NCBI GenBank assembly: GCA_016868035.1
Contig: VGID01000018.1
Coordinates: 1 to 64,000, forward strand
DNA length: 64,000 nt
Source: Betaproteobacteria bacterium
GTDB taxonomy: Bacteria > Pseudomonadota > Gammaproteobacteria > Burkholderiales > SG8-41
Direction of reading: 5' to 3'
Part shown: positions 1 to 64,000 of the stretch, piece by piece
How the letters are laid out: every line of letters begins with the position of its first letter
Position numbering within the stretch: position 1 is the stretch's first letter
Program-made: the position numbers and the translations under genes
Notes under the pieces: model-generated
Told to the model about the DNA's origin: nothing
The model's database searches: none
What the model saw: the letters and a program-made list of their open reading frames with translations, nothing else

Positions 1-1
1 G

Positions 2-103
2 CTCAACGCGCCGCATCTGATGAGGGATGTCTACGACGGAAAACTGTTCAAGGACGGAATCGCCGTGCGCACGAGGATCGAGCCGACAAGGAAAGCCGCC
101 TGA
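2..103 (+). CDS. C-terminal end of an unidentified protein, possibly a transposase
   Basis: An open frame enters from the left edge and stops with TGA at 101-103, giving the last 33 residues of a protein (about LNAPHLMRDVYDG at its start). The short basic tail, and the following sequence TTTTTACACACCTATTGAC, which resembles the end of an insertion sequence, make a transposase tail possible. No catalytic residue is visible, so this is a guess. It ends just before the broken methyltransferase at 132-620, so insertion next to that gene would explain the break. Confidence 0.35.
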   Translation, partial: LNAPHLMRDVYDGKLFKDGIAVRTRIEPTRKAA

Positions 104-131
104 ATCTTTTTACACACCTATTGACAAGACC

Positions 132-620
132 TCATCTGCTTACCCGGGCCTCCATACCACTACGGGTATAAGACTGTGAATACGAGAACCCGCAAGAACT
201 CTTGCTTGCGGTCGTTGAGTTGACGGTCATCATCGTTGCCACTAGGAATCTGCGCGCCCGCTCCAAGGGGTTGGTGGCCGGAGCCCCGTATCGCGCGAGT
301 TCGAATTCCTCGCGAGCATAGGGAGTAAGAGCTACCGCCTTGCAGAGTGCTTCGGAATTGGTGCGAAGCTGCTCAAAAACGTTTGTTACCTCGCCATCCA
401 AATCGTTGATGACCTCGATTGGGGCAGCAGGCTTGGCAAGTGTTATGGCCGCAGACCCGCAAAAGGCCTCGACCCAGCAGTTGTGTGGAGGCAGCGATTC
501 GATGATTTGGGACGCAATGCGCTGCTTAGCCCCGTAATAGCCGAAAGGAGGCTTTGTTCGTCCGACGCTTGTCGGTACCGCTGCCTCTGCAACCGAATGA
601 GCAATTCCCCCTGATGTCAC
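132..620 (-). pseudogene. Truncated D12-class N6-adenine DNA methyltransferase (N-terminal part)
   Basis: The translation carries the start of a D12/Dam-type adenine methyltransferase. The motif PPFGYYGAKQRIA (about residues 24-36) and the SAM-binding FCGSAAI (about residues 53-59) fit motifs X and I of this class. At 162 residues it is much shorter than the usual 250-300, and the catalytic DPPY motif is absent. It stops at a TGA right after GMEARVSR, where relatives usually continue with Trp, next to the possible IS end at 104-131. I infer an inactive remnant of a phage or island methyltransferase. Confidence 0.75.
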
Positions 621-721
621 ATCGCCTCCTTACAGCTTCTTTGAAAGAGCATTTTACGCATGCCGCCGTTCAATGGGTCGTTACCGTAATTTCATTGTCT
701 ATTCAGAGGCCCACCAGCCGG

Positions 722-946
722 TTACCCTTCCACCGGTTTTTCGAAGAAAAAACACTCCGGCAGGAACGCCTGGGCCATGTATTCGACATCCCTCGCGGAC
801 ACGCCGCAGGCGCGGAAATGCTCCCGCCAAGTGCGGACGATCGCTACGATGTTCTCGATCTCCTTCCTCGCTGCTTCAGCAGTCAGCCCGAACCGCTCGC
901 ACTGGGAAAGCAGGTTGTAAATGCTCGCTGTACGGCCTAAGCCAAG
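722..946 (-). pseudogene. C-terminal remnant of a HipA-like toxin
   Basis: On the minus strand an open frame reads YNLLSQCERFGLTAEAAR, then an acidic helix, WREHFRACGVS, and a tail PECFFFEKPVEG before TAA at 722-724. This resembles the C-terminal helical end of HipA-family kinases of type II toxin-antitoxin systems. Only about 70 residues remain, with no kinase core or HipB partner nearby. Upstream it runs into the low-complexity tract at 983-1083, so the rest of the gene has been lost. The family assignment rests on recognition of the tail only. Confidence 0.5.
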
Positions 947-982
947 CCTTTAATGCCATGCCCTGCCCTTCCCCATCGCCAC

Positions 983-1083
983 CATGTTCGGCAGCATGAT
1001 CGGCATCATCATCGCCACCATGGTGGTGGTGATCGCCACCATGATCATGATCATCATGCCACCGACGTTCATGATGATGACGC
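983..1083. repeat. Low-complexity GATCATG / GGTGGCGAT tract
   Basis: About 100 bases are built from imperfect copies of ATCATC, GATCATGATC and GCCACCATG-type units. On the plus strand they encode a 37-residue Met/Ile/Val-rich peptide (984-1097, ATG to TGA). On the minus strand one frame is rich in His, Asp and Gly (HDDHDHGGDHHHHGG). Neither has a clear ribosome binding site. It is most likely the decayed repeat end of a lost gene. Confidence 0.5.
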
Positions 1084-2103
1084 TACAGGCCGGTTGAACC
1101 GCTGCTCGAACTCGCCGACGACCCTCAGAATTTCATCGAATTCGGGCGGTTCGCCGATAAACATGGTCTCGCGCATGGCGTCGTAATCGCGCCGCCAATC
1201 GGCGAGTCGTTCAGTCGACGGCAGCAGACACAGCGAGCCGGGACGCAGCGCGTCCTGCGCTTCCCTGCTGCGACGGAAAAATACCGAGCGATGCGCCACA
1301 ACTCGACTGAACAGTTCCAGATCGGCGAGGGCGGCATCGCCCACACCGGCGCGGATCAGACACCACAAATCGTAATAATGTCGGGCAAGCCGAGCTGCTA
1401 TCGGTCTGGCGTCTGCACGGTAGGTTTCTTCGTGCAGCAAACTCGATTTTTCCCAGAAAGTGCGCTTGGGATCCAGCGTCTGCACGGTAAAGGCACTGAC
1501 GCCGAGCGCATCGGGCAGCACCTCCGCGATATAGGGTTGAACGCTGGGTGTTGCCGAGGGCTCGATGTCGGACCGCGCACCCATTTCGATCTTGACCGCC
1601 GGCCGTAGATAGTCGGACGCGGGAAAAACAGACGGGTAGGCAAATATCAGTGTCTGCCCATCCGGGTCATCAGAATCATTTGTCACTGTCCACGAGCTTT
1701 CGTCCGGCAGGCTTGCACGCAGCCGGCGTTCGAGTGCCGGCGCCAGCGATTCGTGTATATGTTTTTGTGCTGCCACTTTCAGCGCTTCAAGTCGCCGCTG
1801 GCGTTCTTTGCTGCCGGTGGTTGCTTCGGGCGAACGTTCACTCCCGAACCCGAGAAACCCGCGATCGATGACGACGTCGATGTCCTCGGAGAAGCGCTCG
1901 ATCAGCTTCCAGCATTTTGAAAGCGAGGTGCCGCCCTTGAACGTCAGGTGCGGCCCGGTCTCGGGCAATGCGAACAGTTCGCGCAACGTCCAGCACACCC
2001 AGAAATCCTTTTCGATGCTGACGGCCCGAACTCCCAAAGCCGTGCCGGCGACCTCGCACAGTTGGCGGCGCTCGTCGGGCGACATGGTCAGGTAGGCGTC
2101 CAT
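1069..2103 (-). CDS. abiEii: AbiEii-type nucleotidyltransferase toxin
   Basis: The 344-residue protein fits the AbiEii/DUF1814 family, the toxin half of type IV AbiE systems, which act as NTP-transferases that stop growth during phage infection. Visible family features are KDFWVCWTLRELF near residue 32, the nucleotidyltransferase signature FKGGTSLSKCW (about 55-65), and SEDIDVVID (about 72-80), whose acidic pair would bind metal. The conserved RHYYDL is near residue 265. The length is normal. It lies 9 bases after the antitoxin gene (2113-2736), so the two are almost surely cotranscribed. It looks intact amid broken neighbours. Confidence 0.88.
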   Translation of the reverse strand: MDAYLTMSPDERRQLCEVAGTALGVRAVSIEKDFWVCWTLRELFALPETGPHLTFKGGTSLSKCWKLIERFSEDIDVVIDRGFLGFGSERSPEATTGSKERQRRLEALKVAAQKHIHESLAPALERRLRASLPDESSWTVTNDSDDPDGQTLIFAYPSVFPASDYLRPAVKIEMGARSDIEPSATPSVQPYIAEVLPDALGVSAFTVQTLDPKRTFWEKSSLLHEETYRADARPIAARLARHYYDLWCLIRAGVGDAALADLELFSRVVAHRSVFFRRSREAQDALRPGSLCLLPSTERLADWRRDYDAMRETMFIGEPPEFDEILRVVGEFEQRFNRPVASSS

Positions 2104-2112
2104 GTCCCCTGT

Positions 2113-2736
2113 CTATGCCGGTTTTTCCGGTTGCGCGACTTTGCGCATGACCTCGGCTATCCATGCCGGCGCATAGCGCAGGTCTTTGAGCAGTTGCTGC
2201 TTGTCGCTGTCGGCGAGCTTGCGCCGCAGGCTTGCAACCGTGCGGTCGTCAATGTGACGCTGCCCTATCCAGCGCAGGGCCTGGATAACCGTGCCGCTGA
2301 TTCGGCCGGCGGTGGCCATCTGACGCAACGAGGTGTTTTTGAGAACGATCGCGCGCTTGCCGAGCTTGATCCTGCGCGTGCGGCCATCGGTCAGGAATAC
2401 GCTGCGCACAGGCACCTGCGTGGACAACCCCAGCACGTTGGCCGCGTATGCGCCGGATGCCTGAATGCGTGCATCGTCGCGCCCCTTCAGCGCGTTGGCG
2501 ATGGCTTCGTCTGACGGCGGGACCGCTCCAAATCGGGGGCTTTGGATCGGATAGTCGTAGAGCCCGCGCGCGAGCTGGCGGATAGTGCCTGCGCGGGCAT
2601 GGCGCATGAGCGCCAGGCCAATGGCAACGCGGCTGCCGAGGTCCAGAAAGTCGGCCGGGGTGAACACCCAGCCCGGCCCGTTGGCAGTTATCCTGCCAAT
2701 TACCTGACTATCAACCGATTTAGCGTGTTTCCCCAT
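2113..2736 (-). CDS. abiEi: AbiEi-like (DUF6088) antitoxin
   Basis: A 207-residue protein directly upstream of the AbiEii toxin. It matches the DUF6088/AbiEi type: an N-terminal winged-helix-like part (GWVFTPADFLDLGSRVAIGLAL) that would bind DNA, then the conserved centre ARGLYDYP, the TDGRTRRIKLG strand, and a C-terminal helical part. AbiEi proteins neutralise the toxin and repress their own promoter; the perfect inverted repeat at 2743-2776 fits that role. The ATG at 2736 follows the promoter closely, supporting this start. Confidence 0.85.
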   Translation of the reverse strand: MGKHAKSVDSQVIGRITANGPGWVFTPADFLDLGSRVAIGLALMRHARAGTIRQLARGLYDYPIQSPRFGAVPPSDEAIANALKGRDDARIQASGAYAANVLGLSTQVPVRSVFLTDGRTRRIKLGKRAIVLKNTSLRQMATAGRISGTVIQALRWIGQRHIDDRTVASLRRKLADSDKQQLLKDLRYAPAWIAEVMRKVAQPEKPA

Positions 2737-2742
2737 GGCAGA

Positions 2743-2776
2743 TTTGAAACAAAAAATACCCTATATTTGTTTCAAA
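2743..2776 (-). promoter_or_regulatory. abiE promoter with a perfect 11-bp inverted-repeat operator
   Basis: TTTGAAACAAA (2743-2753) and TTTGTTTCAAA (2766-2776) are perfect inverted copies separated by 12 bases. On the minus strand a promoter can be read with -35 TTGTTT (2776-2781), a 17-base spacer and -10 TATTTT (2753-2758), about 17 bases before the abiEi ATG. The repeat overlaps both boxes, so a bound dimer would block transcription. Autorepression by AbiEi is known for related systems; here it is inferred. Confidence 0.7.
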
Positions 2777-2781
2777 AACAA

Positions 2782-3039
2782 GCCATATTTTTCACGCCTT
2801 ACGACGGCCCTCCGCTAGTTACGCGCCTGGTTCTCGGGCGGCTTTTCGAAGAAAAAAATCACTCCGGAGGCTCCGCGCGCGTCTCCGTCCGTGCTTCTCC
2901 GACCAGTGCGGGAATCTCAGGTTCTTTCTGTGGGCACCGCCCGGGACGGGCGCGAGCCCTCCGGTCGAGATCGAGTTGCAGTCGGATGGACTGCACATGA
3001 TAGGCTTGCGCCGTAATCAGCGACGCTCGTCATTCACCG
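2782..3039. other. Gene gap with a second HipA-like tail remnant
   Basis: No intact gene is seen. At 2840-2867 the sequence nearly repeats 733-760, which encodes the FFFEKP tail of the HipA-like remnant. Here the minus-strand reading is disrupted by TGA and an extra T but ends FFFEKPPENQARN. The rest shows nothing recognisable. The start of the next gene is at 3040. Confidence 0.45.
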
Positions 3040-3354
3040 ATGAAGATCTCCAATGCCAAAATCAAGAGGTTAATTGAAGAGGCGACCGTAGACGCCTACA
3101 ACGAATCCGAGCAGCTCGTTGGGTTCCTGACCATGATCGAGGACAGCCTTGCGCTTCCTTTCACTACGCGCGTCCTGGACGTAGAGGTCTTGGTTGAGCG
3201 CATCGACATGACTGCTGCGAACGAGCTCGTCGCCGTTTGCCGGCGAGGCCGAACGCGCCAGGCAATCCCGATACTGGAACTGCCGCTGCCAAGGCCCGCC
3301 CCAAAGGGAGCGGAGTGGATCGAGGCGTACCGTCGCTGGGCAAAAGGCGGGTGA
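3040..3354 (+). CDS. Hypothetical protein, calcium-binding-protein-like annotation family
   Basis: A 104-residue soluble, acidic protein (MKISNAKIKRLIEEATVD at the start) with helical character. It lies 9 bases before the 381-residue gene at 3364 and probably forms an operon with it. Similar short proteins found on genomic islands are sometimes named calcium-binding proteins, but I see no EF-hand and assign no function. The ATG is the first in frame. Confidence 0.65.
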   Translation: MKISNAKIKRLIEEATVDAYNESEQLVGFLTMIEDSLALPFTTRVLDVEVLVERIDMTAANELVAVCRRGRTRQAIPILELPLPRPAPKGAEWIEAYRRWAKGG

Positions 3355-3363
3355 ACGCAAGCC

Positions 3364-4509
3364 ATGAGCGAGTACCAGTACTACGAATTTCAGGCGATCG
3401 ATCATCCGCTCACGCAATCCCAGATGCGGGAGCTTCGGGGTTTCTCCACCCGCGCAAAAATCACCCCGACGCGCTTCGTCAATGAATACCACTGGGGCGA
3501 CTTCAAGGGCGATCCGGCGCTCTGGATCGAGAAATACTTCGACGCGTTTTTCTACTACGCCAACTGGGGTTCGCGGGACTTCATGCTGCGCCTGCCCGGT
3601 CGTCTCTTCGACTACGAGATTGCCCGGCGCTACTGCTGCGGAGACTCGGCGCTGGCCCGGCGCAAGGCGCAGCACGTCATACTCGAATTTCACTCGGAAG
3701 ATGACGAGGCCGAGGACTGGGTCGAGGACGACGCCGAGCTTTCGGCCCTGGTCCCCCTCCGTGCAGACCTTACCCAGGGTGACCATCGGTGTCTCTACCT
3801 TGCCTGGTTGCTATGCGTTCAGGCGGGCGAGGTCAACGATGACGCGGAAGAGCCACCCGTTCCGGCCGGGCTTCGCGCACTCACCGGTTCCCTTCGCGCA
3901 TTTGCCGAATTCCTGCGAATTGACGGTGATCTGATCGAGGTGGCGGTCGAGGGCAGTCCGGACCACGAGGGTCCGATCTCGAAGGAGGACATGAAGCGAT
4001 GCATCGAGTCCCTTCCGGACGCAGAGAAGACCAGGATGCTGCTCGAGTCGGCGCTGGACGGAACGAATCCGCAGTCAGAATTGCTGAAAAAATTCCGGGG
4101 CACCCGGACCCTTGGAATGCCGCGCCCGGAACAGGCGCGCACCGTCGCTCAACTTCGGAAGGGCGCCTTGGAACGTGCCGAAGCGCGAAGGCGCCAGGCA
4201 AGGGAACGAGCCGAGCGCGAACGCGTCCGCCGCGAGCAGGAGGCTCGGGCAGCGCGCGTGCGCTATCTCGACGATCTGGCGAAGCGAGGAGAGGGAGCCT
4301 GGGCCAGGGTTGATCAGCTGATTGCGACCAAGCAACCGAAGAAATACGACGAGGCGGTGGCGCTGCTCGGCGACCTCCGAGAGCTTGCGGCGCGCGACGG
4401 GAGAGTCCAGGAGCATTCGGCCCGCCTGCGGCGGATCCAGGAGCAGCACGAGGGAAAACCGACCTTCATCAGCCGGCTCCGCAAGGCGGGTCTCCTCGAT
4501 TCCGTCTGA
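3364..4509 (+). CDS. Conserved hypothetical protein with coiled-coil C-terminus
   Basis: A 381-residue soluble protein. The N-terminal 90 residues (YQYYEFQAIDHPLT, then FVNEYHWGDFKGDP) are a pattern seen in a widespread unnamed bacterial family. The middle is acidic. Residues about 260-315 are a long Arg/Glu/Ala-rich helix, likely coiled coil, followed by a short helical end. Neither catalytic residues nor membrane segments are visible. It follows the small gene at 3040 and seems intact, unlike most of this island. Confidence 0.75.
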   Translation: MSEYQYYEFQAIDHPLTQSQMRELRGFSTRAKITPTRFVNEYHWGDFKGDPALWIEKYFDAFFYYANWGSRDFMLRLPGRLFDYEIARRYCCGDSALARRKAQHVILEFHSEDDEAEDWVEDDAELSALVPLRADLTQGDHRCLYLAWLLCVQAGEVNDDAEEPPVPAGLRALTGSLRAFAEFLRIDGDLIEVAVEGSPDHEGPISKEDMKRCIESLPDAEKTRMLLESALDGTNPQSELLKKFRGTRTLGMPRPEQARTVAQLRKGALERAEARRRQARERAERERVRREQEARAARVRYLDDLAKRGEGAWARVDQLIATKQPKKYDEAVALLGDLRELAARDGRVQEHSARLRRIQEQHEGKPTFISRLRKAGLLDSV

Positions 4510-4527
4510 TGACAGCGCAGAACCGCG

Positions 4528-4815
4528 CTACAGCTGCTGTAAGGGCAGATTCGAGCTTGCGTCTCCAGTACCTTCGGCAACCAGATAGCCCATCGCTCGA
4601 TAGCCGCGCAGCCGTTTGCTGAACATGCGCGTAAGCGTCGGCACGCCGGCATCGACGTAGTCATAAATCCGGATCTCCCGCTTGTCGGCGTGGTCCCGGT
4701 GCAATCGGCCCGCGTATTGCTGGAGCGTGCCGCGCCACGAGATCGGGTTCGCGAGAAAGAGGGTGTCGAGCCGCGGATCGTCAAAGCCTTCTCCGGGTAA
4801 GGCTAAATGGGTGAC
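4528..4815 (-). pseudogene. C-terminal fragment of a DEAD/DEAH-type helicase
   Basis: Reading the minus strand from about 4815 gives GEGFDDPRLDTLFLANPISW, then GTLQQYAGRLHR, IYDYVD and a helical end, stopping with TAG at 4528-4530. The GEGFDD...QYAGRLHR block is the helicase motif V-VI region (Q..GR..R) of superfamily 2 enzymes found in restriction-like and conflict systems. The Walker A and B parts are missing and no start codon fits, so this is a decayed remnant. It faces the gene ending at 4509. Confidence 0.65.
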
Positions 4816-4863
4816 GATTCTTTGCCAACGCCGCTTTGGCGCCAGACGATGGACGGAACGGGC

Positions 4864-5064
4864 CTAAAGCGCCACTTCAAGCGGTTGATCGCGGAGCGCG
4901 CTGACCTTCATGACCGAGAAGCCGAGCACGTTGCCCTTCTCGTCCACTTTCTCCATGACGTGGGGGTTGGCGGTCTCGCGAAAGAAACCGGCGCGTCGCT
5001 CAAACATGACTTCGAGGTAGTCGCCCTCCTTGTCGTACCAGATCTTTACGTGCTTTTCGGCCAT
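4864..5064 (-). CDS. DUF2283 family protein
   Basis: A 66-residue protein with the DUF2283 pattern: KIWYDKEGDYLEVMF near the N-terminus, then a beta-rich core and LGFSVMKVSAL. DUF2283 proteins are small, often found beside toxin-like or mobile genes, and lack an assigned activity. Its start overlaps the end of the gene at 5046-5247, so the two are translationally coupled, as expected for a toxin-antitoxin-like pair. The partner is truncated, so the pair may no longer work. Confidence 0.8.
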   Translation of the reverse strand: MAEKHVKIWYDKEGDYLEVMFERRAGFFRETANPHVMEKVDEKGNVLGFSVMKVSALRDQPLEVAL

Positions 5065-5247
5065 ATTTGCGTTCCTCCCGTCGGTTTGCTAACGAGGTAA
5101 GCAGTCAGAATGAATGCATCATTCTGCGCCAACTTGACGACGACGCAAAGGTGCTTGTCGCCCACCCGGGTTCCAACGTAGAAACGGTAGTGCAAGCGCG
5201 CCTCGGGATCGCTCAGCGACTGGATCACCCGCTCCGGGTTGGCGATG
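5046..5247 (-). pseudogene. Truncated small nuclease-like protein paired with DUF2283
   Basis: The frame reads ANPERVIQSLSDPEARLHYR, then FYVGTRVGDKHLCVVVK and AFILTAYLV. This resembles small RelE/EndoU-like (PBECR-type) proteins that usually sit upstream of DUF2283 genes. The usual N-terminal half is missing: upstream the sequence becomes the truncated integrase at 5225. An internal GTG at 5228 could start a 60-residue product. I infer a deletion joining this gene to the integrase; the family assignment is tentative. Confidence 0.5.
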
Positions 5248-6322
5248 GGAACACATGCACCTCGCCCATTCCCTGCCGGGAAGTCAGTAGCGCGACGGCC
5301 TGCCGTGGAAGCATCACGTCATGGGGCTCGCTGTTCTTCGTCTCGCGAATTGTCCAAACGCCGCGGTCGAGGTCTATGTCGCGCCAGAGCGCGGCAACGA
5401 CTTCTCCCGAACGGCAACCGGTTAGGAGCACAAGCGACAGCGCCTCGCGCACGGTGCGGCTGTACGGGCTGTGGGGCAGCCACTTCAGAAAGGTCGCGAG
5501 CTCGGCGTCCGTCAGAACGCGCTTTCTGCGGACCTGCGGCGCACCCTTGATGCCGAGCGTCGACGGCATGAAGTCGTCGGGCAGCCGCCCCTGCTCGATC
5601 GCATGGGCGTAGGCGCACCTGACCCGTGAGAGCAGTTGCGTCGCCACCCGCGGCGCCTTCGCCATCTTCGGTCGGAGCACTTCGTCCCGCAGTTCGCGCC
5701 GCGTAATCTGGATTGCCGGCCGATGGCCAAGCACCGGCAGGAGGTCCTGGCGCAGTATCCGGGCGCTCTCGGCGCCGCGCTTCTGGCTGTCCAGCACCTC
5801 CTCGATGTACTCGTTCACCATGTCCTCAAGCGTATACGCTGTCTGTCGCTGGGCGGCGCGCGCGCGCGCCGCCTCTTCCTTCTGCTTGCGCTTTTCGAGC
5901 TGGGGGGCCTTCCCCTCCTCCCGTTCCAGCCGCTTTCTTTCCACGGCTTTACGGGCCTTGGCGAGCGTCAGGGCGTGGAATTCACCCAGCTTGATCTGCC
6001 GCAACGCCCCGTCCCGGCTACGATACCGATAGAAGAAGATCTTCCGGCCAGAGGCCGAACAACGCACGCGCAAACCCGCGCACTGCGCGTCCGCGCGCTC
6101 CTCGTCCGGTTTCATGTACGCGATAATCGCCGCAGTGAGGGGCTGTGGTTTCTTGGATCGAGTTTTTTGCGGCGTCGAGCCTCCCAAAGGACCATCAACA
6201 CGACGACCTATACTAAAACCTATACTGAATTTCCGGACAAGAACTTGCAAAGACTTGCCCGGACTTGACCAGAAAAGCAGCGGCCCGAGGCCTATTTCCC
6301 TTGGAACGACAAAGAGTTGCAC
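5225..6322 (-). pseudogene. C-terminally truncated tyrosine integrase (P4-type)
   Basis: An N-terminal arm domain (RSRDGALRQIKLGEFHALTL), a core-binding domain and the first part of the catalytic domain of a prophage/island integrase are present. The first catalytic Arg is in LLTGCRSGEVVAALW and a catalytic Lys is likely in ETKNSEPHDVML. The sequence ends at VFPSPTRSG, so the His-x-x-Arg box and the nucleophilic Tyr are gone. It cannot be active. The open frame reaches 6322, but a TTG at 6187 is a more natural start because the first 45 residues look noncoding. It marks one end of the degraded island; no tRNA att site was found. Confidence 0.8.
6203..6232. repeat. ACCTATACT direct repeat before mutS
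   Basis: ACCTATACTaaaACCTATACTg appears as two 9-base copies 3 bases apart, between the integrase start and mutS. It may be part of an attachment site or a regulatory site for either gene; nothing in the sequence decides this. Confidence 0.3.
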
Positions 6323-8934
6323 CGAAAAACGAGAAGCCGGACAAGGGGTCGGGTTCGTCGGAAATTTCTCGACACACCCCGATGATGCAGCAGTACCTGC
6401 GCATCAAGGCGCAGCATCCCGGGATGCTCGTGTTCTACCGCATGGGGGATTTCTACGAGCTGTTCTTCGAGGATGCGGAGCGCGCGGCGCGGCTGCTCGA
6501 CATCACGCTCACGCGGCGCGGGGAATCCGCCGGAGAGCCGATCAAGATGGCGGGGGTGCCGCATCACGCGGTGGAACAGTACCTGGCGAAGCTCGTGAAG
6601 CTCGGGGAATCGGTCGCGATCTGCGAGCAGATCGGCGATCCGGGCGCCTCGCGCGGGCCGGTCGAGCGCAAGGTCACGCGCATCGTCACCCCGGGAACGC
6701 TGACGGATGCCGCACTGCTCGATTCAAAGCGCGACAATCTGCTGCTCGCGCTTTTTCCCCAGCGCTCGACGCTCGGGCTCGCCTGGCTGTCGCTCTCTTC
6801 GGGCCGTTTCACGGTGATGGAGACCGCAGCCGGCAACCTCTCTCTGGAGCTGGAGCGGCTCGCGCCCGCCGAGATTCTGGTTCCCGAGGACGCGCCGGCC
6901 GGCGAGCTGAACGGCCGCGCCGCCGCGCTCAGGCGGCTGCCGCCGTGGCAGTTCGACCGCGAGGCTGCCGTGCGCACGCTCACGCGCCAGTTCGAGACGC
7001 TCGATCTCGCGGGTTTCGGCGCCGGAGGCCTGACCGCGGCGGTTTCGGCGGCCGGCGCGCTGCTCGAATACGCGCGCGCGACGCAGGGCACGGCGATCGC
7101 GCACGTGAAGTCGCTCGTCGTGGAGCAGGAGCGCGGCTATGTGCGCATGGATCCCGCGACGCGCCGCAACCTCGAGATCACCGAGACCATCCGCGGCGAC
7201 CCCGCGCCCACCCTCTACTCCGTGCTCGACACCTGCGCAACGGGCATGGGTAGCCGCTTTTTGCGCCACAGCCTGCATCATCCGCTGACCGACCGCGCCG
7301 CGATCGCGGCGAGGCTCGAAGCCGTCGGAGCATTGATCCGCGGGAGCGGCGCCGGAGCGGCGAGCCCGCTGCACGCCATGCTCGGCCCATGCGTGGACGT
7401 CGAGCGCATCACGGCACGCATCGCATTGAAGTCGGCCCGCCCGCGCGATCTCTCCGGGTTGCGTGACACGCTCAAGCGCCTGCCCGAGATCGGCGCAGTG
7501 CTCGCCGCCTTTGCCGAGCGCGCGGCCGGGCGCATCGCCGAACTCGCCCGTGCGCTCGCTCCGCAGGACGATCTTCTCGCCATGCTCGATACGGCGATCA
7601 AGCCCGAACCGGGCGCGCTGGTGCGCGAAGGCGGGGTGATCGCGGACGGCTATGACGCCGAGCTCGACGAGCTGCGCGCGATCCAGGAGAACTGCGGAGA
7701 GTTCCTGACGCAGCTCGAGGCGCGCGAGCGCGCCCGCACCGGCATCGCGAACCTCCGGGTCGAATACAACCGGGTGCACGGCTTCTATATCGAGGTCACG
7801 CGCGCGCAGTCCGAAAATGTTCCCGACGACTATCGCCGGCGCCAGACGCTGAAGAACGCCGAGCGCTACATCACGCCGGAATTGAAGGCCTTCGAGGACA
7901 AGGCGCTCTCCGCGCAGGAACGCGCGCTCGCCCGGGAGAAATTCCTCTACGACAGGCTGCTCGATGCGCTCGCGGCTCACATCGCACCGCTGCAGGCAGC
8001 GGCCGTCGCACTCGCCGAGCTGGACATGCTCGCCACCTTTGCCGAGCGCGCGGCCGCGCTCGACTACTGCGCGCCCGAGTTCACGGGCGAGCCGGTGATC
8101 GAGATCGAGGCCGGCCGGCACCCCGTCGTCGAACGCGAAGTCGAGAACTTCATCGCCAATGACACGCGCATGTCGGGCTCGCGCCAGATGCTGATCGTCA
8201 CCGGCCCCAACATGGGCGGCAAGTCCACCTACATGCGCCAGGCGGCGCTGATCGCATTGCTCGCACACTGCGGGTCGTTCGTGCCGGCGAAGCGAGCCCG
8301 CCTCGCGCTACTCGACCAGATCTACACCCGCATCGGCGCGGCCGACGATCTGGCGGGCGGACGCTCCACCTTCATGGTGGAGATGACCGAGGCGGCCTAC
8401 ATCCTGCATCACGCCTCGCCGGCGAGCCTCGTGCTGATGGACGAGATCGGGCGCGGCACGTCCACTTTGGACGGGCTCGCTCTGGCATGGGCCATCGCGC
8501 GCCACCTCGCGGAGAAGAACCGCTCCTTCACGCTGTTCGCGACGCACTATTTCGAGCTCACGCGGCTCGCCGAGGACTTCCCGCAGATCGTGAACGTGCA
8601 CCTCGATGCGGTGGAGCACAAGGACAAGATCGTGTTCCTGCACAGCGTCGAGGACGGACCGGCGAGCCGGAGCTACGGCCTGCAGGTGGCCGCCCTTGCC
8701 GGCGTTCCGGGCGGCGTGATCCGCGCGGCGCGCCGCCGGCTCGGAGAGCTCGAGGAGCATGGCCTCGCCGCGGGTCCGCAGCGCGACCTGTTCGGGGAAA
8801 CAGCGGGCGCGCCCGGCGCACCTCAGGAGGAGCATCCGCTGCTGCAGCTCGTGCGCGAGCTCGATCCCGATGCGCTCACGCCGAAGGAAGCTCTGGAATT
8901 CCTCTACCGCCTGAAGAATTGGTGCGAGAAGTGA
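6265..8934 (+). CDS. mutS: DNA mismatch repair protein MutS
   Basis: MutS recognises mispaired bases and, with ATP, recruits MutL. The N-terminal mismatch-binding domain is clear, with the conserved F-Y-E ([12 protein letters not shown]) that contacts the mismatch. The C-terminal ATPase has Walker [14 protein letters not shown], Walker [17 protein letters not shown] and the following FATHYFEL. The length of about 850-890 residues is normal. The frame opens at a TTG (6265); homologues begin close to [14 protein letters not shown], so an internal start between 6316 and 6382 is possible. It is the first intact housekeeping gene after the island. Confidence 0.97.
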
Positions 8935-8982
8935 CCGTGCGCGCGAACTGATCGCTGCGCGCGGAACCCCAGGGAGAATTGC

Positions 8983-10350
8983 ATGGAAGCGCAGGACAAA
9001 GAAGACAAGGCCAGGGTGCTCGCGCTGCTGCAGGAGGCGCTGGTCGATGGCACGCCGGAACAGGTGTCCAGGGCGGTGAAAGACCTGCATCCCGCGCAGC
9101 TCGCCGACCTGCTCGAATCGCTGCCGGCGGAAGACCGCGCGCGCCTGTGGAAGCTGACCGACTCGAGCGTGAAGGGCGACATCCTCGTCGAGGCGCACGG
9201 GGAAGTGCGCCGGCAGCTGATCGAGGAGAGCGCGCTCGACGAGCTCGCCGACGCCGTGAAGCGGCTCGACCTCGACGAGCTCTCCGACATTTACGACGAA
9301 TTGCCGCCGGAAGTGATCGAAGCGGTGCAGCGCGCGATGGACGGGCAGCGCCGCACGCGCTTCGAGGTGGTGCGCACCTATCCCGAGCATACCGCGGGCG
9401 GCCTGATGGACGTGGACGCCATATCGGTGCGGCCGGACGTGACGCTGCGGATGGTGCTCAACTATCTCGCGCGCTACCGGGCCGAGTACCGGCAGATGCC
9501 GGAGCACACCGACGCGGTGATGGTCGTGGATCTGGGCGGGCGCTACCTCGGCAGCCTCGCGCTCACCGACCTCGTGTCGCTCGATCCCGAAGAAAAAGTC
9601 CAGGACGTGATGGATCGCAAGGCCGAGCCCGTCACGGCGGACGCGACGGCCGCCCACGTCGCCCGCCTGTTCCAGGACCGCGACCTCGTATCCGCGGCCG
9701 TCGTGGACGAGCAGGGCAAGCTGATCGGGCGCATCACGGTGGACGACGTCGTGGACTTCATCCGCGAGGAGGCGGAGCACTCGGTGATGGCCACTGCGGG
9801 ACTCGACGAGGAAGCCGACACGTTCGCGCCCGCGATCGCGAGCGCCCGGCGCCGCGCCATCTGGCTCGGGATCAACCTCGTCAACGCGTTGGCCGCCGCG
9901 TGGGTGATCAGCCTGTTCGACCACACCATAGACCGGCTCGTGGCGCTCGCCGTGCTCATGCCGGTGGTGGCGAGCATGGGCGGTGTCGCCGGGATGCAGA
10001 GCCTGACGCTCGTCATCCGCGGCATCGCGCTCGACCAGGTGAAGGGCGCGAACCGCTGGCAGCTGTTGAAAAAGGAACTCTCGGTGGGCGCAATCAACGG
10101 CATCCTTTGGGCGCTCGCCGTGGGGCTGATTACAAGCCTGTGGTTCGAGAACTTCAATCTCGCGCTGGTCTTCGGCGCCGCGCTCACGCTCAACCTGCTC
10201 GCGGGCGTCGCCACGGGCACGCTGATCCCGATGGCGTTGCAGCGGCTGCGCATCGACCCGGCGCTTGCCGGCGGGGTGATCCTGGTGGCGTTGACCGACG
10301 CGTTCGGCTTCTTCGTCTTTCTCGGGCTCGCCGCGACGTTCCTCGTCTAG
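8983..10350 (+). CDS. mgtE: Magnesium transporter MgtE
   Basis: A 455-residue inner-membrane Mg2+ channel/transporter. It has the cytoplasmic superhelical N-domain (LHPAQLADLLESLPAEDRA), a CBS pair (about residues 130-255, with TAGGLMDVD and VDDVVDFIREEAEHS), and five C-terminal transmembrane helices containing the conserved PVVASMGGVAGMQ that lines the pore. In this family the N and CBS domains close the channel when Mg2+ is high. The start has GGGAGAA 5 bases upstream. A phosphoesterase gene follows 10 bases later. Confidence 0.96.
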   Translation: MEAQDKEDKARVLALLQEALVDGTPEQVSRAVKDLHPAQLADLLESLPAEDRARLWKLTDSSVKGDILVEAHGEVRRQLIEESALDELADAVKRLDLDELSDIYDELPPEVIEAVQRAMDGQRRTRFEVVRTYPEHTAGGLMDVDAISVRPDVTLRMVLNYLARYRAEYRQMPEHTDAVMVVDLGGRYLGSLALTDLVSLDPEEKVQDVMDRKAEPVTADATAAHVARLFQDRDLVSAAVVDEQGKLIGRITVDDVVDFIREEAEHSVMATAGLDEEADTFAPAIASARRRAIWLGINLVNALAAAWVISLFDHTIDRLVALAVLMPVVASMGGVAGMQSLTLVIRGIALDQVKGANRWQLLKKELSVGAINGILWALAVGLITSLWFENFNLALVFGAALTLNLLAGVATGTLIPMALQRLRIDPALAGGVILVALTDAFGFFVFLGLAATFLV

Positions 10351-10360
10351 AGCGCCCGCC

Positions 10361-11314
10361 ATGGGCCGGCTTGCGCGCGCGTCCCTGCGGCTGCTCGGCG
10401 CGGCCGCCGCCACCCTTGCGCTATGCGGAGCCATGCCGCAGGGCGCCGGCGAAGGCGGGAAAACGCTCGTCACGTTCGCCGCGCTCGGCGACACGCCCTA
10501 CACGCGCGAGGAGGAGGCCCGCTTTCCCGATCTCATCGCGGAGTTGAACCGCGAAGAGCTCGCCTTCGTCGTGCACGTGGGCGACTTCAAGAGCGCGCTT
10601 TCCGCCTGCACCGACGAGCTTTTTCTGGAGCGGCGCGCCTGGTTCGGGCTCTCCCACCACGCCTTCGTGTACGTTCCGGGCGACAACGAGTGGACCGACT
10701 GCGCGCGGCCGGTGGGCGCAGCCTATGATCCGCTCGAGCGGCTGCGCAAGCTGCGCGAGCTCTTCTTCGCCGGCTCAGCGAGCCTCGGGCAGCGCCCGAT
10801 CGCGCTCGAGCGCCAGTCCGCCGTTTCGCGGCGCATCCACGACTATCCCGAGCATGCGCGCTGGGAGCACAGGGGCGTCGTGTTCGTGACGCTCAACGCG
10901 CCCGGCCCGACCAACAACGTGCGCGCGCAAGCGGAGCACTCGCAGCGCAGCGCGGCCATCCGCAACTGGCTGACCGGCTCGTTTCGACTGGCGCGCGAGC
11001 GCCAGGCGCGCGCCGTGGTCGTGGTGATGCACGCCAATCCGTGGGGCCGCTCGGGCGAGCCGCGCCGGGGCTTCCCGGAACTCCTCGAGAGGCTCGCTGC
11101 CGAGGTGCGCGGGTTCGGCGGCGAAGTGCTGCTCGTGCACGGCGACACGCACCGCTACCGCGTGGACCAACCGCTGCGCGATCCCGCGACGGGCGCTGCG
11201 CCGCCCAATTTCTCCCGCGTGGAAGTATTCGGCAGCCCGGAGATGAACTGGGTGCGCGTGCGCGTCAGCGAAGAAGACGGGCGCGTCAGGTTCGAGGTGA
11301 CGCCCGGCAGCTGA
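10361..11314 (+). CDS. Secreted calcineurin-like phosphoesterase
   Basis: A 317-residue protein with an N-terminal signal or anchor segment (LLGAAAATLALCGAM). The metallophosphoesterase metal ligands can be followed in order: LGDTPY (about residue 45), HVGDFK (about 70), PGDNEWTDC (about 106), MHANPW (about 226) and HGDTHRYR (about 265). The substrate is unknown. It follows mgtE closely and may share its transcript. The GDTPYTREEE beginning is shared by a family of uncharacterised secreted proteins. Confidence 0.75.
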   Translation: MGRLARASLRLLGAAAATLALCGAMPQGAGEGGKTLVTFAALGDTPYTREEEARFPDLIAELNREELAFVVHVGDFKSALSACTDELFLERRAWFGLSHHAFVYVPGDNEWTDCARPVGAAYDPLERLRKLRELFFAGSASLGQRPIALERQSAVSRRIHDYPEHARWEHRGVVFVTLNAPGPTNNVRAQAEHSQRSAAIRNWLTGSFRLARERQARAVVVVMHANPWGRSGEPRRGFPELLERLAAEVRGFGGEVLLVHGDTHRYRVDQPLRDPATGAAPPNFSRVEVFGSPEMNWVRVRVSEEDGRVRFEVTPGS

Positions 11315-11324
11315 CTCTCGGAAA

Positions 11325-11460
11325 GCGTGACATGGTACGGCGTGACGTGAAACGACGTGACGAGGTGGGGCGTGACGTGATCAAGCGTGACTCGTGAGCC
11401 AAGTCAACAGACTCGCTTCACCAAGTCACGCTTCATCTGTCACGTATTATCATGTCACGC
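11325..11460. repeat. Inverted array of degenerate CGTGAC units
   Basis: The left arm carries at least five CGTGAC or CGTGACGTGA units (11325-11397). The right arm carries GTCACG units (about 11417-11460). Together they could form a long imperfect hairpin between two convergent genes, and could end transcription from both sides. Confidence 0.75.
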
Positions 11461-11463
11461 TAT

Positions 11464-11943
11464 TTAGTGATGGTGGCCACCATCACCGTGCACGTGGCCG
11501 TGCTCGACTTCCGCTGCAGTCGCCGCGCGCACCCCCGTCACGGTGCAGGCGAAATGCAGCGTCTGGCCGGCAAGCGGATGGTTGCCGTCCACCACCACCT
11601 TGTCCTCGGCGATGTCAGTGACGGTGTAGACGACCGTCTCCCCGGAATCCGCGTTCTCGCCTTCGAACTGCATGCCCATCGCGAGGTCGTCGGGAAACTT
11701 GCTGCGCGGCTCGAGGTGCACGAGCTCGGCTTCGTATTCTCCGAACGCGTCCTCGGGCTCGAGCTTGAGGCGGCAGCCCTCGCCGGCGGACTTGCCCGCG
11801 AGCGCCTGTTCCACCGGCTGGAAAATGCCGTGATAGCCGCCGTGGAGATACTCCACCGGCGATTCCGATTTCTCGATGAGTTTGCCATCCACGCCGTAGA
11901 GCTCGTAGGTGAGCGCCACGACGGTGTTTTTCCCTATTTGCAT
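11464..11943 (-). CDS. slyD: SlyD-type FKBP peptidyl-prolyl isomerase
   Basis: A 159-residue cytoplasmic isomerase/chaperone. The FKBP part begins VVALTYELYGVDGKLIE, with the inserted flap domain (EPEDAFGEYEAELV) typical of SlyD. The C-terminus is short and His-rich (HGHVHGDGGHHH), as in SlyD proteins that bind nickel and other metals. The ATG at 11941-11943 overlaps the last codons of the peroxiredoxin gene upstream, so translation is probably coupled. Confidence 0.9.
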   Translation of the reverse strand: MQIGKNTVVALTYELYGVDGKLIEKSESPVEYLHGGYHGIFQPVEQALAGKSAGEGCRLKLEPEDAFGEYEAELVHLEPRSKFPDDLAMGMQFEGENADSGETVVYTVTDIAEDKVVVDGNHPLAGQTLHFACTVTGVRAATAAEVEHGHVHGDGGHHH

Positions 11944-12443
11944 TTTCCGGAGACGTCCTTCAGCAGGCCGAGCACGGTCGCAGCGTGACCGCGCGGATTG
12001 ACGCCGTAGAGCACGTGCCGCACCAGTCCCTTGCGGTCGATGATGAACGTGGAGCGCACGATGCAGGTTTTTTTCCGGCCATCGACCTCCTTGTCGTGCA
12101 GCACGCCGTAGCTGCGGCACACCTCGCCGTCCACGTCTGCGAGCAGCTGCACGGACAGCCCGTGCTTGTCGCGGAAGGCGCCGTGCTTCAGGCAGTCGTC
12201 CATGCTCACGCCCAGCACCACCGTCTTCAACGCCCCGAAGTCGTCGTCGAGCTCGCTGAAGTCGATCGCCTCCATCGTGCAGCCCGGCGTATCGTCTTTC
12301 GGGTAGAAATACAGCACGACGTTACGGCGGTTCCTGAAGCTCGCCAGGCTCACCATGTTCATGTCGGCGTCAGGAAGATCAAAGCCCGGCGCGGACTGAC
12401 CCGGCTGAAGCCCGGCAACGCCATGAACTGGATCCGGCAACAT
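11934..12443 (-). CDS. bcp: Peroxiredoxin of the Bcp/PrxQ family
   Basis: A 169-residue thiol peroxidase that reduces hydrogen and organic peroxides. The peroxidatic Cys is in YPKDDTPGCTMEAIDF. The Cys usually five residues later in the two-Cys form is Ile here, so it may act as a one-Cys enzyme or use another Cys. The thioredoxin-fold strands VVLYFYPK and TFIIDRKGLVRHV are clear. I chose the ATG at 12441-12443; the frame is open further upstream but without family similarity. It overlaps slyD by a few bases. Confidence 0.9.
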   Translation of the reverse strand: MLPDPVHGVAGLQPGQSAPGFDLPDADMNMVSLASFRNRRNVVLYFYPKDDTPGCTMEAIDFSELDDDFGALKTVVLGVSMDDCLKHGAFRDKHGLSVQLLADVDGEVCRSYGVLHDKEVDGRKKTCIVRSTFIIDRKGLVRHVLYGVNPRGHAATVLGLLKDVSGKCK

Positions 12444-12531
12444 GCGCAAGGCAATTGTGTGAACAACCACCGCCGCGGTCAAGCGCTTTTGCGCAGACGA
12501 TCGTCGGGCGCGTGATATCATGGTTTCGGAT

Positions 12532-13654
12532 GCCGATACAGCGACTCGCGGGACTGCCGGTCGACGAGTTCTTGCGCCGTCACTGGCAGAAGCGGCCTCT
12601 GCTGGCGCGCAGCGCCCTGCCGCAGTACGCCGGGCTCGTGGATCGGGACACCCTTTTCGAGCTGGCCGCGCGCGACGACCTGGAATCGCGCGTCGTGCTG
12701 CGCGGCGGCCGGCGCTGGCGGGTGCGCCACGGCCCGTTTTCGCCGCGCGAGCTCGCGCGCCTGCCGCGGCGCGGCTGGACGCTCCTCGTGCAGGGGGTAA
12801 ACCACGCGCTCCCCGCCGCACAGGATCTGCTGCTCGAATTCGCGTTCATTCCCTACGCGCGGCTGGACGACCTGATGGTGAGCTACGCGCCGGCAGGCGG
12901 CGGCGTCGGCCCTCATTTCGACAGCTACGACGTGTTCCTGCTGCAGGGACAGGGCGCGCGGCGCTGGCGCACGAGCCGTCAGCGCGATCTCGCGCAGGTG
13001 CCGGGGGCGCCGCTGCGGCTGCTGCGGCGATTCCGCGCCACGGGCGAATGGGTATTGCGTCCGGGCGACATGCTCTACCTCCCGCCGCGCTGCGCGCACG
13101 ACGGGGTGGCGCTCGGCGAGTCGGTCACCTACTCCGTCGGGTTCCGCGCCCCGAGCGCGCAGGAGCTCGGTTCGCGCTTCCTGGAGCACCTGCAGGATCA
13201 CCTGCAACTGGACGGGATGTACGAGGATCCCGACCTGAGACGGCTGCGCCACCCCGCGCAACTCGATCATCGCATGGTACGCAAGGCGGAGCGCCTGCTG
13301 CGGGACGTGCGCTGGACCGGCGCGGATACAGCCCGATTCCTCGGCGGTTATCTCACCGAGCCCAAGGCCCACGTGTTCTTTTCCCGGCCGTCGCGGACGC
13401 TCGCCCCGCGCGCCTTTGCCGCACGCGCGGCGCGCCACGGGCTGCGCCTGGCGCTGCGGACGCGGATGCTGTTTCGCGGCGACACGATCTTCATGAACGG
13501 CGAGGCGCACACCGTGGGTGCGCCCGCCGCGCGTCTGCTGGCGCGGCTCGCCGACCGGCGCCGGCTGCCCCCGCTCGCCTTGTCCGGCGGCGAATCCGCG
13601 CGTCTGCTTTACGAGTGGTACCGCGCTGGCTATATTGAATTCGGTGAGCGGTAA
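12532..13654 (+). CDS. roxA: 50S ribosomal protein L16 3-hydroxylase (cupin/JmjC family)
   Basis: A 373-residue 2-oxoglutarate/Fe(II) oxygenase. YcfD/RoxA enzymes hydroxylate an arginine of ribosomal protein L16. The iron triad is visible as HFD in GGVGPHFDSYDVFLL and the distal His in CAHDGVALG. The N-terminal WQKRPLLARSALP and the C-terminal winged-helix region fit the family. The start at 12532 gives MPIQRLAGLPVDEFLRRHW. It is divergent from the peroxiredoxin, with under 90 bases between them. Confidence 0.9.
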
Positions 13655-13715
13655 GCGGCGAGTGGTGGACCAAGCGCCCGGGAACCGTTTTTCCGCTTGC
13701 CGCTAACCGCTTACG
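13641..13715. repeat. Inverted array of GGTAAGCGG-type units
   Basis: The arms GGTGAGCGGTAAGCGGCGAG (from 13643) and CCGCTTGCCGCTAACCGCTT (from 13692) are made of degenerate GGTAAGCG units in opposite orientation. The array begins inside the stop region of the hydroxylase gene and ends 8 bases before the next ATG. Confidence 0.75.
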
Positions 13716-13722
13716 GCTCTCG

Positions 13723-14223
13723 ATGGAACATTCCGGCAACCTGCCGAACGCCGAATACCGCCGCTTCGAAGGCATGCGCGAGTACGAGGCGCTGATCGAC
13801 GCGCTGATCCCCCAGACGCACCGTTTCATCCGAATTTTTGACAAGACGCTCTCGCGTGCCTACAACTCCGTTGCGCGCTACGACGCGTTGCGAACGTTCC
13901 TGCTGGATAGCCGGACGAACCGGCTGCTGATCGTGGTGCATGACGCCCAGTCCATCGAGCGCGCCTGTCCGCGGCTGCTCGAGCTGATGACGCAATTCAG
14001 CGCCGCCATGAAGATCCATGAGACCCTGCGGGCGGCCAGGCACGTGTACGATCCGTTCGTGGTGTTCGATGCCAGCCATTACGTGCACCGCTTCCACTAT
14101 GATCACCTGCGGGCCGCGCACGGCAGCAACGACGTGAACGGCGCCCAGCTGCTGCTGGACCGCTACGCTGAGATCTGGGAGGCTTCGGCCCCGGCGCTCA
14201 CGGTCACCCGGACCGGGCTTTGA
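13723..14223 (+). CDS. DUF7931-like protein
   Basis: A 166-residue soluble protein with the pattern of a small family common in betaproteobacteria: YEALIDALIPQTHRFIRIFD early, then LLDSRTNRLLIVVHDAQ and YDPFVVFDASHYVHRFHYDH. The layout of strands and helices, ending with a short His-rich stretch, recalls the phospholipase D-like fold, but no HxK motif is seen, so activity is unknown. It follows the hydroxylase gene after the repeat at 13641. Confidence 0.65.
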   Translation: MEHSGNLPNAEYRRFEGMREYEALIDALIPQTHRFIRIFDKTLSRAYNSVARYDALRTFLLDSRTNRLLIVVHDAQSIERACPRLLELMTQFSAAMKIHETLRAARHVYDPFVVFDASHYVHRFHYDHLRAAHGSNDVNGAQLLLDRYAEIWEASAPALTVTRTGL

Positions 14224-14304
14224 CGCAAGGCTGGGACGGGTCCGGCCCTCTCGAATAATGATAGACTCCTGTCAACGGCCATGCACCGTCAGCCGTTAAT
14301 AGCC

Positions 14305-14330
14305 GGTCGGCCTGTGCCGACCGTTGGTTT
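14305..14330 (+). terminator. Hairpin before the lipoprotein gene
   Basis: GGTCGGC (14305-14311) pairs with GCCGACC (14316-14322) around a 4-base loop, followed by GTTGGTTTTTG. It could end the transcript of the gene at 13723 or sit in the leader of the lipoprotein gene at 14370. Confidence 0.5.
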
Positions 14331-14369
14331 TTGGGATTAACCCGTTACATACTCTGAGGGAAAACAACC

Positions 14370-14585
14370 ATGATACGTTCGCTCCTCGTCGCCACACTCG
14401 TGGCTCTCGGACTAAGCGCTTGCGGAGAAAAGCCAGCGCCACCGCCGCCCCCGAAAGCGGCTCCGGCCCCAGCTCCTGCACCGGCTCCGGCGCCTGCCCC
14501 CAAGGCTGAGGCCCCCGCGCCCGCTCCGGCGCCTGCTCCGGCTCCGGCACCTGCTCCGGAAATGAAGAAAGACGAGAAGAAGTAA
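14370..14585 (+). CDS. Small Pro-Ala-rich lipoprotein
   Basis: A 71-residue precursor with a signal peptide and lipobox (LSAC, Cys about residue 17), then APAPAP repeats and a short acidic/basic tail EMKKDEKK. The mature protein would be a lipid-anchored, extended rod about 55 residues long, perhaps spanning part of the periplasm. There is no recognised domain. A strong terminator follows at 14605, so it is a single-gene unit. The repeats vary easily in number, so the length may differ between strains. Confidence 0.8.
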   Translation: MIRSLLVATLVALGLSACGEKPAPPPPPKAAPAPAPAPAPAPAPKAEAPAPAPAPAPAPAPAPEMKKDEKK

Positions 14586-14604
14586 TCTCGCAGCAGTGCA
14601 ACGA

Positions 14605-14634
14605 AAAAGCCGGCCTTCGGGCCGGCTTTTTTTT
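14605..14634 (+). terminator. Rho-independent terminator
   Basis: AAGCCGGCC, loop TTCG, GGCCGGCTT, then eight or more T. This is a near-ideal terminator for the lipoprotein gene. Confidence 0.93.
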
Positions 14635-14675
14635 AGGGATGAGGAATGAGGGATTCCGATCGTCAGCATGCGTTT

Positions 14676-16250
14676 TCAGGGCGCGTCGACCACAATGGTT
14701 TTGTTGAGCTGCGGATTCGCGATACGGGTCACTTTGCCGCCCGGCCACTCGATGACGAGCCCAGACAGCGCCGATCCGCTCTGCGGCACGCCGATCGTGA
14801 ACTGTGCAGTGCGGTCGGAGGTGAGCCCTTCGCCGGCGATCACGTGACGCACCGGCGCGCGCACGCCCTCGAGCCGGACACGTGCGCCGATACTCACCGG
14901 CCCATCGGGCAGGCGTACCGCGAGAAACCGCCCTTCCGTGCGGTTAAGGTAGGCGCGCGCCCGCCCATCCATGTTCGCCCACAGAATGTCATTGCGCCCG
15001 TCTCCGTCAAGATCGGCGATCAGCGGCACATGGCCATAGCTCTCGTTCGAACCGGCGCTCGACGTGTAAAACCGTGGCGACGCGCCCCGCGCGCCGAGCA
15101 GGACCTTGCCGGGCAGCTTAAACAGCCTGTGCACGGGCCACTTCACGTAGTTCTCGGCGACCAGCAGGTCAAGCACGCCGTCGAGATTGATGTCTTCGAA
15201 AAAACCGCCCCAGCCAAAACCAAACCCGGAAACGCCGGCCTCCATGGTGATGTCGGTGAATCGCATGCCGCCTTCGTTGCGCAGCAACAACCACTCGTGG
15301 GCGGCCTTCTGCTCGTCGCGCCGGTCGCCCTTGGTGAGCCAGGCGGGGATCGAATTGCCGGCGTTGCTGAGAAAGATGTCGAGATTGCCGTCACCGTGCA
15401 GGTCGCCGAACGCGAGCCCCATCCAGAAACCGAAACCCGTGCGCAGCGGAAGGCGCGCAAACTTGCCGTTGCCGAGGTTGCGCAGGATTTCCGCCTCGCC
15501 CGTGTTCTGCGCGAGCACGAGATCCAGCCATCCGTCGCGGTCCAGATCGACGAACGATGCGGTAAAGGTATTCTGCAGTCCGCCCGTCACGGCGTCGGTC
15601 ACATCGCGAAAGACTAACCCGCCCTCGTTGCGCAGCAGGATGTTTCGCTTCGCGTGCGCCGGATCGTTGAATACTGGCGAGCGGAACAGCTTCGGCGCGA
15701 CGAACATGCTCAGATAGAGGTCCACATGGCCGTCGCGATCGTAGTCACCGGCAGCTACCGCCATCGGCACCGCATCGTCCGGGAGCTTGACCGCGATCGG
15801 CTTGCGCTCGAATCGTCCATTCCGGTTGAGCCACAGGATCAGGCCGGCATGGCCGACCGTCAACAGGTCCACGCGTCCGTCCCCGTCAAGATCGAGCGAC
15901 AACGCGCCGTAGGTCGCTTCCGTATCGCCGATGCCCGCCTGCGCGGCGATGTCGACCAGTTTGCCGTCCCGCCACGCGATCAGCGCATCCGGCTGCCCGT
16001 CCGATCCGCCGAGAAAAACTTCATCGCGCCCGTCGCCGTCGATATCTATCGCCGCAGCCGCCAGCAATGGATGACTGGTCGCGCGCGACCAACGGTGCAC
16101 AAAGGGCACATCTACGGCCGCGAGCACGGGGTCCGCGAGCCCCGGCGGCGGCGGCCGCTTCGCTTCGCCGGCAACAAGGACAGCGCAAGCCGCCAAGGCC
16201 AGCAGAACGAGCAACGCGGCAAGGCCGCCCGTCAACTTACGCCATGTCAT
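14676..16250 (-). CDS. Exported FG-GAP/VCBS repeat protein with ASPIC/UnbV C-terminus (CRTAC1-like)
   Basis: A 524-residue protein with a signal peptide (LAALLVLLALAACAVLVAG), then repeated Ca-binding beta-propeller blades of the form D-x-D-x-DG, for example IDIDGDGRDEVFLG, LDLDGDGRVDLL, DYDRDGHVDLYL and ADLDGDGRNDILW. The C-terminal SGLVIEWPGGKVTRI is the ASPIC/UnbV motif. The propeller probably binds ligands or matrix outside the cytoplasm; no enzyme activity is evident. It is convergent with the lipoprotein unit. Confidence 0.85.
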   Translation of the reverse strand: MTWRKLTGGLAALLVLLALAACAVLVAGEAKRPPPPGLADPVLAAVDVPFVHRWSRATSHPLLAAAAIDIDGDGRDEVFLGGSDGQPDALIAWRDGKLVDIAAQAGIGDTEATYGALSLDLDGDGRVDLLTVGHAGLILWLNRNGRFERKPIAVKLPDDAVPMAVAAGDYDRDGHVDLYLSMFVAPKLFRSPVFNDPAHAKRNILLRNEGGLVFRDVTDAVTGGLQNTFTASFVDLDRDGWLDLVLAQNTGEAEILRNLGNGKFARLPLRTGFGFWMGLAFGDLHGDGNLDIFLSNAGNSIPAWLTKGDRRDEQKAAHEWLLLRNEGGMRFTDITMEAGVSGFGFGWGGFFEDINLDGVLDLLVAENYVKWPVHRLFKLPGKVLLGARGASPRFYTSSAGSNESYGHVPLIADLDGDGRNDILWANMDGRARAYLNRTEGRFLAVRLPDGPVSIGARVRLEGVRAPVRHVIAGEGLTSDRTAQFTIGVPQSGSALSGLVIEWPGGKVTRIANPQLNKTIVVDAP

Positions 16251-16391
16251 GACATCCCTCTCATTCCCGCCAAGTCAAACATTCGCAGCCGGGTATTCCG
16301 CTGCCCCTGCAGCCGAGGTCGTATACGTGGCAGAAACTGTTTCTGCTCCTAGAAACTGCTTTTGACTCCTTCGGCGTTCATCGGCGGCTGA

Positions 16392-17162
16392 TCAAAGTAT
16401 CTCCCGCCAGGCGAAGCCCTCGCCCTGCGTCGCGACGCCGATCCATTCCGGCTCGCAGCCGAGGGCTCCCGCCAGCGCGGCACGCGCGGCCTCGGGCGTG
16501 TTGTTCTGCTGCGACAGGTGCGCGGCAACGAGATGCTGCAGCCGGCTGCAATCGATCCCGCGCACGAGACCGGCCGCCGCCGCGTTGTCGAGATGCCCGA
16601 AACGGCCGGCAATGCGGCTCTTCAAGCTGGCCCGATAAGGCCCGTTCTCGAGCATTTCGCGATCGTGATTGCACTCGAGCACGAGCGCCTCCAGCCCCGA
16701 CAGCATCTTCGAAACGTGCGGGGTCACCTCACCGATGTCGGTGAGCACGCCGAGGCTCGCCGCGCCGTCGCCGACCACGAACTGCACCGGCTCGCGCGCA
16801 TCGTGAGGCACCGGATAGGGCCTCACCTCGAGCGCGCCGATCGAGAACGGCGCATGCGTATCGATGAGGACCGCCCCGGGCGGTTCATCCTGCGACGCCG
16901 CGAGCGCGCTCAGCGTGCCATGAGTGAGGTAGACGGGAACGTCGAAGCGGCGCGCCAGGCGCGCCACGCCGCCGCCATGGTCGTCATGCTCGTGGGTGAC
17001 GAGGATCGCGTCGAGATCGGCGCCGGCGAGCCCGAGCCGCTCGAGCCGTGCGTTCATTTCCGACGCGCCGAAGCCGCAATCGATCAGGATGCGGGTGTTC
17101 CGTGCTTCGACCAGAAGGGCGTTGCCCTGGCTGCCGCTGCCCAATGATGCGAAGCGCATCAC
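16392..17162 (-). CDS. Metallo-beta-lactamase-fold hydrolase (YycJ/WalJ-like)
   Basis: A 256-residue MBL-fold enzyme. The metal-binding THEHDDHGGG (about residues 55-64) and the later LECNHDREML and VAAHLSQQNN fit the YycJ/PhnP-like branch of phosphodiesterases or nucleases. The N-terminal MRFASLGSGSQGNALLVE is typical of this branch. The in vivo substrate is unclear. It lies downstream of bamC after the inverted array at 17163; this order is common in betaproteobacteria. Confidence 0.85.
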   Translation of the reverse strand: MMRFASLGSGSQGNALLVEARNTRILIDCGFGASEMNARLERLGLAGADLDAILVTHEHDDHGGGVARLARRFDVPVYLTHGTLSALAASQDEPPGAVLIDTHAPFSIGALEVRPYPVPHDAREPVQFVVGDGAASLGVLTDIGEVTPHVSKMLSGLEALVLECNHDREMLENGPYRASLKSRIAGRFGHLDNAAAAGLVRGIDCSRLQHLVAAHLSQQNNTPEAARAALAGALGCEPEWIGVATQGEGFAWREIL

Positions 17163-17262
17163 CGGCCGTGAACAGTGAACAGTAAACGGTGAACGGTCGG
17201 TTGGGACTGCCGGTGAGAGTTACGGAGCTTGCCGTTCACTGTTCACCGATTACCGTTCACTT
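17163..17262. repeat. Inverted array of GTGAACGGT-type units
   Basis: The left arm (17166-17196) has GTGAACAGTGAACAGTAAAC-type units; the right arm (17229-17260) has the inverse GTTCACTGTTCACC units. About 30 bases of unrelated sequence lie between. The right arm reaches into the last codons of bamC. Confidence 0.78.
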
Positions 17263-18408
17263 CAATTGCTCGTAGAGCAGCGACAGTATGCGCCCGGCGA
17301 CCGCCGAATTTTCCTGCGCGCCGTCCTTGTTGAGCACGGTCACCCGGGAACCCGTGGCCGCGTCCTTCACTTCGATGCGGTACTGCTCGGACTTCGCCTT
17401 CGCGTCACCACCGCCCCAGAACTTGAGCCTGGAGAGGAGGCCGGGTTTGGCCGGAGCGGCCTGGACGTCGATCTGCGGATCGATATAGCGCACGAAGTAG
17501 AGCCCCTTCGAGCGGTCGCGATCTTCGACGGTGAACCCGACCCGGTCCAGCGCCAGCCCGACGCGGCGCCACGCGCGGTCGAACTGTTCGTGCACCGCGA
17601 GCGTTCTTCCGCCATCGCTTCCCTGCGACAGCGTGGCCCGCGCTTCCGACGTCGCGGGGGTCGCGATCTGCGCCTTGGCCCTGACCTCCTGCACGCCGAA
17701 GCGCACCATCATCCGGCGCAGCATCTCGGCCTCGAGGCTCGGGTCCGGCGGGCGCGGCTGCCAGCGCGTCTGGTCCTTGCCCTCAGAGATGTAGACCTCT
17801 TCCATGCCGCGGTGGCTGACGTAGATTTCGGTGCTGCCCGGTTCGGACCCGCGCTCGAGCCGCGTGCGGAACTTGTCCCGCTCCGCGGTCGAATACACCG
17901 AGTCGAGCAGCCTGCCGAGAAACCCGCGTATTGCCCCGTCGGGGACCCTCGCGCGATTCTCCGCCCAGTCGGTCTCCATCACACCCGCCTCGGGGATCTC
18001 GAGATTCACGATGAAGCCGCTTTCCTGCCAGAAATCCTTCACCACCGGCCATATTTGCTGTGGCGAGCCTTTCACCACCAGCCAGCGCTGATTGCCGGCG
18101 CGCTCGACGCGGGCGTCCTCCTGCGTCGGCAGCACGGCGGACGTGCTCGCGCGCTGCGGACCGGAGCGCTCGCGACTGTACTCGGAATAGGTCGCCGTGC
18201 CACCCGGATTCACGTCGGGAACGACGAAGCGGTCGCTGCCGCTCGGGCGCATGAGGTCGGGCGGCACGTCGAGCGGCGGAAGCTTGCCCGCGGACTTGTA
18301 GTCGACCTTTTGCGACTGGATCTCGATCCTGGGCAAGGCGCCGCACGCCGCGAGCCCGATGCCGGCGAGCAGGCACAGCCCGTACTGAAGCAGCCTACGC
18401 GGCGGCAT
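17257..18408 (-). CDS. bamC: Outer membrane assembly lipoprotein BamC
   Basis: BamC (NlpB) is a lipoprotein of the Bam complex that inserts beta-barrel proteins. The lipobox is LAAC (Cys about residue 23), followed by the extended unstructured part with [17 protein letters not shown] that binds BamD in E. coli. Two helix-grip domains follow ([16 protein letters not shown] and [18 protein letters not shown]). I chose the ATG at 18406-18408, which overlaps the end of dapA by 14 bases, so dapA and bamC are coupled. Confidence 0.92.
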
Positions 18409-19309
18409 AACGCCCTTCCCTGGCGTCCACGCCGATCCCCGCATGCCGCATCGCCTCGCGCACCTGCTCGTGGCAGGCGGCCGAAAGAGGGGTGAGCGGA
18501 AGCCGTATGCCCCCCTTGATCAACCCCATCTGCTGCACGGCCCATTTGACCGGAATGGGGTTGGCCTCAACGAAGAGATGATGGTGCAGCGGAAGCAGCC
18601 GGTTGTTCGATTCGCGCGCCTTGGCCGCGTCTCCGGCGAGCGCCGCCGCGCACATCTCGCGCATCAGCCGGGGCGCCACGTTGGCGGTCACCGAAATGAC
18701 CCCGTGGCCGCCCACGAGCATCAGGGCAAGCGCGGTCGCGTCGTCCCCGCTGTACACCCGGAATTCCCGCGGCTTGCGCCGGATGAGGTCCGAGCCCCGC
18801 TCGAGATTCGCGGTGGCGTCCTTGATCCCCACGATGTTGGGAACCTGCGCAAGCTTCAGCACGGTCTCGTTCTGAAGATCGGCGACGGTGCGCCCGGGCA
18901 CGTTGTAGAGGACGCACGGGATATCCACCGCCTCGGCGATTGCCTTGAAGTGGCGATAGAGCCCTTCCTGCGTGGGCTTGTTGTAGTACGGGACCACGGA
19001 AAGGCTCAGGTCCGCGCCCGCCTGCTTCGCGTACGCCGCGAGCTCGATCGCTTCCCGCGTGGAGTTGGCCCCGGTACCGGCGATCACGGGCACGCGCCGC
19101 GCCGCGTGGTCCACGGCGGTCTTGATCAGCAGCCGGTGCTCGTCGACGTCCACCGTGGGCGACTCGCCGGTGGTGCCCACCACCACGATCCCGTTGGTGC
19201 CTTCCTTGATGTGCCAGTCGATCAGTCGGCGAAACGCGTCGAGGTCGAGACCGCCGTCTTCCTGCATCGGCGTCACGATCGCAACCAGGCTGCCCTGCGG
19301 ATGGGTCAT
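18395..19309 (-). CDS. dapA: 4-hydroxy-tetrahydrodipicolinate synthase
   Basis: DapA condenses pyruvate with aspartate semialdehyde in lysine and peptidoglycan precursor synthesis. The TIM-barrel motifs are present: GTTGESPT near residue 44, the YNVPGRT loop near 133, and the Schiff-base Lys in [14 protein letters not shown] near 161. The length of 304 residues is slightly above the usual 290-300. The ATG at 19309 begins [15 protein letters not shown], as in homologues. Strand and spacing put it first in a dapA-bamC operon. Confidence 0.96.
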
Positions 19310-19560
19310 TTAACGGAATTTCCTTACAAATCAGGCACGGTCACCGTTAATTTGGGTGATTTTACTCCAATCGGCTCGGGCTGTGACCGGCAAATTGGGG
19401 GTTGGTTGCCGCGGACGTTACAGGCCGGCGAGTCGAGCACCGCCGTGGCCGGTCGGCTCCCTGCCGGTCAGCCCCATTCAAACGGACCGGAACCGCCCGG
19501 TTTTGCCCTGGAGCCGGGAAGAGCGAGGCGCGCGGGCATGGAGTTCAGTTTGGCACGGGG
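19310..19560. other. Gap upstream of dapA without a clear gene
   Basis: About 250 bases that should contain the dapA promoter. GGTCACCGTTAATTTGGGTGA (19339-19359) is a possible site but no good -35/-10 pair stands out. No gene or strong hairpin is seen. Confidence 0.4.
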
Positions 19561-19755
19561 TCAGCCCTGCTGGCAGCGGTAGAACCGGTTCAGGAAGGTC
19601 TCGGCGTCCGCGTTGGCCAGGTCGGCGACGAGCTCCCCGCACGCATCGGCCATTGGCTCGATCAGAGTGGTGGCATGCGGATTCCAGCCGGCACACAGCA
19701 CCTCGGTGCCGTATCCGCCGGGATGGTTGGCCTCGGTGTCGCGGTTCGGGTCCAT
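19561..19755 (-). CDS. Small hypothetical protein
   Basis: A 64-residue frame from the ATG at 19753-19755 (MDPNRDTEANHPGGYGTEVL at the start); an upstream ATG at 19803 would give 80 residues. The composition looks coding: acidic, with AGWNPHATTLIEP and a helix ADACGELVADLANADAETFL. It resembles short conserved proteins of unknown role in betaproteobacteria. No domain is known to me. It reads in the same direction as dapA. Confidence 0.5.
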   Translation of the reverse strand: MDPNRDTEANHPGGYGTEVLCAGWNPHATTLIEPMADACGELVADLANADAETFLNRFYRCQQG

Positions 19756-19860
19756 GCCGGCTCTAACGCACCGACCCGCAAAAAGGTTGATCCAGGAATG
19801 CACCGGGTTTCACCCCGGCGCATTCCTTATCGATAACAGGCTGGTCACCCTTTCTTTTAT

Positions 19861-20421
19861 TTATGCGCGATCGGCCTCCGAGGGGCGGATGGCGCAGATG
19901 CGCTGGACGAGGGCCGCCCGGGGCTCCTGCACGTCGAGCTCTTCGTACGCGATGACCCGCAGCCGACCCCGTACCACCTCGAGCAGCTCGCCGGGCTTGA
20001 GCAGAAAGTCCGGGTTCGAGGGCCGGCCGTAGCGCTCGTGGCCGACGACGAAAGTCTCGTAGATCAGCACCCCCTCCGAAGCGAGGTTCGCGAGCAGCGA
20101 AGGGAAGAGCGGGCGGTGCAGGAAGTTCGCGACCACGATGCCGGCAAACTGCTCGCCTTCATAAGGCCAGGGCCCGCCTTCGATGTCCGCGCAACGGGTG
20201 TGGATCCCCGCGACCTCCGCCAGATGGGAGAGCAGCGCCGGATCACGGTCCACCGCCTCCACCGGGTGGCCGCGCGCGGCGAAATAGCGCGCATGCCGCC
20301 CGTTGCCGCACGCAACGTCGAGCACTCGCCCACGCGGCGGCACGCGCTCCGCCCAGCGCACGATCCAGGCCGAGGGAACGTCCAGGTGATGACGGGGAGA
20401 ATCCGACATGAGCTTCCGCAT
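19861..20421 (-). CDS. SAM-dependent methyltransferase (TehB-like)
   Basis: A 186-residue class I methyltransferase. Motif I is RGRVLDVACGNGRHARYFA with the acidic end of beta 2 in VEAVDRDPA. The later GVLIYETFVVGHERYGRPSN and a terminal strand pair match small TehB/UbiE-like enzymes often named tellurite resistance methyltransferases. The substrate is unknown. A second ATG at 20409 (MSDSPRHHLD) is equally good. It is divergent from the enolase-superfamily gene at 20510. Confidence 0.8.
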   Translation of the reverse strand: MRKLMSDSPRHHLDVPSAWIVRWAERVPPRGRVLDVACGNGRHARYFAARGHPVEAVDRDPALLSHLAEVAGIHTRCADIEGGPWPYEGEQFAGIVVANFLHRPLFPSLLANLASEGVLIYETFVVGHERYGRPSNPDFLLKPGELLEVVRGRLRVIAYEELDVQEPRAALVQRICAIRPSEADRA

Positions 20422-20509
20422 CCGCGCGGCTCGCGCCCGCCCGGAGGAACGTGGCGTGATTCGCGTTCATAGCATAGCATTGGGAAAAAGCCCGTGACGC
20501 CCGCCGCCC

Positions 20510-21634
20510 ATGCCGAGTACCGAGTTCGAGCGCATCACCGTCCATCGCCTCCAGGTCCCGCTGACCGTACCGTACCGGCTCGCGTTCGGACCAGTCGAGT
20601 TCTACGACACCATCATCGCCGAGATCACGGCGCGCGACGGGCGCAGCGGTCTTGGCGAAGCCACGGTGCTCACCGGGTACACCGAAGAGACGATCGAGGA
20701 CAGCTGGCGCGTCGCCCGCGAGGTCGCCTCGGAAATCGCCCGTCTCGGGCGCGGGGCCGTGCGCTCCCGGCTCGACGCGCTGGCGAAGAGCCATCCGTTC
20801 ACCGCGACGGCCTTCGGCACGGCGCTCGAGATGCTGGAGGCGAGCCCTTTCCTCGAGGTGCGGGACCGCACGCCGGTGGCGCTGGTAGGCATGCTCAACG
20901 CGACCGGGGAGCGCGCGCGGCGCGAGGAGTTCGAGCGCCTGCTCGCCGCCGGCTACCGCACCGTCAAGCTCAAGGTCGGCTTCGACGTCGAGCGCGACCT
21001 CGAGCACGTGCGCGCCGTGCAGGCGCTCGCGCGCGGCAAGGCCGCCATTCGCATCGATGCGAATCAGGGCTACAGCTCCGGGCAGGGCGTCGCGTTCGTG
21101 CGCGCGCTCGACCCGGCGGGCATCGAGCTCTTCGAGCAGCCCTGCCCCGCCGGCGACTGGGACGCTCATCTCACCGTCGCGCGCGCCGCGGCGGTGCCCT
21201 TGATGCTCGACGAGTCCATATACGGGCTCGCCGACATCGAGCGCGCTGCGGAGCGCAAGGCCGCCACGTACGTGAAGGTCAAGCTCATGAAGCTCGGGAC
21301 GATGCACGCGCTCGCCGGGGCGATCGAGCGCATCCGTTCGCTCGGGATGCGGCCGGTGCTCGGTAACGGGGTCGCATGCGATCTCGGCTGCTGGATGGAA
21401 GGATGCGTCGCGGCGCGGCACATTGACAACGCCGGGGAGATGAACGGGTTCCTCAAGGCGCGCCGCGCGCTCCTGACCGAGCCCCTCGAGTTTCACGACG
21501 GCGCGATGTGGCTCAAGCCCGGTTTTGCGCCGCGCCTCGATCCGGAGCGCCTGGAGGCTTTCCTCGTGGACTCGGTGACCTGCCCGGCGCGCACGGTGGT
21601 CGGCGCCGCCGGCGCGAGCGGAGGATCGCCGTGA
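20510..21634 (+). CDS. Enolase-superfamily enzyme, muconate-cycloisomerase/dipeptide-epimerase branch
   Basis: A 374-residue enzyme. Acid-base and metal residues can be read in order: the K-x-K of TVKLKVGFD (about residue 155), IDANQGYS, LFEQPCP and MLDESI for the three Mg2+ ligands, and a Lys in YVKVKLMKLG (about 258). This arrangement belongs to the muconate lactonizing branch (cycloisomerases, epimerases, o-succinylbenzoate synthase). Methylaspartate ammonia-lyase, the usual partner of glutamate mutase, is also an enolase-superfamily member but of another subgroup, so the role here is open. Its stop overlaps the GTG of the next gene, and a B12 mutase follows. Confidence 0.8.
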   Translation: MPSTEFERITVHRLQVPLTVPYRLAFGPVEFYDTIIAEITARDGRSGLGEATVLTGYTEETIEDSWRVAREVASEIARLGRGAVRSRLDALAKSHPFTATAFGTALEMLEASPFLEVRDRTPVALVGMLNATGERARREEFERLLAAGYRTVKLKVGFDVERDLEHVRAVQALARGKAAIRIDANQGYSSGQGVAFVRALDPAGIELFEQPCPAGDWDAHLTVARAAAVPLMLDESIYGLADIERAAERKAATYVKVKLMKLGTMHALAGAIERIRSLGMRPVLGNGVACDLGCWMEGCVAARHIDNAGEMNGFLKARRALLTEPLEFHDGAMWLKPGFAPRLDPERLEAFLVDSVTCPARTVVGAAGASGGSP

Positions 21635-22623
21635 GGGCGGCGGGAATCTCGGCATTCGGCGGGCCGGAGCGGCTCGAGCTGATGAACGTGCCGCAGCCCC
21701 TGCCCGCCCCAGGAGAGGCGCTCGTCAAGATCGAGTACGCCGGAATCAACTTCATCGACATCTATATGCGCAGCGGACACTATGCGCGGTCGCACACCTA
21801 CCCGACGCCGCTGCCGATGACGCTCGGCATGGAGGCCGGCGGAACGGTCGCGGCTATCGGCGAGGGCGTGGGCCACCTCGGCGTTGGCGAGCGCGTCGCG
21901 TACTGCCCGGTGCGCGGCGCCTACGCCGAGTACGCGGCGGTGCCGGCCTGGAGGCTCGTGAAAGTTCCCGACGATGTGCCGATGCGCAGCGCGATCGCGC
22001 TGATGCTCCAGGGCCTCACCGCCCACTACCTCAGCCACTCCGTATTCGCCCTGGGAGCGGGCCACACCTGCCTGATCCACGCCGCCGCGGGCGGTGTCGG
22101 GCAGCTGCTCACGCAGCTCGCGAAGCTGCGCGGCGCGACGGTGATCGCCACCGCGGGCAGCCCGGAGAAGGTCCGTATTGCGACGAGCCGGGGCGCTGAC
22201 CACGTGATCGCCTACCGCGAGCAGGATTTCCGGGAGTCGGTGATGCGCATCACCGGCGGGAAGGGGGTGGACGTCGTGTACGATGCGGTCGGGAAGGAAA
22301 CCATCACGCGCAGCATTCGATGCCTGAAGCGCCGCGGGCTGTGCGTGAACTACGGCGGCGCATCCGGACTGGTGGAGGCGGTCAGTCCGCTCGAGCTCGC
22401 GGAAGCGGGCTCGGTGTTCTTCACGCGGCCGCACCTCGCCGACTACATCGCGACACCGGAGGAGCTCAACGCTCGCGCAGCGGATCTTTTCGCCGCGTGC
22501 CGCGCGGGCAAGCTCGCGGTGAACATCGACCGCGAATTCCCGCTCGCGGAAGTCGCGGCGGCGCACCGCTACCTCGAGGCGCGCAATGCCAGGGGCAAGC
22601 TCCTGCTCGGAATTTCCGGATGA
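21631..22623 (+). CDS. Quinone-oxidoreductase-like MDR family enzyme
   Basis: A 330-residue NADPH-dependent reductase of the zeta-crystallin/QOR family. The N-terminal part reads GISAFGGPERLELMNVPQPL and YAGINFIDIYMRSG. The nucleotide-binding loop is HAAAGGVGQLLTQLAK (about residues 150-165), with DVVYDAVGKET further on. No zinc-binding Cys cluster is present, as expected. The start is a GTG overlapping the upstream TGA (GTGA), so translation is coupled. In this operon it may act on an unsaturated intermediate; this is inference. Confidence 0.85.
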   Translation: MRAAGISAFGGPERLELMNVPQPLPAPGEALVKIEYAGINFIDIYMRSGHYARSHTYPTPLPMTLGMEAGGTVAAIGEGVGHLGVGERVAYCPVRGAYAEYAAVPAWRLVKVPDDVPMRSAIALMLQGLTAHYLSHSVFALGAGHTCLIHAAAGGVGQLLTQLAKLRGATVIATAGSPEKVRIATSRGADHVIAYREQDFRESVMRITGGKGVDVVYDAVGKETITRSIRCLKRRGLCVNYGGASGLVEAVSPLELAEAGSVFFTRPHLADYIATPEELNARAADLFAACRAGKLAVNIDREFPLAEVAAAHRYLEARNARGKLLLGISG

Positions 22624-22630
22624 CGTTTCA

Positions 22631-23077
22631 ATGAGCGCGCATCCCAGGACCATCGTCACCGGCGTGATCGGCTCCGATACCCACATCGTGGGCAACCGCA
22701 TCCTCACCATGGCGCTCGAGAAGGCCGGCTACAAGGCCGTGGCGCTCGGTGCGCTCACGCCCGCCGCCGATTTCATCAAGGCCGCGGTCGAGACCGACGC
22801 CGACGCGATCCTCGTCTCCTCGCTCTACGGCCAGGGCGAGCTCGACTGCCGGGGCTTCCGTGATCTCTGCGTCGAGGCCGGGCTCGATGATATCCTGCTC
22901 TACGTCGGCGGCAACCTCGTCGTGGGCAAGCAGGCATGGCCCGATGTGGAGAAGCGCTTCCTCGAGATGGGCTTCGACCGGGCCGCCGCGCCGGGAACGC
23001 GCGTCGAGACCGTAATCGCATGGCTCGAGCACGACTTCGCCGCACGCGACCGCAATGCGCAAAAAGAGCCAGCCTGA
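22631..23077 (+). CDS. glmS: B12-binding small subunit of a glutamate-mutase-like enzyme
   Basis: A 148-residue cobalamin-binding subunit. The DxHxxG signature is present in IGSDTHIVGNRI, with His18 as the likely axial cobalt ligand. Further B12-fold motifs are ADAILVSSLYGQGELDCRG and LLYVGGNLVVGKQAW. Glutamate mutase S subunits are about 137 residues and pair with the E subunit (here 24630-26123). It begins 8 bases after the reductase gene. The family name is methylaspartate mutase S, but the substrate may differ (see E subunit). Confidence 0.88.
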   Translation: MSAHPRTIVTGVIGSDTHIVGNRILTMALEKAGYKAVALGALTPAADFIKAAVETDADAILVSSLYGQGELDCRGFRDLCVEAGLDDILLYVGGNLVVGKQAWPDVEKRFLEMGFDRAAAPGTRVETVIAWLEHDFAARDRNAQKEPA

Positions 23078-23226
23078 AACCGCCGATAAACGCCGATGCA
23101 CGCCGATTTTTCGAGTGATGAGTGATGGGTAAAAGCCTGTTATTCCTGCGCGAACCAACCCGATTCCCCATTACCCATTACCCATTCCCGGGCGCCATCG
23201 GCGTTGATCGGCGTCTATCGGCGGTT
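23078..23226. repeat. Nested inverted repeat (CCGCCGAT outer arm, GTGATGGGTAA inner arm)
   Basis: Outer arm left AACCGCCGATAAACGCCGAT (23078 on), outer arm right about 23194-23226 ending GATCGGCGTCTATCGGCGGTT. Inside are left units GAGTGATGAGTGATGGGTAA (about 23114) and right units CCCCATTACCCATTACCCAT (about 23165). It sits between the S and L mutase genes, so it would be part of the transcript as a large hairpin. Confidence 0.85.
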
Positions 23227-23236
23227 CCCTTATCGC

Positions 23237-24652
23237 ATGAATGAAGCCGCGCTGCTTATCGACTTCGGCTCGACTTACACCAAGCTGCGCGCGGTGGACC
23301 TCGAGCGCCGCCGCATCCTTGGCTCCGGACAGGGCCCCTCAACCGTCGCCACCGACATCACCATCGGCATGAAGGCGGCGCTCGCCGATCTGGAGCGGCA
23401 TGTCGGCGGCCTCCCGCGCTTCCAGTACCGGCTCGCCTCGAGCAGCGCCGCCAGCGGCCTGCGCATGGTCACGGTGGGGCTCGTGCGCGAGCTCACCGCG
23501 GAGGCCGCGCGCCAGGCCGCTCTCGGCGCGGGCGCGAAGCTCGTAGGCACTTTCGCCTACGGCCTGACCGAAGGCGATATTGCGGCGATCTCCGCGCTCG
23601 CTCCCGACATCATCCTCCTCGCCGGCGGCACCGACGGCGGCAACAGCACGGTGATCCTTCACAATGCGCGTGTGCTGGCGCAGAGCGCGCTCGATTGCCC
23701 GTTCGTCTATGCCGGCAACCGGGCCGCCGTGGACGAAGCGCGAGCGCTTCTCGCGGGGAAGAACGTCGCGTATACCGAGAACGTGATGGCGGAGCTCAAC
23801 GTGCTCAACATCGAGCCCGCGCGCGCGGCAATCCGCAAAGTGTTCATCGAGCGCATCGTGCACGCCAAGGGCATCGACCGCGCGCGCGACGAATTCGACT
23901 CGGTGCTGATGCCGACGCCGGCGGCGGTGCTCGAAGGCGCCCGGCTCCTCGCGGACGGCATCCCCGGAGCGAGCGGCCTGGGTCCGCTGCTCGTGGTGGA
24001 CCCGGGCGGCGCCACCACCGACGTGCACTCCGTGGCGAGCGGGGAGCCGGCCGCGGGCGTGGTCGCGCAGGGGCTGCCGGAGCCGCGCGTGAAACGCACC
24101 GTCGAAGGCGATCTCGGAATGCGCCACAACGCCGCCACCATCGTCGAGACGGCGGGGCTGGAGGCCATCGCCGCCGATGCCGGACTGGAAGCGGGGCGCG
24201 CCGCGCAGGTGCTTGCCGGGATCACCCGGGACTTCGAGCACCTGCCGCAGACGCCGGAAGAAGCCGCTTTCGACCAGGCGCTGGCGCGCGCGGCGGTGAA
24301 GATCGCGGTGCGCCGCCATTGCGGCACGGTGCAGACCGTGTACGGCGCGCTCGGCCCGGTCACGGTGCAGCACGGCAAGGACCTCACCCAGGTGAGCGCG
24401 GTGATCGGAACCGGCGGCGGGCTCGTCGCGAGCCGCGACCCGCGCGCGGTGCTGCAGATGGCGCTTGCCGACCCGTCCGAGCCCTTCGCGCTCAAGCCCC
24501 GCGCGCCGAAGCTGCTGCTCGACCGCGAGTACCTGCTGTATGCTTGCGGACTATTGGGACAGATCGAGCCCCAGGCCGCGCTGGAACTGGCGCTCGCCCA
24601 CCTGGAACCGCTCGGCGAGGAGCACGCGCATGAACGCACCCGGATCGCGTGA
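23237..24652 (+). CDS. glmL: MutL-type ATPase partner of the B12 mutase
   Basis: A 471-residue ASKHA-fold protein of the glutamate mutase MutL family. The phosphate-1 loop is LLIDFGSTYTKLRAVD near the start; further sites are LAGGTDGGN and the adenosine/phosphate-2 region VVDPGGATTDVHS. Such proteins are thought to reactivate or chaperone the B12 enzyme. The C-terminal VSAVIGTGGGLVAS also fits. It overlaps the E-subunit gene by 23 bases. Confidence 0.88.
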   Translation: MNEAALLIDFGSTYTKLRAVDLERRRILGSGQGPSTVATDITIGMKAALADLERHVGGLPRFQYRLASSSAASGLRMVTVGLVRELTAEAARQAALGAGAKLVGTFAYGLTEGDIAAISALAPDIILLAGGTDGGNSTVILHNARVLAQSALDCPFVYAGNRAAVDEARALLAGKNVAYTENVMAELNVLNIEPARAAIRKVFIERIVHAKGIDRARDEFDSVLMPTPAAVLEGARLLADGIPGASGLGPLLVVDPGGATTDVHSVASGEPAAGVVAQGLPEPRVKRTVEGDLGMRHNAATIVETAGLEAIAADAGLEAGRAAQVLAGITRDFEHLPQTPEEAAFDQALARAAVKIAVRRHCGTVQTVYGALGPVTVQHGKDLTQVSAVIGTGGGLVASRDPRAVLQMALADPSEPFALKPRAPKLLLDREYLLYACGLLGQIEPQAALELALAHLEPLGEEHAHERTRIA

Positions 24653-26123
24653 AGCGACCCGATTGCCGCTGTCGGAGAAACGGATACCCGACGAGGTGTT
24701 CGCGCAGATGCGCGCGGAGAACCTCGCGCGCTGGCCGACCGGCGCGGGCGTGGACTTCGATGCGGCAGTCGAGCGCCACCGCTCGCTGCCCCCGCACAAG
24801 CAGCTCGCGTGGGTGATGCGCAAGGCCGACGCCGAGCGCCGCTGCCTCACGCAGCCGCGCGGCGGCTTCGGCACCTTCGAGCTGCAGAAGCAGCTGATGC
24901 AGGTGCTCGATCGCGACGGCCACGCCGACGTCGTGCCGACGACCACCGACAGCTACACCCGCAACGAGCACTGGCACCTCGCGCAGAAAGGCATCGAGGA
25001 GACGGAGAAGATGGGCCGCTCGATGCTGAACGGCTATCCGATGGTCAACTACGGCGTCGAGCGCGCGGCCGAGCTGGTCGACGCGATCAACAAGCCCGCG
25101 ATCATGCTGACCGGCACGGCGATGCCCAGGCTCACCGGGGAGATCGGCTACGCCGGGGGCTACTCGGGCTACCTCGGCTCCGGCATCGCCTACACCGTCT
25201 CGTACATCAAGGAGCTGTCGATCGAGGAAGGCATCCGCAACTACCAGTACCTCGACCGCCTGGTCGCGATGTACCAGGACGCCGGGGTGGAGTTGCACCG
25301 GCGGCAACCCGGCTTCCTCACCGGCACCAACATCCCGCCCTCGATCGCGATTATCACCTGCGTGCTCGACTGCCTGCTCGCCGCGGCGCAGGGCGTGAAG
25401 AACTACGGCCTGGAGATGGGGCAGACGCTGCACCTCGTCCAGGACGCCGCCGCGACGGTGGTCTGCCGCGAGTTGTGCCAGGACTACCTCAGGCGGCGCG
25501 GGCACGAGGACGTCTTCACGTCGGTCACGCTGCTGCACTGGATGGGCGCCTGGCCGCACGATGACGCGCAGTCGGCGGCCCTCATCAGCTACGGCGGGAC
25601 GCTCGCGGCGGTGGCGGGCGCGAACAGTGTCACCACGAAGAGCACGCACGAGGCGTTCGGCATCCCGACCCCGGAGATCAACGCCGAGGGGCTGCGCATG
25701 ACGCGCACCGCGATCTATCTCGCGCGCAACATCCGCCTCGACGGACTGCCGGAATTCGAGCAGGAGAAGGAGTGGATCCGCCGCGAGGTGCGCGCCATCG
25801 TGGACAAGGTGCTGGAGATGGGCGACGGCGACGTCGCGGTCGGCACGATCCGCGCGTTCGAAGCGGGCGTGCTCGACATCCCGTGGTCGCCCAACCGCTA
25901 TGTGAAGAGCCGGATCCTTCCCGCGCGCGACGCGGACGGTTGCCTGCGCATCCTCGATCCCGGCCTCATGCCCTTCCCGAGGGACGTGCTGGAATTCAAC
26001 GAGGCGAAACTACGCCGGCGCGCGGAGAAAGAAAACGTGAGTTACGGCCCGGACCTGGCGGTGTCCAGTGTCTACGAGATGGCGGAGCCGATTGCGAAGC
26101 TCCTGCCCGACACCTGGAGTTGA
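24630..26123 (+). CDS. glmE: Large subunit of a glutamate-mutase-like B12 enzyme, with altered substrate pocket
   Basis: A 497-residue TIM-barrel subunit of the glutamate (methylaspartate) mutase E family. Conserved blocks are LTQPRGG (Arg77, equivalent to the clostridial substrate Arg100), TTTDSYTRNE, MLNGYPMVNYGVE, PGFLTGTNIPPS, KSTHEAFGIPT and VGTIRAFEAGVLDIPWSPN. Aligning from memory with the clostridial enzyme, the segment ARHGTPD becomes MLTGTAM, so Arg149 is Leu160. NEGGGISYNVPY becomes YLGSGIAYTVSY, so Glu171 is Leu182 while Tyr177 and Tyr181 are kept. In the known structure these residues hold the substrate carboxylate and amino group. I infer a related carbon-skeleton rearrangement on another acid. 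Confidence 0.87.
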   Translation: MNAPGSREATRLPLSEKRIPDEVFAQMRAENLARWPTGAGVDFDAAVERHRSLPPHKQLAWVMRKADAERRCLTQPRGGFGTFELQKQLMQVLDRDGHADVVPTTTDSYTRNEHWHLAQKGIEETEKMGRSMLNGYPMVNYGVERAAELVDAINKPAIMLTGTAMPRLTGEIGYAGGYSGYLGSGIAYTVSYIKELSIEEGIRNYQYLDRLVAMYQDAGVELHRRQPGFLTGTNIPPSIAIITCVLDCLLAAAQGVKNYGLEMGQTLHLVQDAAATVVCRELCQDYLRRRGHEDVFTSVTLLHWMGAWPHDDAQSAALISYGGTLAAVAGANSVTTKSTHEAFGIPTPEINAEGLRMTRTAIYLARNIRLDGLPEFEQEKEWIRREVRAIVDKVLEMGDGDVAVGTIRAFEAGVLDIPWSPNRYVKSRILPARDADGCLRILDPGLMPFPRDVLEFNEAKLRRRAEKENVSYGPDLAVSSVYEMAEPIAKLLPDTWS

Positions 26124-26137
26124 AAGCGAAAGCTCGA

Positions 26138-26285
26138 AACCGCCGATAAGCGCCGATACACGCCGATTTTTCGGGTGATGAGTGATGGGGGATGAGTAAT
26201 GGGCGAAAGCCCGTCATCCGCATTACCCGTTACCCGTTTCACATTACCGGTTTCCATCTGCGTTCATCGGCGTTCATCGGCGGTT
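26138..26285. repeat. Nested inverted repeat, copy 2
   Basis: Outer arms: AACCGCCGATAAGCGCCGAT at the left, and CATCGGCGTTCATCGGCGGTT at the right. Inner arms: GGGTGATGAGTGATGGGGGA at the left, and ATTACCCGTTACCCGTTTCA at the right, around GGGCGAAAGCCC, itself a tight hairpin. It lies between convergent genes (24630-26123 and 26322-26807) and may act as a two-way terminator. Confidence 0.85.
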
Positions 26286-26321
26286 GCGTTGCGCTTGTTC
26301 TTGCGATAGCTGACCCGCCGC

Positions 26322-26807
26322 TCACAGCGGCTTGAGCTCGGCGGGCGAGATGAGCACGTTGAACTGCTCGCACCAGATCACGACGCTTCCGTAGTTGGCG
26401 AGGTTCACGCCCGGCGGCACCGGGAAATTCTGGCTGCCCTTGAACGCCTTCAGGCGCCCGAGATCCACGTACATGGACTGCGCGACCTTGGTGTCGGTCG
26501 TCACCTTCTTCTCCGGCACCAGGTAGACGTGGAACTTCGGCCCCGGCCCCACCTCGAAATCGGCCTCCAGGTGCAGGAGATCCTGGTAGACCGTCACGCC
26601 GCCCTTGCCATAATGGATCGGGTCGCGCGGATTGGCGTGGATGAACGTCCCTTGCGCGACCGCTTTGCGCGCCGCGCGATCCTCCACCTTTTCCGTCGCC
26701 ACGATGTCGGCGAGGAAGAGGTACGGATAGACGAAGATGCCCGCCGCGAAGCCGGCCGCGGCGCCGAGCACCCCGCCGATCACGAAGATCACGATCGATT
26801 TCGCCAT
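26322..26807 (-). CDS. Membrane-anchored DM13-domain protein
   Basis: A 161-residue protein with one N-terminal membrane segment (IVIFVIGGVLGAAAGFAAGI) and a DM13 domain outside the cytoplasm. The domain shows GTFIHANPRDPIHYGKGGVT, LHLEADFEVGPGPKFHVYLV and VVIWCEQFNVLISPAEL, with the late conserved Cys (VIWCEQF). DM13 domains have been proposed to have a redox role through this Cys. No partner gene suggests a specific function. Confidence 0.8.
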   Translation of the reverse strand: MAKSIVIFVIGGVLGAAAGFAAGIFVYPYLFLADIVATEKVEDRAARKAVAQGTFIHANPRDPIHYGKGGVTVYQDLLHLEADFEVGPGPKFHVYLVPEKKVTTDTKVAQSMYVDLGRLKAFKGSQNFPVPPGVNLANYGSVVIWCEQFNVLISPAELKPL

Positions 26808-26853
26808 GTCGCCCTCCTTGCCGGACTCGCCTGCCCCGCGCCCGAAGCCGCGC

Positions 26854-27135
26854 CTACGCGTGAAACGCCTTGAGACCCGTCCTGCGGATCAGCTCCACGT
26901 GGCGCCTGCGAAAATCCTTCCACAGGCGGCGCGTATCCCCATAGTACTGCAACCAGTCGAAGAGCAGCAGGTCGAGCGCGGCGCTGGCGATCCAGTTGAC
27001 GCAGGTGTAGCGGATGCCGTCCACCTTCGAGACGAGATCGAGGATCGGCACCACGCTCAGGCGGTTCTCGATGTCGGAATTCCAGAGCGACTCGAGGCAG
27101 GCGATGTTCTTGCGGTGATCCTTCCTGCGGGGCAT
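26854..27135 (-). CDS. Small hypothetical protein
   Basis: A 93-residue protein of mixed helical and beta character (LSVVPILDLVSKVDGIRYTC and FDWLQYYGDTRRLWKDFRR). I know no domain for it. A basic N-terminus (MPRRKDHRKN) and several aromatic residues are seen. It is 46 bases upstream of the DM13 gene in the same direction and could be cotranscribed. Confidence 0.55.
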   Translation of the reverse strand: MPRRKDHRKNIACLESLWNSDIENRLSVVPILDLVSKVDGIRYTCVNWIASAALDLLLFDWLQYYGDTRRLWKDFRRRHVELIRRTGLKAFHA

Positions 27136-27183
27136 GCGTTCGCGTTCCTAAGAGCCGTCTTGCGAGTATTCGAAAAGCATGGA

Positions 27184-27314
27184 AACCGCCGATGAACGCA
27201 GATGAACGCCGATGAAAACCGGTAATGGGTAATGGGTAATGCGGATGACGGGCTTTCGCCCATCACCCGTCACTCGTCACTCGTCACTGAATCGATCGGC
27301 GTTCATCGGCGGTT
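27184..27314. repeat. Nested inverted repeat, copy 3
   Basis: Outer arms: AACCGCCGATGAACGCAGAT at the left, and GATCGGCGTTCATCGGCGGTT at the right. Inner left units GGTAATGGGTAATGGGTAAT; inner right units CCCGTCACTCGTCACTCGTC, with GGGCTTTCGCCC in the centre. The inner units differ from copies 1 and 2 although the outer units are alike. Confidence 0.85.
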
Positions 27315-27340
27315 AAAATTTTCCGGCCTTGTCGGCCCCG

Positions 27341-28153
27341 CTAAGGCCGTGCGTGCAGGACGAGATAACCCAGCGGGAGCGCGACGCCGTCCTTGTCCTC
27401 GTACTGCCGCAGCGCTCCCCTGATCTCGTCGAGAAACGCCTCTTTTTCCCCGTCGGGCACCTTCGAGAGCGCGAGCCGGCTTGCGGGGCCTCCCGCGGCG
27501 AGCGCTTCAACGAAATGCTTCACCGACGGAAAGCGCGCCGACGCCGACGCAGTACGAGTATCCACTGTGCGGAATCCCGCATCGCCCGCCAGCTTGCGGA
27601 CCCGGCCGGGATCGCCCATCGTGTACGCCTTCAGGATGGGGGTCACATCCACATTGCGGCGCTGGAGCGCCTGCAGGATCGCGTGCTGCCCCTTGCAGTC
27701 CTCGAGAGATGTCCAGACCACCGCGACGAGCCGCCCGGCTGCCTTCAGCACGCGCCGGACTTCCGCCAGCCCGGCGGCGCGATCCGGCAAGTACTGCAAG
27801 CCTTGCAGGCACAGCACGAGGTCGAACGTGCCGGACTCGAACGGCATCTCCATCCCGCTCGCGCAGCGCCAATCCACCGCGACGCCGGGCACCGACGGCG
27901 CAAGCGATCGGGCTACGGCGATCATCGCGGGATCGATGTCGAGCCCGGTCACCCTGCCCTTCGGGGCGATACGCGGTGCAACCAGCCGCACGACAATCCC
28001 CGTCCCGCAGGCAAGATCCAGCACCTGCTCGCCCGCACGAGGCACGGCCAGCTCGACCGCCTTCGCTGCCAGCGGCGTGTTGAGCGTCGGCACGAGGAGT
28101 TTTTCGTACGCCACGGCAGCTGAAGTGTCCAGCTGATTGTTCATCTCCGCCAT
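27341..28153 (-). CDS. SAM-dependent class I methyltransferase
   Basis: A 270-residue methyltransferase of the UbiE/COQ5-like group. Motif I is GEQVLDLACGTGIVVRLVA (about residues 39-57), then the acidic TGLDIDPAMI and LVLCLQGLQYLPDRAAGL (motif IV-like). The substrate is unknown. I take the ATG at 28153 (MAEMNNQLDT); MNNQLDT at 28144 is the alternative. It lies 17 bases after the last of three tandem membrane-protein genes and probably belongs to their operon. Confidence 0.82.
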   Translation of the reverse strand: MAEMNNQLDTSAAVAYEKLLVPTLNTPLAAKAVELAVPRAGEQVLDLACGTGIVVRLVAPRIAPKGRVTGLDIDPAMIAVARSLAPSVPGVAVDWRCASGMEMPFESGTFDLVLCLQGLQYLPDRAAGLAEVRRVLKAAGRLVAVVWTSLEDCKGQHAILQALQRRNVDVTPILKAYTMGDPGRVRKLAGDAGFRTVDTRTASASARFPSVKHFVEALAAGGPASRLALSKVPDGEKEAFLDEIRGALRQYEDKDGVALPLGYLVLHARP

Positions 28154-28170
28154 CCTGTTCCCTGTTCCGG

Positions 28171-28602
28171 TCAACGACCAAGCGGCACGGCGAACACCGC
28201 GTATACCCACAGTAACGCAACCAGCAGGAAGATCAGGCGATTGATCACAATTGCCGGGGGAGAAAAGACCGTGGGGGAAGGCCACGTTGTGCACTCTGAG
28301 TAGTTGAGCGTGTGCTCCAGCTTCACCGCCAGCTTTCGATAATGCTCGAAAACCTGGCCGGCACGTTCCTCGTAGAGCCAGAACACGGCGATGACGGCGA
28401 ACCCTGCAATTCTGCCCACCAGCGCGGCGTCCGCGGCGAACTGTCCCTGGCCGAAGGCGACGAAGCCGACACCTCCCATCACCGCGAAGAAGATGGTGAA
28501 GATCGCAAATCGCAGGTTGCTGTAATGCCGGACGTTCTGGACGACCTCGCTGTACTCGTGGCGCAGGTCCTCACGCGACCGCTCCTGAACCGGCTCGCCC
28601 AT
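28171..28602 (-). CDS. Tandem membrane protein, paralogue 3 of 3
   Basis: A 143-residue protein: a short charged N-terminus (SREDLRHEYSEVVQNVRHYS), membrane segments about residues 31-51 and 63-78, a middle soluble stretch with LAVKLEHTLNYSECTTW, and a last membrane segment LIFLLVALLWVYAVFAVPLG. It is clearly related to the genes at 28621 and 29059, sharing LRHEYSE, RHY, FFAVMGG and the ending VPL. The function is unknown. Confidence 0.75.
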   Translation of the reverse strand: MGEPVQERSREDLRHEYSEVVQNVRHYSNLRFAIFTIFFAVMGGVGFVAFGQGQFAADAALVGRIAGFAVIAVFWLYEERAGQVFEHYRKLAVKLEHTLNYSECTTWPSPTVFSPPAIVINRLIFLLVALLWVYAVFAVPLGR

Positions 28603-28620
28603 ACGGCAGCTCCCCTTTCG

Positions 28621-29043
28621 TCAGCGATCGAGCGGCACGGAATACACCGCGTACACCCAGAGCACGGTCAGCAGGAAGAAGAACAGCCGAAACATGACGT
28701 AGCCCGGAAGCAGGAACGACGGCCGGCGCGTCCATTGCGTATATCCGATCGCGCGCTCGATCTCGACCGCCATGGCCATGAAACGCTGGAAGGACCTGCC
28801 GAGAACCTCGATGTACATCCAGAAAATTGTGATCACCACGAAACCCGCGATCCGCGCCGCCAGCGCCGCCTGCGCGTCGAACTGCCCCTTGCCGGACGCG
28901 ACGATCCCGGTGCCGCCGATCACCGCGAAGAAGATCGAGAACAGGGCAAAACGCAGGTTTGCGTAGTGGCGGATCGTCTGAACAGCCTCGGAATACTCGT
29001 GCCTCAGGCTCTCCTCGGACCGCGATTGCTGTTGTTCGCTCAT
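28621..29043 (-). CDS. Tandem membrane protein, paralogue 2 of 3
   Basis: A 140-residue protein with the same plan as its neighbours: RSEESLRHEYSEAVQTIRHY, two membrane segments (FALFSIFFAVIGGTGIVASG and GFVVITIFWMYI), a linker with AVEIERAIGYTQWTRRPSF, and a final segment FFFLLTVLWVYAVYSVPL. Spacing to the genes on either side is 15-18 bases, so the three form one operon. Confidence 0.75.
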   Translation of the reverse strand: MSEQQQSRSEESLRHEYSEAVQTIRHYANLRFALFSIFFAVIGGTGIVASGKGQFDAQAALAARIAGFVVITIFWMYIEVLGRSFQRFMAMAVEIERAIGYTQWTRRPSFLLPGYVMFRLFFFLLTVLWVYAVYSVPLDR

Positions 29044-29058
29044 CCGGGGCCCCGTTTC

Positions 29059-29490
29059 TTAATTGTCGAGCGGCACGACAAACGTGCCGTACAGCCAGAG
29101 GAGCGTGACAAGAGAAAAGAACACGCGCCAGATCAGCTTCGGCCTGGGAGTGTGGCGTTCACCTATTGGCCGTTCCGTCCATAACGTGTAACGGAGCGAG
29201 CGCTCCAATGAGATCGCCTTGCGAATGCAGTAATCCAGCATTTCCGACTGGCGCTCTTCGTACAGCCAGAAGATGGCGATCACGAGAAAGCCCGCAACCC
29301 TCGACAGTTCGGCAGCATGCCGACCGAACTGTCCCTGGCCGAACGCAACGAGTCCCACACCGGCCATGATGGCGATGAAGATCGGAAAGGCGGCCTGCCG
29401 CGCGCCGGCAAAATGGCGGACGGTCAGCAAGACTTCGGTGTACTCGTGCCGCAGGCTCTCCTCGGACCGCGGATCGCCTTGCTCGCCCAT
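29059..29490 (-). CDS. Tandem membrane protein, paralogue 1 of 3
   Basis: A 143-residue protein, first of the three in transcription order. It has RSEESLRHEYTEVLLTVRHF, then FPIFIAIMAGVGLVAFGQGQ, GFLVIAIFWLYEERQ, a linker SLERSLRYTLWTERP, and FSLVTLLWLYGTFVVPLDN. Invariant features across the three (LRHEY.E, RH, the GG/G turn, E/ER before Y, W at the linker and VPL at the end) suggest a shared binding or assembly surface. The role is unknown. Confidence 0.75.
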   Translation of the reverse strand: MGEQGDPRSEESLRHEYTEVLLTVRHFAGARQAAFPIFIAIMAGVGLVAFGQGQFGRHAAELSRVAGFLVIAIFWLYEERQSEMLDYCIRKAISLERSLRYTLWTERPIGERHTPRPKLIWRVFFSLVTLLWLYGTFVVPLDN

Positions 29491-29583
29491 ACGGCACCTC
29501 CCCTAAAGACGCCGTGATTCGTGAATCGAGCTTCGTTCTTGGGCCACTATATTACGCCCTCCCCGGGCGCCCGGGAGACAAAC

Positions 29584-29611
29584 AAAAAAAACGGGCACGC
29601 TCCCGTGCCCG
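29584..29611 (-). terminator. Rho-independent terminator of the homospermidine synthase gene
   Basis: On the minus strand CGGGCACG (29604-29611) pairs with CGTGCCCG (29592-29599) around GGAG, followed by a run of eight T (plus-strand A at 29584-29591). It lies downstream of the gene at 29697-31112. Confidence 0.88.
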
Positions 29612-29641
29612 CTTCCTTCGCAGCCCGCCTTCCCTTCGCGC

Positions 29642-29690
29642 CCGATTACCCGTCACCCATCACTCGTCACTCATCACTCATCACTGAATT
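29642..29690. repeat. Single arm of CATCACTCGTCACT units
   Basis: GATTACCCGTCACCCATCAC and CTCGTCACTCATCACTCATC are the right-hand inner units of the intergenic repeat family, but no matching left arm lies nearby. It may be a decayed copy. Confidence 0.6.
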
Positions 29691-29696
29691 TCCGCG

Positions 29697-31112
29697 TCAT
29701 GCCACGCGGAAATTCTTGAATTGCCACGGATCGTCCTTGTCCACGTCCTCCGGAAACAGCCAGCCGCGGTCCGTCAGCGGCGTCCAGTCGGAGTACGCTC
29801 CGACGATGTCGCCGAGATATGGGTCGGCGATGTCGAGCACGCGCCGGTAGTCGAGCTCGTCCGGGTCCACCAGGCCGCGATCGGGATTCTCGAGCGCCCA
29901 CACCATCGCGCCCAGCACGCCGGCGACCACCTGCAGGCTCGTTGCGTTGTTGAAGGGCGCGAGCTTGCGCGCCTGTTCGATCGAGAGCCGGGAGCCGAAC
30001 CAGTAGGCGTTCTTCGCGTGCCCCAGGAGCAGCGCGCCCAGCTCGTCCACGCCGTCGTAGATCTCGTCCATGAAGATGCGGTACTTGGGCTGCGCGATCC
30101 AGTTCTTGCCCCCCATCTCGTGGTTCGAGAGCACTGCGTCGTCGCACGGGTGGTAGGCGTAATGGCAGGTCGGGCGATAGACCGCGCTCCCGTTCTCCCG
30201 CACCGTGAAGTAGTCGGCGATCGAGATCGCCTCGCCGTGGGTGATGAGGAACCCGTGGAACGGGCCCTCCCCCGGCGTCCACGAGCGCACCTTGACCGAC
30301 ATCCCTGGCCGGCCGAGATAGATCGCCGCGCCGCAGCCGAAGTCGTGGCGCTGGCCGTCCGCCGGGAAGTGCCGCTCGTGCGTGCCCCAGCCGAGCTCGG
30401 ACGGCTGGCGCCCTTCGCTGACGAATCCGTCCACCGACCAGGTATTGGCGAACTCGAGGCGCTGCTTGCGGGGCTCGGCGACCTGCGTGTCGCGCTCGGC
30501 GCAGTGGATGACCTTGATGCCGAGCTTCATGGCGAGGCGGCCCCACTCTTCGCGGGTCTTCGGGATCTTGATGTCGCCGAGGACTTCGCGCGCGATGTTG
30601 ACCAGCCCCTGCTTCACCCAGTGCGAGATCAAGCCCGGGTTCGCGCCATGGGTGATCACCACCGTGGCCGCCTTCGGGTGCCTGCGTCCGAGTTCCAGCA
30701 CTTCCTCGCGCAGCGCGTAGTTGGAGCGCTTGCCCGCCGGGAGCGAGCCGTCCGTGTACATCCCGTGCCACGGCTCGATGCAGGTATCCACGTAGAACAC
30801 GCCGTGCTGCAGGCAGTACTCGATCAGCACGGCGCTCGAGACGTCCACCGAGAGATTGAGCAGGAAATCGCCCCTGCGGAGCAGCGAGTCGAGGATCGCG
30901 CGGTGGTTGTCGCGCTTGATCGGGTTGACGACGAACTTGATGCCGTACTGCTCGGCTTCTTTTCGGCCGCGTTCGTCGGCGGTGACGATCGTGATCCGGT
31001 CCCGCGGCATGTCGATGTGCCGCAGGATGAGGGGAAGCGTCCCCTGACCGACCGACCCGAAGCCGACGAAAACCAGCCTTCCATGAAATTTGACGTGCTT
31101 TTTTTCGTCCAT
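29697..31112 (-). CDS. hss: Homospermidine synthase
   Basis: A 471-residue NAD+-dependent enzyme that makes sym-homospermidine from putrescine (or spermidine). The Rossmann motif is VFVGFGSVGQGTLPLILRH, followed by DERGRKEAEQYGIKFV. The family blocks VSSAVLIEYCLQHGVFYVDT, EPWHGMY, THGANPGLISHWVKQGL and HYAYHPCDDAV-like segments are clear. The start at 31112 (MDEKKHVKFHGRL) puts the dinucleotide loop at the expected distance; a GTG at 31154 is possible. Bacterial homospermidine synthases are known from rhizobia and a scatter of other proteobacteria. The gene is a single-cistron unit with its own terminator. Confidence 0.9.
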   Translation of the reverse strand: MDEKKHVKFHGRLVFVGFGSVGQGTLPLILRHIDMPRDRITIVTADERGRKEAEQYGIKFVVNPIKRDNHRAILDSLLRRGDFLLNLSVDVSSAVLIEYCLQHGVFYVDTCIEPWHGMYTDGSLPAGKRSNYALREEVLELGRRHPKAATVVITHGANPGLISHWVKQGLVNIAREVLGDIKIPKTREEWGRLAMKLGIKVIHCAERDTQVAEPRKQRLEFANTWSVDGFVSEGRQPSELGWGTHERHFPADGQRHDFGCGAAIYLGRPGMSVKVRSWTPGEGPFHGFLITHGEAISIADYFTVRENGSAVYRPTCHYAYHPCDDAVLSNHEMGGKNWIAQPKYRIFMDEIYDGVDELGALLLGHAKNAYWFGSRLSIEQARKLAPFNNATSLQVVAGVLGAMVWALENPDRGLVDPDELDYRRVLDIADPYLGDIVGAYSDWTPLTDRGWLFPEDVDKDDPWQFKNFRVA

Positions 31113-31345
31113 TCCGCCGATGGGCTGTCTTTCTTGTGCGTTGAAGTCTAACACTTTCCCGCACGCGTGTGGTGTGGCCGCCGGCGTGGGCCGGCTGAAA
31201 ACGCTTGCGCGCGGCGCCGCGTCTCATTACTCTCGACGCCACACAGGACTTTTTGCGTGCCCGGACGGAGGGTGCGATGCAATTTTTTCCGGCGCGGAGC
31301 CACGGGCGCAATCATCTTCCACGAGCGCGCGGGCGTGCATGAACC

Positions 31346-32302
31346 ATGGATGGTGATACTCCGGTTCCGAGGAAACTCGCGCTGATCGCATTTGCGCTCG
31401 CCTCGGTCGCGTTTCAGTCCGTCCTCGCGCAGGAGAAATCTCCCGCCCGCCCGATCGAGCTCGTCGTGCCCTGGGGTCCGGGCGGCGGGCCCGACGCGCT
31501 CGCGCGCAAGATCGCGCCCGCGCTCGCGAAGCAGCTCAAGGTCCCGCTCCCGGTTCTCAACGTGCCGGGGGCAATCGGACAGACCGGGCTGGAGCAGATG
31601 CTCGCACGGCCGGCGGACGGCCACACGATCTCGGTCTTCGCTTCCGAAACACTCGCGGTGCAGCTGGATCCGGCCGCCCGCTGGAAGCTGGAGGACATCT
31701 CCCCCGCGGCGATCATGATCCGCCAGGCCTCCGCGTTCTTCATCGCCGAGGCCAGCCCGCTCAGGACCTGGAAAGACGTCGAAGCGCAGGCCACGGTAAA
31801 ACCGCTCAAGGTGGCAATCGCCGGCCACGGGAGCGCGGGCGACCTCATCGTCCGCTATCTCACCGCCAAGGGCCTGAAACTCCAGCCGGCGCTGATCCCC
31901 CGGACCTCCGAGCGCCACAAGGCGATTCTTCGCGGGGAAGCCGACCTCCTCTTCGAGCCGCTCGGCGACGTGAAAGACTTTCTCGAGAACAAGCAGATGC
32001 GCCCGATGTTGATTCTTGCCCGCGCGCGCTTTCCCGCCTACGGGAACGTCCCAGCCAGCCGGGAATTCGGGCACACGATCGTCATCCACCAGTTCGGCGC
32101 CGTCGTCATGAGGTCCGGCACCGATCCGGCCCGCGTCACCGCGCTGTCCGACGCGCTCGCGAGGGTCGCGGCGGCCGAAGACTATCGCTCGTGGCTCAAG
32201 GACCGGCACGCCGACGAAAGGAGCTTCATCCCGGCCGCCGGCGCTCTCTCGTTCCTGTGGCAGGAGCTCGACACGTTGCGCAAGCACTCGGGGGTGAAAT
32301 AA
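31346..32302 (+). CDS. TctC/Bug-family periplasmic binding protein
   Basis: A 318-residue solute-binding protein of tripartite tricarboxylate transporters. It has a signal peptide (LIAFALASVAFQSVLA), the family's first beta strand and loop (RPIELVVPWGPGGGPDALAR), then LPVLNVPGAIGQTGLEQM and the ADLLFEPLGDVKDF region. Bug proteins bind small carboxylates without a charged pocket. The gene precedes an acylating aldehyde dehydrogenase and an ADP-forming acyl-CoA ligase, so its ligand may be the acid those enzymes act on (inference). No transporter membrane subunits lie in the window. Confidence 0.85.
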   Translation: MDGDTPVPRKLALIAFALASVAFQSVLAQEKSPARPIELVVPWGPGGGPDALARKIAPALAKQLKVPLPVLNVPGAIGQTGLEQMLARPADGHTISVFASETLAVQLDPAARWKLEDISPAAIMIRQASAFFIAEASPLRTWKDVEAQATVKPLKVAIAGHGSAGDLIVRYLTAKGLKLQPALIPRTSERHKAILRGEADLLFEPLGDVKDFLENKQMRPMLILARARFPAYGNVPASREFGHTIVIHQFGAVVMRSGTDPARVTALSDALARVAAAEDYRSWLKDRHADERSFIPAAGALSFLWQELDTLRKHSGVK

Positions 32303-32444
32303 GCCGCGACCCGCCGCGCCCGCAGACGGGACATCTGCGCTTCACCGCTGGAGCAGAAAACACTATCATTGCGGTCGGATTCCCCGCCGCGTTCCGGGCA
32401 GCAGCCACGAACGCGTCGGGCGGGGCCGCAACAAGGGAGCAGCA

Positions 32445-33872
32445 ATGAGCACGACCGAAACCACGCTGGCGCGCGCCACGGCGAGCGAGACCGTCGCCGC
32501 TCTCGTCGCGCGCGCACGCGCCGTGCAAAAGGCCGTCGAGTGCTACAACCAAGCGCAGCTCGACGAGCTCGCGACCGCGGCGGGCTGGGCCATCATGAAC
32601 CCGGAGCACAACAAGGCGCTCGCCGAGCTCGCCGTGAAGGACACGGGGCTCGGCGTGGTCGCCGACAAGATCCTGAAGAACCACCGCAAGACGCTGGGGC
32701 TGCTGCGGGATCTAAAGGGCGCGGTGTCCACGGGCGTCATCGCGGAGTATCCCGACAGGGGCATCACCGAGATTGCGCGCCCGGTGGGGGTCGTCGCCGC
32801 GGTTGTGCCGTCCACGAATCCGGCGGCCACACCGGCGAACAACATCATCAACGCGCTGAAATGCGGCAACGCGATCATCCTCTCCGCCTCGCCGAAGGGC
32901 TACAGCACGTCCACCCTGCTGCTCAAGTACATGCACGCGGAGCTCGCGCGGATCGGCGCACCCGCCGAGCTCGTGCAGCAGCTGCCGGGACCCGTGACGA
33001 AAGAGCTCACCCACGAGCTCATGAAGCAGGCCGACCTCGTGGTGGTGACCGGCTCGCAGTCGAACGTGCGCGCGGGCTACTCGAGCGGGAAGCCGGCGCT
33101 CGGCGTGGGCACCGGCAACGTGGTGGTGATCGTGGACGAGAGCGCCGATTGCGCGGACGCCGCCGCCAAGATCATGCGCTCCAAGATCTTCGACAACGCG
33201 ACGAGCTGCTCCTCGGAGAACGCGGTCATCATCCACGACAAGGTCTATGACCGGATGCTGTCGGCGCTCGCGCAGGAACGCGGCGCGCTGCTTACCGCCG
33301 ATGAGAAAAGCACGCTACAGAAGGCGATGTATCCCGGAGGCAAGCTCTCCCCGGCCATCACCGCCCAGCCGGTGAAGAAGATCTGCGCGGTCGCGGGGCT
33401 CGCGCGCTCCGAGCTGGCGGGCGCGAAATGCCTGCTCGTGGAGGAGACCGGCGCCGGAAAGGCCTACCCCTTCTCCGGCGAGAAGCTCTCCCCCGTGCTG
33501 ACGGTCTACCGCGCGCGCGACTTCGACCACGCCTTCTCGATCTTGCGCGCGATCTACGACCACCAGGGCAACGGACACTCGTGCGGCATCTACACCGAGA
33601 ACGAGGCGCACATTCAGCGCCTCGGGAGAGAGATGACGGTCTCGCGCGTGATCGTGAAGCAGTCGCATACCTTCGCCACCGGCGGCAGCTTCGAGAACGG
33701 GCTGCCCTTCTCGCTCTCCATGGGCTGCGGCACCTGGGGCGGCAACAGCTTCTCGGACAACCTCAACTACAAGCACTTCATGAACATCACGCGCATCGTG
33801 CGCACCATTCCGCCGCGCGAGCCCTCGCTCGAGGACATCTTCGGCGCCTACCGGAAAAAGCACGGCATATAA
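32445..33872 (+). CDS. Acylating (CoA-dependent) aldehyde dehydrogenase, SauS/EutE-like
   Basis: A 475-residue enzyme that interconverts an acyl-CoA and an aldehyde with NAD(P)H. The catalytic Cys is in FDNATSCSSENAVI (about residue 252). Cofactor and substrate loops include VPSTNPAATPANNI, VVTGSQSNVRAGYSSGKPAL and GVGTGNVVVIVDESAD. The end, with SFENGLPFSLSMGCGTWGGN, is shared by sulfoacetaldehyde dehydrogenase (SauS) and related acylating enzymes. A two-subunit acyl-CoA ligase lies just downstream. Sulfoacetaldehyde is a guess among short aldehydes. A clear GGGAGCAGCA site precedes the ATG. Confidence 0.88.
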   Translation: MSTTETTLARATASETVAALVARARAVQKAVECYNQAQLDELATAAGWAIMNPEHNKALAELAVKDTGLGVVADKILKNHRKTLGLLRDLKGAVSTGVIAEYPDRGITEIARPVGVVAAVVPSTNPAATPANNIINALKCGNAIILSASPKGYSTSTLLLKYMHAELARIGAPAELVQQLPGPVTKELTHELMKQADLVVVTGSQSNVRAGYSSGKPALGVGTGNVVVIVDESADCADAAAKIMRSKIFDNATSCSSENAVIIHDKVYDRMLSALAQERGALLTADEKSTLQKAMYPGGKLSPAITAQPVKKICAVAGLARSELAGAKCLLVEETGAGKAYPFSGEKLSPVLTVYRARDFDHAFSILRAIYDHQGNGHSCGIYTENEAHIQRLGREMTVSRVIVKQSHTFATGGSFENGLPFSLSMGCGTWGGNSFSDNLNYKHFMNITRIVRTIPPREPSLEDIFGAYRKKHGI

Positions 33873-34020
33873 CCGCCGATGAACGCAGATGGACGCAGAT
33901 AAAAAAGCCGGTAAGCGCTAAGGAGTAAGCGGTGAGGAAAATGTCAGTTTGAGGTTTCTTCCGCTCACTGCTTACCGCTCACGTCTTACTCGACTTTGAT
34001 CGGCGTTTATCGGCGTTTCC
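33871..34020. repeat. Nested inverted repeat, copy 4
   Basis: Outer arms: AACCGCCGATGAACGCAGAT at the left, and GATCGGCGTTTATCGGCGTT at the right. Inner arms: GCCGGTAAGCGCTAAGGAGT at the left, and CCGCTCACTGCTTACCGCTC at the right. The left arm starts in the stop codon of the dehydrogenase. The inner units are of the GGTAAGCG type also seen at 13641. Confidence 0.85.
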
Positions 34021-34027
34021 ATAGTCC

Positions 34028-35164
34028 ATGAATTTTGAAGAGCACGCTGCCAAGCCGCTCCTCGCCGCGCGGGGCATCGCCGTGCCCAGGGGCGCGCTCG
34101 CGCAAACGCCCGACGAAGCCGCCGCGATCGCGGAGAAACACGGCCCCGTCGTCGTCAAGGCCCAGGTCCCGACCGGAAAGCGCGGCAAGGCAGGCGGCGT
34201 GAAGCCCGCCGCGACACCGGAGGAAGCCGGAATCCATGCCAAGGCCATCCTCGGCATGGAGATCGCCGGCTACCGGGTGGAGAAGGTGCTCATCGAGGAG
34301 CAATTGCCGATCGAGCGCGAGCTCTATGCCGCGGTGCTGAACGATCCTGCAGCGAAGAGCCCGCTCGTCCTGTTTTCCACCGAGGGCGGCATGGATATCG
34401 AGGAGGTCGCGGCGAAGGCGCCCGGAAAGCTTCGCCGCAAGCCCGTGGATATTCGCCTCGGTTTTTCGCGTTCGGATGCCGGAACGCTTATCCAGGGCCT
34501 GGATCTCGGCGCGACCGAAGGCAAGGTCGCCGACGCGCTCGTCCGTCTGTACGAAGCCTATTCCGGCCTCGACGCCGAGCTCCTGGAGATCAATCCGCTG
34601 ATCGTCACCGCGGACACGCGCGTCGTCGCGCTCGATTGCAAGTTCGTGATGGACGACAGCGCCGTCGCGCGCCATATCGACGTCGCGCGCGCGGGCACGC
34701 CCGAGCAGCTGACCGGCCTCGAGGCGAAGGCCAAGACCGCCAGGCTCAAGTACATCGACCTCGAAGGCAACGTCGGCGTGCTCGCCAACGGCGCGGGGCT
34801 CACCATGACGACGATGGATGTCGTGCGCCACTACGGCGGCCGCCCCGCGAACTTTCTCGAGATCGGCGGCGAGGCCTACACCCAGGCGAGGCCGGCGCTC
34901 GAGCTCCTGCTCTCCAAGCCCGGCATCAAGAGCCTCGTCATCAACTTCTGCGGCGCCTTCGCGCGCACCGACGTGATGACGCAGGGCGTCATCGAGGCAA
35001 TCGAGGCCCTGAAGCCGGAGCTGCCGATCTTCTTCTCGGTGCACGGCACCGGCGACGAGGAAGCGATCCGTCTGCTGAAGGAGCGGCTCGGCGTCACGCC
35101 GCTGCCGACCATGGAAGACGCGTGCAAGGCCGCCGTCGAAGCAGCGAAGACCGGCCGCAGATAA
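34028..35164 (+). CDS. ADP-forming acyl-CoA ligase, beta (ATP-grasp) subunit, succinyl-CoA-synthetase-like
   Basis: A 378-residue protein with the ATP-grasp fold of SucC. It starts MNFEEHAAKPLLAARGIAVP, has VVKAQVPTGKRGKAGGVKPA, the metal-binding ELLEINPLIV, and the C-terminal LEGNVGVLANGAGLTMTTMD and PANFLEIGG. The alpha subunit follows after a repeat at 35156-35359. Two-subunit enzymes of this type make or use a CoA thioester with ADP/ATP. The pair beside the acylating dehydrogenase suggests acid to acyl-CoA to aldehyde, or the reverse. It may not be the TCA enzyme. Confidence 0.88.
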   Translation: MNFEEHAAKPLLAARGIAVPRGALAQTPDEAAAIAEKHGPVVVKAQVPTGKRGKAGGVKPAATPEEAGIHAKAILGMEIAGYRVEKVLIEEQLPIERELYAAVLNDPAAKSPLVLFSTEGGMDIEEVAAKAPGKLRRKPVDIRLGFSRSDAGTLIQGLDLGATEGKVADALVRLYEAYSGLDAELLEINPLIVTADTRVVALDCKFVMDDSAVARHIDVARAGTPEQLTGLEAKAKTARLKYIDLEGNVGVLANGAGLTMTTMDVVRHYGGRPANFLEIGGEAYTQARPALELLLSKPGIKSLVINFCGAFARTDVMTQGVIEAIEALKPELPIFFSVHGTGDEEAIRLLKERLGVTPLPTMEDACKAAVEAAKTGRR

Positions 35165-35359
35165 ACGCAGATGAAGACCCCATTCAGCCACAGAGGACAC
35201 AGAGGTCACAGAGAAAGCGAGAAACGAGTCGATCTGGTTTCTGGTACCCGACCCTCTGTGTTCTCTGTGATCTCTGTGGCTGATGCCTTTTCGGATCTGC
35301 TCTTGATCTTGTCGGCCTCCATCGGCGGCAAGAAACAACAAGGCGTTTATCTGCGGTTG
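35156..35359. repeat. Nested inverted repeat, copy 5 (CACAGAG inner units)
   Basis: Outer arms: CCGCAGATAAACGCAGATGA from 35156, and GGCGTTTATCTGCGGTTG from 35342. Inner arms: CAGCCACAGAGGACACAGAG from 35186, and CTCTGTGTTCTCTGTGATCT to TCTCTGTGGCTG ending about 35282. The outer arms are close to those of other copies but the inner arm is a different family. The repeat interrupts what is functionally a two-gene unit. Confidence 0.85.
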
Positions 35360-35373
35360 CAAATGGAGTCGTC

Positions 35374-36273
35374 ATGATCGTCCGCGGCACCGACCGCGTG
35401 CTGGTGATGGGCATCACCGGCAAGCAGGGCACGTTCTGGACCGAGCGCATGCGCGCCTACGGCACGAAGGTCGTCGGCGGCACCAACCCGAACAAGGCGG
35501 GCACCCAGCACTGCGGCGTGCCGGTGTTCGCCACCGCCAGGGACGCGATGGCGGGCGCCGGCTTCGACGTCGCCGTCCTCTTCATCCCGCCCCTGATGGC
35601 GAAGGACGCCGCGATGGACGCGATCGGGGCCGGCGCGAAGGGGCTCGTCGTGCTCACCGAGCACATCCCGGTGCAGGACGTCATGTATTTCGTCGCCGCC
35701 GCACGGGAGCGCGGCGTGCGTATCCTCGGCCCCAACACCGCCGGGGCGGTCACGCCCGGCGAGTGCTTCGCCGGCTTCATGCCCGCCTTCAACGAGCGCG
35801 TGTTCCGCAAGGGCGCCGTCGGGGTGATCTCGCGCAGCGGCAGCCTCGGCGTGCTCTTCTGCCTCAACGTCGTGCAGGCCGGTTACGGAATCTCGGCATT
35901 TGTCGGCATCGGCGGCGACCCGATCATCGGCACCACCACCCGCGATGCGCTCGTCGATCTCGACACCTTTCCGGGCACGGAAGCGGTCGTCATGGTGGGC
36001 GAGATCGGCGGTTCGATGGAAGAGGAAGCCGCGGAGTACGCCCGGACCATGAAAAAGCCGGTGGCCGCCTTCATCGCAGGAGGCGCCGCGCCCAAGGGCA
36101 AGAAGATGGGCCACGCCGGCGCCATCGTCATGGGCGACAAGGGAAGCTACGCCTCCAAGCGCTCCGCGCTCGAAGCCGCCGGGGTCACCGTGCTCGATAC
36201 CCCGTCCGACGCGGGGGCGGCGTTGCAGGCCCGGCTCGGACGCGCGAAGCGGCCTGGAGGTGGTAGCCGTTGA
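35374..36273 (+). CDS. ADP-forming acyl-CoA ligase, alpha (CoA-binding) subunit
   Basis: A 299-residue SucD-like subunit. The CoA-binding Rossmann motif is [18 protein letters not shown]. The catalytic phospho-histidine is in [12 protein letters not shown] (about residue 249), and the active-site loop [15 protein letters not shown] is present. It completes the ligase with the beta subunit at 34028. The extra [12 protein letters not shown] end is slightly longer than usual and leads straight into scrambled sequence at 36294, so the last residues may be altered. Confidence 0.9.
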
Positions 36274-36293
36274 CGCCAGCGCAGCCGCGATAG

Positions 36294-36458
36294 AACGGAT
36301 TCAACAGACCGCGCGCTCTGCTCGCGGAAATCCAGGAACACGTGGCCGAGCGCGGCCTGGCGATCGTCAACGTGCTGACGGAGGGCACCACCTACATGGG
36401 CATGTTCGAGCCCGGCAATTACTACTTGTTCGGCCGCGATGTTTTGCCGGCCTGCTGA
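36294..36458 (+). pseudogene. C-terminal fragment of an unidentified protein
   Basis: The frame after a TAG reads ALLAEIQEHVAERGLAIVNV, then LTEGTTYMGMFEPGNYYLFG and stops at 36456-36458. It looks like coding sequence, but I cannot assign a family. No start codon in frame and no ribosome site fits. It is a remnant between the ligase and the fragment at 36443. Confidence 0.5.
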
Positions 36459-36631
36459 GCGTCGCGCTGCTGGCGAGCGGGCTCACCGGCCTCTATTTTT
36501 CCTACCGCGATACCCGGGCGCTGGTTGACGAGCTGCAGCGCGAGAAGGCGCGCTCGCCGCCGCAATCGTCTTTGGCGTTGCGCGGCACATTCTGGCAATG
36601 GCGGCGCAATCGCTGCGACGCGGCATACTGA
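36443..36631 (+). pseudogene. N-terminal fragment of a sensor kinase or cyclase
   Basis: Reading gives FAGLLSVALLASGLTGLYFS, then YRDTRALVDELQREKA before the frame loses meaning. A membrane helix followed by FSYxxxxxALxxLQxEKA is the usual beginning of a family of cache-domain sensor kinases and cyclases. Only about 45 residues remain, joined to the truncated P-type ATPase. Confidence 0.5.
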
Positions 36632-38427
36632 ACCAGCATGTACTGCTGGAGGCCGCGGCGCTCGCGGGGTTCGCGGGCGGCCTCCTCGGGCTCGCGATCG
36701 GGCGCGAAGGCTACCCGACCGCGCCGTTCTTCGCGGTCGCGGTGCTCGTCTCCACCTACCATCTCTTCTCCGAGTGGCTCTCGCTCATCGTGAAGACGCG
36801 CAGCTCCCAGGCGGTGAAGCGCCTGCTCGACCTGCGACCGGACACCGCGCGCGTGGTCCGTGACGGGAGCGAAACGGAAGCCCCCGTGGAATCCATCGCC
36901 GCGGGCGACCTCGTGCGTATCCGTCCCGGCGAGTGGATACCCGTGGACGGCACGGTGACGGGCGGGCGCTCGTCGGTGGACCTCTCGATCGTCACGGGCG
37001 AGCCCATGCCGCTCGAGCGCGGGCCGGGCGACGCGGTGGTGGGCGGCTCGATGAACACGACGGGGACGCTGCTCGTGCGCGTCACCGCGGTAGGCGAGAA
37101 TTCCTTCCTGCAGCGCGTTGCGCGCGAAGTCGAGGATGCGCGCGCGCTCAAGCCCGGCATCCTGCATCTGGTGGACCGCGTCCTGCGAGTATATGCGCCG
37201 CTCGTGATTTCGGTCGCGTTGCTCGCCGTACTCGGCTGGTCGCTCGGTGCCTATCTGCTCGCTGGCGAGCCCGATCTCGAGCGCGCGGTATTCGCCGGGC
37301 TGAGCGTGCTGGTGATGGGATATCCCTGCGCCGTGGGCATCTCGGCGCCGCTTTCGATCGTCCGCGGCGCTGGGGAAGCCGCGGAGCACGGGATCCTGAT
37401 GCGCACCGGCGAGGCGTTCCAGGGCTACCGCCTGGTGACGAAGATCGTGCTCGACAAGACCGGCACCCTCACCGAGGGCCGTCCGTCGCTGCACGAGATC
37501 GTGCCGTCGGGCGCCGCCGAAGCCGAATTGCTGGCAATCGCCGCGGCCGCGGAAGCCGCCTCCGAGCATCCGCTGGCCCGCGCCATCGTTGAGGCCGCCT
37601 TCGAGCGCGGCATCACGCCGCCCGAGGTGGAGAGCTTCGAGGCGGTCCCGGGCAGGGGCGTCGTGGCACGCATCGCGGGCATGGAGACGCTCGCCGGGAA
37701 CCCGCGCTTTCTCGCCGAGCGCGGAGTCGCGCTCGGCGCGCTCCAAGAGCGCATCGAGGCGCTGGAGCGCGAGGCACACACCGTCATCGCCGTCGCCCGG
37801 GACGGGCGTGCCCTGGGACTGCTTGCTTTCGGCGATCGTTTGCGCGCGGATGCCCGGGAGGCGGTGGCCGCGTTGCGCGAGGCCGGCCTCGCGCCGATCC
37901 TCGTCACGGGCGACAACGAGCGCGCGGCACGCGCGATCGCCGCGCGCGTGGGGATCGACACCATCCACGCGGCCGTGCTTCCCGGAGGGAAGGCCGAAAT
38001 CGTCCGCCGGCTCCAGGCGCACGCGCGTGTCGCGATGGTCGGCGACGGCATCAACGACGCGCCGGCGCTGATGCAGGCCGACGTCGGCATCGCGATGGGC
38101 AACGGCACCGACATCGCGCTCGATGCAGCGGACATCATCGTCCTCAACTCGCGGCTCACCGCGCTCGCGCTGGCGCGCGACATCAGCCGTGCGAGCTACC
38201 GCAAGATGTTGCAGAACGTGACGCTCGCCTTTCTCTTCAACGGCATCGGCGTGCCGCTCGCCGCGACGGGGCTGCTCTACCCGGTCTGGGCCATGGCCGC
38301 GATGGCAACCAGCGTCACCGCCATCTTCGTGAATTCGCTGCGGGGACGGGCGTCGCTCTTCTTCGACGCGATCCTCAGCGTCGGGCGCCCCGTACCGGCA
38401 CCGTCGCCAGAGGGCAGTGCCGTCTGA
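36598..38427 (+). CDS. N-terminally truncated P1B-type ATPase with a YPC metal motif
   Basis: A 609-residue heavy-metal P-type ATPase. The actuator TGE motif is in VTGEPMPL, the phosphorylated Asp is in LDKTGTLTEG, and the hinge is [20 protein letters not shown]. The intramembrane motif is MGYPCAVGIS, with Tyr in place of the usual first Cys (CPC) or Ser. The protein starts within the second or third membrane helix: similarity seems to run upstream without a start (AAIVFGVARHILAMA), but the sequence then becomes a sensor-kinase fragment. The N-terminal metal-binding domain and first helices are gone, so it is likely inactive or altered. Confidence 0.82.
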   Translation: MAAQSLRRGILNQHVLLEAAALAGFAGGLLGLAIGREGYPTAPFFAVAVLVSTYHLFSEWLSLIVKTRSSQAVKRLLDLRPDTARVVRDGSETEAPVESIAAGDLVRIRPGEWIPVDGTVTGGRSSVDLSIVTGEPMPLERGPGDAVVGGSMNTTGTLLVRVTAVGENSFLQRVAREVEDARALKPGILHLVDRVLRVYAPLVISVALLAVLGWSLGAYLLAGEPDLERAVFAGLSVLVMGYPCAVGISAPLSIVRGAGEAAEHGILMRTGEAFQGYRLVTKIVLDKTGTLTEGRPSLHEIVPSGAAEAELLAIAAAAEAASEHPLARAIVEAAFERGITPPEVESFEAVPGRGVVARIAGMETLAGNPRFLAERGVALGALQERIEALEREAHTVIAVARDGRALGLLAFGDRLRADAREAVAALREAGLAPILVTGDNERAARAIAARVGIDTIHAAVLPGGKAEIVRRLQAHARVAMVGDGINDAPALMQADVGIAMGNGTDIALDAADIIVLNSRLTALALARDISRASYRKMLQNVTLAFLFNGIGVPLAATGLLYPVWAMAAMATSVTAIFVNSLRGRASLFFDAILSVGRPVPAPSPEGSAV

Positions 38428-38491
38428 TTCTCCTTCCGATCGCGTAACATACGTGCTGCGGCGATCACCGCAACCCTATTCAGGTGACAGC

Positions 38492-38842
38492 ATGATCTAC
38501 TACGCAACCAAGCTCGTACTTTCCGCCCTCATCATCGTCGTCGTCTCCGAGGTGGCGAAGCACAGCGCGGGGCTGGGCGCGCTGATCAAGTCGCTGCCGC
38601 TGATCTCGATACTGGCGATGATCTGGCTCTACGCGGACACCCACGACACGGGCCGGATTTCCGAGCTCTCGATCGCCACGTTCTGGCTGGTGCTGCCGAC
38701 GCTGCCGATGTTCCTGGTGCTGCCGGCGCTGTTGAAAAACGGGATCGGATTCTATGCGAGCCTGGGCATCTCCGTCGTGGTTCTGATGGCATGTTATGCG
38801 GTAGCGGTGCCGTTGCTGGCGCGCTACGGCATCGAGATCTGA
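38492..38842 (+). CDS. DUF3147 family inner-membrane protein
   Basis: A 116-residue protein with four predicted membrane helices (KLVLSALIIVVVSEVAKHS, SLPLISILAMIWLYADT, STFWLVLPTLPMFLVLPALL-like and FYASLGISVVVLMACYAVAV). The DUF3147 signature is SEVAKHSAGLGALIKSLPL followed by IWLYADTHDTGRI. The function is unknown. It is 64 bases after the ATPase. Confidence 0.85.
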   Translation: MIYYATKLVLSALIIVVVSEVAKHSAGLGALIKSLPLISILAMIWLYADTHDTGRISELSIATFWLVLPTLPMFLVLPALLKNGIGFYASLGISVVVLMACYAVAVPLLARYGIEI

Positions 38843-38897
38843 ACGCGGACGGGCAACGGCAGTCAAACCGCCGGAGCCGCAGACCGCGAGGCGGGAC

Positions 38898-40517
38898 GTG
38901 AAGCAAGCGAGTCGCAGGAAATTCGTGTTCGCCGCCGGCGCGACAGCGGGCACGGCGGGACTCGCAGCCGGGCTCTGGCGGTGGTACCGGGCGGGGCACG
39001 ACGCGCACGCCCCGCACGCGTTGCCCAAGCCCCCCGTCGCTCCGCCCACGGCCGCCGACGACGCGTTTCCGAACGCGCTGCGCCTGCCCGGGGCCGCCGG
39101 ACTCTACGGCGTCGTCGACCATCCGCGCAATCTCACGCTCATCGCGAAACCAGCCGCGCACGAGATCCTTCCCGGCAAACCCGCGCGGCTGCTCGCCTAC
39201 GAGGCGGAGGCGAACGGCAGGACCTTTCTCAACCCGGTGCTCAGGGTGCGCACCGGCGCGGCGATGCGCGTGAAGTTCTGGAACGCGCTCGAGGAGACGA
39301 GCATCATCCACTGGCACGGGCTCAAGGTGGACAGCAACAACGACGGCCACCCGCACTACGCGGTGCGCGGCGGCGCGACCTACGACTACCAGTTCACGGT
39401 GGCGAACCGCGCCGCCATGTACTGGTACCACCCGCATCCCCATCCGCTCACGGGCAAGCAGGTCTACCTCGGGCTCGCGGGACTCCTCATCGTCGAGGAC
39501 GAGGACGACCTCGCGCTGCAGAAGGCGCTCGATCTCCGGCTCGGGGCGACCGATATCCCGCTCGTGTTGCAGGATCGCAAGCTCGACGCAAACGGAGCGC
39601 CGGTGTTCGCGCCCAGCAAGGACGACCGGTTTCACGGGCATCTCGGCGACCAGGTGCTCGTCAACCTCACCGCGCGGCCGCACTTCGCGGCGGCAACCCG
39701 CCTCTACCGCTTCCGCATCCTCAACGGCTCGAACGCGCGCGTGTACCGGCTCGGATTCCGTCACGGCGGGAAGCCGCTCGGCTATTTCGTGACCGGCACC
39801 GACGGCGGATTGCTGGACAAGCCCTACAGCGTTCAGGACGTATTCCTCTCGCCCGGCGAGCGGGTGGACGCGTTGCTCGACCTGCGCGCAGCGGCGGCCG
39901 GCGACACGCTCTCGCTCGTGAGTCTCGGCTTCGACGCGATGCATCTCGAGGGCGGGAAAGGCGCCCCCCACGCGGCGCACGGCGCGCTGGCCGACGGCGC
40001 CGAGATCGAGTTGCTTCGTATCCCGGTGCGCAGCGCGGTCGCCTACGACCGTGCGCTGCCGCAATCCCTCTCGCGCATCGAGCCGCTCGCGACGGAGAAC
40101 GCTACGAACCGTACGCTCACCCTCGACGAAGCAAAGGCGGTGTGGCGCATCAACGGTCTCACCTACGACCAGAAGTCCACGCCGATTGTGGTGAAGCGCG
40201 GAACGACCGAGTTGTGGGAGATCCGCAACGTCGCACGCAGCATGCCGCACCCGATGCACATCCACGGCGTGCAGTTCCAGGTGGTCGCGCGCGCAGGCAG
40301 TCCGGAGCAGTACCGGCGGATCGCCAATGCCCCGCGCTCATTGAGCCCGGCCGACCTCGGCTGGAAGGACACCGTGCTGGTATGGCCGGGCGAGACGATC
40401 CGCATCGCGGTGGACTTCACGCATCCCTTCATGGGCGACCAGGTCTACATGGTCCACTGCCACAACCTCGAGCACGAGGACGGCGGAATGATGCTCAATC
40501 TGAAGGTGGCGTCCTAG
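38898..40517 (+). CDS. Multicopper oxidase, periplasmic
   Basis: A 539-residue multicopper oxidase with a twin-Arg signal (SRRKFVFAAGATAGTAG). Copper sites are in order: HWHGLKVD, MYWYHPHPHPLTG, HPMHIHGVQFQ and the last cluster MVHCHNLEHEDGGMM, where HCHNLEHEDGGM holds the type 1 Cys and Met. Such enzymes oxidise Cu(I) (CopA/CueO-like) or other substrates in the periplasm. The GTG start follows a weak GAGGCGGGA. The location in a copper island supports a role in copper detoxification. Confidence 0.92.
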   Translation: MKQASRRKFVFAAGATAGTAGLAAGLWRWYRAGHDAHAPHALPKPPVAPPTAADDAFPNALRLPGAAGLYGVVDHPRNLTLIAKPAAHEILPGKPARLLAYEAEANGRTFLNPVLRVRTGAAMRVKFWNALEETSIIHWHGLKVDSNNDGHPHYAVRGGATYDYQFTVANRAAMYWYHPHPHPLTGKQVYLGLAGLLIVEDEDDLALQKALDLRLGATDIPLVLQDRKLDANGAPVFAPSKDDRFHGHLGDQVLVNLTARPHFAAATRLYRFRILNGSNARVYRLGFRHGGKPLGYFVTGTDGGLLDKPYSVQDVFLSPGERVDALLDLRAAAAGDTLSLVSLGFDAMHLEGGKGAPHAAHGALADGAEIELLRIPVRSAVAYDRALPQSLSRIEPLATENATNRTLTLDEAKAVWRINGLTYDQKSTPIVVKRGTTELWEIRNVARSMPHPMHIHGVQFQVVARAGSPEQYRRIANAPRSLSPADLGWKDTVLVWPGETIRIAVDFTHPFMGDQVYMVHCHNLEHEDGGMMLNLKVAS

Positions 40518-40614
40518 CCGGAGAGCGCGGGCCGGGTCTGCGGGCGTCCGCGCGGGTGAATCGGCGCGGTCGACAGGTGGACGACGCGATCCGCACGTTC
40601 CGTCTGAAGAAAGT

Positions 40615-40628
40615 TTGACGCAGGTCAA
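40615..40628 (+). promoter_or_regulatory. FNR/CRP-family palindrome before the DUF411 gene
   Basis: TTGAC-GCAG-GTCAA is a perfect palindrome (40615-40628). About 25 bases downstream is GTAATTG (40652-40658), a fair -10. With +1 near 40663, the centre would be about -41.5, the class II position. FNR, Anr and Dnr use TTGAT-N4-ATCAA; the C/G change at the fifth base also occurs in related regulators. Confidence 0.6.
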
Positions 40629-40697
40629 CCTCCGCACATCGGTTCTGGCGCGTAATTGTGGATGCGTTTGGCCAGGAACTTGCGAGGAAGACAAATC

Positions 40698-41141
40698 GTG
40701 AAACACCTGCTTCGTGTGATCCTATTGGCTGCGGCGTTGACGATCCCGGCTTTCCCGGGCCACGCTGCGGAAGACATTACTGTCTACAAGGACGCGAACT
40801 GAGGCTGCTGCGGCTCGTGGATCGACCATCTGCGGGCAAACGGCTTCCGTGTGAAGCCCCAGAACGTGACCAACCTGGACGTCTATCGCGCGCGGGCCGG
40901 CATTCCGGCCGTGCTCGGCAGCTGCCATACCGCCGTGGTTGAAGGCTACGCAATCGAAGGCCACGTGCCGGCGCGGGAAATCAAGCGGCTCCTCGCCGAG
41001 CGGCCGAAGGCGCGCGGGTTCGCGGTGCCCGGCATGCCGGGCGGCTCGCCGGGGATGGAAGGCGGCCGCAGCGTACCGTACGACGTGCTGCTCGTTCTTC
41101 CGGACGGAAGCTTCCGGGTCTACGCGCGCTACGGGCGATAG
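40698..41141 (+). CDS. DUF411 periplasmic metal-binding protein with an in-frame TGA (candidate selenoprotein)
   Basis: A 147-residue precursor begins GTG-AAA at 40698 after AGGAAGACAAATC. It has a signal peptide (LLRVILLAAALTIPAFPGHA), then DITVYKDAN, TGA (40800-40802, codon 35), GCCGSWIDHL, and continues without another stop to TAG at 41139-41141. The rest is typical of DUF411 (NVTNLDVYRARAGIPAVLGS, CHTAVVEGYAIEGHVPA, GFAVPGMPGGSPGMEGG). In relatives the TGA position is the first Cys of CGCC, so one base change gives Sec or stop. DUF411 proteins are found with copper genes. A pseudogene is the alternative. Confidence 0.72.
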
Positions 41142-41229
41142 CACGTATCGTAAGCGCGCGCGGCGCGCGCATACCGACCCCTGCGGGAACACAGCGCCGC
41201 GTGCCAGCCTGAAAAAAGTCCGGCGCGCC

Positions 41230-41841
41230 CTACTTCCTGTACTTGCCCCAGAGCTGGTCGAGCCGCGTGTAGCGGCCGCAGCCGTTGACGTAGAACTTGT
41301 AGCGCACCGGGTTCTTCAGATAGTAATCCTGGTGGTAGTCCTCCGCCGGCCAGAACTCGGCCGCCTTCACGATGGGCGTCACGATCGGCTCCCTGAAGGG
41401 CTTCGTTTTCTCCCACTTCGCCTTCGAGGCTTCGGCAAGGCGTCTCTGCTCCTCGTCGTGCCAGAAGATCGAGGGCCGGTACTGCGACCCGATATCGCAG
41501 AACTGCCGGTCCTTCACCGTCGGATCGTGGTTCACCCAGAACTGCTCGAGCAGCCGCTCGTAGCTCACCTTCTTCGGGTCGTACACGACGCGCAGCACCT
41601 CGGTATGGCCGGTCGCGCCGGTCGAGACCTCCTGGTAGGTCGGGTTCTTCCTGGTCCCGCCCATGTAACCGGACGTGGTCGAGATCACCCCGGGAACCTT
41701 GTCCATCGCCTCCTCGGCGCACCAGAAGCAGCCGGCGGCGAAGGTGGCCACGGCGAGTCCCGGCGGCGGGACTTGGGCGAACACGGGGTGGGCGGCGAGC
41801 GCGGCCAGCCAGATCGGCAGGATGAGAATTCGGGCGAACAT
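41230..41841 (-). CDS. msrA: Exported peptide methionine sulfoxide reductase MsrA
   Basis: A 203-residue protein with a signal peptide (RILILPIWLAALAAHPVFA) and an MsrA domain. The catalytic Cys is in FAAGCFWCAEEAMDKVPGV. Substrate residues include SGYMGGTRKNPTY and EVLRVVYDP, and the C-terminal VNGCGRY has a likely resolving Cys. It reduces Met-S-sulfoxide in periplasmic proteins. It is convergent with the DUF411 gene and suits an oxidative, copper-rich setting. Confidence 0.92.
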   Translation of the reverse strand: MFARILILPIWLAALAAHPVFAQVPPPGLAVATFAAGCFWCAEEAMDKVPGVISTTSGYMGGTRKNPTYQEVSTGATGHTEVLRVVYDPKKVSYERLLEQFWVNHDPTVKDRQFCDIGSQYRPSIFWHDEEQRRLAEASKAKWEKTKPFREPIVTPIVKAAEFWPAEDYHQDYYLKNPVRYKFYVNGCGRYTRLDQLWGKYRK

Positions 41842-42022
41842 GACCTATGGCTCCTTCGTGACGGTAACAAATTAGTCAGTGTCAAGACCGGCAGAGTTCC
41901 GCTATTTCCTGAATTCGCAGAACTTCCCGCGCTCCGGATGCCGGGTACTCGAGCACGGGGATAGCGGCGTGTTGATCGATTTCAGGGTACAGTCTTGACG
42001 CCCGTCCTCTCGAAGAAACGCG

Positions 42023-42709
42023 ATGCGCGAGCCACGTCAGGAAAAACTCATCCCCGCGCTGGGGTTTCGATGGCTCACTCCGGCCTACGACCTCGTCGTG
42101 CGGCTAACCACGCGCGAGGCCGCGTTCAAGGCGGCGCTGGTCGCGCAGCTCGAGCTGCCGCCCGCGGCGCGAGTGCTCGATCTGGGCTGCGGCACCGCCA
42201 CCCTCACACTCATGCTGAAGCGCCGCTTTCCGCAGGCGAGCGTCGCGGGCGTGGACGGCGACGCGGAGATCCTGCGCATCGCCCGCGAAAAAGTGCGCCG
42301 TTCCGGACTGGACGTGGACCTCAGGGAAGCAATGGCGCAGGCACTGCCGTATGCTGACGCCTCGTTCGATTGCGTGGCCTCGAGCCTGTTCTTCCACCAC
42401 CTCGAGCGCGCGGCCAAGCTCGCGGTGCTCGCCGAAACCCGGCGCGTCCTCAAGCCAGGCGGCGCGCTCCACGTCGCCGATTGGGGCGGCGCGACCGGAC
42501 CTCTCTCGCGCGGCGCGTTTGTCATGGTCCAGCTGCTCGACGGCTTTCCCAACACCGCCGACAACGTGGCGGGGCGGCTCCCGGGGCTGATGGAACAGGC
42601 GGGCTATGCATCCGCCCGCGAGACACAGCGCCTTCTCACCGTCTTCGGCAATATCTCGCTCTACGGCGCGCAGAAGCCGCATGAGCGTTTGGAAGCAGCA
42701 CGCGCATGA
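42023..42709 (+). CDS. SAM-dependent methyltransferase (UbiE-like)
   Basis: A 228-residue class I methyltransferase. Motif I is ARVLDLGCGTATLTLMLKRR, then VAGVDGDAEILRIA, ASFDCVASSLFFHHLERAAK and RRVLKPGGALHVADWGG. The substrate is unknown. The stop overlaps the start of the cytochrome gene at 42706 (ATGA), so it belongs to the same operon. This type is frequent in metal and respiration clusters. Confidence 0.85.
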   Translation: MREPRQEKLIPALGFRWLTPAYDLVVRLTTREAAFKAALVAQLELPPAARVLDLGCGTATLTLMLKRRFPQASVAGVDGDAEILRIAREKVRRSGLDVDLREAMAQALPYADASFDCVASSLFFHHLERAAKLAVLAETRRVLKPGGALHVADWGGATGPLSRGAFVMVQLLDGFPNTADNVAGRLPGLMEQAGYASARETQRLLTVFGNISLYGAQKPHERLEAARA

Positions 42710-43197
42710 AGGACACTACGTCGCTACGTAACCGTATTGGCCTCGGAGTACTTGCGGCCATGATCGCGTTTCTCGCCGGCGCGATCACCGTCGCGCTCTG
42801 GACCGGGGAAAAACCGCCCGCCGACCCGGACGATGCCGCGCAGGTCGCCCGCGGCAAGCCGGTGTACGAGAAGTACTGCGCGGCCTGCCACGGCGCTCGG
42901 CTCGAGGGACAGCCCGAGTGGCAGAAGCCGCTCGCGAGCGGGCGCATGCCCGCGCCCCCGCACGACGCGTCCGGCCACACGTGGCATCACCCCGATCTGA
43001 TGCTCTTCGGCATGACCAAGCACGGCTTGGTGCCGGGGCGCTACGCGCCGCCGGGGCATCAGAGCGACATGCCGCCGTTCGGTGGAGTTCTTTCCGACGA
43101 GGAGATCTGGGCGGTGCTCGCCTACATCAAGTCGTACTGGCCACCGGAGATCCGCGCGGCGCAGCTCCAAATGTCGAGGAGGCAGCGCGGGCGATGA
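42706..43197 (+). CDS. Membrane-anchored monoheme cytochrome c
   Basis: A 163-residue class I cytochrome c with an N-terminal anchor (GLGVLAAMIAFLAGAITVAL). The heme motif is CAACHG and the distal Met is probably in HQSDMPPFGGVLSDEEIWA. It probably acts in the periplasm as an electron carrier for the oxidase genes downstream; this is inferred from context. Maturation would need the ccm operon at 58108-63836. Confidence 0.88.
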   Translation: MKDTTSLRNRIGLGVLAAMIAFLAGAITVALWTGEKPPADPDDAAQVARGKPVYEKYCAACHGARLEGQPEWQKPLASGRMPAPPHDASGHTWHHPDLMLFGMTKHGLVPGRYAPPGHQSDMPPFGGVLSDEEIWAVLAYIKSYWPPEIRAAQLQMSRRQRGR

Positions 43198-43274
43198 GCC
43201 GACCCTGCAGCGAGCGTGTCGGCGTGTGTGCAGCGTTTTTTCGCGTTTCGCGACCCCCGCGGGCGGGCTGCTGT

Positions 43275-43288
43275 TTGATCTAGATCAA
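43275..43288 (+). promoter_or_regulatory. Perfect FNR/Anr box before the oxidase operon
   Basis: TTGAT-CTAG-ATCAA is the consensus FNR/Anr/Dnr site. A -10-like TAGGAT lies at 43310-43315, so the start of transcription would be near 43322 and the site centred at about -41.5 (class II activation). It precedes the gene at 43374, which leads into the oxidase genes at 43905 and 44608. Confidence 0.78.
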
Positions 43289-43373
43289 CCCGTCCGACCG
43301 GCCGAAGCATAGGATGTGCCAAAATGAAACTTGTCGAGCCTGTCGCAGTCAGATCAAGGCGACCGTGACCCCG

Positions 43374-43784
43374 ATGTCCGCCACAACTCTGCCCGATTTC
43401 GCCCGCCGTGGGTCCAGGCGACGTATTTCCGCGTGGCTGATCGCGGGCTGGGCCGCCTTCTGGCTCGTCAGCGTGCTGCATCCCTGCTGTGGTCACTCCA
43501 TCGGCGACGCGCATGCGGCACACCCGCTGTCCGCCGGTCTGCATGCTTCATCGTACACGGACGAATGCGTTGACAACGTCTGCGCGACGCGCATCAAGGC
43601 AATTGCGGTGCCGCAGATCGCCTTCGCGGTACCCGCGGCGCTGCCGGAGCTTCCCACCGTAAGCTTCGCAGCGCCGCTGCGGCTCGCCGGCTACGGTCCC
43701 GAACCTTGCGCCGCGCTCCACGCGGCCAATGCTCCGCCGTCTTCCGTTCCGATCTACCTGCGCACCGCGCGCCTGCTGATCTGA
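43374..43784 (+). CDS. DUF2946-like membrane or exported protein
   Basis: A 136-residue protein. An N-terminal hydrophobic segment WLIAGWAAFWLVSVLHPCCG is followed by a His- and Cys-containing stretch (SIGDAHAAHPLSAGL and DECVDNVCATRI) and a Pro-rich C-terminus. This arrangement resembles small exported DUF2946-type proteins near copper genes. The Cys pair and His could bind copper. It is the first gene after the FNR box. Confidence 0.55.
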   Translation: MSATTLPDFARRGSRRRISAWLIAGWAAFWLVSVLHPCCGHSIGDAHAAHPLSAGLHASSYTDECVDNVCATRIKAIAVPQIAFAVPAALPELPTVSFAAPLRLAGYGPEPCAALHAANAPPSSVPIYLRTARLLI

Positions 43785-43904
43785 TTCCCCCCGCGGACCG
43801 GAAAAGCCGGGTTCCGCGTCCATCCCGCGCTTACGCCTTCCGGCGGCCCCTGGGCCGGAAGCCGATGTAACTCAACAACCACTGTCCTGATTGGAGCGAA
43901 CGAC

Positions 43905-44585
43905 ATGAAAGAACATTCCAGCCCGCCGCCGTCCCACTTCACGACGCGCCGCGGCTTCATCGTCGCAGCCGGCTTCGGCGTGGTGAGTCTCTATGGATTG
44001 TGGGCCGCTTACGGCGCCGCGCCGCTGCGGCTGAAGGCGCACGACGAGGACGCAGCGCCCGACCACATGGGAGGGCACGGCGGCCACGGCCGCGCGAGGG
44101 GCCCGGACGTCGACGCATTCCGGCGGCAAACCGAGGAGTTCATCGAGGCCAACAAGCTCCCCGACGGCAGCGTCCGGCCCGCACGCGGCAACGCCGCCCT
44201 GCTCGCGGCTACGGAGAAAGCGCACCACGCGCTGCATGATCCGGAACAGCGCGAAAAACTCGCGCTTCCCACCGCGGCGCAGAACGCGGGGAAACGGGCA
44301 GCGAACGCGCCGGATGTCTATCTCGCCGCCTACCAGTGGGGCTTCCTGCCCGCCGTGCTGCGGCTCGACGCGGGCGTGCCCTACCGTTTTCACATGATGG
44401 CGGTGGACGTGACGCATGGCGCCTCGCTGCGCGTCGGGCGCGGCGGCCACATCATACGGCTGCGCGCCGGCACCTTGGTCGAGCGCGAGCTGCGCTTCAC
44501 CCGCCCCGGCGAGTACCTCGTCTATTGCACGATCTACTGCGGCATGCTGCACGACCGCATGCAGGGCAAGATCATCGTCGCCTGA
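43905..44585 (+). CDS. coxB: Cytochrome c oxidase subunit II (CuA)
   Basis: A 226-residue subunit of a ba3-type oxidase. There is one N-terminal membrane segment (GFIVAAGFGVVSLYGLWAAY) preceded by TTRRGF, then a His-rich linker (DHMGGHGGHGRARG) and a cupredoxin domain. CuA ligands are clear: the His in MAVDVTHGASL, and CTIYCGMLHDRM, which has the C-x3-C-x3-H-x2-M spacing of the Thermus ba3 oxidase. It should take electrons from cytochrome c. It precedes subunit I by 22 bases. Confidence 0.9.
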   Translation: MKEHSSPPPSHFTTRRGFIVAAGFGVVSLYGLWAAYGAAPLRLKAHDEDAAPDHMGGHGGHGRARGPDVDAFRRQTEEFIEANKLPDGSVRPARGNAALLAATEKAHHALHDPEQREKLALPTAAQNAGKRAANAPDVYLAAYQWGFLPAVLRLDAGVPYRFHMMAVDVTHGASLRVGRGGHIIRLRAGTLVERELRFTRPGEYLVYCTIYCGMLHDRMQGKIIVA

Positions 44586-44607
44586 TGCCCGATTCCGAGA
44601 GCCGCCC

Positions 44608-46275
44608 ATGACACCACATCCACTGCTCGACCACCTGAAACAGCTCCCCGCAGCCGACAAGCGCCTGCTGCTCGCGTTTTTCGGCGCCGGACTCGTGACG
44701 CTCGCGCTCGGCGTGCTCGCCGGCGCCGGCACCGCGCTCGTGCGCGCCGGCTTGATCGATCCGGCACCGTACTTCGGCTACCGGCTGATGACGATGCACG
44801 GGATCAACATCTTCTTCTACTGGCTGTATTTCGCGCAGGCGGGACTGCTGCTCGCGTTCTCCGCGACGCACGCCGCGCATGCCCGGCACATGGAGTGGCG
44901 GCGGCTCGCGTGGCTGGGCTACGCCGCCATGGTCGCCGGGTTCGTGCTGAGCCAGGTCGGCGCGGCGAGCGGCGTGCCGCTGCTCTACGACGCGCCGCCG
45001 GAGCTTGCGCGTTTTGCTTCCGCTGCCGTGGGCTCGATCTATCTCGGCTACCTGTCCCTTGCGCTGGGGCTGTTCTGCGTGGCCGTCTCGGCCGTCGCCT
45101 CGGTCGTCCTGCCGCGCTTCGCCGGGCGCACGGTAAGCCTGTCGCCCATCGGCTTCGCCTCCATCGCATGGGCCGGCCTGCTGATGGTGAGCGCGCTCGC
45201 GGCGGTCAATGCCTTCCTCCCGGCAGCACTGTGGGCGTTCGAGAAAGGCCCGCTGCCCGAGGATTACGCCACCGGCTGGCACGTTCTATTCCACAACATG
45301 CATTACCTGCCGTTGATGGCGACGGTCGTCACGTGGTACGTACTGGTAAAGGCGCTGTTCGGCATCGAATCCATCTTCGGGCCGCGCTTCTCGAAGATCG
45401 TGTTCTCGACCTATCTCATCTTCGTGCCCCCGACCTCGCTCTACCACATGTTCCTCGAGCCGGGCCTGGCGGAGCCGGTGCGCGTGGTGGGGTCGCTCCT
45501 CTCGCTCTTCATCAGCGTGCCGACGGTCCTGGTGTTCCTGATCATCGTTGCCTCGCTGGAGACCCATGCCCGCGCGCACGGTGCCAGCGGCCTCTTCGGC
45601 TGGATCCGGATGCTGCCGTGGCGCAACCCGGTGATGGCCGCGGTCGGCATGGCCGTCGTCAACCTCGCGGCCGGCGGCGCGCTCTCGTTCGTGCTGATCC
45701 AGGAGAAGCTCGCGCCGCTGCTGAGCGACACCTTCTTCGTGCCGGGATACTTCCACTTCCTCACGGTGGGCACGGTCACGCTCACGTTCCTCGGTGCGCT
45801 GTGCTACCTGATCCCCGGCCTCACCGGCCGCCCGCTGTGGAACCCGCGGCTGCTGGCGGGGCTGCCCTACCTCGCCACCGCCGGGCTCGCGCTGTTCGGA
45901 ACAGCCGGGGTCATTGCCGGCTATCTCGGCGCGCCGCGCCGCGTCCTCGATCTCTCGTACGCGGGCGACGCGCCGGCCTCCTGGCAGGTGCTGATGGGCG
46001 TCGTGGGCACAGGCGGAATGCTGATGGCGATAGCGCTGATTCTCTACATCCTCGCGCTTGCGGTGACCTTCCTCAAGCGCGCGCCGCAGGCCGCCGCGCT
46101 CGATTTCGGATTGCCGGGATGGAACCTCGCGGGCGCGGTACCGGCGCGCGAGCTGGCGTGGACCGGCCCGCTCTCGATCCTGATCCTGGTGGGCACGATG
46201 GCACTTTTCACGGTGGTCGCGTTCGAAATGATCAAGGCCGCGCCGCTGGCCGCAATCGGCAGCGGCGCACACTGA
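44608..46275 (+). CDS. Atypical heme-copper oxidase subunit I (B-family)
   Basis: A 555-residue, 12-14 helix protein close to ba3-type subunit I (GLFGWIRMLPWRNPV is shared with the Thermus enzyme). The low-spin heme ligands are kept: His64 in MTMHGINIFFYW and His383 in VPGYFHF. The active site differs. The helix VI site reads HNMHY (His229, His232, Tyr233; usual HPxVY), the helix VII pair HH is YH (Tyr279, His280), and the helix X high-spin heme ligand, first His of HFH, is Tyr381. Both changes are CAC to TAC. The partner CuA subunit is normal. It may not reduce O2 in the usual way. Confidence 0.85.
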   Translation: MTPHPLLDHLKQLPAADKRLLLAFFGAGLVTLALGVLAGAGTALVRAGLIDPAPYFGYRLMTMHGINIFFYWLYFAQAGLLLAFSATHAAHARHMEWRRLAWLGYAAMVAGFVLSQVGAASGVPLLYDAPPELARFASAAVGSIYLGYLSLALGLFCVAVSAVASVVLPRFAGRTVSLSPIGFASIAWAGLLMVSALAAVNAFLPAALWAFEKGPLPEDYATGWHVLFHNMHYLPLMATVVTWYVLVKALFGIESIFGPRFSKIVFSTYLIFVPPTSLYHMFLEPGLAEPVRVVGSLLSLFISVPTVLVFLIIVASLETHARAHGASGLFGWIRMLPWRNPVMAAVGMAVVNLAAGGALSFVLIQEKLAPLLSDTFFVPGYFHFLTVGTVTLTFLGALCYLIPGLTGRPLWNPRLLAGLPYLATAGLALFGTAGVIAGYLGAPRRVLDLSYAGDAPASWQVLMGVVGTGGMLMAIALILYILALAVTFLKRAPQAAALDFGLPGWNLAGAVPARELAWTGPLSILILVGTMALFTVVAFEMIKAAPLAAIGSGAH

Positions 46276-46290
46276 GAGGGGACACCAGCC

Positions 46291-46506
46291 ATGAAACAGG
46301 ATTTCTCGCTGCTCGTGATCGTCGCCGTGGTATGGGCGGTGCTCGCGCTGCTCTACGCCACGGTGCCGATGTTCCACATGCCGGGCTACGCTGCGGTGTG
46401 GGGATTGGGCGCGGTCGTGTTCCTCGCGCTGGCCGCGGCGATCGCGGCAGCCTCCCGCCGCGAGCGCAAGCGGCACGAACATCACGGAGAGGCGTCCCAT
46501 GAATAG
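46291..46506 (+). CDS. Small two-helix membrane protein of the oxidase operon
   Basis: A 71-residue protein with two membrane helices (SLLVIVAVVWAVLALLYA and WGLGAVVFLALAAAIAAAS) and a basic/His-rich end (RRERKRHEHHGEASHE). It starts 15 bases after subunit I and overlaps the next gene. It could be an accessory subunit of the oxidase; no family is recognised. Confidence 0.72.
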   Translation: MKQDFSLLVIVAVVWAVLALLYATVPMFHMPGYAAVWGLGAVVFLALAAAIAAASRRERKRHEHHGEASHE

Positions 46507-46966
46507 CCACGCCAGATCCGCAGTGCGGCCCGCCGGTTTCGGGCTGCTGGCGTTCGGTCTGCTGCTTGCCCTCTACTTCGGGGTGCTGACGCTGGTCTCG
46601 GGCTGGACGTTCACGCTCGAGCAGTTCTCTGGGTTCTGGTACTACATCGTGCCGCTCGCCGCCGGTTTCGGGCTCCAGGTCGCGCTTTTCATCCGCCTGC
46701 GGCAGGTCGTGCATCAATCCGGGGAATCGGGCGCGGTGATGGCCGCGTCCGGCACTACCTCGACCGCCGCGATGATCTCGTGCTGCGCCCACTATCTCGT
46801 GAATGTCGCGCCGGTGCTCGGCGCAACCGGGCTCGCGACCCTGGCCGCCCAGTACCAAGTCGAATTCTTCTGGGTCGGGCTCGCGTTCAATGCAGCCGGC
46901 ATTGCCTACATCGGCAGCAAGCTCTACAACGCTACGAAGGAGCACGCACAATGCGCGCACGCCTGA
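46499..46966 (+). CDS. Membrane protein with a CCAHY metal-like motif
   Basis: A 155-residue protein with four membrane helices. The third begins SGTTSTAAMISCCAHYLVNV, a Cys-Cys-x-His motif typical of small transporters or metal-binding membrane proteins in copper and mercury clusters. It overlaps the gene before it and the next gene start lies inside its last codons, so the four genes form a tight unit. Copper delivery to the oxidase is a reasonable but unproven idea. Confidence 0.7.
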   Translation: MNSHARSAVRPAGFGLLAFGLLLALYFGVLTLVSGWTFTLEQFSGFWYYIVPLAAGFGLQVALFIRLRQVVHQSGESGAVMAASGTTSTAAMISCCAHYLVNVAPVLGATGLATLAAQYQVEFFWVGLAFNAAGIAYIGSKLYNATKEHAQCAHA

Positions 46967-47349
46967 TTCTTCCTGTTCTCTTTCTCGCCTCCGTGCTCTT
47001 CGGCATGGGCGCCTCCATGGCCCAGAGCCTCTCTGCGCAGTCGAGCAGCGCGGCCGGTGTCACCATCAAAGCCACGCCGCGCGCGCTCTCCGGCGGCGCG
47101 TGGGAATTCGAGATCGTGTTCGACACGCACACGCAGGAACTGAAGGACGACCTCATGAAATCGGCCTCGCTCGCCTCCGACGGAAGGAGTCTCGCCCCCG
47201 CCGCATGGAAGGGCGATCCGCCCGGCGGCCATCACCGCAAAGGCGTGTTGAGGTTCGACGCGGCCGACCCGCAATCGAAGACGATCGAGCTCACCATCAC
47301 GCGGCCGGGGGAGCCGAAGCCGCGTTCTTTCCGCTGGCAGCTCAAGTGA
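46951..47349 (+). CDS. Exported hypothetical protein
   Basis: A 132-residue protein with a signal peptide ([20 protein letters not shown]) and a beta-rich domain: [38 protein letters not shown] and [20 protein letters not shown]. The immunoglobulin-like layout and GDPPGGHH suggest a periplasmic binding or adaptor role. I recognise no named family. It overlaps the upstream gene by 16 bases. Confidence 0.65.
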
Positions 47350-47395
47350 AACCGCGGCGATCGATCCATCACATCAGGATGAAAGGAACCAAACC

Positions 47396-47785
47396 ATGTA
47401 CGGATTCAGCACGAGGCTCAAGGTGCCGTTCGAGGAGGCCGTTGCGAGAGTCACCGAGGCGCTGAAGGGCGAAGGCTTCGGCGTGCTCACGGAAATCGAC
47501 GTCAAGGCCACCATGAAAGATAAGCTCAACATCGAGCGGCGGCCGTACCGCATCCTCGGCGCCCGCAATCCGCCGCTCGCGCACCGCGCCATCGAGGCGA
47601 ACCCGGACATCGGTCTGCTGCTGCCCTGCAACGTGGTGGTGCGCGAGGACGACGACGGCAAGGTAACGGTCGGCTTCATGGACCCGGAGGCGGTGCTGAA
47701 CCTCGTGGACAAGCCGGAAGTGCACGCCCTCGGGAAGGAAGTGCGCGCACGGCTGCAACGGGTCTGCGCGGCGCTCCAGAACTGA
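47396..47785 (+). CDS. DUF302 domain protein
   Basis: A 129-residue cytoplasmic protein. [40 protein letters not shown] and [20 protein letters not shown] with LLPCNVVV are the DUF302 signature, including the conserved Cys. The biochemical role is unknown; DUF302 genes commonly lie in metal or sulfur oxidation clusters. Confidence 0.88.
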
Positions 47786-47803
47786 GCCGGAAGGAGGAAT
47801 ATC

Positions 47804-48046
47804 GTGTGGGGTGACATGGGAAGCTGGGGCTGGGGTTGGGGCGTGTTCGGCGCGCTGCACATGGTGCTGTGGTGGGTGCTCATCATTCTCGGCATCGTGG
47901 TGCTGATCAAGTGGCTGGCTGGAAGCGGTTCCCGGGCGGAGCGCGAAACCGGGAGCCGCGCGCTCGAGGTCCTCAAGGAGCGCTACGCCCGCGGAGAGAT
48001 CGGCAAGGACGAGTTCGAACAGAAGAAGCGGGATCTGTCCGGATGA
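47804..48046 (+). CDS. Membrane protein with SHOCT motif
   Basis: An 80-residue protein with a GTG start. It has a Gly/Trp-rich head and one membrane helix (GALHMVLWWVLIILGIVVLI), then the SHOCT domain: EVLKERYARGEIGKDEFEQK followed by KRDLSG. SHOCT is a short C-terminal oligomerisation motif. A second SHOCT gene of the same plan is at 54860. Confidence 0.85.
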   Translation: MWGDMGSWGWGWGVFGALHMVLWWVLIILGIVVLIKWLAGSGSRAERETGSRALEVLKERYARGEIGKDEFEQKKRDLSG

Positions 48047-48079
48047 TCATGGAACCTCCGGCAAAGCGTGGGGCCGCGT

Positions 48080-48490
48080 ATGAGAGAACGTCAATCCAGC
48101 GCTCCGGCAAAGCACATAACGGGGAAAACGCGCACCCGCGCTGCATGCGGCGTTCGCCGGCTGCTGGCAGCGACGCTGCTCGCGGGCTGGCCGCTCGCGG
48201 CGGCTCAAGCTTCGCCAATGACGGAGACGGCCGGCATTCGCCTCTATATCGCCGCGGGTTGCGTCGCCTGCCACGGGGCCGACGGCAGAGGTTCCACGTT
48301 CGCGCCCATGCTGCCGGGACACAACGCGGAGCAGGTCAAGCGCTACGTGCGCAACCCGGTCGGGAAAATGCCGCGGTTCGGGAACGACAAGCTGAGCGAT
48401 GCCGATCTCGAAACCCCTGCCGCCTACATCGCGGCGCTTCCGGTACCCGAAACCGCGTCCAGGCCGCCCGATGCCGTGGAAGCAATGTAG
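48080..48490 (+). CDS. Exported monoheme cytochrome c
   Basis: A 136-residue precursor: signal-like region (RRLLAATLLAGWPLAAAQAS), heme motif CVACHGADGRG, and distal Met in VGKMPRFGNDKLSDAD. It resembles cytochrome c5/c553-type small carriers. It would shuttle electrons in the periplasm, for example to the CuA subunit. The start at 48080 is preceded by an in-frame GTG at 48068. Confidence 0.85.
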   Translation: MRERQSSAPAKHITGKTRTRAACGVRRLLAATLLAGWPLAAAQASPMTETAGIRLYIAAGCVACHGADGRGSTFAPMLPGHNAEQVKRYVRNPVGKMPRFGNDKLSDADLETPAAYIAALPVPETASRPPDAVEAM

Positions 48491-48901
48491 ATGCACCACT
48501 GGATGGCCTACCGGGCGCTCAAGGACGAGGACCCGGGCCGCGCCGAGCATCACCTGGTCCATGCGGTGGAGCTTGCGCCAGACGAAGCGCACCGGCGGAG
48601 CATGGACAGCATCCTCGGCCTGGTGCGGGCAAAGCGAAACAGCTTGGCCGCCCAGCGGCTCCTCGAGATCATGAGCGCGACGTTCACGCCCAAGATCACC
48701 GTGGGGCAAATGCACCTGCGCCTCGCGGCGAGCGCACGCGAGGCCGGCGACGTGCCAGAGACCGAGCATCACGTGCGGCACTACATCGAAATGGCTTCAC
48801 CGCACGACCAGCGTCACGCGCAGCAACTGCTGCCGCTTCTGCGGAAGCGCGACGTCCTCTCGGTGAAAAAGCGGCTCAACCATTTAATGATGGCGAAATG
48901 A
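48491..48901 (+). CDS. Helical, TPR-like hypothetical protein
   Basis: A 136-residue, fully helical cytoplasmic protein (AYRALKDEDPGRAEHHLVHA and VELAPDEAHRRSMDSILGLV). The helix pairs recall tetratricopeptide repeats. Its ATG directly follows the stop of the cytochrome gene. The function is unknown. Confidence 0.6.
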   Translation: MHHWMAYRALKDEDPGRAEHHLVHAVELAPDEAHRRSMDSILGLVRAKRNSLAAQRLLEIMSATFTPKITVGQMHLRLAASAREAGDVPETEHHVRHYIEMASPHDQRHAQQLLPLLRKRDVLSVKKRLNHLMMAK

Positions 48902-48907
48902 ACGGCC

Positions 48908-49513
48908 ATGTCTGCATCCGATATTGATGACCGGAGGCGCAAGCTCCTCGTCGCGGCGACCACGGCGGCAGGCGGAGCGGCGGTGGCCACGAGCACGGTG
49001 CCCTTCATCGCGTCCATGCTGCCCAGCGAGCGGGCCCGCGCCGCGGGCGCCCCGGTAGACGCTCAATTTCCCAACCTCGAACCCGGGACGCAACTGACGG
49101 TGGAGTGGCGCGGCAAGCCGGTCTGGATCCTGCGCCGCACCGAAGCGATGTTGAAGGCTCTCGAAGCTCAGGAGCACCGCGCGCGACTGGCTGACCCGGA
49201 CTCGGCGGTGAAATACCAGCAGCCGGCCTACGCGCACAACGCGTTTCGCTCCATCAGGCCGGAATACCTGGTGGTCGTGCCGCTCTGCACGCACCTCGGC
49301 TGCGTGCCCACGTTCCGGCCCCAGCCTGCCGCGGCGGACTTGAGCTCCGACTGGCCCGGCGGCTATTTCTGCCCTTGCCACGGCTCGAAATTCGACTTCG
49401 CGGGACGCGTCTGGCGCAACGTGCCGGCCCCCACCAATCTGGTGATCCCGCCGCACCGCTACCTCGGCGACACGGCGGTGAAGATCGGCGAGGATCCGGA
49501 GAAACCCGCATGA
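48908..49513 (+). CDS. petA: Rieske [2Fe-2S] protein, ubiquinol-cytochrome c reductase type
   Basis: A 201-residue Rieske protein. The N-terminal segment RRRKLLVAATTAAGGAAVAT is the Tat-dependent anchor of PetA, including SERARAAGAPVD. The cluster ligands are CTHLGC and CPCHGSKFD. No cytochrome b or c1 gene lies in the window, so it is an orphan that may replace or add to the subunit of a bc1 complex elsewhere, or be the electron donor in this cluster. Confidence 0.88.
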   Translation: MSASDIDDRRRKLLVAATTAAGGAAVATSTVPFIASMLPSERARAAGAPVDAQFPNLEPGTQLTVEWRGKPVWILRRTEAMLKALEAQEHRARLADPDSAVKYQQPAYAHNAFRSIRPEYLVVVPLCTHLGCVPTFRPQPAAADLSSDWPGGYFCPCHGSKFDFAGRVWRNVPAPTNLVIPPHRYLGDTAVKIGEDPEKPA

Positions 49514-50133
49514 TGACCGCCGTAGCCGAACCTCGTATTGCCGGGCATCCGGCCGCTCGCTACCCGTGGTACGTGCGCCTGATCCTCTGGCTGCAGCGGC
49601 GCAAGTACGGGCGCGCGCTCGAACCCGCCCTGCTGTGGGGGCGCATCCCGAGAGCATTTCTCATGCTCACGCTGCTCTACCGCTCGCTCGACCGGAAGTC
49701 CTCTCCGCTCGAGCCGGCGCTGCGCTCGCTCGTGCAGGTGCGCATCTCGCAGATCAACTGGTGCGCGTTCTGCGTGGATCTCAACTCGGCCGCCGCGCTC
49801 GAGCGCCATGCCGCGGCCGGGCAGCTCTCCGCACTGTCCCAGTACGAGAACTCGTTCGTCTTCAGCGAGCGCGAGCGCGCGGCGCTGGCCTACGCCGAGG
49901 CCGTCACCGATCCGGCGCGCCGCGTGGACGACGCAATGTTCGTGCGGCTGCGCCAGCACTTCTCGGAACAGGAAATCATCGAGTTGACGGCGCTGATCGC
50001 CTTCCAGAACATGTCGAGCAAGTTCAATTCGGCGCTGGCCGTGCCCTCCTCCGGGTTCTGCGCGCTTCCGACCGACGCGCCGCAGCACCCCGATGGTGCG
50101 GCTGGAGCGCCGAAGGCGCGGGGCCCGTTGTGA
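49510..50133 (+). CDS. AhpD/carboxymuconolactone decarboxylase family protein
   Basis: A 207-residue AhpD-like protein. The redox CxxC with its His is in ISQINWCAFCVDLNSAAALERH (about residues 84-97), matching alkylhydroperoxidase D. The helix before it (LVQVRISQIN) and YAEAVTDPARRVDDAMF fit. It may be a peroxide-scavenging or decarboxylase-like enzyme. Its ATG overlaps the Rieske stop (ATGA). Confidence 0.85.
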   Translation: MMTAVAEPRIAGHPAARYPWYVRLILWLQRRKYGRALEPALLWGRIPRAFLMLTLLYRSLDRKSSPLEPALRSLVQVRISQINWCAFCVDLNSAAALERHAAAGQLSALSQYENSFVFSERERAALAYAEAVTDPARRVDDAMFVRLRQHFSEQEIIELTALIAFQNMSSKFNSALAVPSSGFCALPTDAPQHPDGAAGAPKARGPL

Positions 50134-50156
50134 CCGAGCCGCCGCGGATACAGGGC

Positions 50157-50588
50157 TCAACGGCCGGCGGCCGGGGCGGCGAGTTCCGTCTCTCCGGAGA
50201 TCGCGGCGATGATCGGGCAGCGCGGGGCCTTCTGGTGCGTCTCGCACTCGTGGAGCAGGTGAGCGAGCACGCGCTCGATGCGACGCAGGTCGGCGATGCG
50301 CCGCCGCGTGTCCTCGAGGTGTGCGCCGGCGATGCGCCGGATCGAGCGGCGGTCGGTCCCGTCCTCGAGCTCGAGCAACGACTGGATTTCCTCGAGCGAG
50401 AAGCCCAGGTCCTGCGCGCGGCGGATGAAGCGGATGCGGTCCACGTGCGCGCTGCCATAGCGGCGATACGCGCCGCGGTCGCGTTCCGGCTGCTCGACCA
50501 GCCCGCGCCGCTCGTAGTAACGCACGGTCTGTATGCCCACGCCCGCCTGGCGCGCCACGCGGGCAATGGTAAGGCCTGTCTCGTGCAT
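50157..50588 (-). CDS. MerR-family metal regulator
   Basis: A 143-residue regulator. The N-terminal winged helix TIARVARQAGVGIQTVRYYE is typical of MerR proteins, with RRYGSAHVDRIRFIRRAQDL and FSLEEIQSLLELED, then a long dimerisation helix. Metal ligands are probably Cys in HECETH and in RCPII (8 residues between). The early Cys that MerR(Hg) needs (at GTDRR here) is absent, so the ligand set is like CueR/ZntR or a novel mix. The divergent promoter at 50598-50628 is its likely target. Confidence 0.85.
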   Translation of the reverse strand: MHETGLTIARVARQAGVGIQTVRYYERRGLVEQPERDRGAYRRYGSAHVDRIRFIRRAQDLGFSLEEIQSLLELEDGTDRRSIRRIAGAHLEDTRRRIADLRRIERVLAHLLHECETHQKAPRCPIIAAISGETELAAPAAGR

Positions 50589-50597
50589 GATGCTCCC

Positions 50598-50628
50598 TTG
50601 ACTCGGTACCTAAGTACAGACCTTATCC
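50598..50628 (+). promoter_or_regulatory. MerR-type promoter (19-bp spacer) of the copper ATPase gene
   Basis: -35 TTGACT (50598-50603), a 19-base spacer and -10 TTATCC (50623-50628). The spacer contains GTAC-CTAA-GTAC, a dyad like that of the mer operator. MerR-family activators bend such overlong spacers when metal is bound. Confidence 0.78.
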
Positions 50629-50664
50629 TAGCGCCATATCGGGTTCAGGACAACGGAGAAGCAC

Positions 50665-53478
<2,814 letters not shown>

Positions 53479-53513
53479 GCGGCCGCAATGCGGACACGGA
53501 TAAAGGACCTGAC

Positions 53514-54221
53514 GTGCGTCCGTACCACTACGTATGGCTGATCTGGTCAGCAGGCTTCCTCGTCCCCTGGCTCGTCCTGTACTGGGCCTTCCCGGTCCAC
53601 CGCCGGGCGATGTTGTGGGCGAGCGTGTTCATGGCGCCGTTCGGGCTGACGGAGCCGTTGTTCGTGCCGGAGTACTGGAACCCGCCGAGCCTCTTCGATC
53701 TCGCCTGGAGGACCGGGTTCGACATCGAGAGCATCATCTTCAGCTTCGCCATCGGCGGCATCGCCGCGGTACTGTACAACGTCATCACCCGCCGCAGCCT
53801 GGTGGCCGTGCCGGAGCGCGAACGGCATCACGAGCGCCACCGCTTCCACTACTTTGCCCTTGCACTGCCATTCGCGTTGTTCCCGATCCTCTACTTCCTG
53901 CCGTGGAACCCGATCTACGCGGGGATCGCCGCAATGATCGCCGGCGCCGTCGCCAACGTTCTGTGCCGCCCGGATCTGATGCGAAACACGCTGATCGGGG
54001 GATTGTTGTTCCTCGGGTTCTACACCGTCTTCCTGACCGGCCTCGAGTGGACGGCACCCGGTTACATCAAGCAGGTCTGGAACCTGAAGGCGCTCTCGGG
54101 TGTGGCTATCGCAGTCTTTCCCCTCGAAGAGCTGTTGTTCGGATTCTGCTTCGGACTGTTCTGGACCGGGGTCTACGAACACTTTACCTGGCACCGGTCA
54201 AGCCCGGTCCGCGCCGGCTAG
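53514..54221 (+). CDS. Lycopene-cyclase-domain-like membrane protein
   Basis: A 235-residue protein with seven or so membrane helices. The pattern matches the heterodimeric lycopene cyclase (CrtYc/d) domain, including YIKQVWNLKALSGVAIAVFP and LEELLFGFCFGLFWTGVYEH. The GTG start follows AAAGGACC. No other carotenoid genes are seen, so the substrate may not be lycopene; the domain also occurs in non-carotenoid settings. Confidence 0.72.
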   Translation: MRPYHYVWLIWSAGFLVPWLVLYWAFPVHRRAMLWASVFMAPFGLTEPLFVPEYWNPPSLFDLAWRTGFDIESIIFSFAIGGIAAVLYNVITRRSLVAVPERERHHERHRFHYFALALPFALFPILYFLPWNPIYAGIAAMIAGAVANVLCRPDLMRNTLIGGLLFLGFYTVFLTGLEWTAPGYIKQVWNLKALSGVAIAVFPLEELLFGFCFGLFWTGVYEHFTWHRSSPVRAG

Positions 54222-54234
54222 CGGAGGTACCGTC

Positions 54235-54873
54235 ATGACGGCCGGCCCGATCCTGCTCCTGATGTTGCTCTGGTTCGGCACCGCGGCGCGCGCTGAGCCG
54301 GAGATCCGGATCGAGCGGAAGGAGGATGTTTTCTACATCGACGCCCGCCTGCGGGTCGACGCCCATCATCACATCGCGTGGGAGGTGCTGACTGACTACA
54401 ACAATCTCGCTCGATTCGTCCCGGGCATGCAAAGCAGCGAGATCGTTAGCGGGCCGGGTCAACCCTTGTTGCTGAGGCAAACCGGGCAATCGGGCTTTCT
54501 CGTATTCAACGTACCGGTAGAAGTGACTGTTCGGATTGATGAAATACCGCTGGAGGCGGTCCGCTTCCGTGCCATCAGCGGGAACTTGAACAACAAGGCC
54601 GGCGAGTGGCGACTCGAGGAACACGGAGACGCGACCCTGCTGTGGTATCGAGCCAGGATCACACCCGGCTTCTGGGTGCCCGCGCTCCTCGCAACGCCCG
54701 TCATGGTCAGGGATATTGCACGGAAGCTCACGGGGGTGGCAAAGGAGATCCAGCGGCGCGCAACCGGCACGATCTCCGGAACGACCGGCGCATGGGAACG
54801 AGCACCGGTTGCCCCGGTGGCTGCGTGCGCGGATCCGTTTTTCTGTCGGAGGCCCGGAAATGTACGGGTTTGA
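54235..54873 (+). CDS. Exported SRPBCC/START-type protein
   Basis: A 212-residue protein with a signal peptide (PILLLMLLWFGTAARAEPE) and an SRPBCC (polyketide cyclase-like) ligand-binding domain: HHHIAWEVLTDYNNLARFVP, SGFLVFNVPVEVTVRIDEIP and DATLLWYRARITPGFWVPAL. It may bind a hydrophobic ligand such as a lipid. Ribosome site GGAGGTACCGTC precedes the ATG. It overlaps the next gene at 54860. Confidence 0.8.
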   Translation: MTAGPILLLMLLWFGTAARAEPEIRIERKEDVFYIDARLRVDAHHHIAWEVLTDYNNLARFVPGMQSSEIVSGPGQPLLLRQTGQSGFLVFNVPVEVTVRIDEIPLEAVRFRAISGNLNNKAGEWRLEEHGDATLLWYRARITPGFWVPALLATPVMVRDIARKLTGVAKEIQRRATGTISGTTGAWERAPVAPVAACADPFFCRRPGNVRV

Positions 54874-55105
54874 TCACGGCGCCTGGATGCTGGGCGGGTG
54901 GATCGCGATGCTGCTGCTGTGGCTGCTGCCGTTCGTCCTCGTCCTGGTCGCGATCTGGTTCGTCGTGAAAAACGCAAAGTCGCAGCCTCGGGAGAAAGCC
55001 GCGCTCGAGATCCTGGAGGAAGCGTATGCGCGCCGGGAAATCGGGCGTGACGAATTCTTGCAGAAACGCGATGACCTGCAAAAAGGAGCAAGAAACTCCA
55101 ATTGA
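54860..55105 (+). CDS. Membrane protein with SHOCT motif, second copy
   Basis: An 81-residue protein: a His/Trp-rich head (MYGFDHGAWMLGGWI), one membrane helix (LLLWLLPFVLVLVAIWFVVK) and a SHOCT end (ALEILEEAYARREIGRDEFL). It is of the same type as the gene at 47804. It overlaps the end of the SRPBCC gene. Confidence 0.85.
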   Translation: MYGFDHGAWMLGGWIAMLLLWLLPFVLVLVAIWFVVKNAKSQPREKAALEILEEAYARREIGRDEFLQKRDDLQKGARNSN

Positions 55106-55211
55106 AGCTTTTCGCGACCGCCGCGACGCAGCGAGTCATACGGGAGGACCGCATCATGCCCCGTGTGGCGCGGGACGTCCTTGCGAGGACTGATCACAGA
55201 AAGGAAAGGTT

Positions 55212-55448
55212 ATGAACGAGCACAATCAGAACGGAGACGCCGGCTTCTTTCGTTCGAAGGTCAACTGGGTGCTGTGCGGCTTCCTCGCGATCGCCGCATT
55301 TTTCCTGATCCTCGAGCACAAAGCACACGTGCTGGAATACCTTCCGGTGCTGATCCTGCTCGCGTGCCCGTTATTGCATTTTTTCATGCACCGCGGGCAT
55401 GGCGGGCACGGGCACGGCGCCGGCAAGTCGAAGGAGGAGGGAAAATGA
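55212..55448 (+). CDS. DUF2933 family small membrane protein
   Basis: A 78-residue protein. A short head (GFFRSKVNWVLCGFLAIAAF) leads into two membrane helices, and the tail is His-rich (HRGHGGHGHGAGKSK). This is the DUF2933 pattern, common beside copper and mercury genes. A metal-binding role for the His tail is likely but untested. It overlaps the next gene (ATGA). Confidence 0.88.
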   Translation: MNEHNQNGDAGFFRSKVNWVLCGFLAIAAFFLILEHKAHVLEYLPVLILLACPLLHFFMHRGHGGHGHGAGKSKEEGK

Positions 55449-56104
55449 CCGAGTCCGCGCCGGCCTACGGCCTGTGGTCGCTGGTCGTCATCAATTCGCT
55501 GGTGTTCATCATCTTCGCGTTCAGCTTCTTCAAGCCGAGGACGACCCGCGACTGGCGGTCATTCGGCGCATTTTCCGCCTTTCTCGTCGCACTGTTCACG
55601 GAGATGTACGGCTTCCCGCTCACGATCTACCTGCTCTCCGGCTGGCTCGCGAGCAGGTTTCCGGGGATCGACTTCCTCGCGCACGATTCCGGGCACCTGC
55701 TCGAGGTGATGTTCGGCTGGCGCGCGAACCCCCATTTCGGCCCGTTCCACATCGTCAGCAACGTATTCATATTCGGCGGCTTCATCCTGCTCGCGTCCGC
55801 ATGGAAGGTGCTCTACGCGGCGCAGCAGGAGCGCAGGCTCGCCACTACCGGCCCGTACTCGCACGTGCGGCATCCGCAATATACGGCGTTCATCCTCATC
55901 ATGGTCGGCTTCCTCTTCCAGTGGCCGACGCTCGTGACGCTCGTCATGTTCCCGATCCTCCTCTACATGTACGTCCGGCTCGCGCGGCGCGAGGAACGGG
56001 AAGTACTCGCCGAGTTCGGCGAGGAATACGGGCGCTACGCGAAGCGGACGCCCGCGTTTGTTCCCCGGCCGGGCGATTTGTTGGCGCGTAGCGGAAGGGC
56101 ATGA
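55445..56104 (+). CDS. Isoprenylcysteine carboxyl methyltransferase family protein
   Basis: A 219-residue, five-helix membrane protein. The C-terminal GPYSHVRHPQYTAFILIMVG and EYGRYAKRTPAFVP are the ICMT/PEMT signature for SAM binding. Bacterial members of this family in metal clusters have unknown substrates. It follows DUF2933 with a 4-base overlap, a pairing often seen in copper islands. Confidence 0.88.
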   Translation: MTESAPAYGLWSLVVINSLVFIIFAFSFFKPRTTRDWRSFGAFSAFLVALFTEMYGFPLTIYLLSGWLASRFPGIDFLAHDSGHLLEVMFGWRANPHFGPFHIVSNVFIFGGFILLASAWKVLYAAQQERRLATTGPYSHVRHPQYTAFILIMVGFLFQWPTLVTLVMFPILLYMYVRLARREEREVLAEFGEEYGRYAKRTPAFVPRPGDLLARSGRA

Positions 56105-56133
56105 CGCTTGATGAACTACAGGAGAACGAAACG

Positions 56134-57042
56134 ATGAGGCTTGCCTTAACACGCTCGATCACTCTCGGGATGATGCTCGCATCACTGTGCCTCATCGTTC
56201 CGGTGGCCGGAGCGCAGTCCGCCGAGACCCTGCATCACGTGCACGGCCTTGCCTACAGCGCCGACGGCAAGCAGCTCATGGTGCCAAGCCATCACGGGCT
56301 CGCCATTTATTCGGGAGGAAAGTGGTCCAAGGGGCCCGGACCGCTGCACGACTACATGGGCTTCGCGGCCACGAGCCAGTACCTGTACAGCAGCGGCCAT
56401 CCCGCGAAGGGCTCGGGCCTCGTGAATCCGTTCGGATTGATCCGGAGCAAGGACGGGGGCAAGAACTGGGACAAGCTCGGGCTCGAGGGCGAGTCCGACT
56501 TTCACCTGCTCTCCGCGAGCTGGAACACCAACGCGGTCTATGTGTGGAACCCCGAGCCGAACTCGCGCATGAGACAGCCGGGCCTGCACCACACGCTCAA
56601 CAGCGGCTTCCAGTGGAGCCGCGCGGCTGCGGCCGGGCTCGCCGGGGACCCGATCGCGCTCGCCGTGCATCCCGATGACGCGAAGACCGTCGCCGTCGCG
56701 ACCTCGGCGGGCATCCATCTGTCGCGCGACGCGGGCGCGAGCTTCAGGCTCCTCGCGCAGAAGGAGCAGGCGCTCTCCGCGCATTTCGATCTCGACGGCA
56801 AGCATCTGTGGTACGGGAGCTACGCAGGCGTGCCGCGGCTCACGCGCGTCGAGCTCGCATCCGGCGCGATCCAGCCGGTCATCCTGCCCGCGATCGGCAA
56901 CAAGGACGCGGTGTCCTACATCGCGCAGAACCCGAAGTCCCCGCAGGAATACGCGATCGCAACCTTCGAGCGCAGCGTGTACGTGACCCGGGACGGGGGG
57001 AAGACGTGGCTGCAGATCGCCAACAGGGGACGCGGGCATTGA
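56134..57042 (+). CDS. Exported F510_1955-type BNR/sortilin-like propeller protein
   Basis: A 302-residue protein with a signal peptide (ITLGMMLASLCLIVPVAGAQ) and a beta-propeller of BNR/VPS10-type repeats: HHVHGLAYSADGKQLMVPSH, RSKDGGKNWDKLGL, HLSRDAGASFRLLAQ and YVTRDGGKTWLQIANRG. It belongs to a group called F510_1955 family glycosylhydrolase by automated annotation, but no catalytic residue supports hydrolase activity. The ATG at 56134 follows AGGAG by 9 bases. Confidence 0.8.
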   Translation: MRLALTRSITLGMMLASLCLIVPVAGAQSAETLHHVHGLAYSADGKQLMVPSHHGLAIYSGGKWSKGPGPLHDYMGFAATSQYLYSSGHPAKGSGLVNPFGLIRSKDGGKNWDKLGLEGESDFHLLSASWNTNAVYVWNPEPNSRMRQPGLHHTLNSGFQWSRAAAAGLAGDPIALAVHPDDAKTVAVATSAGIHLSRDAGASFRLLAQKEQALSAHFDLDGKHLWYGSYAGVPRLTRVELASGAIQPVILPAIGNKDAVSYIAQNPKSPQEYAIATFERSVYVTRDGGKTWLQIANRGRGH

Positions 57043-57070
57043 GGAAAAGTGGCGCGGAATTCCGGGGAGC

Positions 57071-57084
57071 TTGATCTGGATCAG
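57071..57084 (+). promoter_or_regulatory. FNR/Anr-like box before the Spy-like gene
   Basis: TTGAT-CTGG-ATCAG matches the FNR/Anr consensus except for the last base. A -10-like TAGGCT lies at 57106-57111, which places the box centre about 41 bases before the likely start of transcription. Confidence 0.62.
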
Positions 57085-57137
57085 TTGAAAAAAGGCGAAC
57101 GCTGTTAGGCTTTTTTCTCTACATAGGAGGCGACACG

Positions 57138-57776
57138 ATGTCACCGAAACGGAAAATTCTCGCGGCGGCGGCCGCGCTCGCGCTCGCAATCGGCGGCGCG
57201 CAATCGATCTTTGCCGACCCGCAGCACGGGCCGCAGGGCATGGGTCCCGGAATGATGGGCGGCTACGGCCCGGGGTACGGCATGGGACCGGGCATGATGG
57301 GCCAGGGACAAGGCGGCGGTTACGGACCTGGCTATGGCATGGGGCCAGGCATGATGGGCGGCTACGGTCCCGGCTACGGCATGGGCCCCGGGATGATGGG
57401 GCCGGGCATGATGGGCGGCTACGGCATGGGTCCTGGAATGATGATGGGCCCGGGGATGATGGGCCCCGGAACGATGAGAGGGTACGGCGGCGTTGAGCTC
57501 AACGAGAAACAGCAGGAGAGTCTCGCCCGCGTGCAGGAGGACGCGGCCCGGAAGCAATGGGAATTGATGGGCAAGATGCACGACGAGCAATTCAAGTTGC
57601 GCGCGCTCTATGGCGCCGCGAAGCGCGACGATGCGGCGATCGAGAAATCCTTCAAGCGCATGGAAGAGCTGAGGCGGCAGATGTTCGACGCCATGCTCGA
57701 GGCGCGCAAGCAGACGAACGCCGTGTTCACGAAGGAGCAGCGCGACAGGATGCACCGCGGCGGACCGCGGTGGTAG
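57138..57776 (+). CDS. Spy/CpxP-like periplasmic protein with GPGMMG repeats
   Basis: A 212-residue protein with a signal peptide (KILAAAAALALAIGGAQSIF), then about 90 residues of repeats of the form GYGPGYGMGPGMMG. The rest is a helical LTxxQ/Spy-type domain (ELNEKQQESLARVQEDAARK to TNAVFTKEQRDRMHRGG). Spy proteins are chaperones or metal sensors. The Met/Gly-rich part could bind copper, as Met-rich tails do in other copper proteins. Confidence 0.82.
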   Translation: MSPKRKILAAAAALALAIGGAQSIFADPQHGPQGMGPGMMGGYGPGYGMGPGMMGQGQGGGYGPGYGMGPGMMGGYGPGYGMGPGMMGPGMMGGYGMGPGMMMGPGMMGPGTMRGYGGVELNEKQQESLARVQEDAARKQWELMGKMHDEQFKLRALYGAAKRDDAAIEKSFKRMEELRRQMFDAMLEARKQTNAVFTKEQRDRMHRGGPRW

Positions 57777-57917
57777 CAATGCCGGCGGATCGGTGCGCCG
57801 CGTAGCGCGCTTTCCCATCGTTCCCCTCCATTGAGTTAACATGACGCGCCGGGCGCGGTGCGCCCGCGCGACTGCGTACTCTCGGGAGCAGGTACCGGCG
57901 AGAACATAGAGCCATGG
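57777..57917. other. Gap without a gene
   Basis: About 140 bases with no credible gene; the sequence ATTGAGTTAACATGACGCGCC (57830-57850) has no good ribosome site. It runs into the repeat at 57918. Confidence 0.4.
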
Positions 57918-58079
57918 AACCGCCGATGAACGCAGATGGACGCCGAGAGAAGCCGTGAATCGTAAATGGTGAATGGTGATTGGAAACAGCAAGAACACAC
58001 CCTTGGTGGAGCGAATTTTGTGACGATTCACGTTTTACGTTTCACGTTTTACGAGGCCGATCGGCGTTCATCGGCGGCT
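57918..58079. repeat. Nested inverted repeat, copy 6
   Basis: Outer arms: AACCGCCGATGAACGCAGAT at the left, and GGCCGATCGGCGTTCATCGG ending in CGGC at the right. Inner left units GTGAATCGTAAATGGTGAAT; inner right units GATTCACGTTTTACGTTTCA. This inner type (GTGAATCGTAAA) differs again from the other copies. It sits just before ccmA and may be the leader of the operon. Confidence 0.85.
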
Positions 58080-58107
58080 AATATTCCTTGAATTTCCTAC
58101 CCACCAT

Positions 58108-58735
58108 GCTGGAAGCGATCGATCTCGAGTGCGTGCGCGGCGAGCGCACGCTGTTCAGCGGGCTCAACTTCGCGCTGCGCGGGGGCGAACTCATGCGGGT
58201 CGCGGGCGCGAACGGCAGCGGCAAGACGAGCCTGCTGCGCATCGTGTGCGGGCTGCTGTTCCCGGAACAGGGGAGCGTGCGCTGGCGCGGGGAAAACGTG
58301 CGCACCCTGCGCGAGGAATACGGGAAGGAACTCGTGTACGTCGGCCATTCGAACGCGGTGAAGGACGATCTCACCGCCGCGGAGAACGTCACCGTATCGT
58401 GCACGCTCTCCGGCATGGAACCGGACCGGGACCGGGTGCACGAGGCGCTGCACGGCATCGGGCTCGCCGGCTGCGAGGGGTTGCCCGCGCGGGCGCTCTC
58501 GCAGGGCCAGCGGCGGCGGGTGGCGCTCGCGCGCCTGCTGCTCTGCGGGCACGCGCCGCTGTGGGTGCTCGACGAGCCTTTCGCCGCGCTCGACGCGCAG
58601 GCGATCGAGCGCGTGCAGGCGCTGATCTCGGCGCACGTCGCGCGCGGCGCGGCGGTCGTGTACACGAGCCACCAGGAAGCGCGCCTCCCCGCGACACACA
58701 CCATCAACCTTGCCGGCGCGGCGAGCGACCGTTAA
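58108..58735 (+). CDS. ccmA: Cytochrome c maturation ATPase CcmA
   Basis: A 208-residue ABC ATPase of heme handling. Walker A is ANGSGKTSL, the signature is SQGQRRRVALAR, Walker B is LWVLDEPFAALD. With CcmB it forms the ABC part that frees holo-CcmE from CcmC and CcmD, using ATP. The start at 58108 (MLEAIDLECVRG) gives a normal length of about 205 residues. It heads the ccmABCDEFG operon. Confidence 0.93.
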
Positions 58736-58786
58736 GCGGCAAACGGACGAAGGCGCCGCCCGAAACCATGATTGCTCCCCCGTTCA

Positions 58787-58811
58787 CCGTTCACCGTTCA
58801 CCGTTCACGGA
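58787..58811. repeat. Tandem GTTCACC units between ccmA and ccmB
   Basis: Four near-perfect copies of GTTCACC. These match the right arm of the GTGAACGGT family at 17163, but no left arm is present here. Confidence 0.7.
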
Positions 58812-58817
58812 TCCTGG

Positions 58818-59486
58818 ATGCTGACCGCACTGCGCTGCGTGATCCGCCGCGACCTGCTGCTCGCGATGCGGCGGCGCTCCGACGTCGCGACGGCGCTGCT
58901 TTTCTTCGTGATCGTCGTGAGCCTGTTCCCGCTCGGGGTGGGTCCGGAGCCGAACCTGCTGCGCGAGATCGCCCCGGGCGTGATCTGGGTGGCCGCCCTG
59001 CTCGCCTCCATGCTCTCGCTCTCCCGCCTGTTCGCGGCCGATTTCGCGGACGGCACCCTGGAGCAGATGATCCTCAGCGCCACTCCGCTCGGCGCCATCG
59101 TGGCGGCGAAGGTGGTCGCCCACTGGCTGGTCTCGGGCCTGCCGCTGGTGCTGATCGCCCCCGTGCTCGCGCTCCAGTTTGATCTAGCGCAGCCCCTGCT
59201 GCCGGTACTGACAGTATCGTTGCTGCTCGGCACACCGGTTTTGAGCCTGATCGGCGCGATCGGCGCGGCGCTCACGCTGGGAGTGCGCGGAAGCGGGGTG
59301 CTGCTGTCGCTGCTCGTGCTGCCGCTCTACGTGCCCGTGCTCATCATGGGCGCCGGCGCGGTCGAGGCCGCGGCAGTGGGCCTGGACAATGCCGGCCACC
59401 TGCTCCTGCTCGCCGCGTTCCTGGTGGGGGCGGCGGCTTTCGCGCCGTGGGCGATCTCCGCGGCGCTGCGCATTTCGATGGAATGA
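58818..59486 (+). CDS. ccmB: Heme exporter membrane protein CcmB
   Basis: A 222-residue integral membrane protein with six helices. Family residues seen are VVSLFPLGVGPEPNLLREIA and RLFAADFADGTLEQMILS. It is the membrane partner of CcmA. The ATG at 58818 begins MLTALRCVIRRDLLLAMRRR. Confidence 0.92.
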   Translation: MLTALRCVIRRDLLLAMRRRSDVATALLFFVIVVSLFPLGVGPEPNLLREIAPGVIWVAALLASMLSLSRLFAADFADGTLEQMILSATPLGAIVAAKVVAHWLVSGLPLVLIAPVLALQFDLAQPLLPVLTVSLLLGTPVLSLIGAIGAALTLGVRGSGVLLSLLVLPLYVPVLIMGAGAVEAAAVGLDNAGHLLLLAAFLVGAAAFAPWAISAALRISME

Positions 59487-59579
59487 GAAGCTTGGGGGAC
59501 CGAATTCGGGTTGCTTCAAACCGGCGCGTGATGCGATGATATGCGTTTTTATTCAGAATGATACGAGAGGCGAGCCGCA

Positions 59580-60329
59580 GTGAGCCAGCCGAGCCTGGTC
59601 GTCGGGAACGTCAACTGGTTCAAGTACGCGTCCCCACAGAGTTTCTACCCCCTTGCCGGGGCAATGATCCCGTGGTTCGCGTGGGCGGCGGCGGCGCTGT
59701 GCGCGGCCGGCCTGTACGTGGGCTTTTTCGTCGCGCCGACCGACCACCAGCAGGGCGAGTCTTACCGCATCATCTTCATCCACGTGCCGGCCGCGTGGAT
59801 GTCCATGTTCCTCTATCTGGTGATGGCGTTCTGGGCGGGCGTCGGGCTCGTGTTCAACACGCGGCTCTCCCACATGATGGCGAGTGCGCTTGCGCCGACG
59901 GGCGCGCTCTTCACCTTCCTTGCGCTGTGGACCGGCTCGCTGTGGGGAAAGCCCACCTGGGGGACGTGGTGGGTGTGGGATGCGCGGCTCACTTCGGAGC
60001 TCATCCTGCTGTTCCTGTATTTCGGGTTCATGGCGCTGAAGGCGGCGATCGACGATCCGCGGCGCGCGGACCGTGCGGGGGCCGTGCTGGCGCTGGTGGG
60101 CGTGGTGAACATCCCGATCATCTACTATTCGGTGGAATGGTGGAACACGCTGCACCAGGGCGCATCGGTGAGCCTCACCAGGGCGCCCACGATGGCGGCG
60201 ACGATGTTGACGGGAATGCTGCTGATGGCGCTCGCGGCCTGGATGTACAGCATCGCCGCCTCGCTCCACCGCGTGCGCTCGGTCATCCTGGAGCGCGAGC
60301 GGGGCGCCGACTGGCTTCGAGCCCTTTGA
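59580..60329 (+). CDS. ccmC: Heme lyase-type protein CcmC
   Basis: A 249-residue protein, six membrane helices. It delivers heme to CcmE. The tryptophan-rich heme motif is WGKPTWGTWWVWDARLTSEL, and the flanking His residues lie in IIFIHVPAAWMS and VEWWNTLHQGASV. The GTG at 59580 starts MSQPSLVVGN; the length is normal. Confidence 0.93.
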   Translation: MSQPSLVVGNVNWFKYASPQSFYPLAGAMIPWFAWAAAALCAAGLYVGFFVAPTDHQQGESYRIIFIHVPAAWMSMFLYLVMAFWAGVGLVFNTRLSHMMASALAPTGALFTFLALWTGSLWGKPTWGTWWVWDARLTSELILLFLYFGFMALKAAIDDPRRADRAGAVLALVGVVNIPIIYYSVEWWNTLHQGASVSLTRAPTMAATMLTGMLLMALAAWMYSIAASLHRVRSVILERERGADWLRAL

Positions 60330-60343
60330 AGAATCAGAGATGA

Positions 60344-60372
60344 GCCGCAGATAAACGCCGATAGACGCAGAT
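60344..60372. repeat. Single outer arm of the CCGCAGATAAACGCCGAT family
   Basis: GCCGCAGATAAACGCCGATA followed by GACGCAGAT. It is the left outer arm type of copies 1-6 without a nearby right arm. The matching right arm next appears after ccmF at 63223. Confidence 0.65.
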
Positions 60373-60396
60373 GAAAAACCGCAATACAGTGAGGCG

Positions 60397-60570
60397 ATGA
60401 GCTGGGCGAGCTGGTCCGATTTCTTCGCGATGGGCGGCTATGCGGTCTATGTCTGGGGATCGTACGCCGTCACCGCCGGTCTTATCCTCGCGGAGGTCAT
60501 CATGCTGGGTATCCGGAAACGTGCCGCGAAGGCGCGGCTTGCCGCAGGCCGCGGCGCGGGAATGCCATGA
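60397..60570 (+). CDS. ccmD: Small heme exporter protein CcmD
   Basis: A 57-residue one-helix protein ([20 protein letters not shown] start, then [20 protein letters not shown]). CcmD keeps CcmC and holo-CcmE together for release by CcmAB. The early [15 protein letters not shown] is characteristic. Its stop overlaps the ccmE start (ATGA). Confidence 0.9.
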
Positions 60571-61049
60571 CACGGCGCCAGAAGCGCATCGCGATGGTAG
60601 GGGGCGGGCTCGCCGCGGTGGTGCTCGTCACCGGGCTCGTACTGTCGGCGTTCCAGAAGAACCTCGTGTTCTTCTTCACGCCTTCGCAGGTCGCGGCCCA
60701 CGAGGCACCGCAGGGGCGCGCCTTCCGCATCGGCGGGCTGGTCGAGACGGGCAGCGTCAAGCGCCAGCCCGACGGCATGACCGTGCACTTCGCGGTCACC
60801 GACACCGCGGTCGTCATCCCGGTCGTCTACCGCGGCAAGCTGCCGGATCTCTTCCGCGAGGGCAAGGGCGTGGTCACGCAGGGACGCCTCGGTCCCGACG
60901 GCGTGTTCCAGGCAAGCGAGGTGCTCGCCAAGCACGACGAGAACTACATGCCGCCCGAGGCCGATCACGCGCTGAAGAAGGCGCAGGCCGCGCGGGAGAG
61001 AGCGGCGCAAACGCTCATCGTTCCACCTGCCGCAGGAGAAAAGCGCTGA
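60567..61049 (+). CDS. ccmE: Periplasmic heme chaperone CcmE
   Basis: A 160-residue protein with an N-terminal anchor ([20 protein letters not shown]) and an OB-fold. The heme-binding His is in [12 protein letters not shown], and the [10 protein letters not shown] and [13 protein letters not shown] strands fit. It carries heme covalently to CcmF. Its stop overlaps the ccmF start. Confidence 0.93.
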
Positions 61050-63034
61050 TGGTTCCGGAACTCGGCCAGTTTGCGCTCGCGCTGGCGTTCGCCATCGCGC
61101 TCGTCCAGGGAACGCTGCCGCTCGCGGGCGCCGCGCGCGGGGACGCCGCATGGATGAGCGTCGCGCGGCCGGCGGCGCAGGGGCAGTTCGTATTCATCGC
61201 GATCGCCTTCGGCTGTCTCACCTACGCGTTCGTGACGAACGATTTTTCGGTGCAGAACGTGGCATCCAATTCCAACACCGCGCTGCCCCTCGAATACCGC
61301 GTTGCCGCCACCTGGGGCAGCCACGAGGGTTCGCTCCTGCTGTGGGTGCTGGTCATGGCCGCATGGATGGTGGCAGTGACCGTGTTCAGCCGCGGCCTGC
61401 CGGAGGAAATGGTCGCGCGCGTGCTGGGCGTGATGGGGCTGGTGAGCGTCGGCTTCCTCGCCTTCATGCTGTTCACCTCCAATCCCTTCGACCGGCTGTT
61501 CCCGGTGCCGGCCGACGGGCGCGATCTGAACCCCCTGCTGCAGGACCCCGGCATGGTGTTCCACCCGCCGCTGCTCTACATGGGCTACGTCGGCTTCTCG
61601 GTCGCATTCGCGTTCGCGATCGCGGCGCTGCTCTCCGGACAGCTCGACGCCACCTGGGCGCGCTGGTCGCGCCCCTGGACCACGGTCGCGTGGCTGTTCC
61701 TGACGCTCGGCATCGCGCTCGGCAGCTGGTGGGCCTACTACGAGCTCGGCTGGGGCGGCTGGTGGTTCTGGGACCCGGTGGAGAACGCTTCCTTCATGCC
61801 GTGGCTGGTGGGCACCGCGCTGATCCACTCGCTCGCGGTGACCGACAAGCGCGGCAGCTTCCGCAGCTGGACCGTGCTGCTCGCGATCCTCGCATTCTCG
61901 CTCTCGCTGCTCGGCACCTTCCTCGTGCGCTCCGGCGTGCTCTCGTCGGTGCACGCTTTCGCCACGGACCCGAAGCGCGGCGTTTTCATCCTGCTGCTGC
62001 TCACGTTGGTGATCGGGGGCTCGCTCACGCTGTTCGCCTGGCGCACCTCGCGCGTCGGTCTCGGCGGCCGCTTCGACGTCTTGTCGCGCGAATCCATGCT
62101 GCTCACCAACAACGTGCTGCTCGTGGTGGCGATGGGCACCGTGATGCTGGGCACGCTCTACCCCCTCGTGCTCGACGCGCTCGGGCTGGGCAAGATCTCG
62201 GTCGGCCCGCCCTACTTCGAGGCGGTATTCGCGCCGCTGATGTCGCCGGCGCTGTTCCTGATGGGCGTCGGTCCGATCACGCGCTGGAAGAAGGCGAGCC
62301 TGCCCGATCTCGCGGTGCGCCTGCGCTGGGCGGCGGCGGTGAGCATCGTCACGGCGCTGGTGTTGCCGTTCACGCTCGGGCAGTGGCACCCGCTCGTGAG
62401 CTTCGGCCTCGCGCTCGCCGCGTGGATCGTGGCGACGAGCGTGGTGGGCCTGTGGGACCGCGTGAAGCACGCGCAATCCGGCGCGAGCGTGTGGGCACGG
62501 CTGGCCGGCACGCCGCGCGCCTACTACGGCATGCTGCTCGCCCACGTCGGCGTGGCGGTGTTCGTGACGGGCGTCACCATCGTAATGGGCTACCAGAGCG
62601 AAAAAGACGTGCGCATGGAACCCGGCGACACGGTGGAGCTCGCCGGCTACACGTTCCGCTTCGGCGGCGTACGGGAAGTCAACGGACCGAACTACCTGGC
62701 GGCGCGCGCGACCGTGGCGGTAACGCGCGACGGCAAGCCGGTCACGATGCTCTACCCGGAGAAGCGGCGCTACCTCGTGCAGGACAATCCGATGACCGAG
62801 GCCGCGATCGATTCGGGGTTCACGCGCGATCTCTACGTCTCGCTCGGCGACGCGCTCGAGGGCAATACCTGGCTCGTCAGCGTGTACCACAAGCCGTTCG
62901 TGAACTGGATCTGGGGCGGCTGCCTGCTGATGGCGCTGGGCGGCCTGCTTGCCGCGCTCGACCGCCGCTACCGGGTCGCCGCCCGGGCCCGCGAAACCGC
63001 GCCCGCCGCCGCGGCCCGCCCGGCGCAGGCGTGA
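61049..63034 (+). CDS. ccmF: Cytochrome c heme lyase CcmF
   Basis: A 661-residue, 14-15 helix protein that attaches heme to the CxxCH of apocytochromes. The tryptophan-rich motif is WGGWWFWDPVENASFMPWL, and the conserved His residues occur in WGSHEGSLLLWV and nearby loops. The C-terminal soluble loop with VNGPNYLAARATVAVTRDGK is present. Normal length. Confidence 0.95.
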   Translation: MVPELGQFALALAFAIALVQGTLPLAGAARGDAAWMSVARPAAQGQFVFIAIAFGCLTYAFVTNDFSVQNVASNSNTALPLEYRVAATWGSHEGSLLLWVLVMAAWMVAVTVFSRGLPEEMVARVLGVMGLVSVGFLAFMLFTSNPFDRLFPVPADGRDLNPLLQDPGMVFHPPLLYMGYVGFSVAFAFAIAALLSGQLDATWARWSRPWTTVAWLFLTLGIALGSWWAYYELGWGGWWFWDPVENASFMPWLVGTALIHSLAVTDKRGSFRSWTVLLAILAFSLSLLGTFLVRSGVLSSVHAFATDPKRGVFILLLLTLVIGGSLTLFAWRTSRVGLGGRFDVLSRESMLLTNNVLLVVAMGTVMLGTLYPLVLDALGLGKISVGPPYFEAVFAPLMSPALFLMGVGPITRWKKASLPDLAVRLRWAAAVSIVTALVLPFTLGQWHPLVSFGLALAAWIVATSVVGLWDRVKHAQSGASVWARLAGTPRAYYGMLLAHVGVAVFVTGVTIVMGYQSEKDVRMEPGDTVELAGYTFRFGGVREVNGPNYLAARATVAVTRDGKPVTMLYPEKRRYLVQDNPMTEAAIDSGFTRDLYVSLGDALEGNTWLVSVYHKPFVNWIWGGCLLMALGGLLAALDRRYRVAARARETAPAAAARPAQA

Positions 63035-63113
63035 GCGGCGCACACTCGGCTACCGTGACTATCGACGAGCGCCGGGGCCGGATCAAGAAATGATCTCAAT
63101 CTCGAACAGCGTA

Positions 63114-63256
63114 AGCCACAGAGAACACAGAGTTCACAGAGAATGCAGACCACGACGGAAAGCCGTTTGCCCCCTTCCAACCCTCTGTGCTCTCTGTGCT
63201 CTCTGTGGCCCGATTTTGATTTTCATCGGCGTCTATCGGCGTTCATCTGCGGCTGA
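63114..63256. repeat. Inverted CACAGAG array and right outer arm
   Basis: Inner arms: AGCCACAGAGAACACAGAGT at the left, and CTCTGTGCTCTCTGTGGC ending about 63208. Then a right outer arm, CATCGGCGTCTATCGGCGTT and CATCTGCGGCT (63223-63256). The left outer arm is missing. The type is the same as copy 5. Confidence 0.82.
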
Positions 63257-63287
63257 TATGTTGGCTTGTTTCGCGATTCCCTGACGC

Positions 63288-63836
63288 ATGGCAAACGGTA
63301 CCGCCTCCCTGCCCCGCTTCCTCGTGCCGCTCGGTGTCTTCGGCGCGCTCGTCATCCTGCTCGGCGTGGGGCTCACGCTCAACCCGCGCGAGGTGCCCTC
63401 GCCGCTCATCGGCAAGCCCGCGCCGCAGTTCTCGCTGCCGCAGCTGCACGCGCCCGACAGGATGTTCGCCCCGGCGGACCTGTCCGGAAGAGTGTGGGTG
63501 CTCAACGTCTGGGCGTCGTGGTGCCCGCCGTGCCTGGTGGAGCACCCGCACATCACGAATCTCGCGCGCATGGGCATCGCGCCGGTCGTCGGCCTGAATT
63601 ACAAGGACCGCCGCGAGGAGGCGATCAACTGGCTCCGGCGCCACGGCGACCCCTACGAGCTTTCCGCGTCCGACATCGCGGGCCGGATCGCGATCGACTA
63701 CGGCGTCTACGGCGTGCCGGAGACGTACGTGATCGACCAGCGCGGGGTGATCCGCTACAAGCACATCGGCCCGGTGACGGCCGACATCGTGAAAAAGAAG
63801 ATCGTGCCGCTCATCCGCGACCTGGGTCGCGGATGA
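63288..63836 (+). CDS. ccmG: Thiol:disulfide interchange protein CcmG (DsbE)
   Basis: A 182-residue membrane-anchored thioredoxin. It has an N-terminal helix (FLVPLGVFGALVILLGVGLT), a WCPPC active site in NVWASWCPPCLVEHPH, and GVPETYVIDQRGVI with the cis-Pro. It reduces the CxxCH thiols of apocytochrome c. The next ccm gene (ccmH) would lie beyond the right edge. Confidence 0.93.
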   Translation: MANGTASLPRFLVPLGVFGALVILLGVGLTLNPREVPSPLIGKPAPQFSLPQLHAPDRMFAPADLSGRVWVLNVWASWCPPCLVEHPHITNLARMGIAPVVGLNYKDRREEAINWLRRHGDPYELSASDIAGRIAIDYGVYGVPETYVIDQRGVIRYKHIGPVTADIVKKKIVPLIRDLGRG

Positions 63837-63839
63837 AAC

Positions 63840-63925
63840 CGGTGAATAGTGAACGGTGAACAGTGAGCAGTAAGAACCAAAGCAAAAAGTGGGGCATACC
63901 GGAGTTTCCGCTTACTGCTTACCGG
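63840..63925. repeat. Inverted array of GTGAACGGT / GCTTACCG units
   Basis: The left arm (63840-63875) has GGTGAATAGTGAACGGTGAA and further units; the right arm (63910-63925) has GCTTACTGCTTACC. It has the same architecture as the arrays at 13641 and 17163, but the left and right unit types are mixed. Confidence 0.65.
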
Positions 63926-63929
63926 GTAA

Positions 63930-63974
63930 GTATCAGCGTTCGCAGAACACCCATGTATCAGCGTTCGCAGAACA
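63930..63974 (+). repeat. Two copies of a 20-bp direct repeat
   Basis: GTATCAGCGTTCGCAGAACA occurs at 63930-63949 and 63955-63974, 25 bases apart. This is close to the edge of the window; an assembly-end artefact or a binding-site pair are both possible. Confidence 0.6.
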
Positions 63975-64000
63975 GTTGCAGTAAGGTTTTGGTTTTTTGT

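Follow-up and report, generated by a model that had tools for sequence, protein, structure and literature searches.

What does a haem-copper oxidase (HCO) subunit become when the ligands of its defining centre are replaced? The question is raised by a gene in a 64,000-nucleotide stretch of betaproteobacterial DNA (contig VGID01000018.1; hereafter, the window). It encodes a homologue of HCO subunit I in which tyrosine stands in the place of the axial histidine of the high-spin haem (Tyr381) and of one histidine ligand of CuB (Tyr279). The original prediction, made from the sequence of the window, took the protein for what is likely a variant enzyme under selection and not a product of decay, and considered a tyrosine-ligated haem of the kind found in catalases. 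Here we describe the family to which this protein belongs, its gene neighbourhoods, and the explanations that may account for its altered centre.

Subunit I and its ligand positions

The reading frame at 44608-46275 (+) is open, encodes 555 amino acids and contains a full COX1 domain (Pfam E 1.5e-37). The closest solved structures by sequence are the chains of Thermus ba3 (about 1e-27). Modelling, which had been suggested as a check on the original prediction, yielded the ba3 fold: an AlphaFold (AF2) model from 68 family members reached a mean pLDDT of 85.7, with local values of 62-73 around residues 271-300, and its best Foldseek matches were ba3 structures (1ehk, E 3e-17, TM 0.77-0.79). By homology and predicted fold, the protein is thus a member of the HCO superfamily as delimited by a COX1 domain and a 12-helix HCO fold. 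The features of the gene are as follows.

44608-46275 (+): HCO-like subunit I, Tyr279 and Tyr381 substituted, His64/His383 retained (COX1 domain, ba3 alignment, AF2/Foldseek, conservation in 88/88 sequences)
45280-45306 (+): helix VI, HVLFHNMHY, with His225, Phe228, His229 (CuB ligand position), His232 (new) and Tyr233 (position of the cross-linked Tyr) (alignments)
45442-45447 (+): helix VII, YH (Tyr279-His280), where other HCOs have HH (alignments)
45712-45726 (+): Ala369-Ser373, family-invariant replacements of Asn/Asp and His (alignments; propionate role by homology)
45748-45756 (+): helix X, YFH (Tyr381-Phe-His383), where other HCOs have HFH (alignments)

The substitutions had first been read from an alignment made by eye, and a HMMER alignment with Thermus ba3 agrees with that reading. 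VPGHFH of helix X corresponds to VPGYFH, FHHQF of helix VII to LYHMF, and HPIVY of helix VI to HNMHY. Tyr381 and Tyr279 are both encoded by TAC (45748-45750 and 45442-45444, respectively), and His232 by CAT (45301-45303). The subunit holds four of the six canonical histidine ligands of HCOs, and the other two are tyrosine in all 88 family members.

The Tyr/Tyr family and its three-gene unit

A scan of contigs returned 96 homologues, 80 of which were kept, all from Pseudomonadota. The initial scan patterns included FFVPGYFH and YHMFLEPG and were therefore biased towards tyrosine, and that scan was not taken as evidence of invariance. Pattern-free searches were performed with the whole protein in 274 genomes of the class, 74 of the family and 398 of the phylum, and with a profile in 337 alphaproteobacterial genomes. 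The sequences recovered were either full members with both tyrosines or distant HCOs with all histidines. Close homologues with histidine at 279 and 381, which would have reduced the substitutions to individual mutations, were sought in all four genome sets and not found. In the profile search, complete members scored 770-863 bits and the next sequences, ordinary HCO homologues, at most 185 bits; no complete gene among the 337 genomes scored between these values, and one further family member was split across two contigs. Three sequences reached without tyrosine patterns (L167, L168 and L169) are also Tyr/Tyr. One genome, G1106, which is titled Roseomonas genomospecies 6 and nests in Azospirillum in the tree, holds two family copies (L060 and L065).

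Seven residues are invariant in the 88 members, Y279, Y381, H229, N230, Y233, H280 and H383, and both tyrosine positions are occupied by histidine in 76/76 outgroup sequences (eNOR-like or ba3-like). Because the two groups divide so completely, Tyr279 and Tyr381 are, as judged from the alignments, a trait of the family and neither chance nor private mutations. In the tree, a single branch (SH-aLRT 100; stem length, 3.5 changes per column) separates all 85 family rows from the other sequences, so that homologues sharing Y-F-H and Y-H form one clade, a point that had been suggested as a check. The sister group consists of eNOR-like HCO homologues (support 98), although the topology comes from a quick search in which some long branches were flagged, and the exact sister group is less certain than the clade. 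A previous assignment of this group as sNOR-like was dropped in favour of eNOR-like, given the Gln at the position of the cross-linked Tyr (PMC8756737). dN/dS was 0.07-0.33 in 10 of 11 pairs and 0.49 in one very close pair. The family is under purifying selection, and with Tyr/Tyr invariant the claim of a selected variant stands.

Subunit I is flanked by two genes that travel with it.

43905-44585 (+): CuA subunit II with a TTRRGF twin-arginine-type leader/anchor and the ligands His171, Cys208, Cys212, His216 and Met219 (Thermus CuA match)
46291-46506 (+): 71-aa membrane protein, proposed third subunit (homologue immediately 3' of subunit I at 80/81 loci)

Subunit II aligns with the Thermus CuA domain (6.3e-10), and its gene is found directly upstream of subunit I in 80/80 loci, usually no more than 60 bases away. 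All five ligands of the cupredoxin (2 Cys, 2 His and 1 Met, as in CuA subunits II) are present in 81/81 sequences, and a twin-arginine-type leader in 71 of the 81. These counts, together with the family alignments of His64 and His383, bear out the original observation that the CuA subunit and the low-spin haem ligands have been kept. The protein encoded directly 3' of subunit I is hydrophobic, with about 60 residues; a Pfam search with the window copy assigned it to no family, and marine gammaproteobacteria (L009, L012, L013, L015-L017 and L020) carry it as a tandem duplicate. We propose that it is a third subunit, apparently representing a new small-subunit family. The three-gene unit is kept in about 80 loci.

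Copper genes and other oxidases in the hosts

In the window, the unit is surrounded by the following genes, together with a DUF411-cluster protein, a second P-type ATPase and further c-type cytochromes.

38898-40517 (+): CueO-like multicopper oxidase (Pfam/NCBIfam)
42706-43197 (+): membrane-anchored c-type cytochrome, candidate electron donor (Cytochrome_CBB3, 7.3e-13; similar cytochromes at other loci)
43314-43784 (+): small, secreted protein with Cys and His residues, encoded 5' of subunit II (no Pfam match; genes in the equivalent position at many loci)
48908-49513 (+): Rieske Fe-S protein with a Tat signal
50157-50588 (-): regulator of the MerR family, oriented divergently to the copper ATPase
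50665-53478 (+): CopA-like P1B ATPase (YHS/HMBD domains; motifs of the Cu type, CPC and [13 protein letters not shown])

Two small genes without Pfam matches lie downstream of the unit. One (46499-46966, +) encodes a membrane protein of 155 aa that carries an ISCCAHY motif and is possibly metal-binding, and the other (46930-47349, +) a secreted protein of ~135 aa with a GGHHR(K/E)GVLRF motif, which is also present in the betaproteobacterial copper loci L001, L003, L004 and L006.

Among the neighbours found across the loci are Cu-type P1B ATPases, CusS/CopR (CopR/S), RND CusABC-type genes, CusF, DUF411, DUF305 and multicopper oxidases. Of 50 loci, 16 contain a Cu-type P1B ATPase, whereas 0.84 would be expected given how many of these genes each genome holds (binomial P 1e-16, for loci that are not phylogenetically independent); when P-type ATPases of every kind are counted, the figure is 21 of 50. 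Whether the clade is tied to copper islands had been suggested as a check, and for many members it is. The tie is not universal, however, as the neighbourhoods of the earliest-branching marine members contain no copper genes, and for this reason the copper link may be a later recruitment. In two of these members (L015 and L020), genes for a multihaem cytochrome c, a 4Fe-4S protein, NrfD and a thioredoxin-like protein lie upstream of the unit, which suggests a quinol-to-cytochrome-c feed. Another two of them, both marine Rhodospirillaceae, carry a two-domain rhodanese upstream of the CuA/Tyr-HCO unit (L010, 5128-6039, 303 aa; L011, 315 aa), a possible link to sulfur.

At least two COX1-family genes were present in each of the 26 host genomes tested, and the genome of the window also holds cbb3-type, eNOR-like (L082) and bd-type genes. 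Since the hosts carry other COX1-family genes, the Tyr/Tyr protein need not be the main or terminal oxidase. The cbb3-type CcoN gene of the same genome (L081, G000:C66:3460-4752) contains one in-frame TAG (...GVMQGLM*), which may reflect inactivation or an assembly error. About 7 kb beyond the eNOR-like gene (G000:C6:58137-59429) lies a second divergent HCO homologue (L084, 66047-67213), which lacks the HH of helix VII and retains HYH in helix X; a similar spacing is seen in G1090 and G730.

The former high-spin haem/CuB centre and known systems

Nine positions that are conserved across the eNOR-like and ba3-like outgroups are replaced, essentially to fixation, in the family: Y82L, L203F, S258G, R263K, H279Y, N369A, H373S, N374D and H381Y. 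Every family member has Ala369 and Ser373, where the outgroups have Asn (75/76) and His (76/76), respectively. We take these two positions to be the equivalents, by homology, of bovine D364 and H368, expected contacts of the ring-A propionate of the high-spin haem, and the replacements would probably remove the propionate contacts of this haem too. On the distal side, the family has Phe228 and, mostly, His225 where most outgroups have Gly and Trp, and His232 where other HCOs mostly have Gln or Val. Neither histidine is invariant; His232 occurs in 87 members and is Gln in the remaining one (L079), and so is apparently not an absolute ligand. Helices VI and VII contain the conserved His/Met residues H229, H232, M237 and M281. 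The low-spin haem ligands H64 and H383 and the arginine pair R444/R445 are retained. With propionate-side, axial and CuB residues replaced and these residues kept, the loss centres on the high-spin haem/CuB site, and the electron-entry side is intact.

The explanation that we favour, to which we would give slightly less than an even chance, is a single-haem enzyme that receives electrons by way of cytochrome c/CuA, has a rebuilt His/Tyr site and was recruited to copper handling. Conservation shows the predicted CuA and low-spin haem sites to be present. Electrons would presumably be delivered by a periplasmic c-type cytochrome or cuproprotein to CuA on subunit II, and from there to the low-spin haem on His64/His383. 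The former high-spin haem/CuB centre would have been rebuilt by loss of the axial His, one CuB His and the expected propionate contacts, with His229, His280 and Tyr233 remaining and His225/His232 added. The high-spin haem would be missing or bound in some unusual manner, and the chemistry would take place there at a copper (or iron) site with His/Tyr ligands. The gene neighbourhood suggests that the enzyme acts under copper stress in the periplasm, its most likely reaction being the oxidation of Cu(I) or of cuproprotein electrons with O2 or a reduced O2 species as acceptor, a substrate step that is conjecture. More tentatively, an HCO lineage may have shed its high-spin haem, so that the centre became a haem-free His/Tyr metal site and the complex a CuA/single-haem enzyme for copper defence, such as a respiratory Cu(I) oxidase; we regard this as possible but doubtful.

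Tyrosine phenolate ligates haem in catalases and haem-uptake proteins. The family might likewise still bind a high-spin haem through the phenolate of Tyr381, and reduce or disproportionate peroxide, O2 or NO at a Tyr-haem/CuB-like centre. Tyr381 is invariant and lies exactly at the axial ligand position, and His229, His280 and Tyr233 are retained on the copper side. Nevertheless, we consider this unlikely, and the catalase-like ligation considered originally is possible but not favoured, since every member has Ala369 and Ser373 in place of the residues expected to hold the propionate (bovine/Thermus numbering); Phe228, His225 and His232 would in addition fill the distal side. Less likely again is a non-catalytic descendant, a membrane copper binder, carrier or sensor that uses CuA and one haem for redox-linked copper transfer. 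The copper-gene neighbourhood and the conserved His/Met residues of helices VI and VII fit such a role, but full retention of the low-spin haem and CuA ligands implies a need for electron transfer, and cytochrome c genes accompany the unit in several loci, as does the multihaem c/FeS/NrfD module in marine members.

An ordinary O2 or NO reductase, with other histidines as ligands of the high-spin haem and CuB, is improbable. A tyrosine at the cross-link position is typical of O2 reductases and Y233 is found there in 88/88 members (the residue only, by alignment), with the extra His225 and His232 on hand. Against this, the alignment allows no other register near H383, R444/R445 and the helix motifs, helix X contains no other histidine, and neither extra histidine is invariant; these points speak against other histidines as the true ligands, which would have undone the original prediction. 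Gene decay, to which the loss of two canonical ligands might point, is refuted by the invariance of Tyr/Tyr in 88 sequences, the purifying selection and the conserved three-gene unit.

The family is a conserved, selected clade that lacks two of three histidines, that of the high-spin haem and the two of helix VII, all of which every outgroup HCO homologue compared possesses. It is rare but well conserved, is often encoded beside copper-resistance genes, and probably performs some chemistry other than that of cytochrome c oxidase. If the haem is gone, the family would show which functions the HCO scaffold can support once its defining centre is lost, and could form a bridge between respiratory machinery and copper detoxification. 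Culturable hosts exist in Azospirillum, Hydrogenophaga and Gemmobacter, where the cofactor question is directly approachable.

To our knowledge, the CueO/Cus/Cop copper-detoxification systems, which are gene neighbours of the family, include no HCO-type subunit, and none was found in the literature searched. That literature also held no description of a Tyr/Tyr HCO family, which is weak evidence as subscription papers were outside its scope, and the novelty of the family is provisional. The subunit II cupredoxin weakly matches the C-termini of nitrous oxide reductase (NosZ); unlike that enzyme, the family has no CuZ domain and is paired with an HCO-like subunit. A published HCO classifier requires six conserved histidines (low-spin haem, high-spin haem and CuB) and discards sequences without them (PMC3084760). 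The family keeps four of the six, and because of this rule and because solved structures hold nothing close, its members are probably annotated, wrongly, as cytochrome c oxidase subunit I. At the position of the cross-linked Tyr, Gln is the criterion for eNOR (Table A4 of PMC8756737), and Glu is found in cNOR/qNOR, Asn in sNOR and Asp in gNOR (PMC8756737); with Tyr233 in 88/88 members, the family carries none of these signatures. The eNOR-like homologues (e.g. L082) are the nearest group in the tree, with 26-29% identity, but keep all six histidines and have HSSQQ in helix VI where the family has HNxHY. Thermus thermophilus ba3, a B-type HCO, is the top PDB match by sequence and fold and shares the CuA domain, the low-spin haem ligands and the tyrosine at the cross-link position. 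The family differs from it in the tyrosines that replace the high-spin haem His and one CuB His, the serine in place of the propionate-side His, the new His232, a different small subunit and the Tat-type leader on subunit II.
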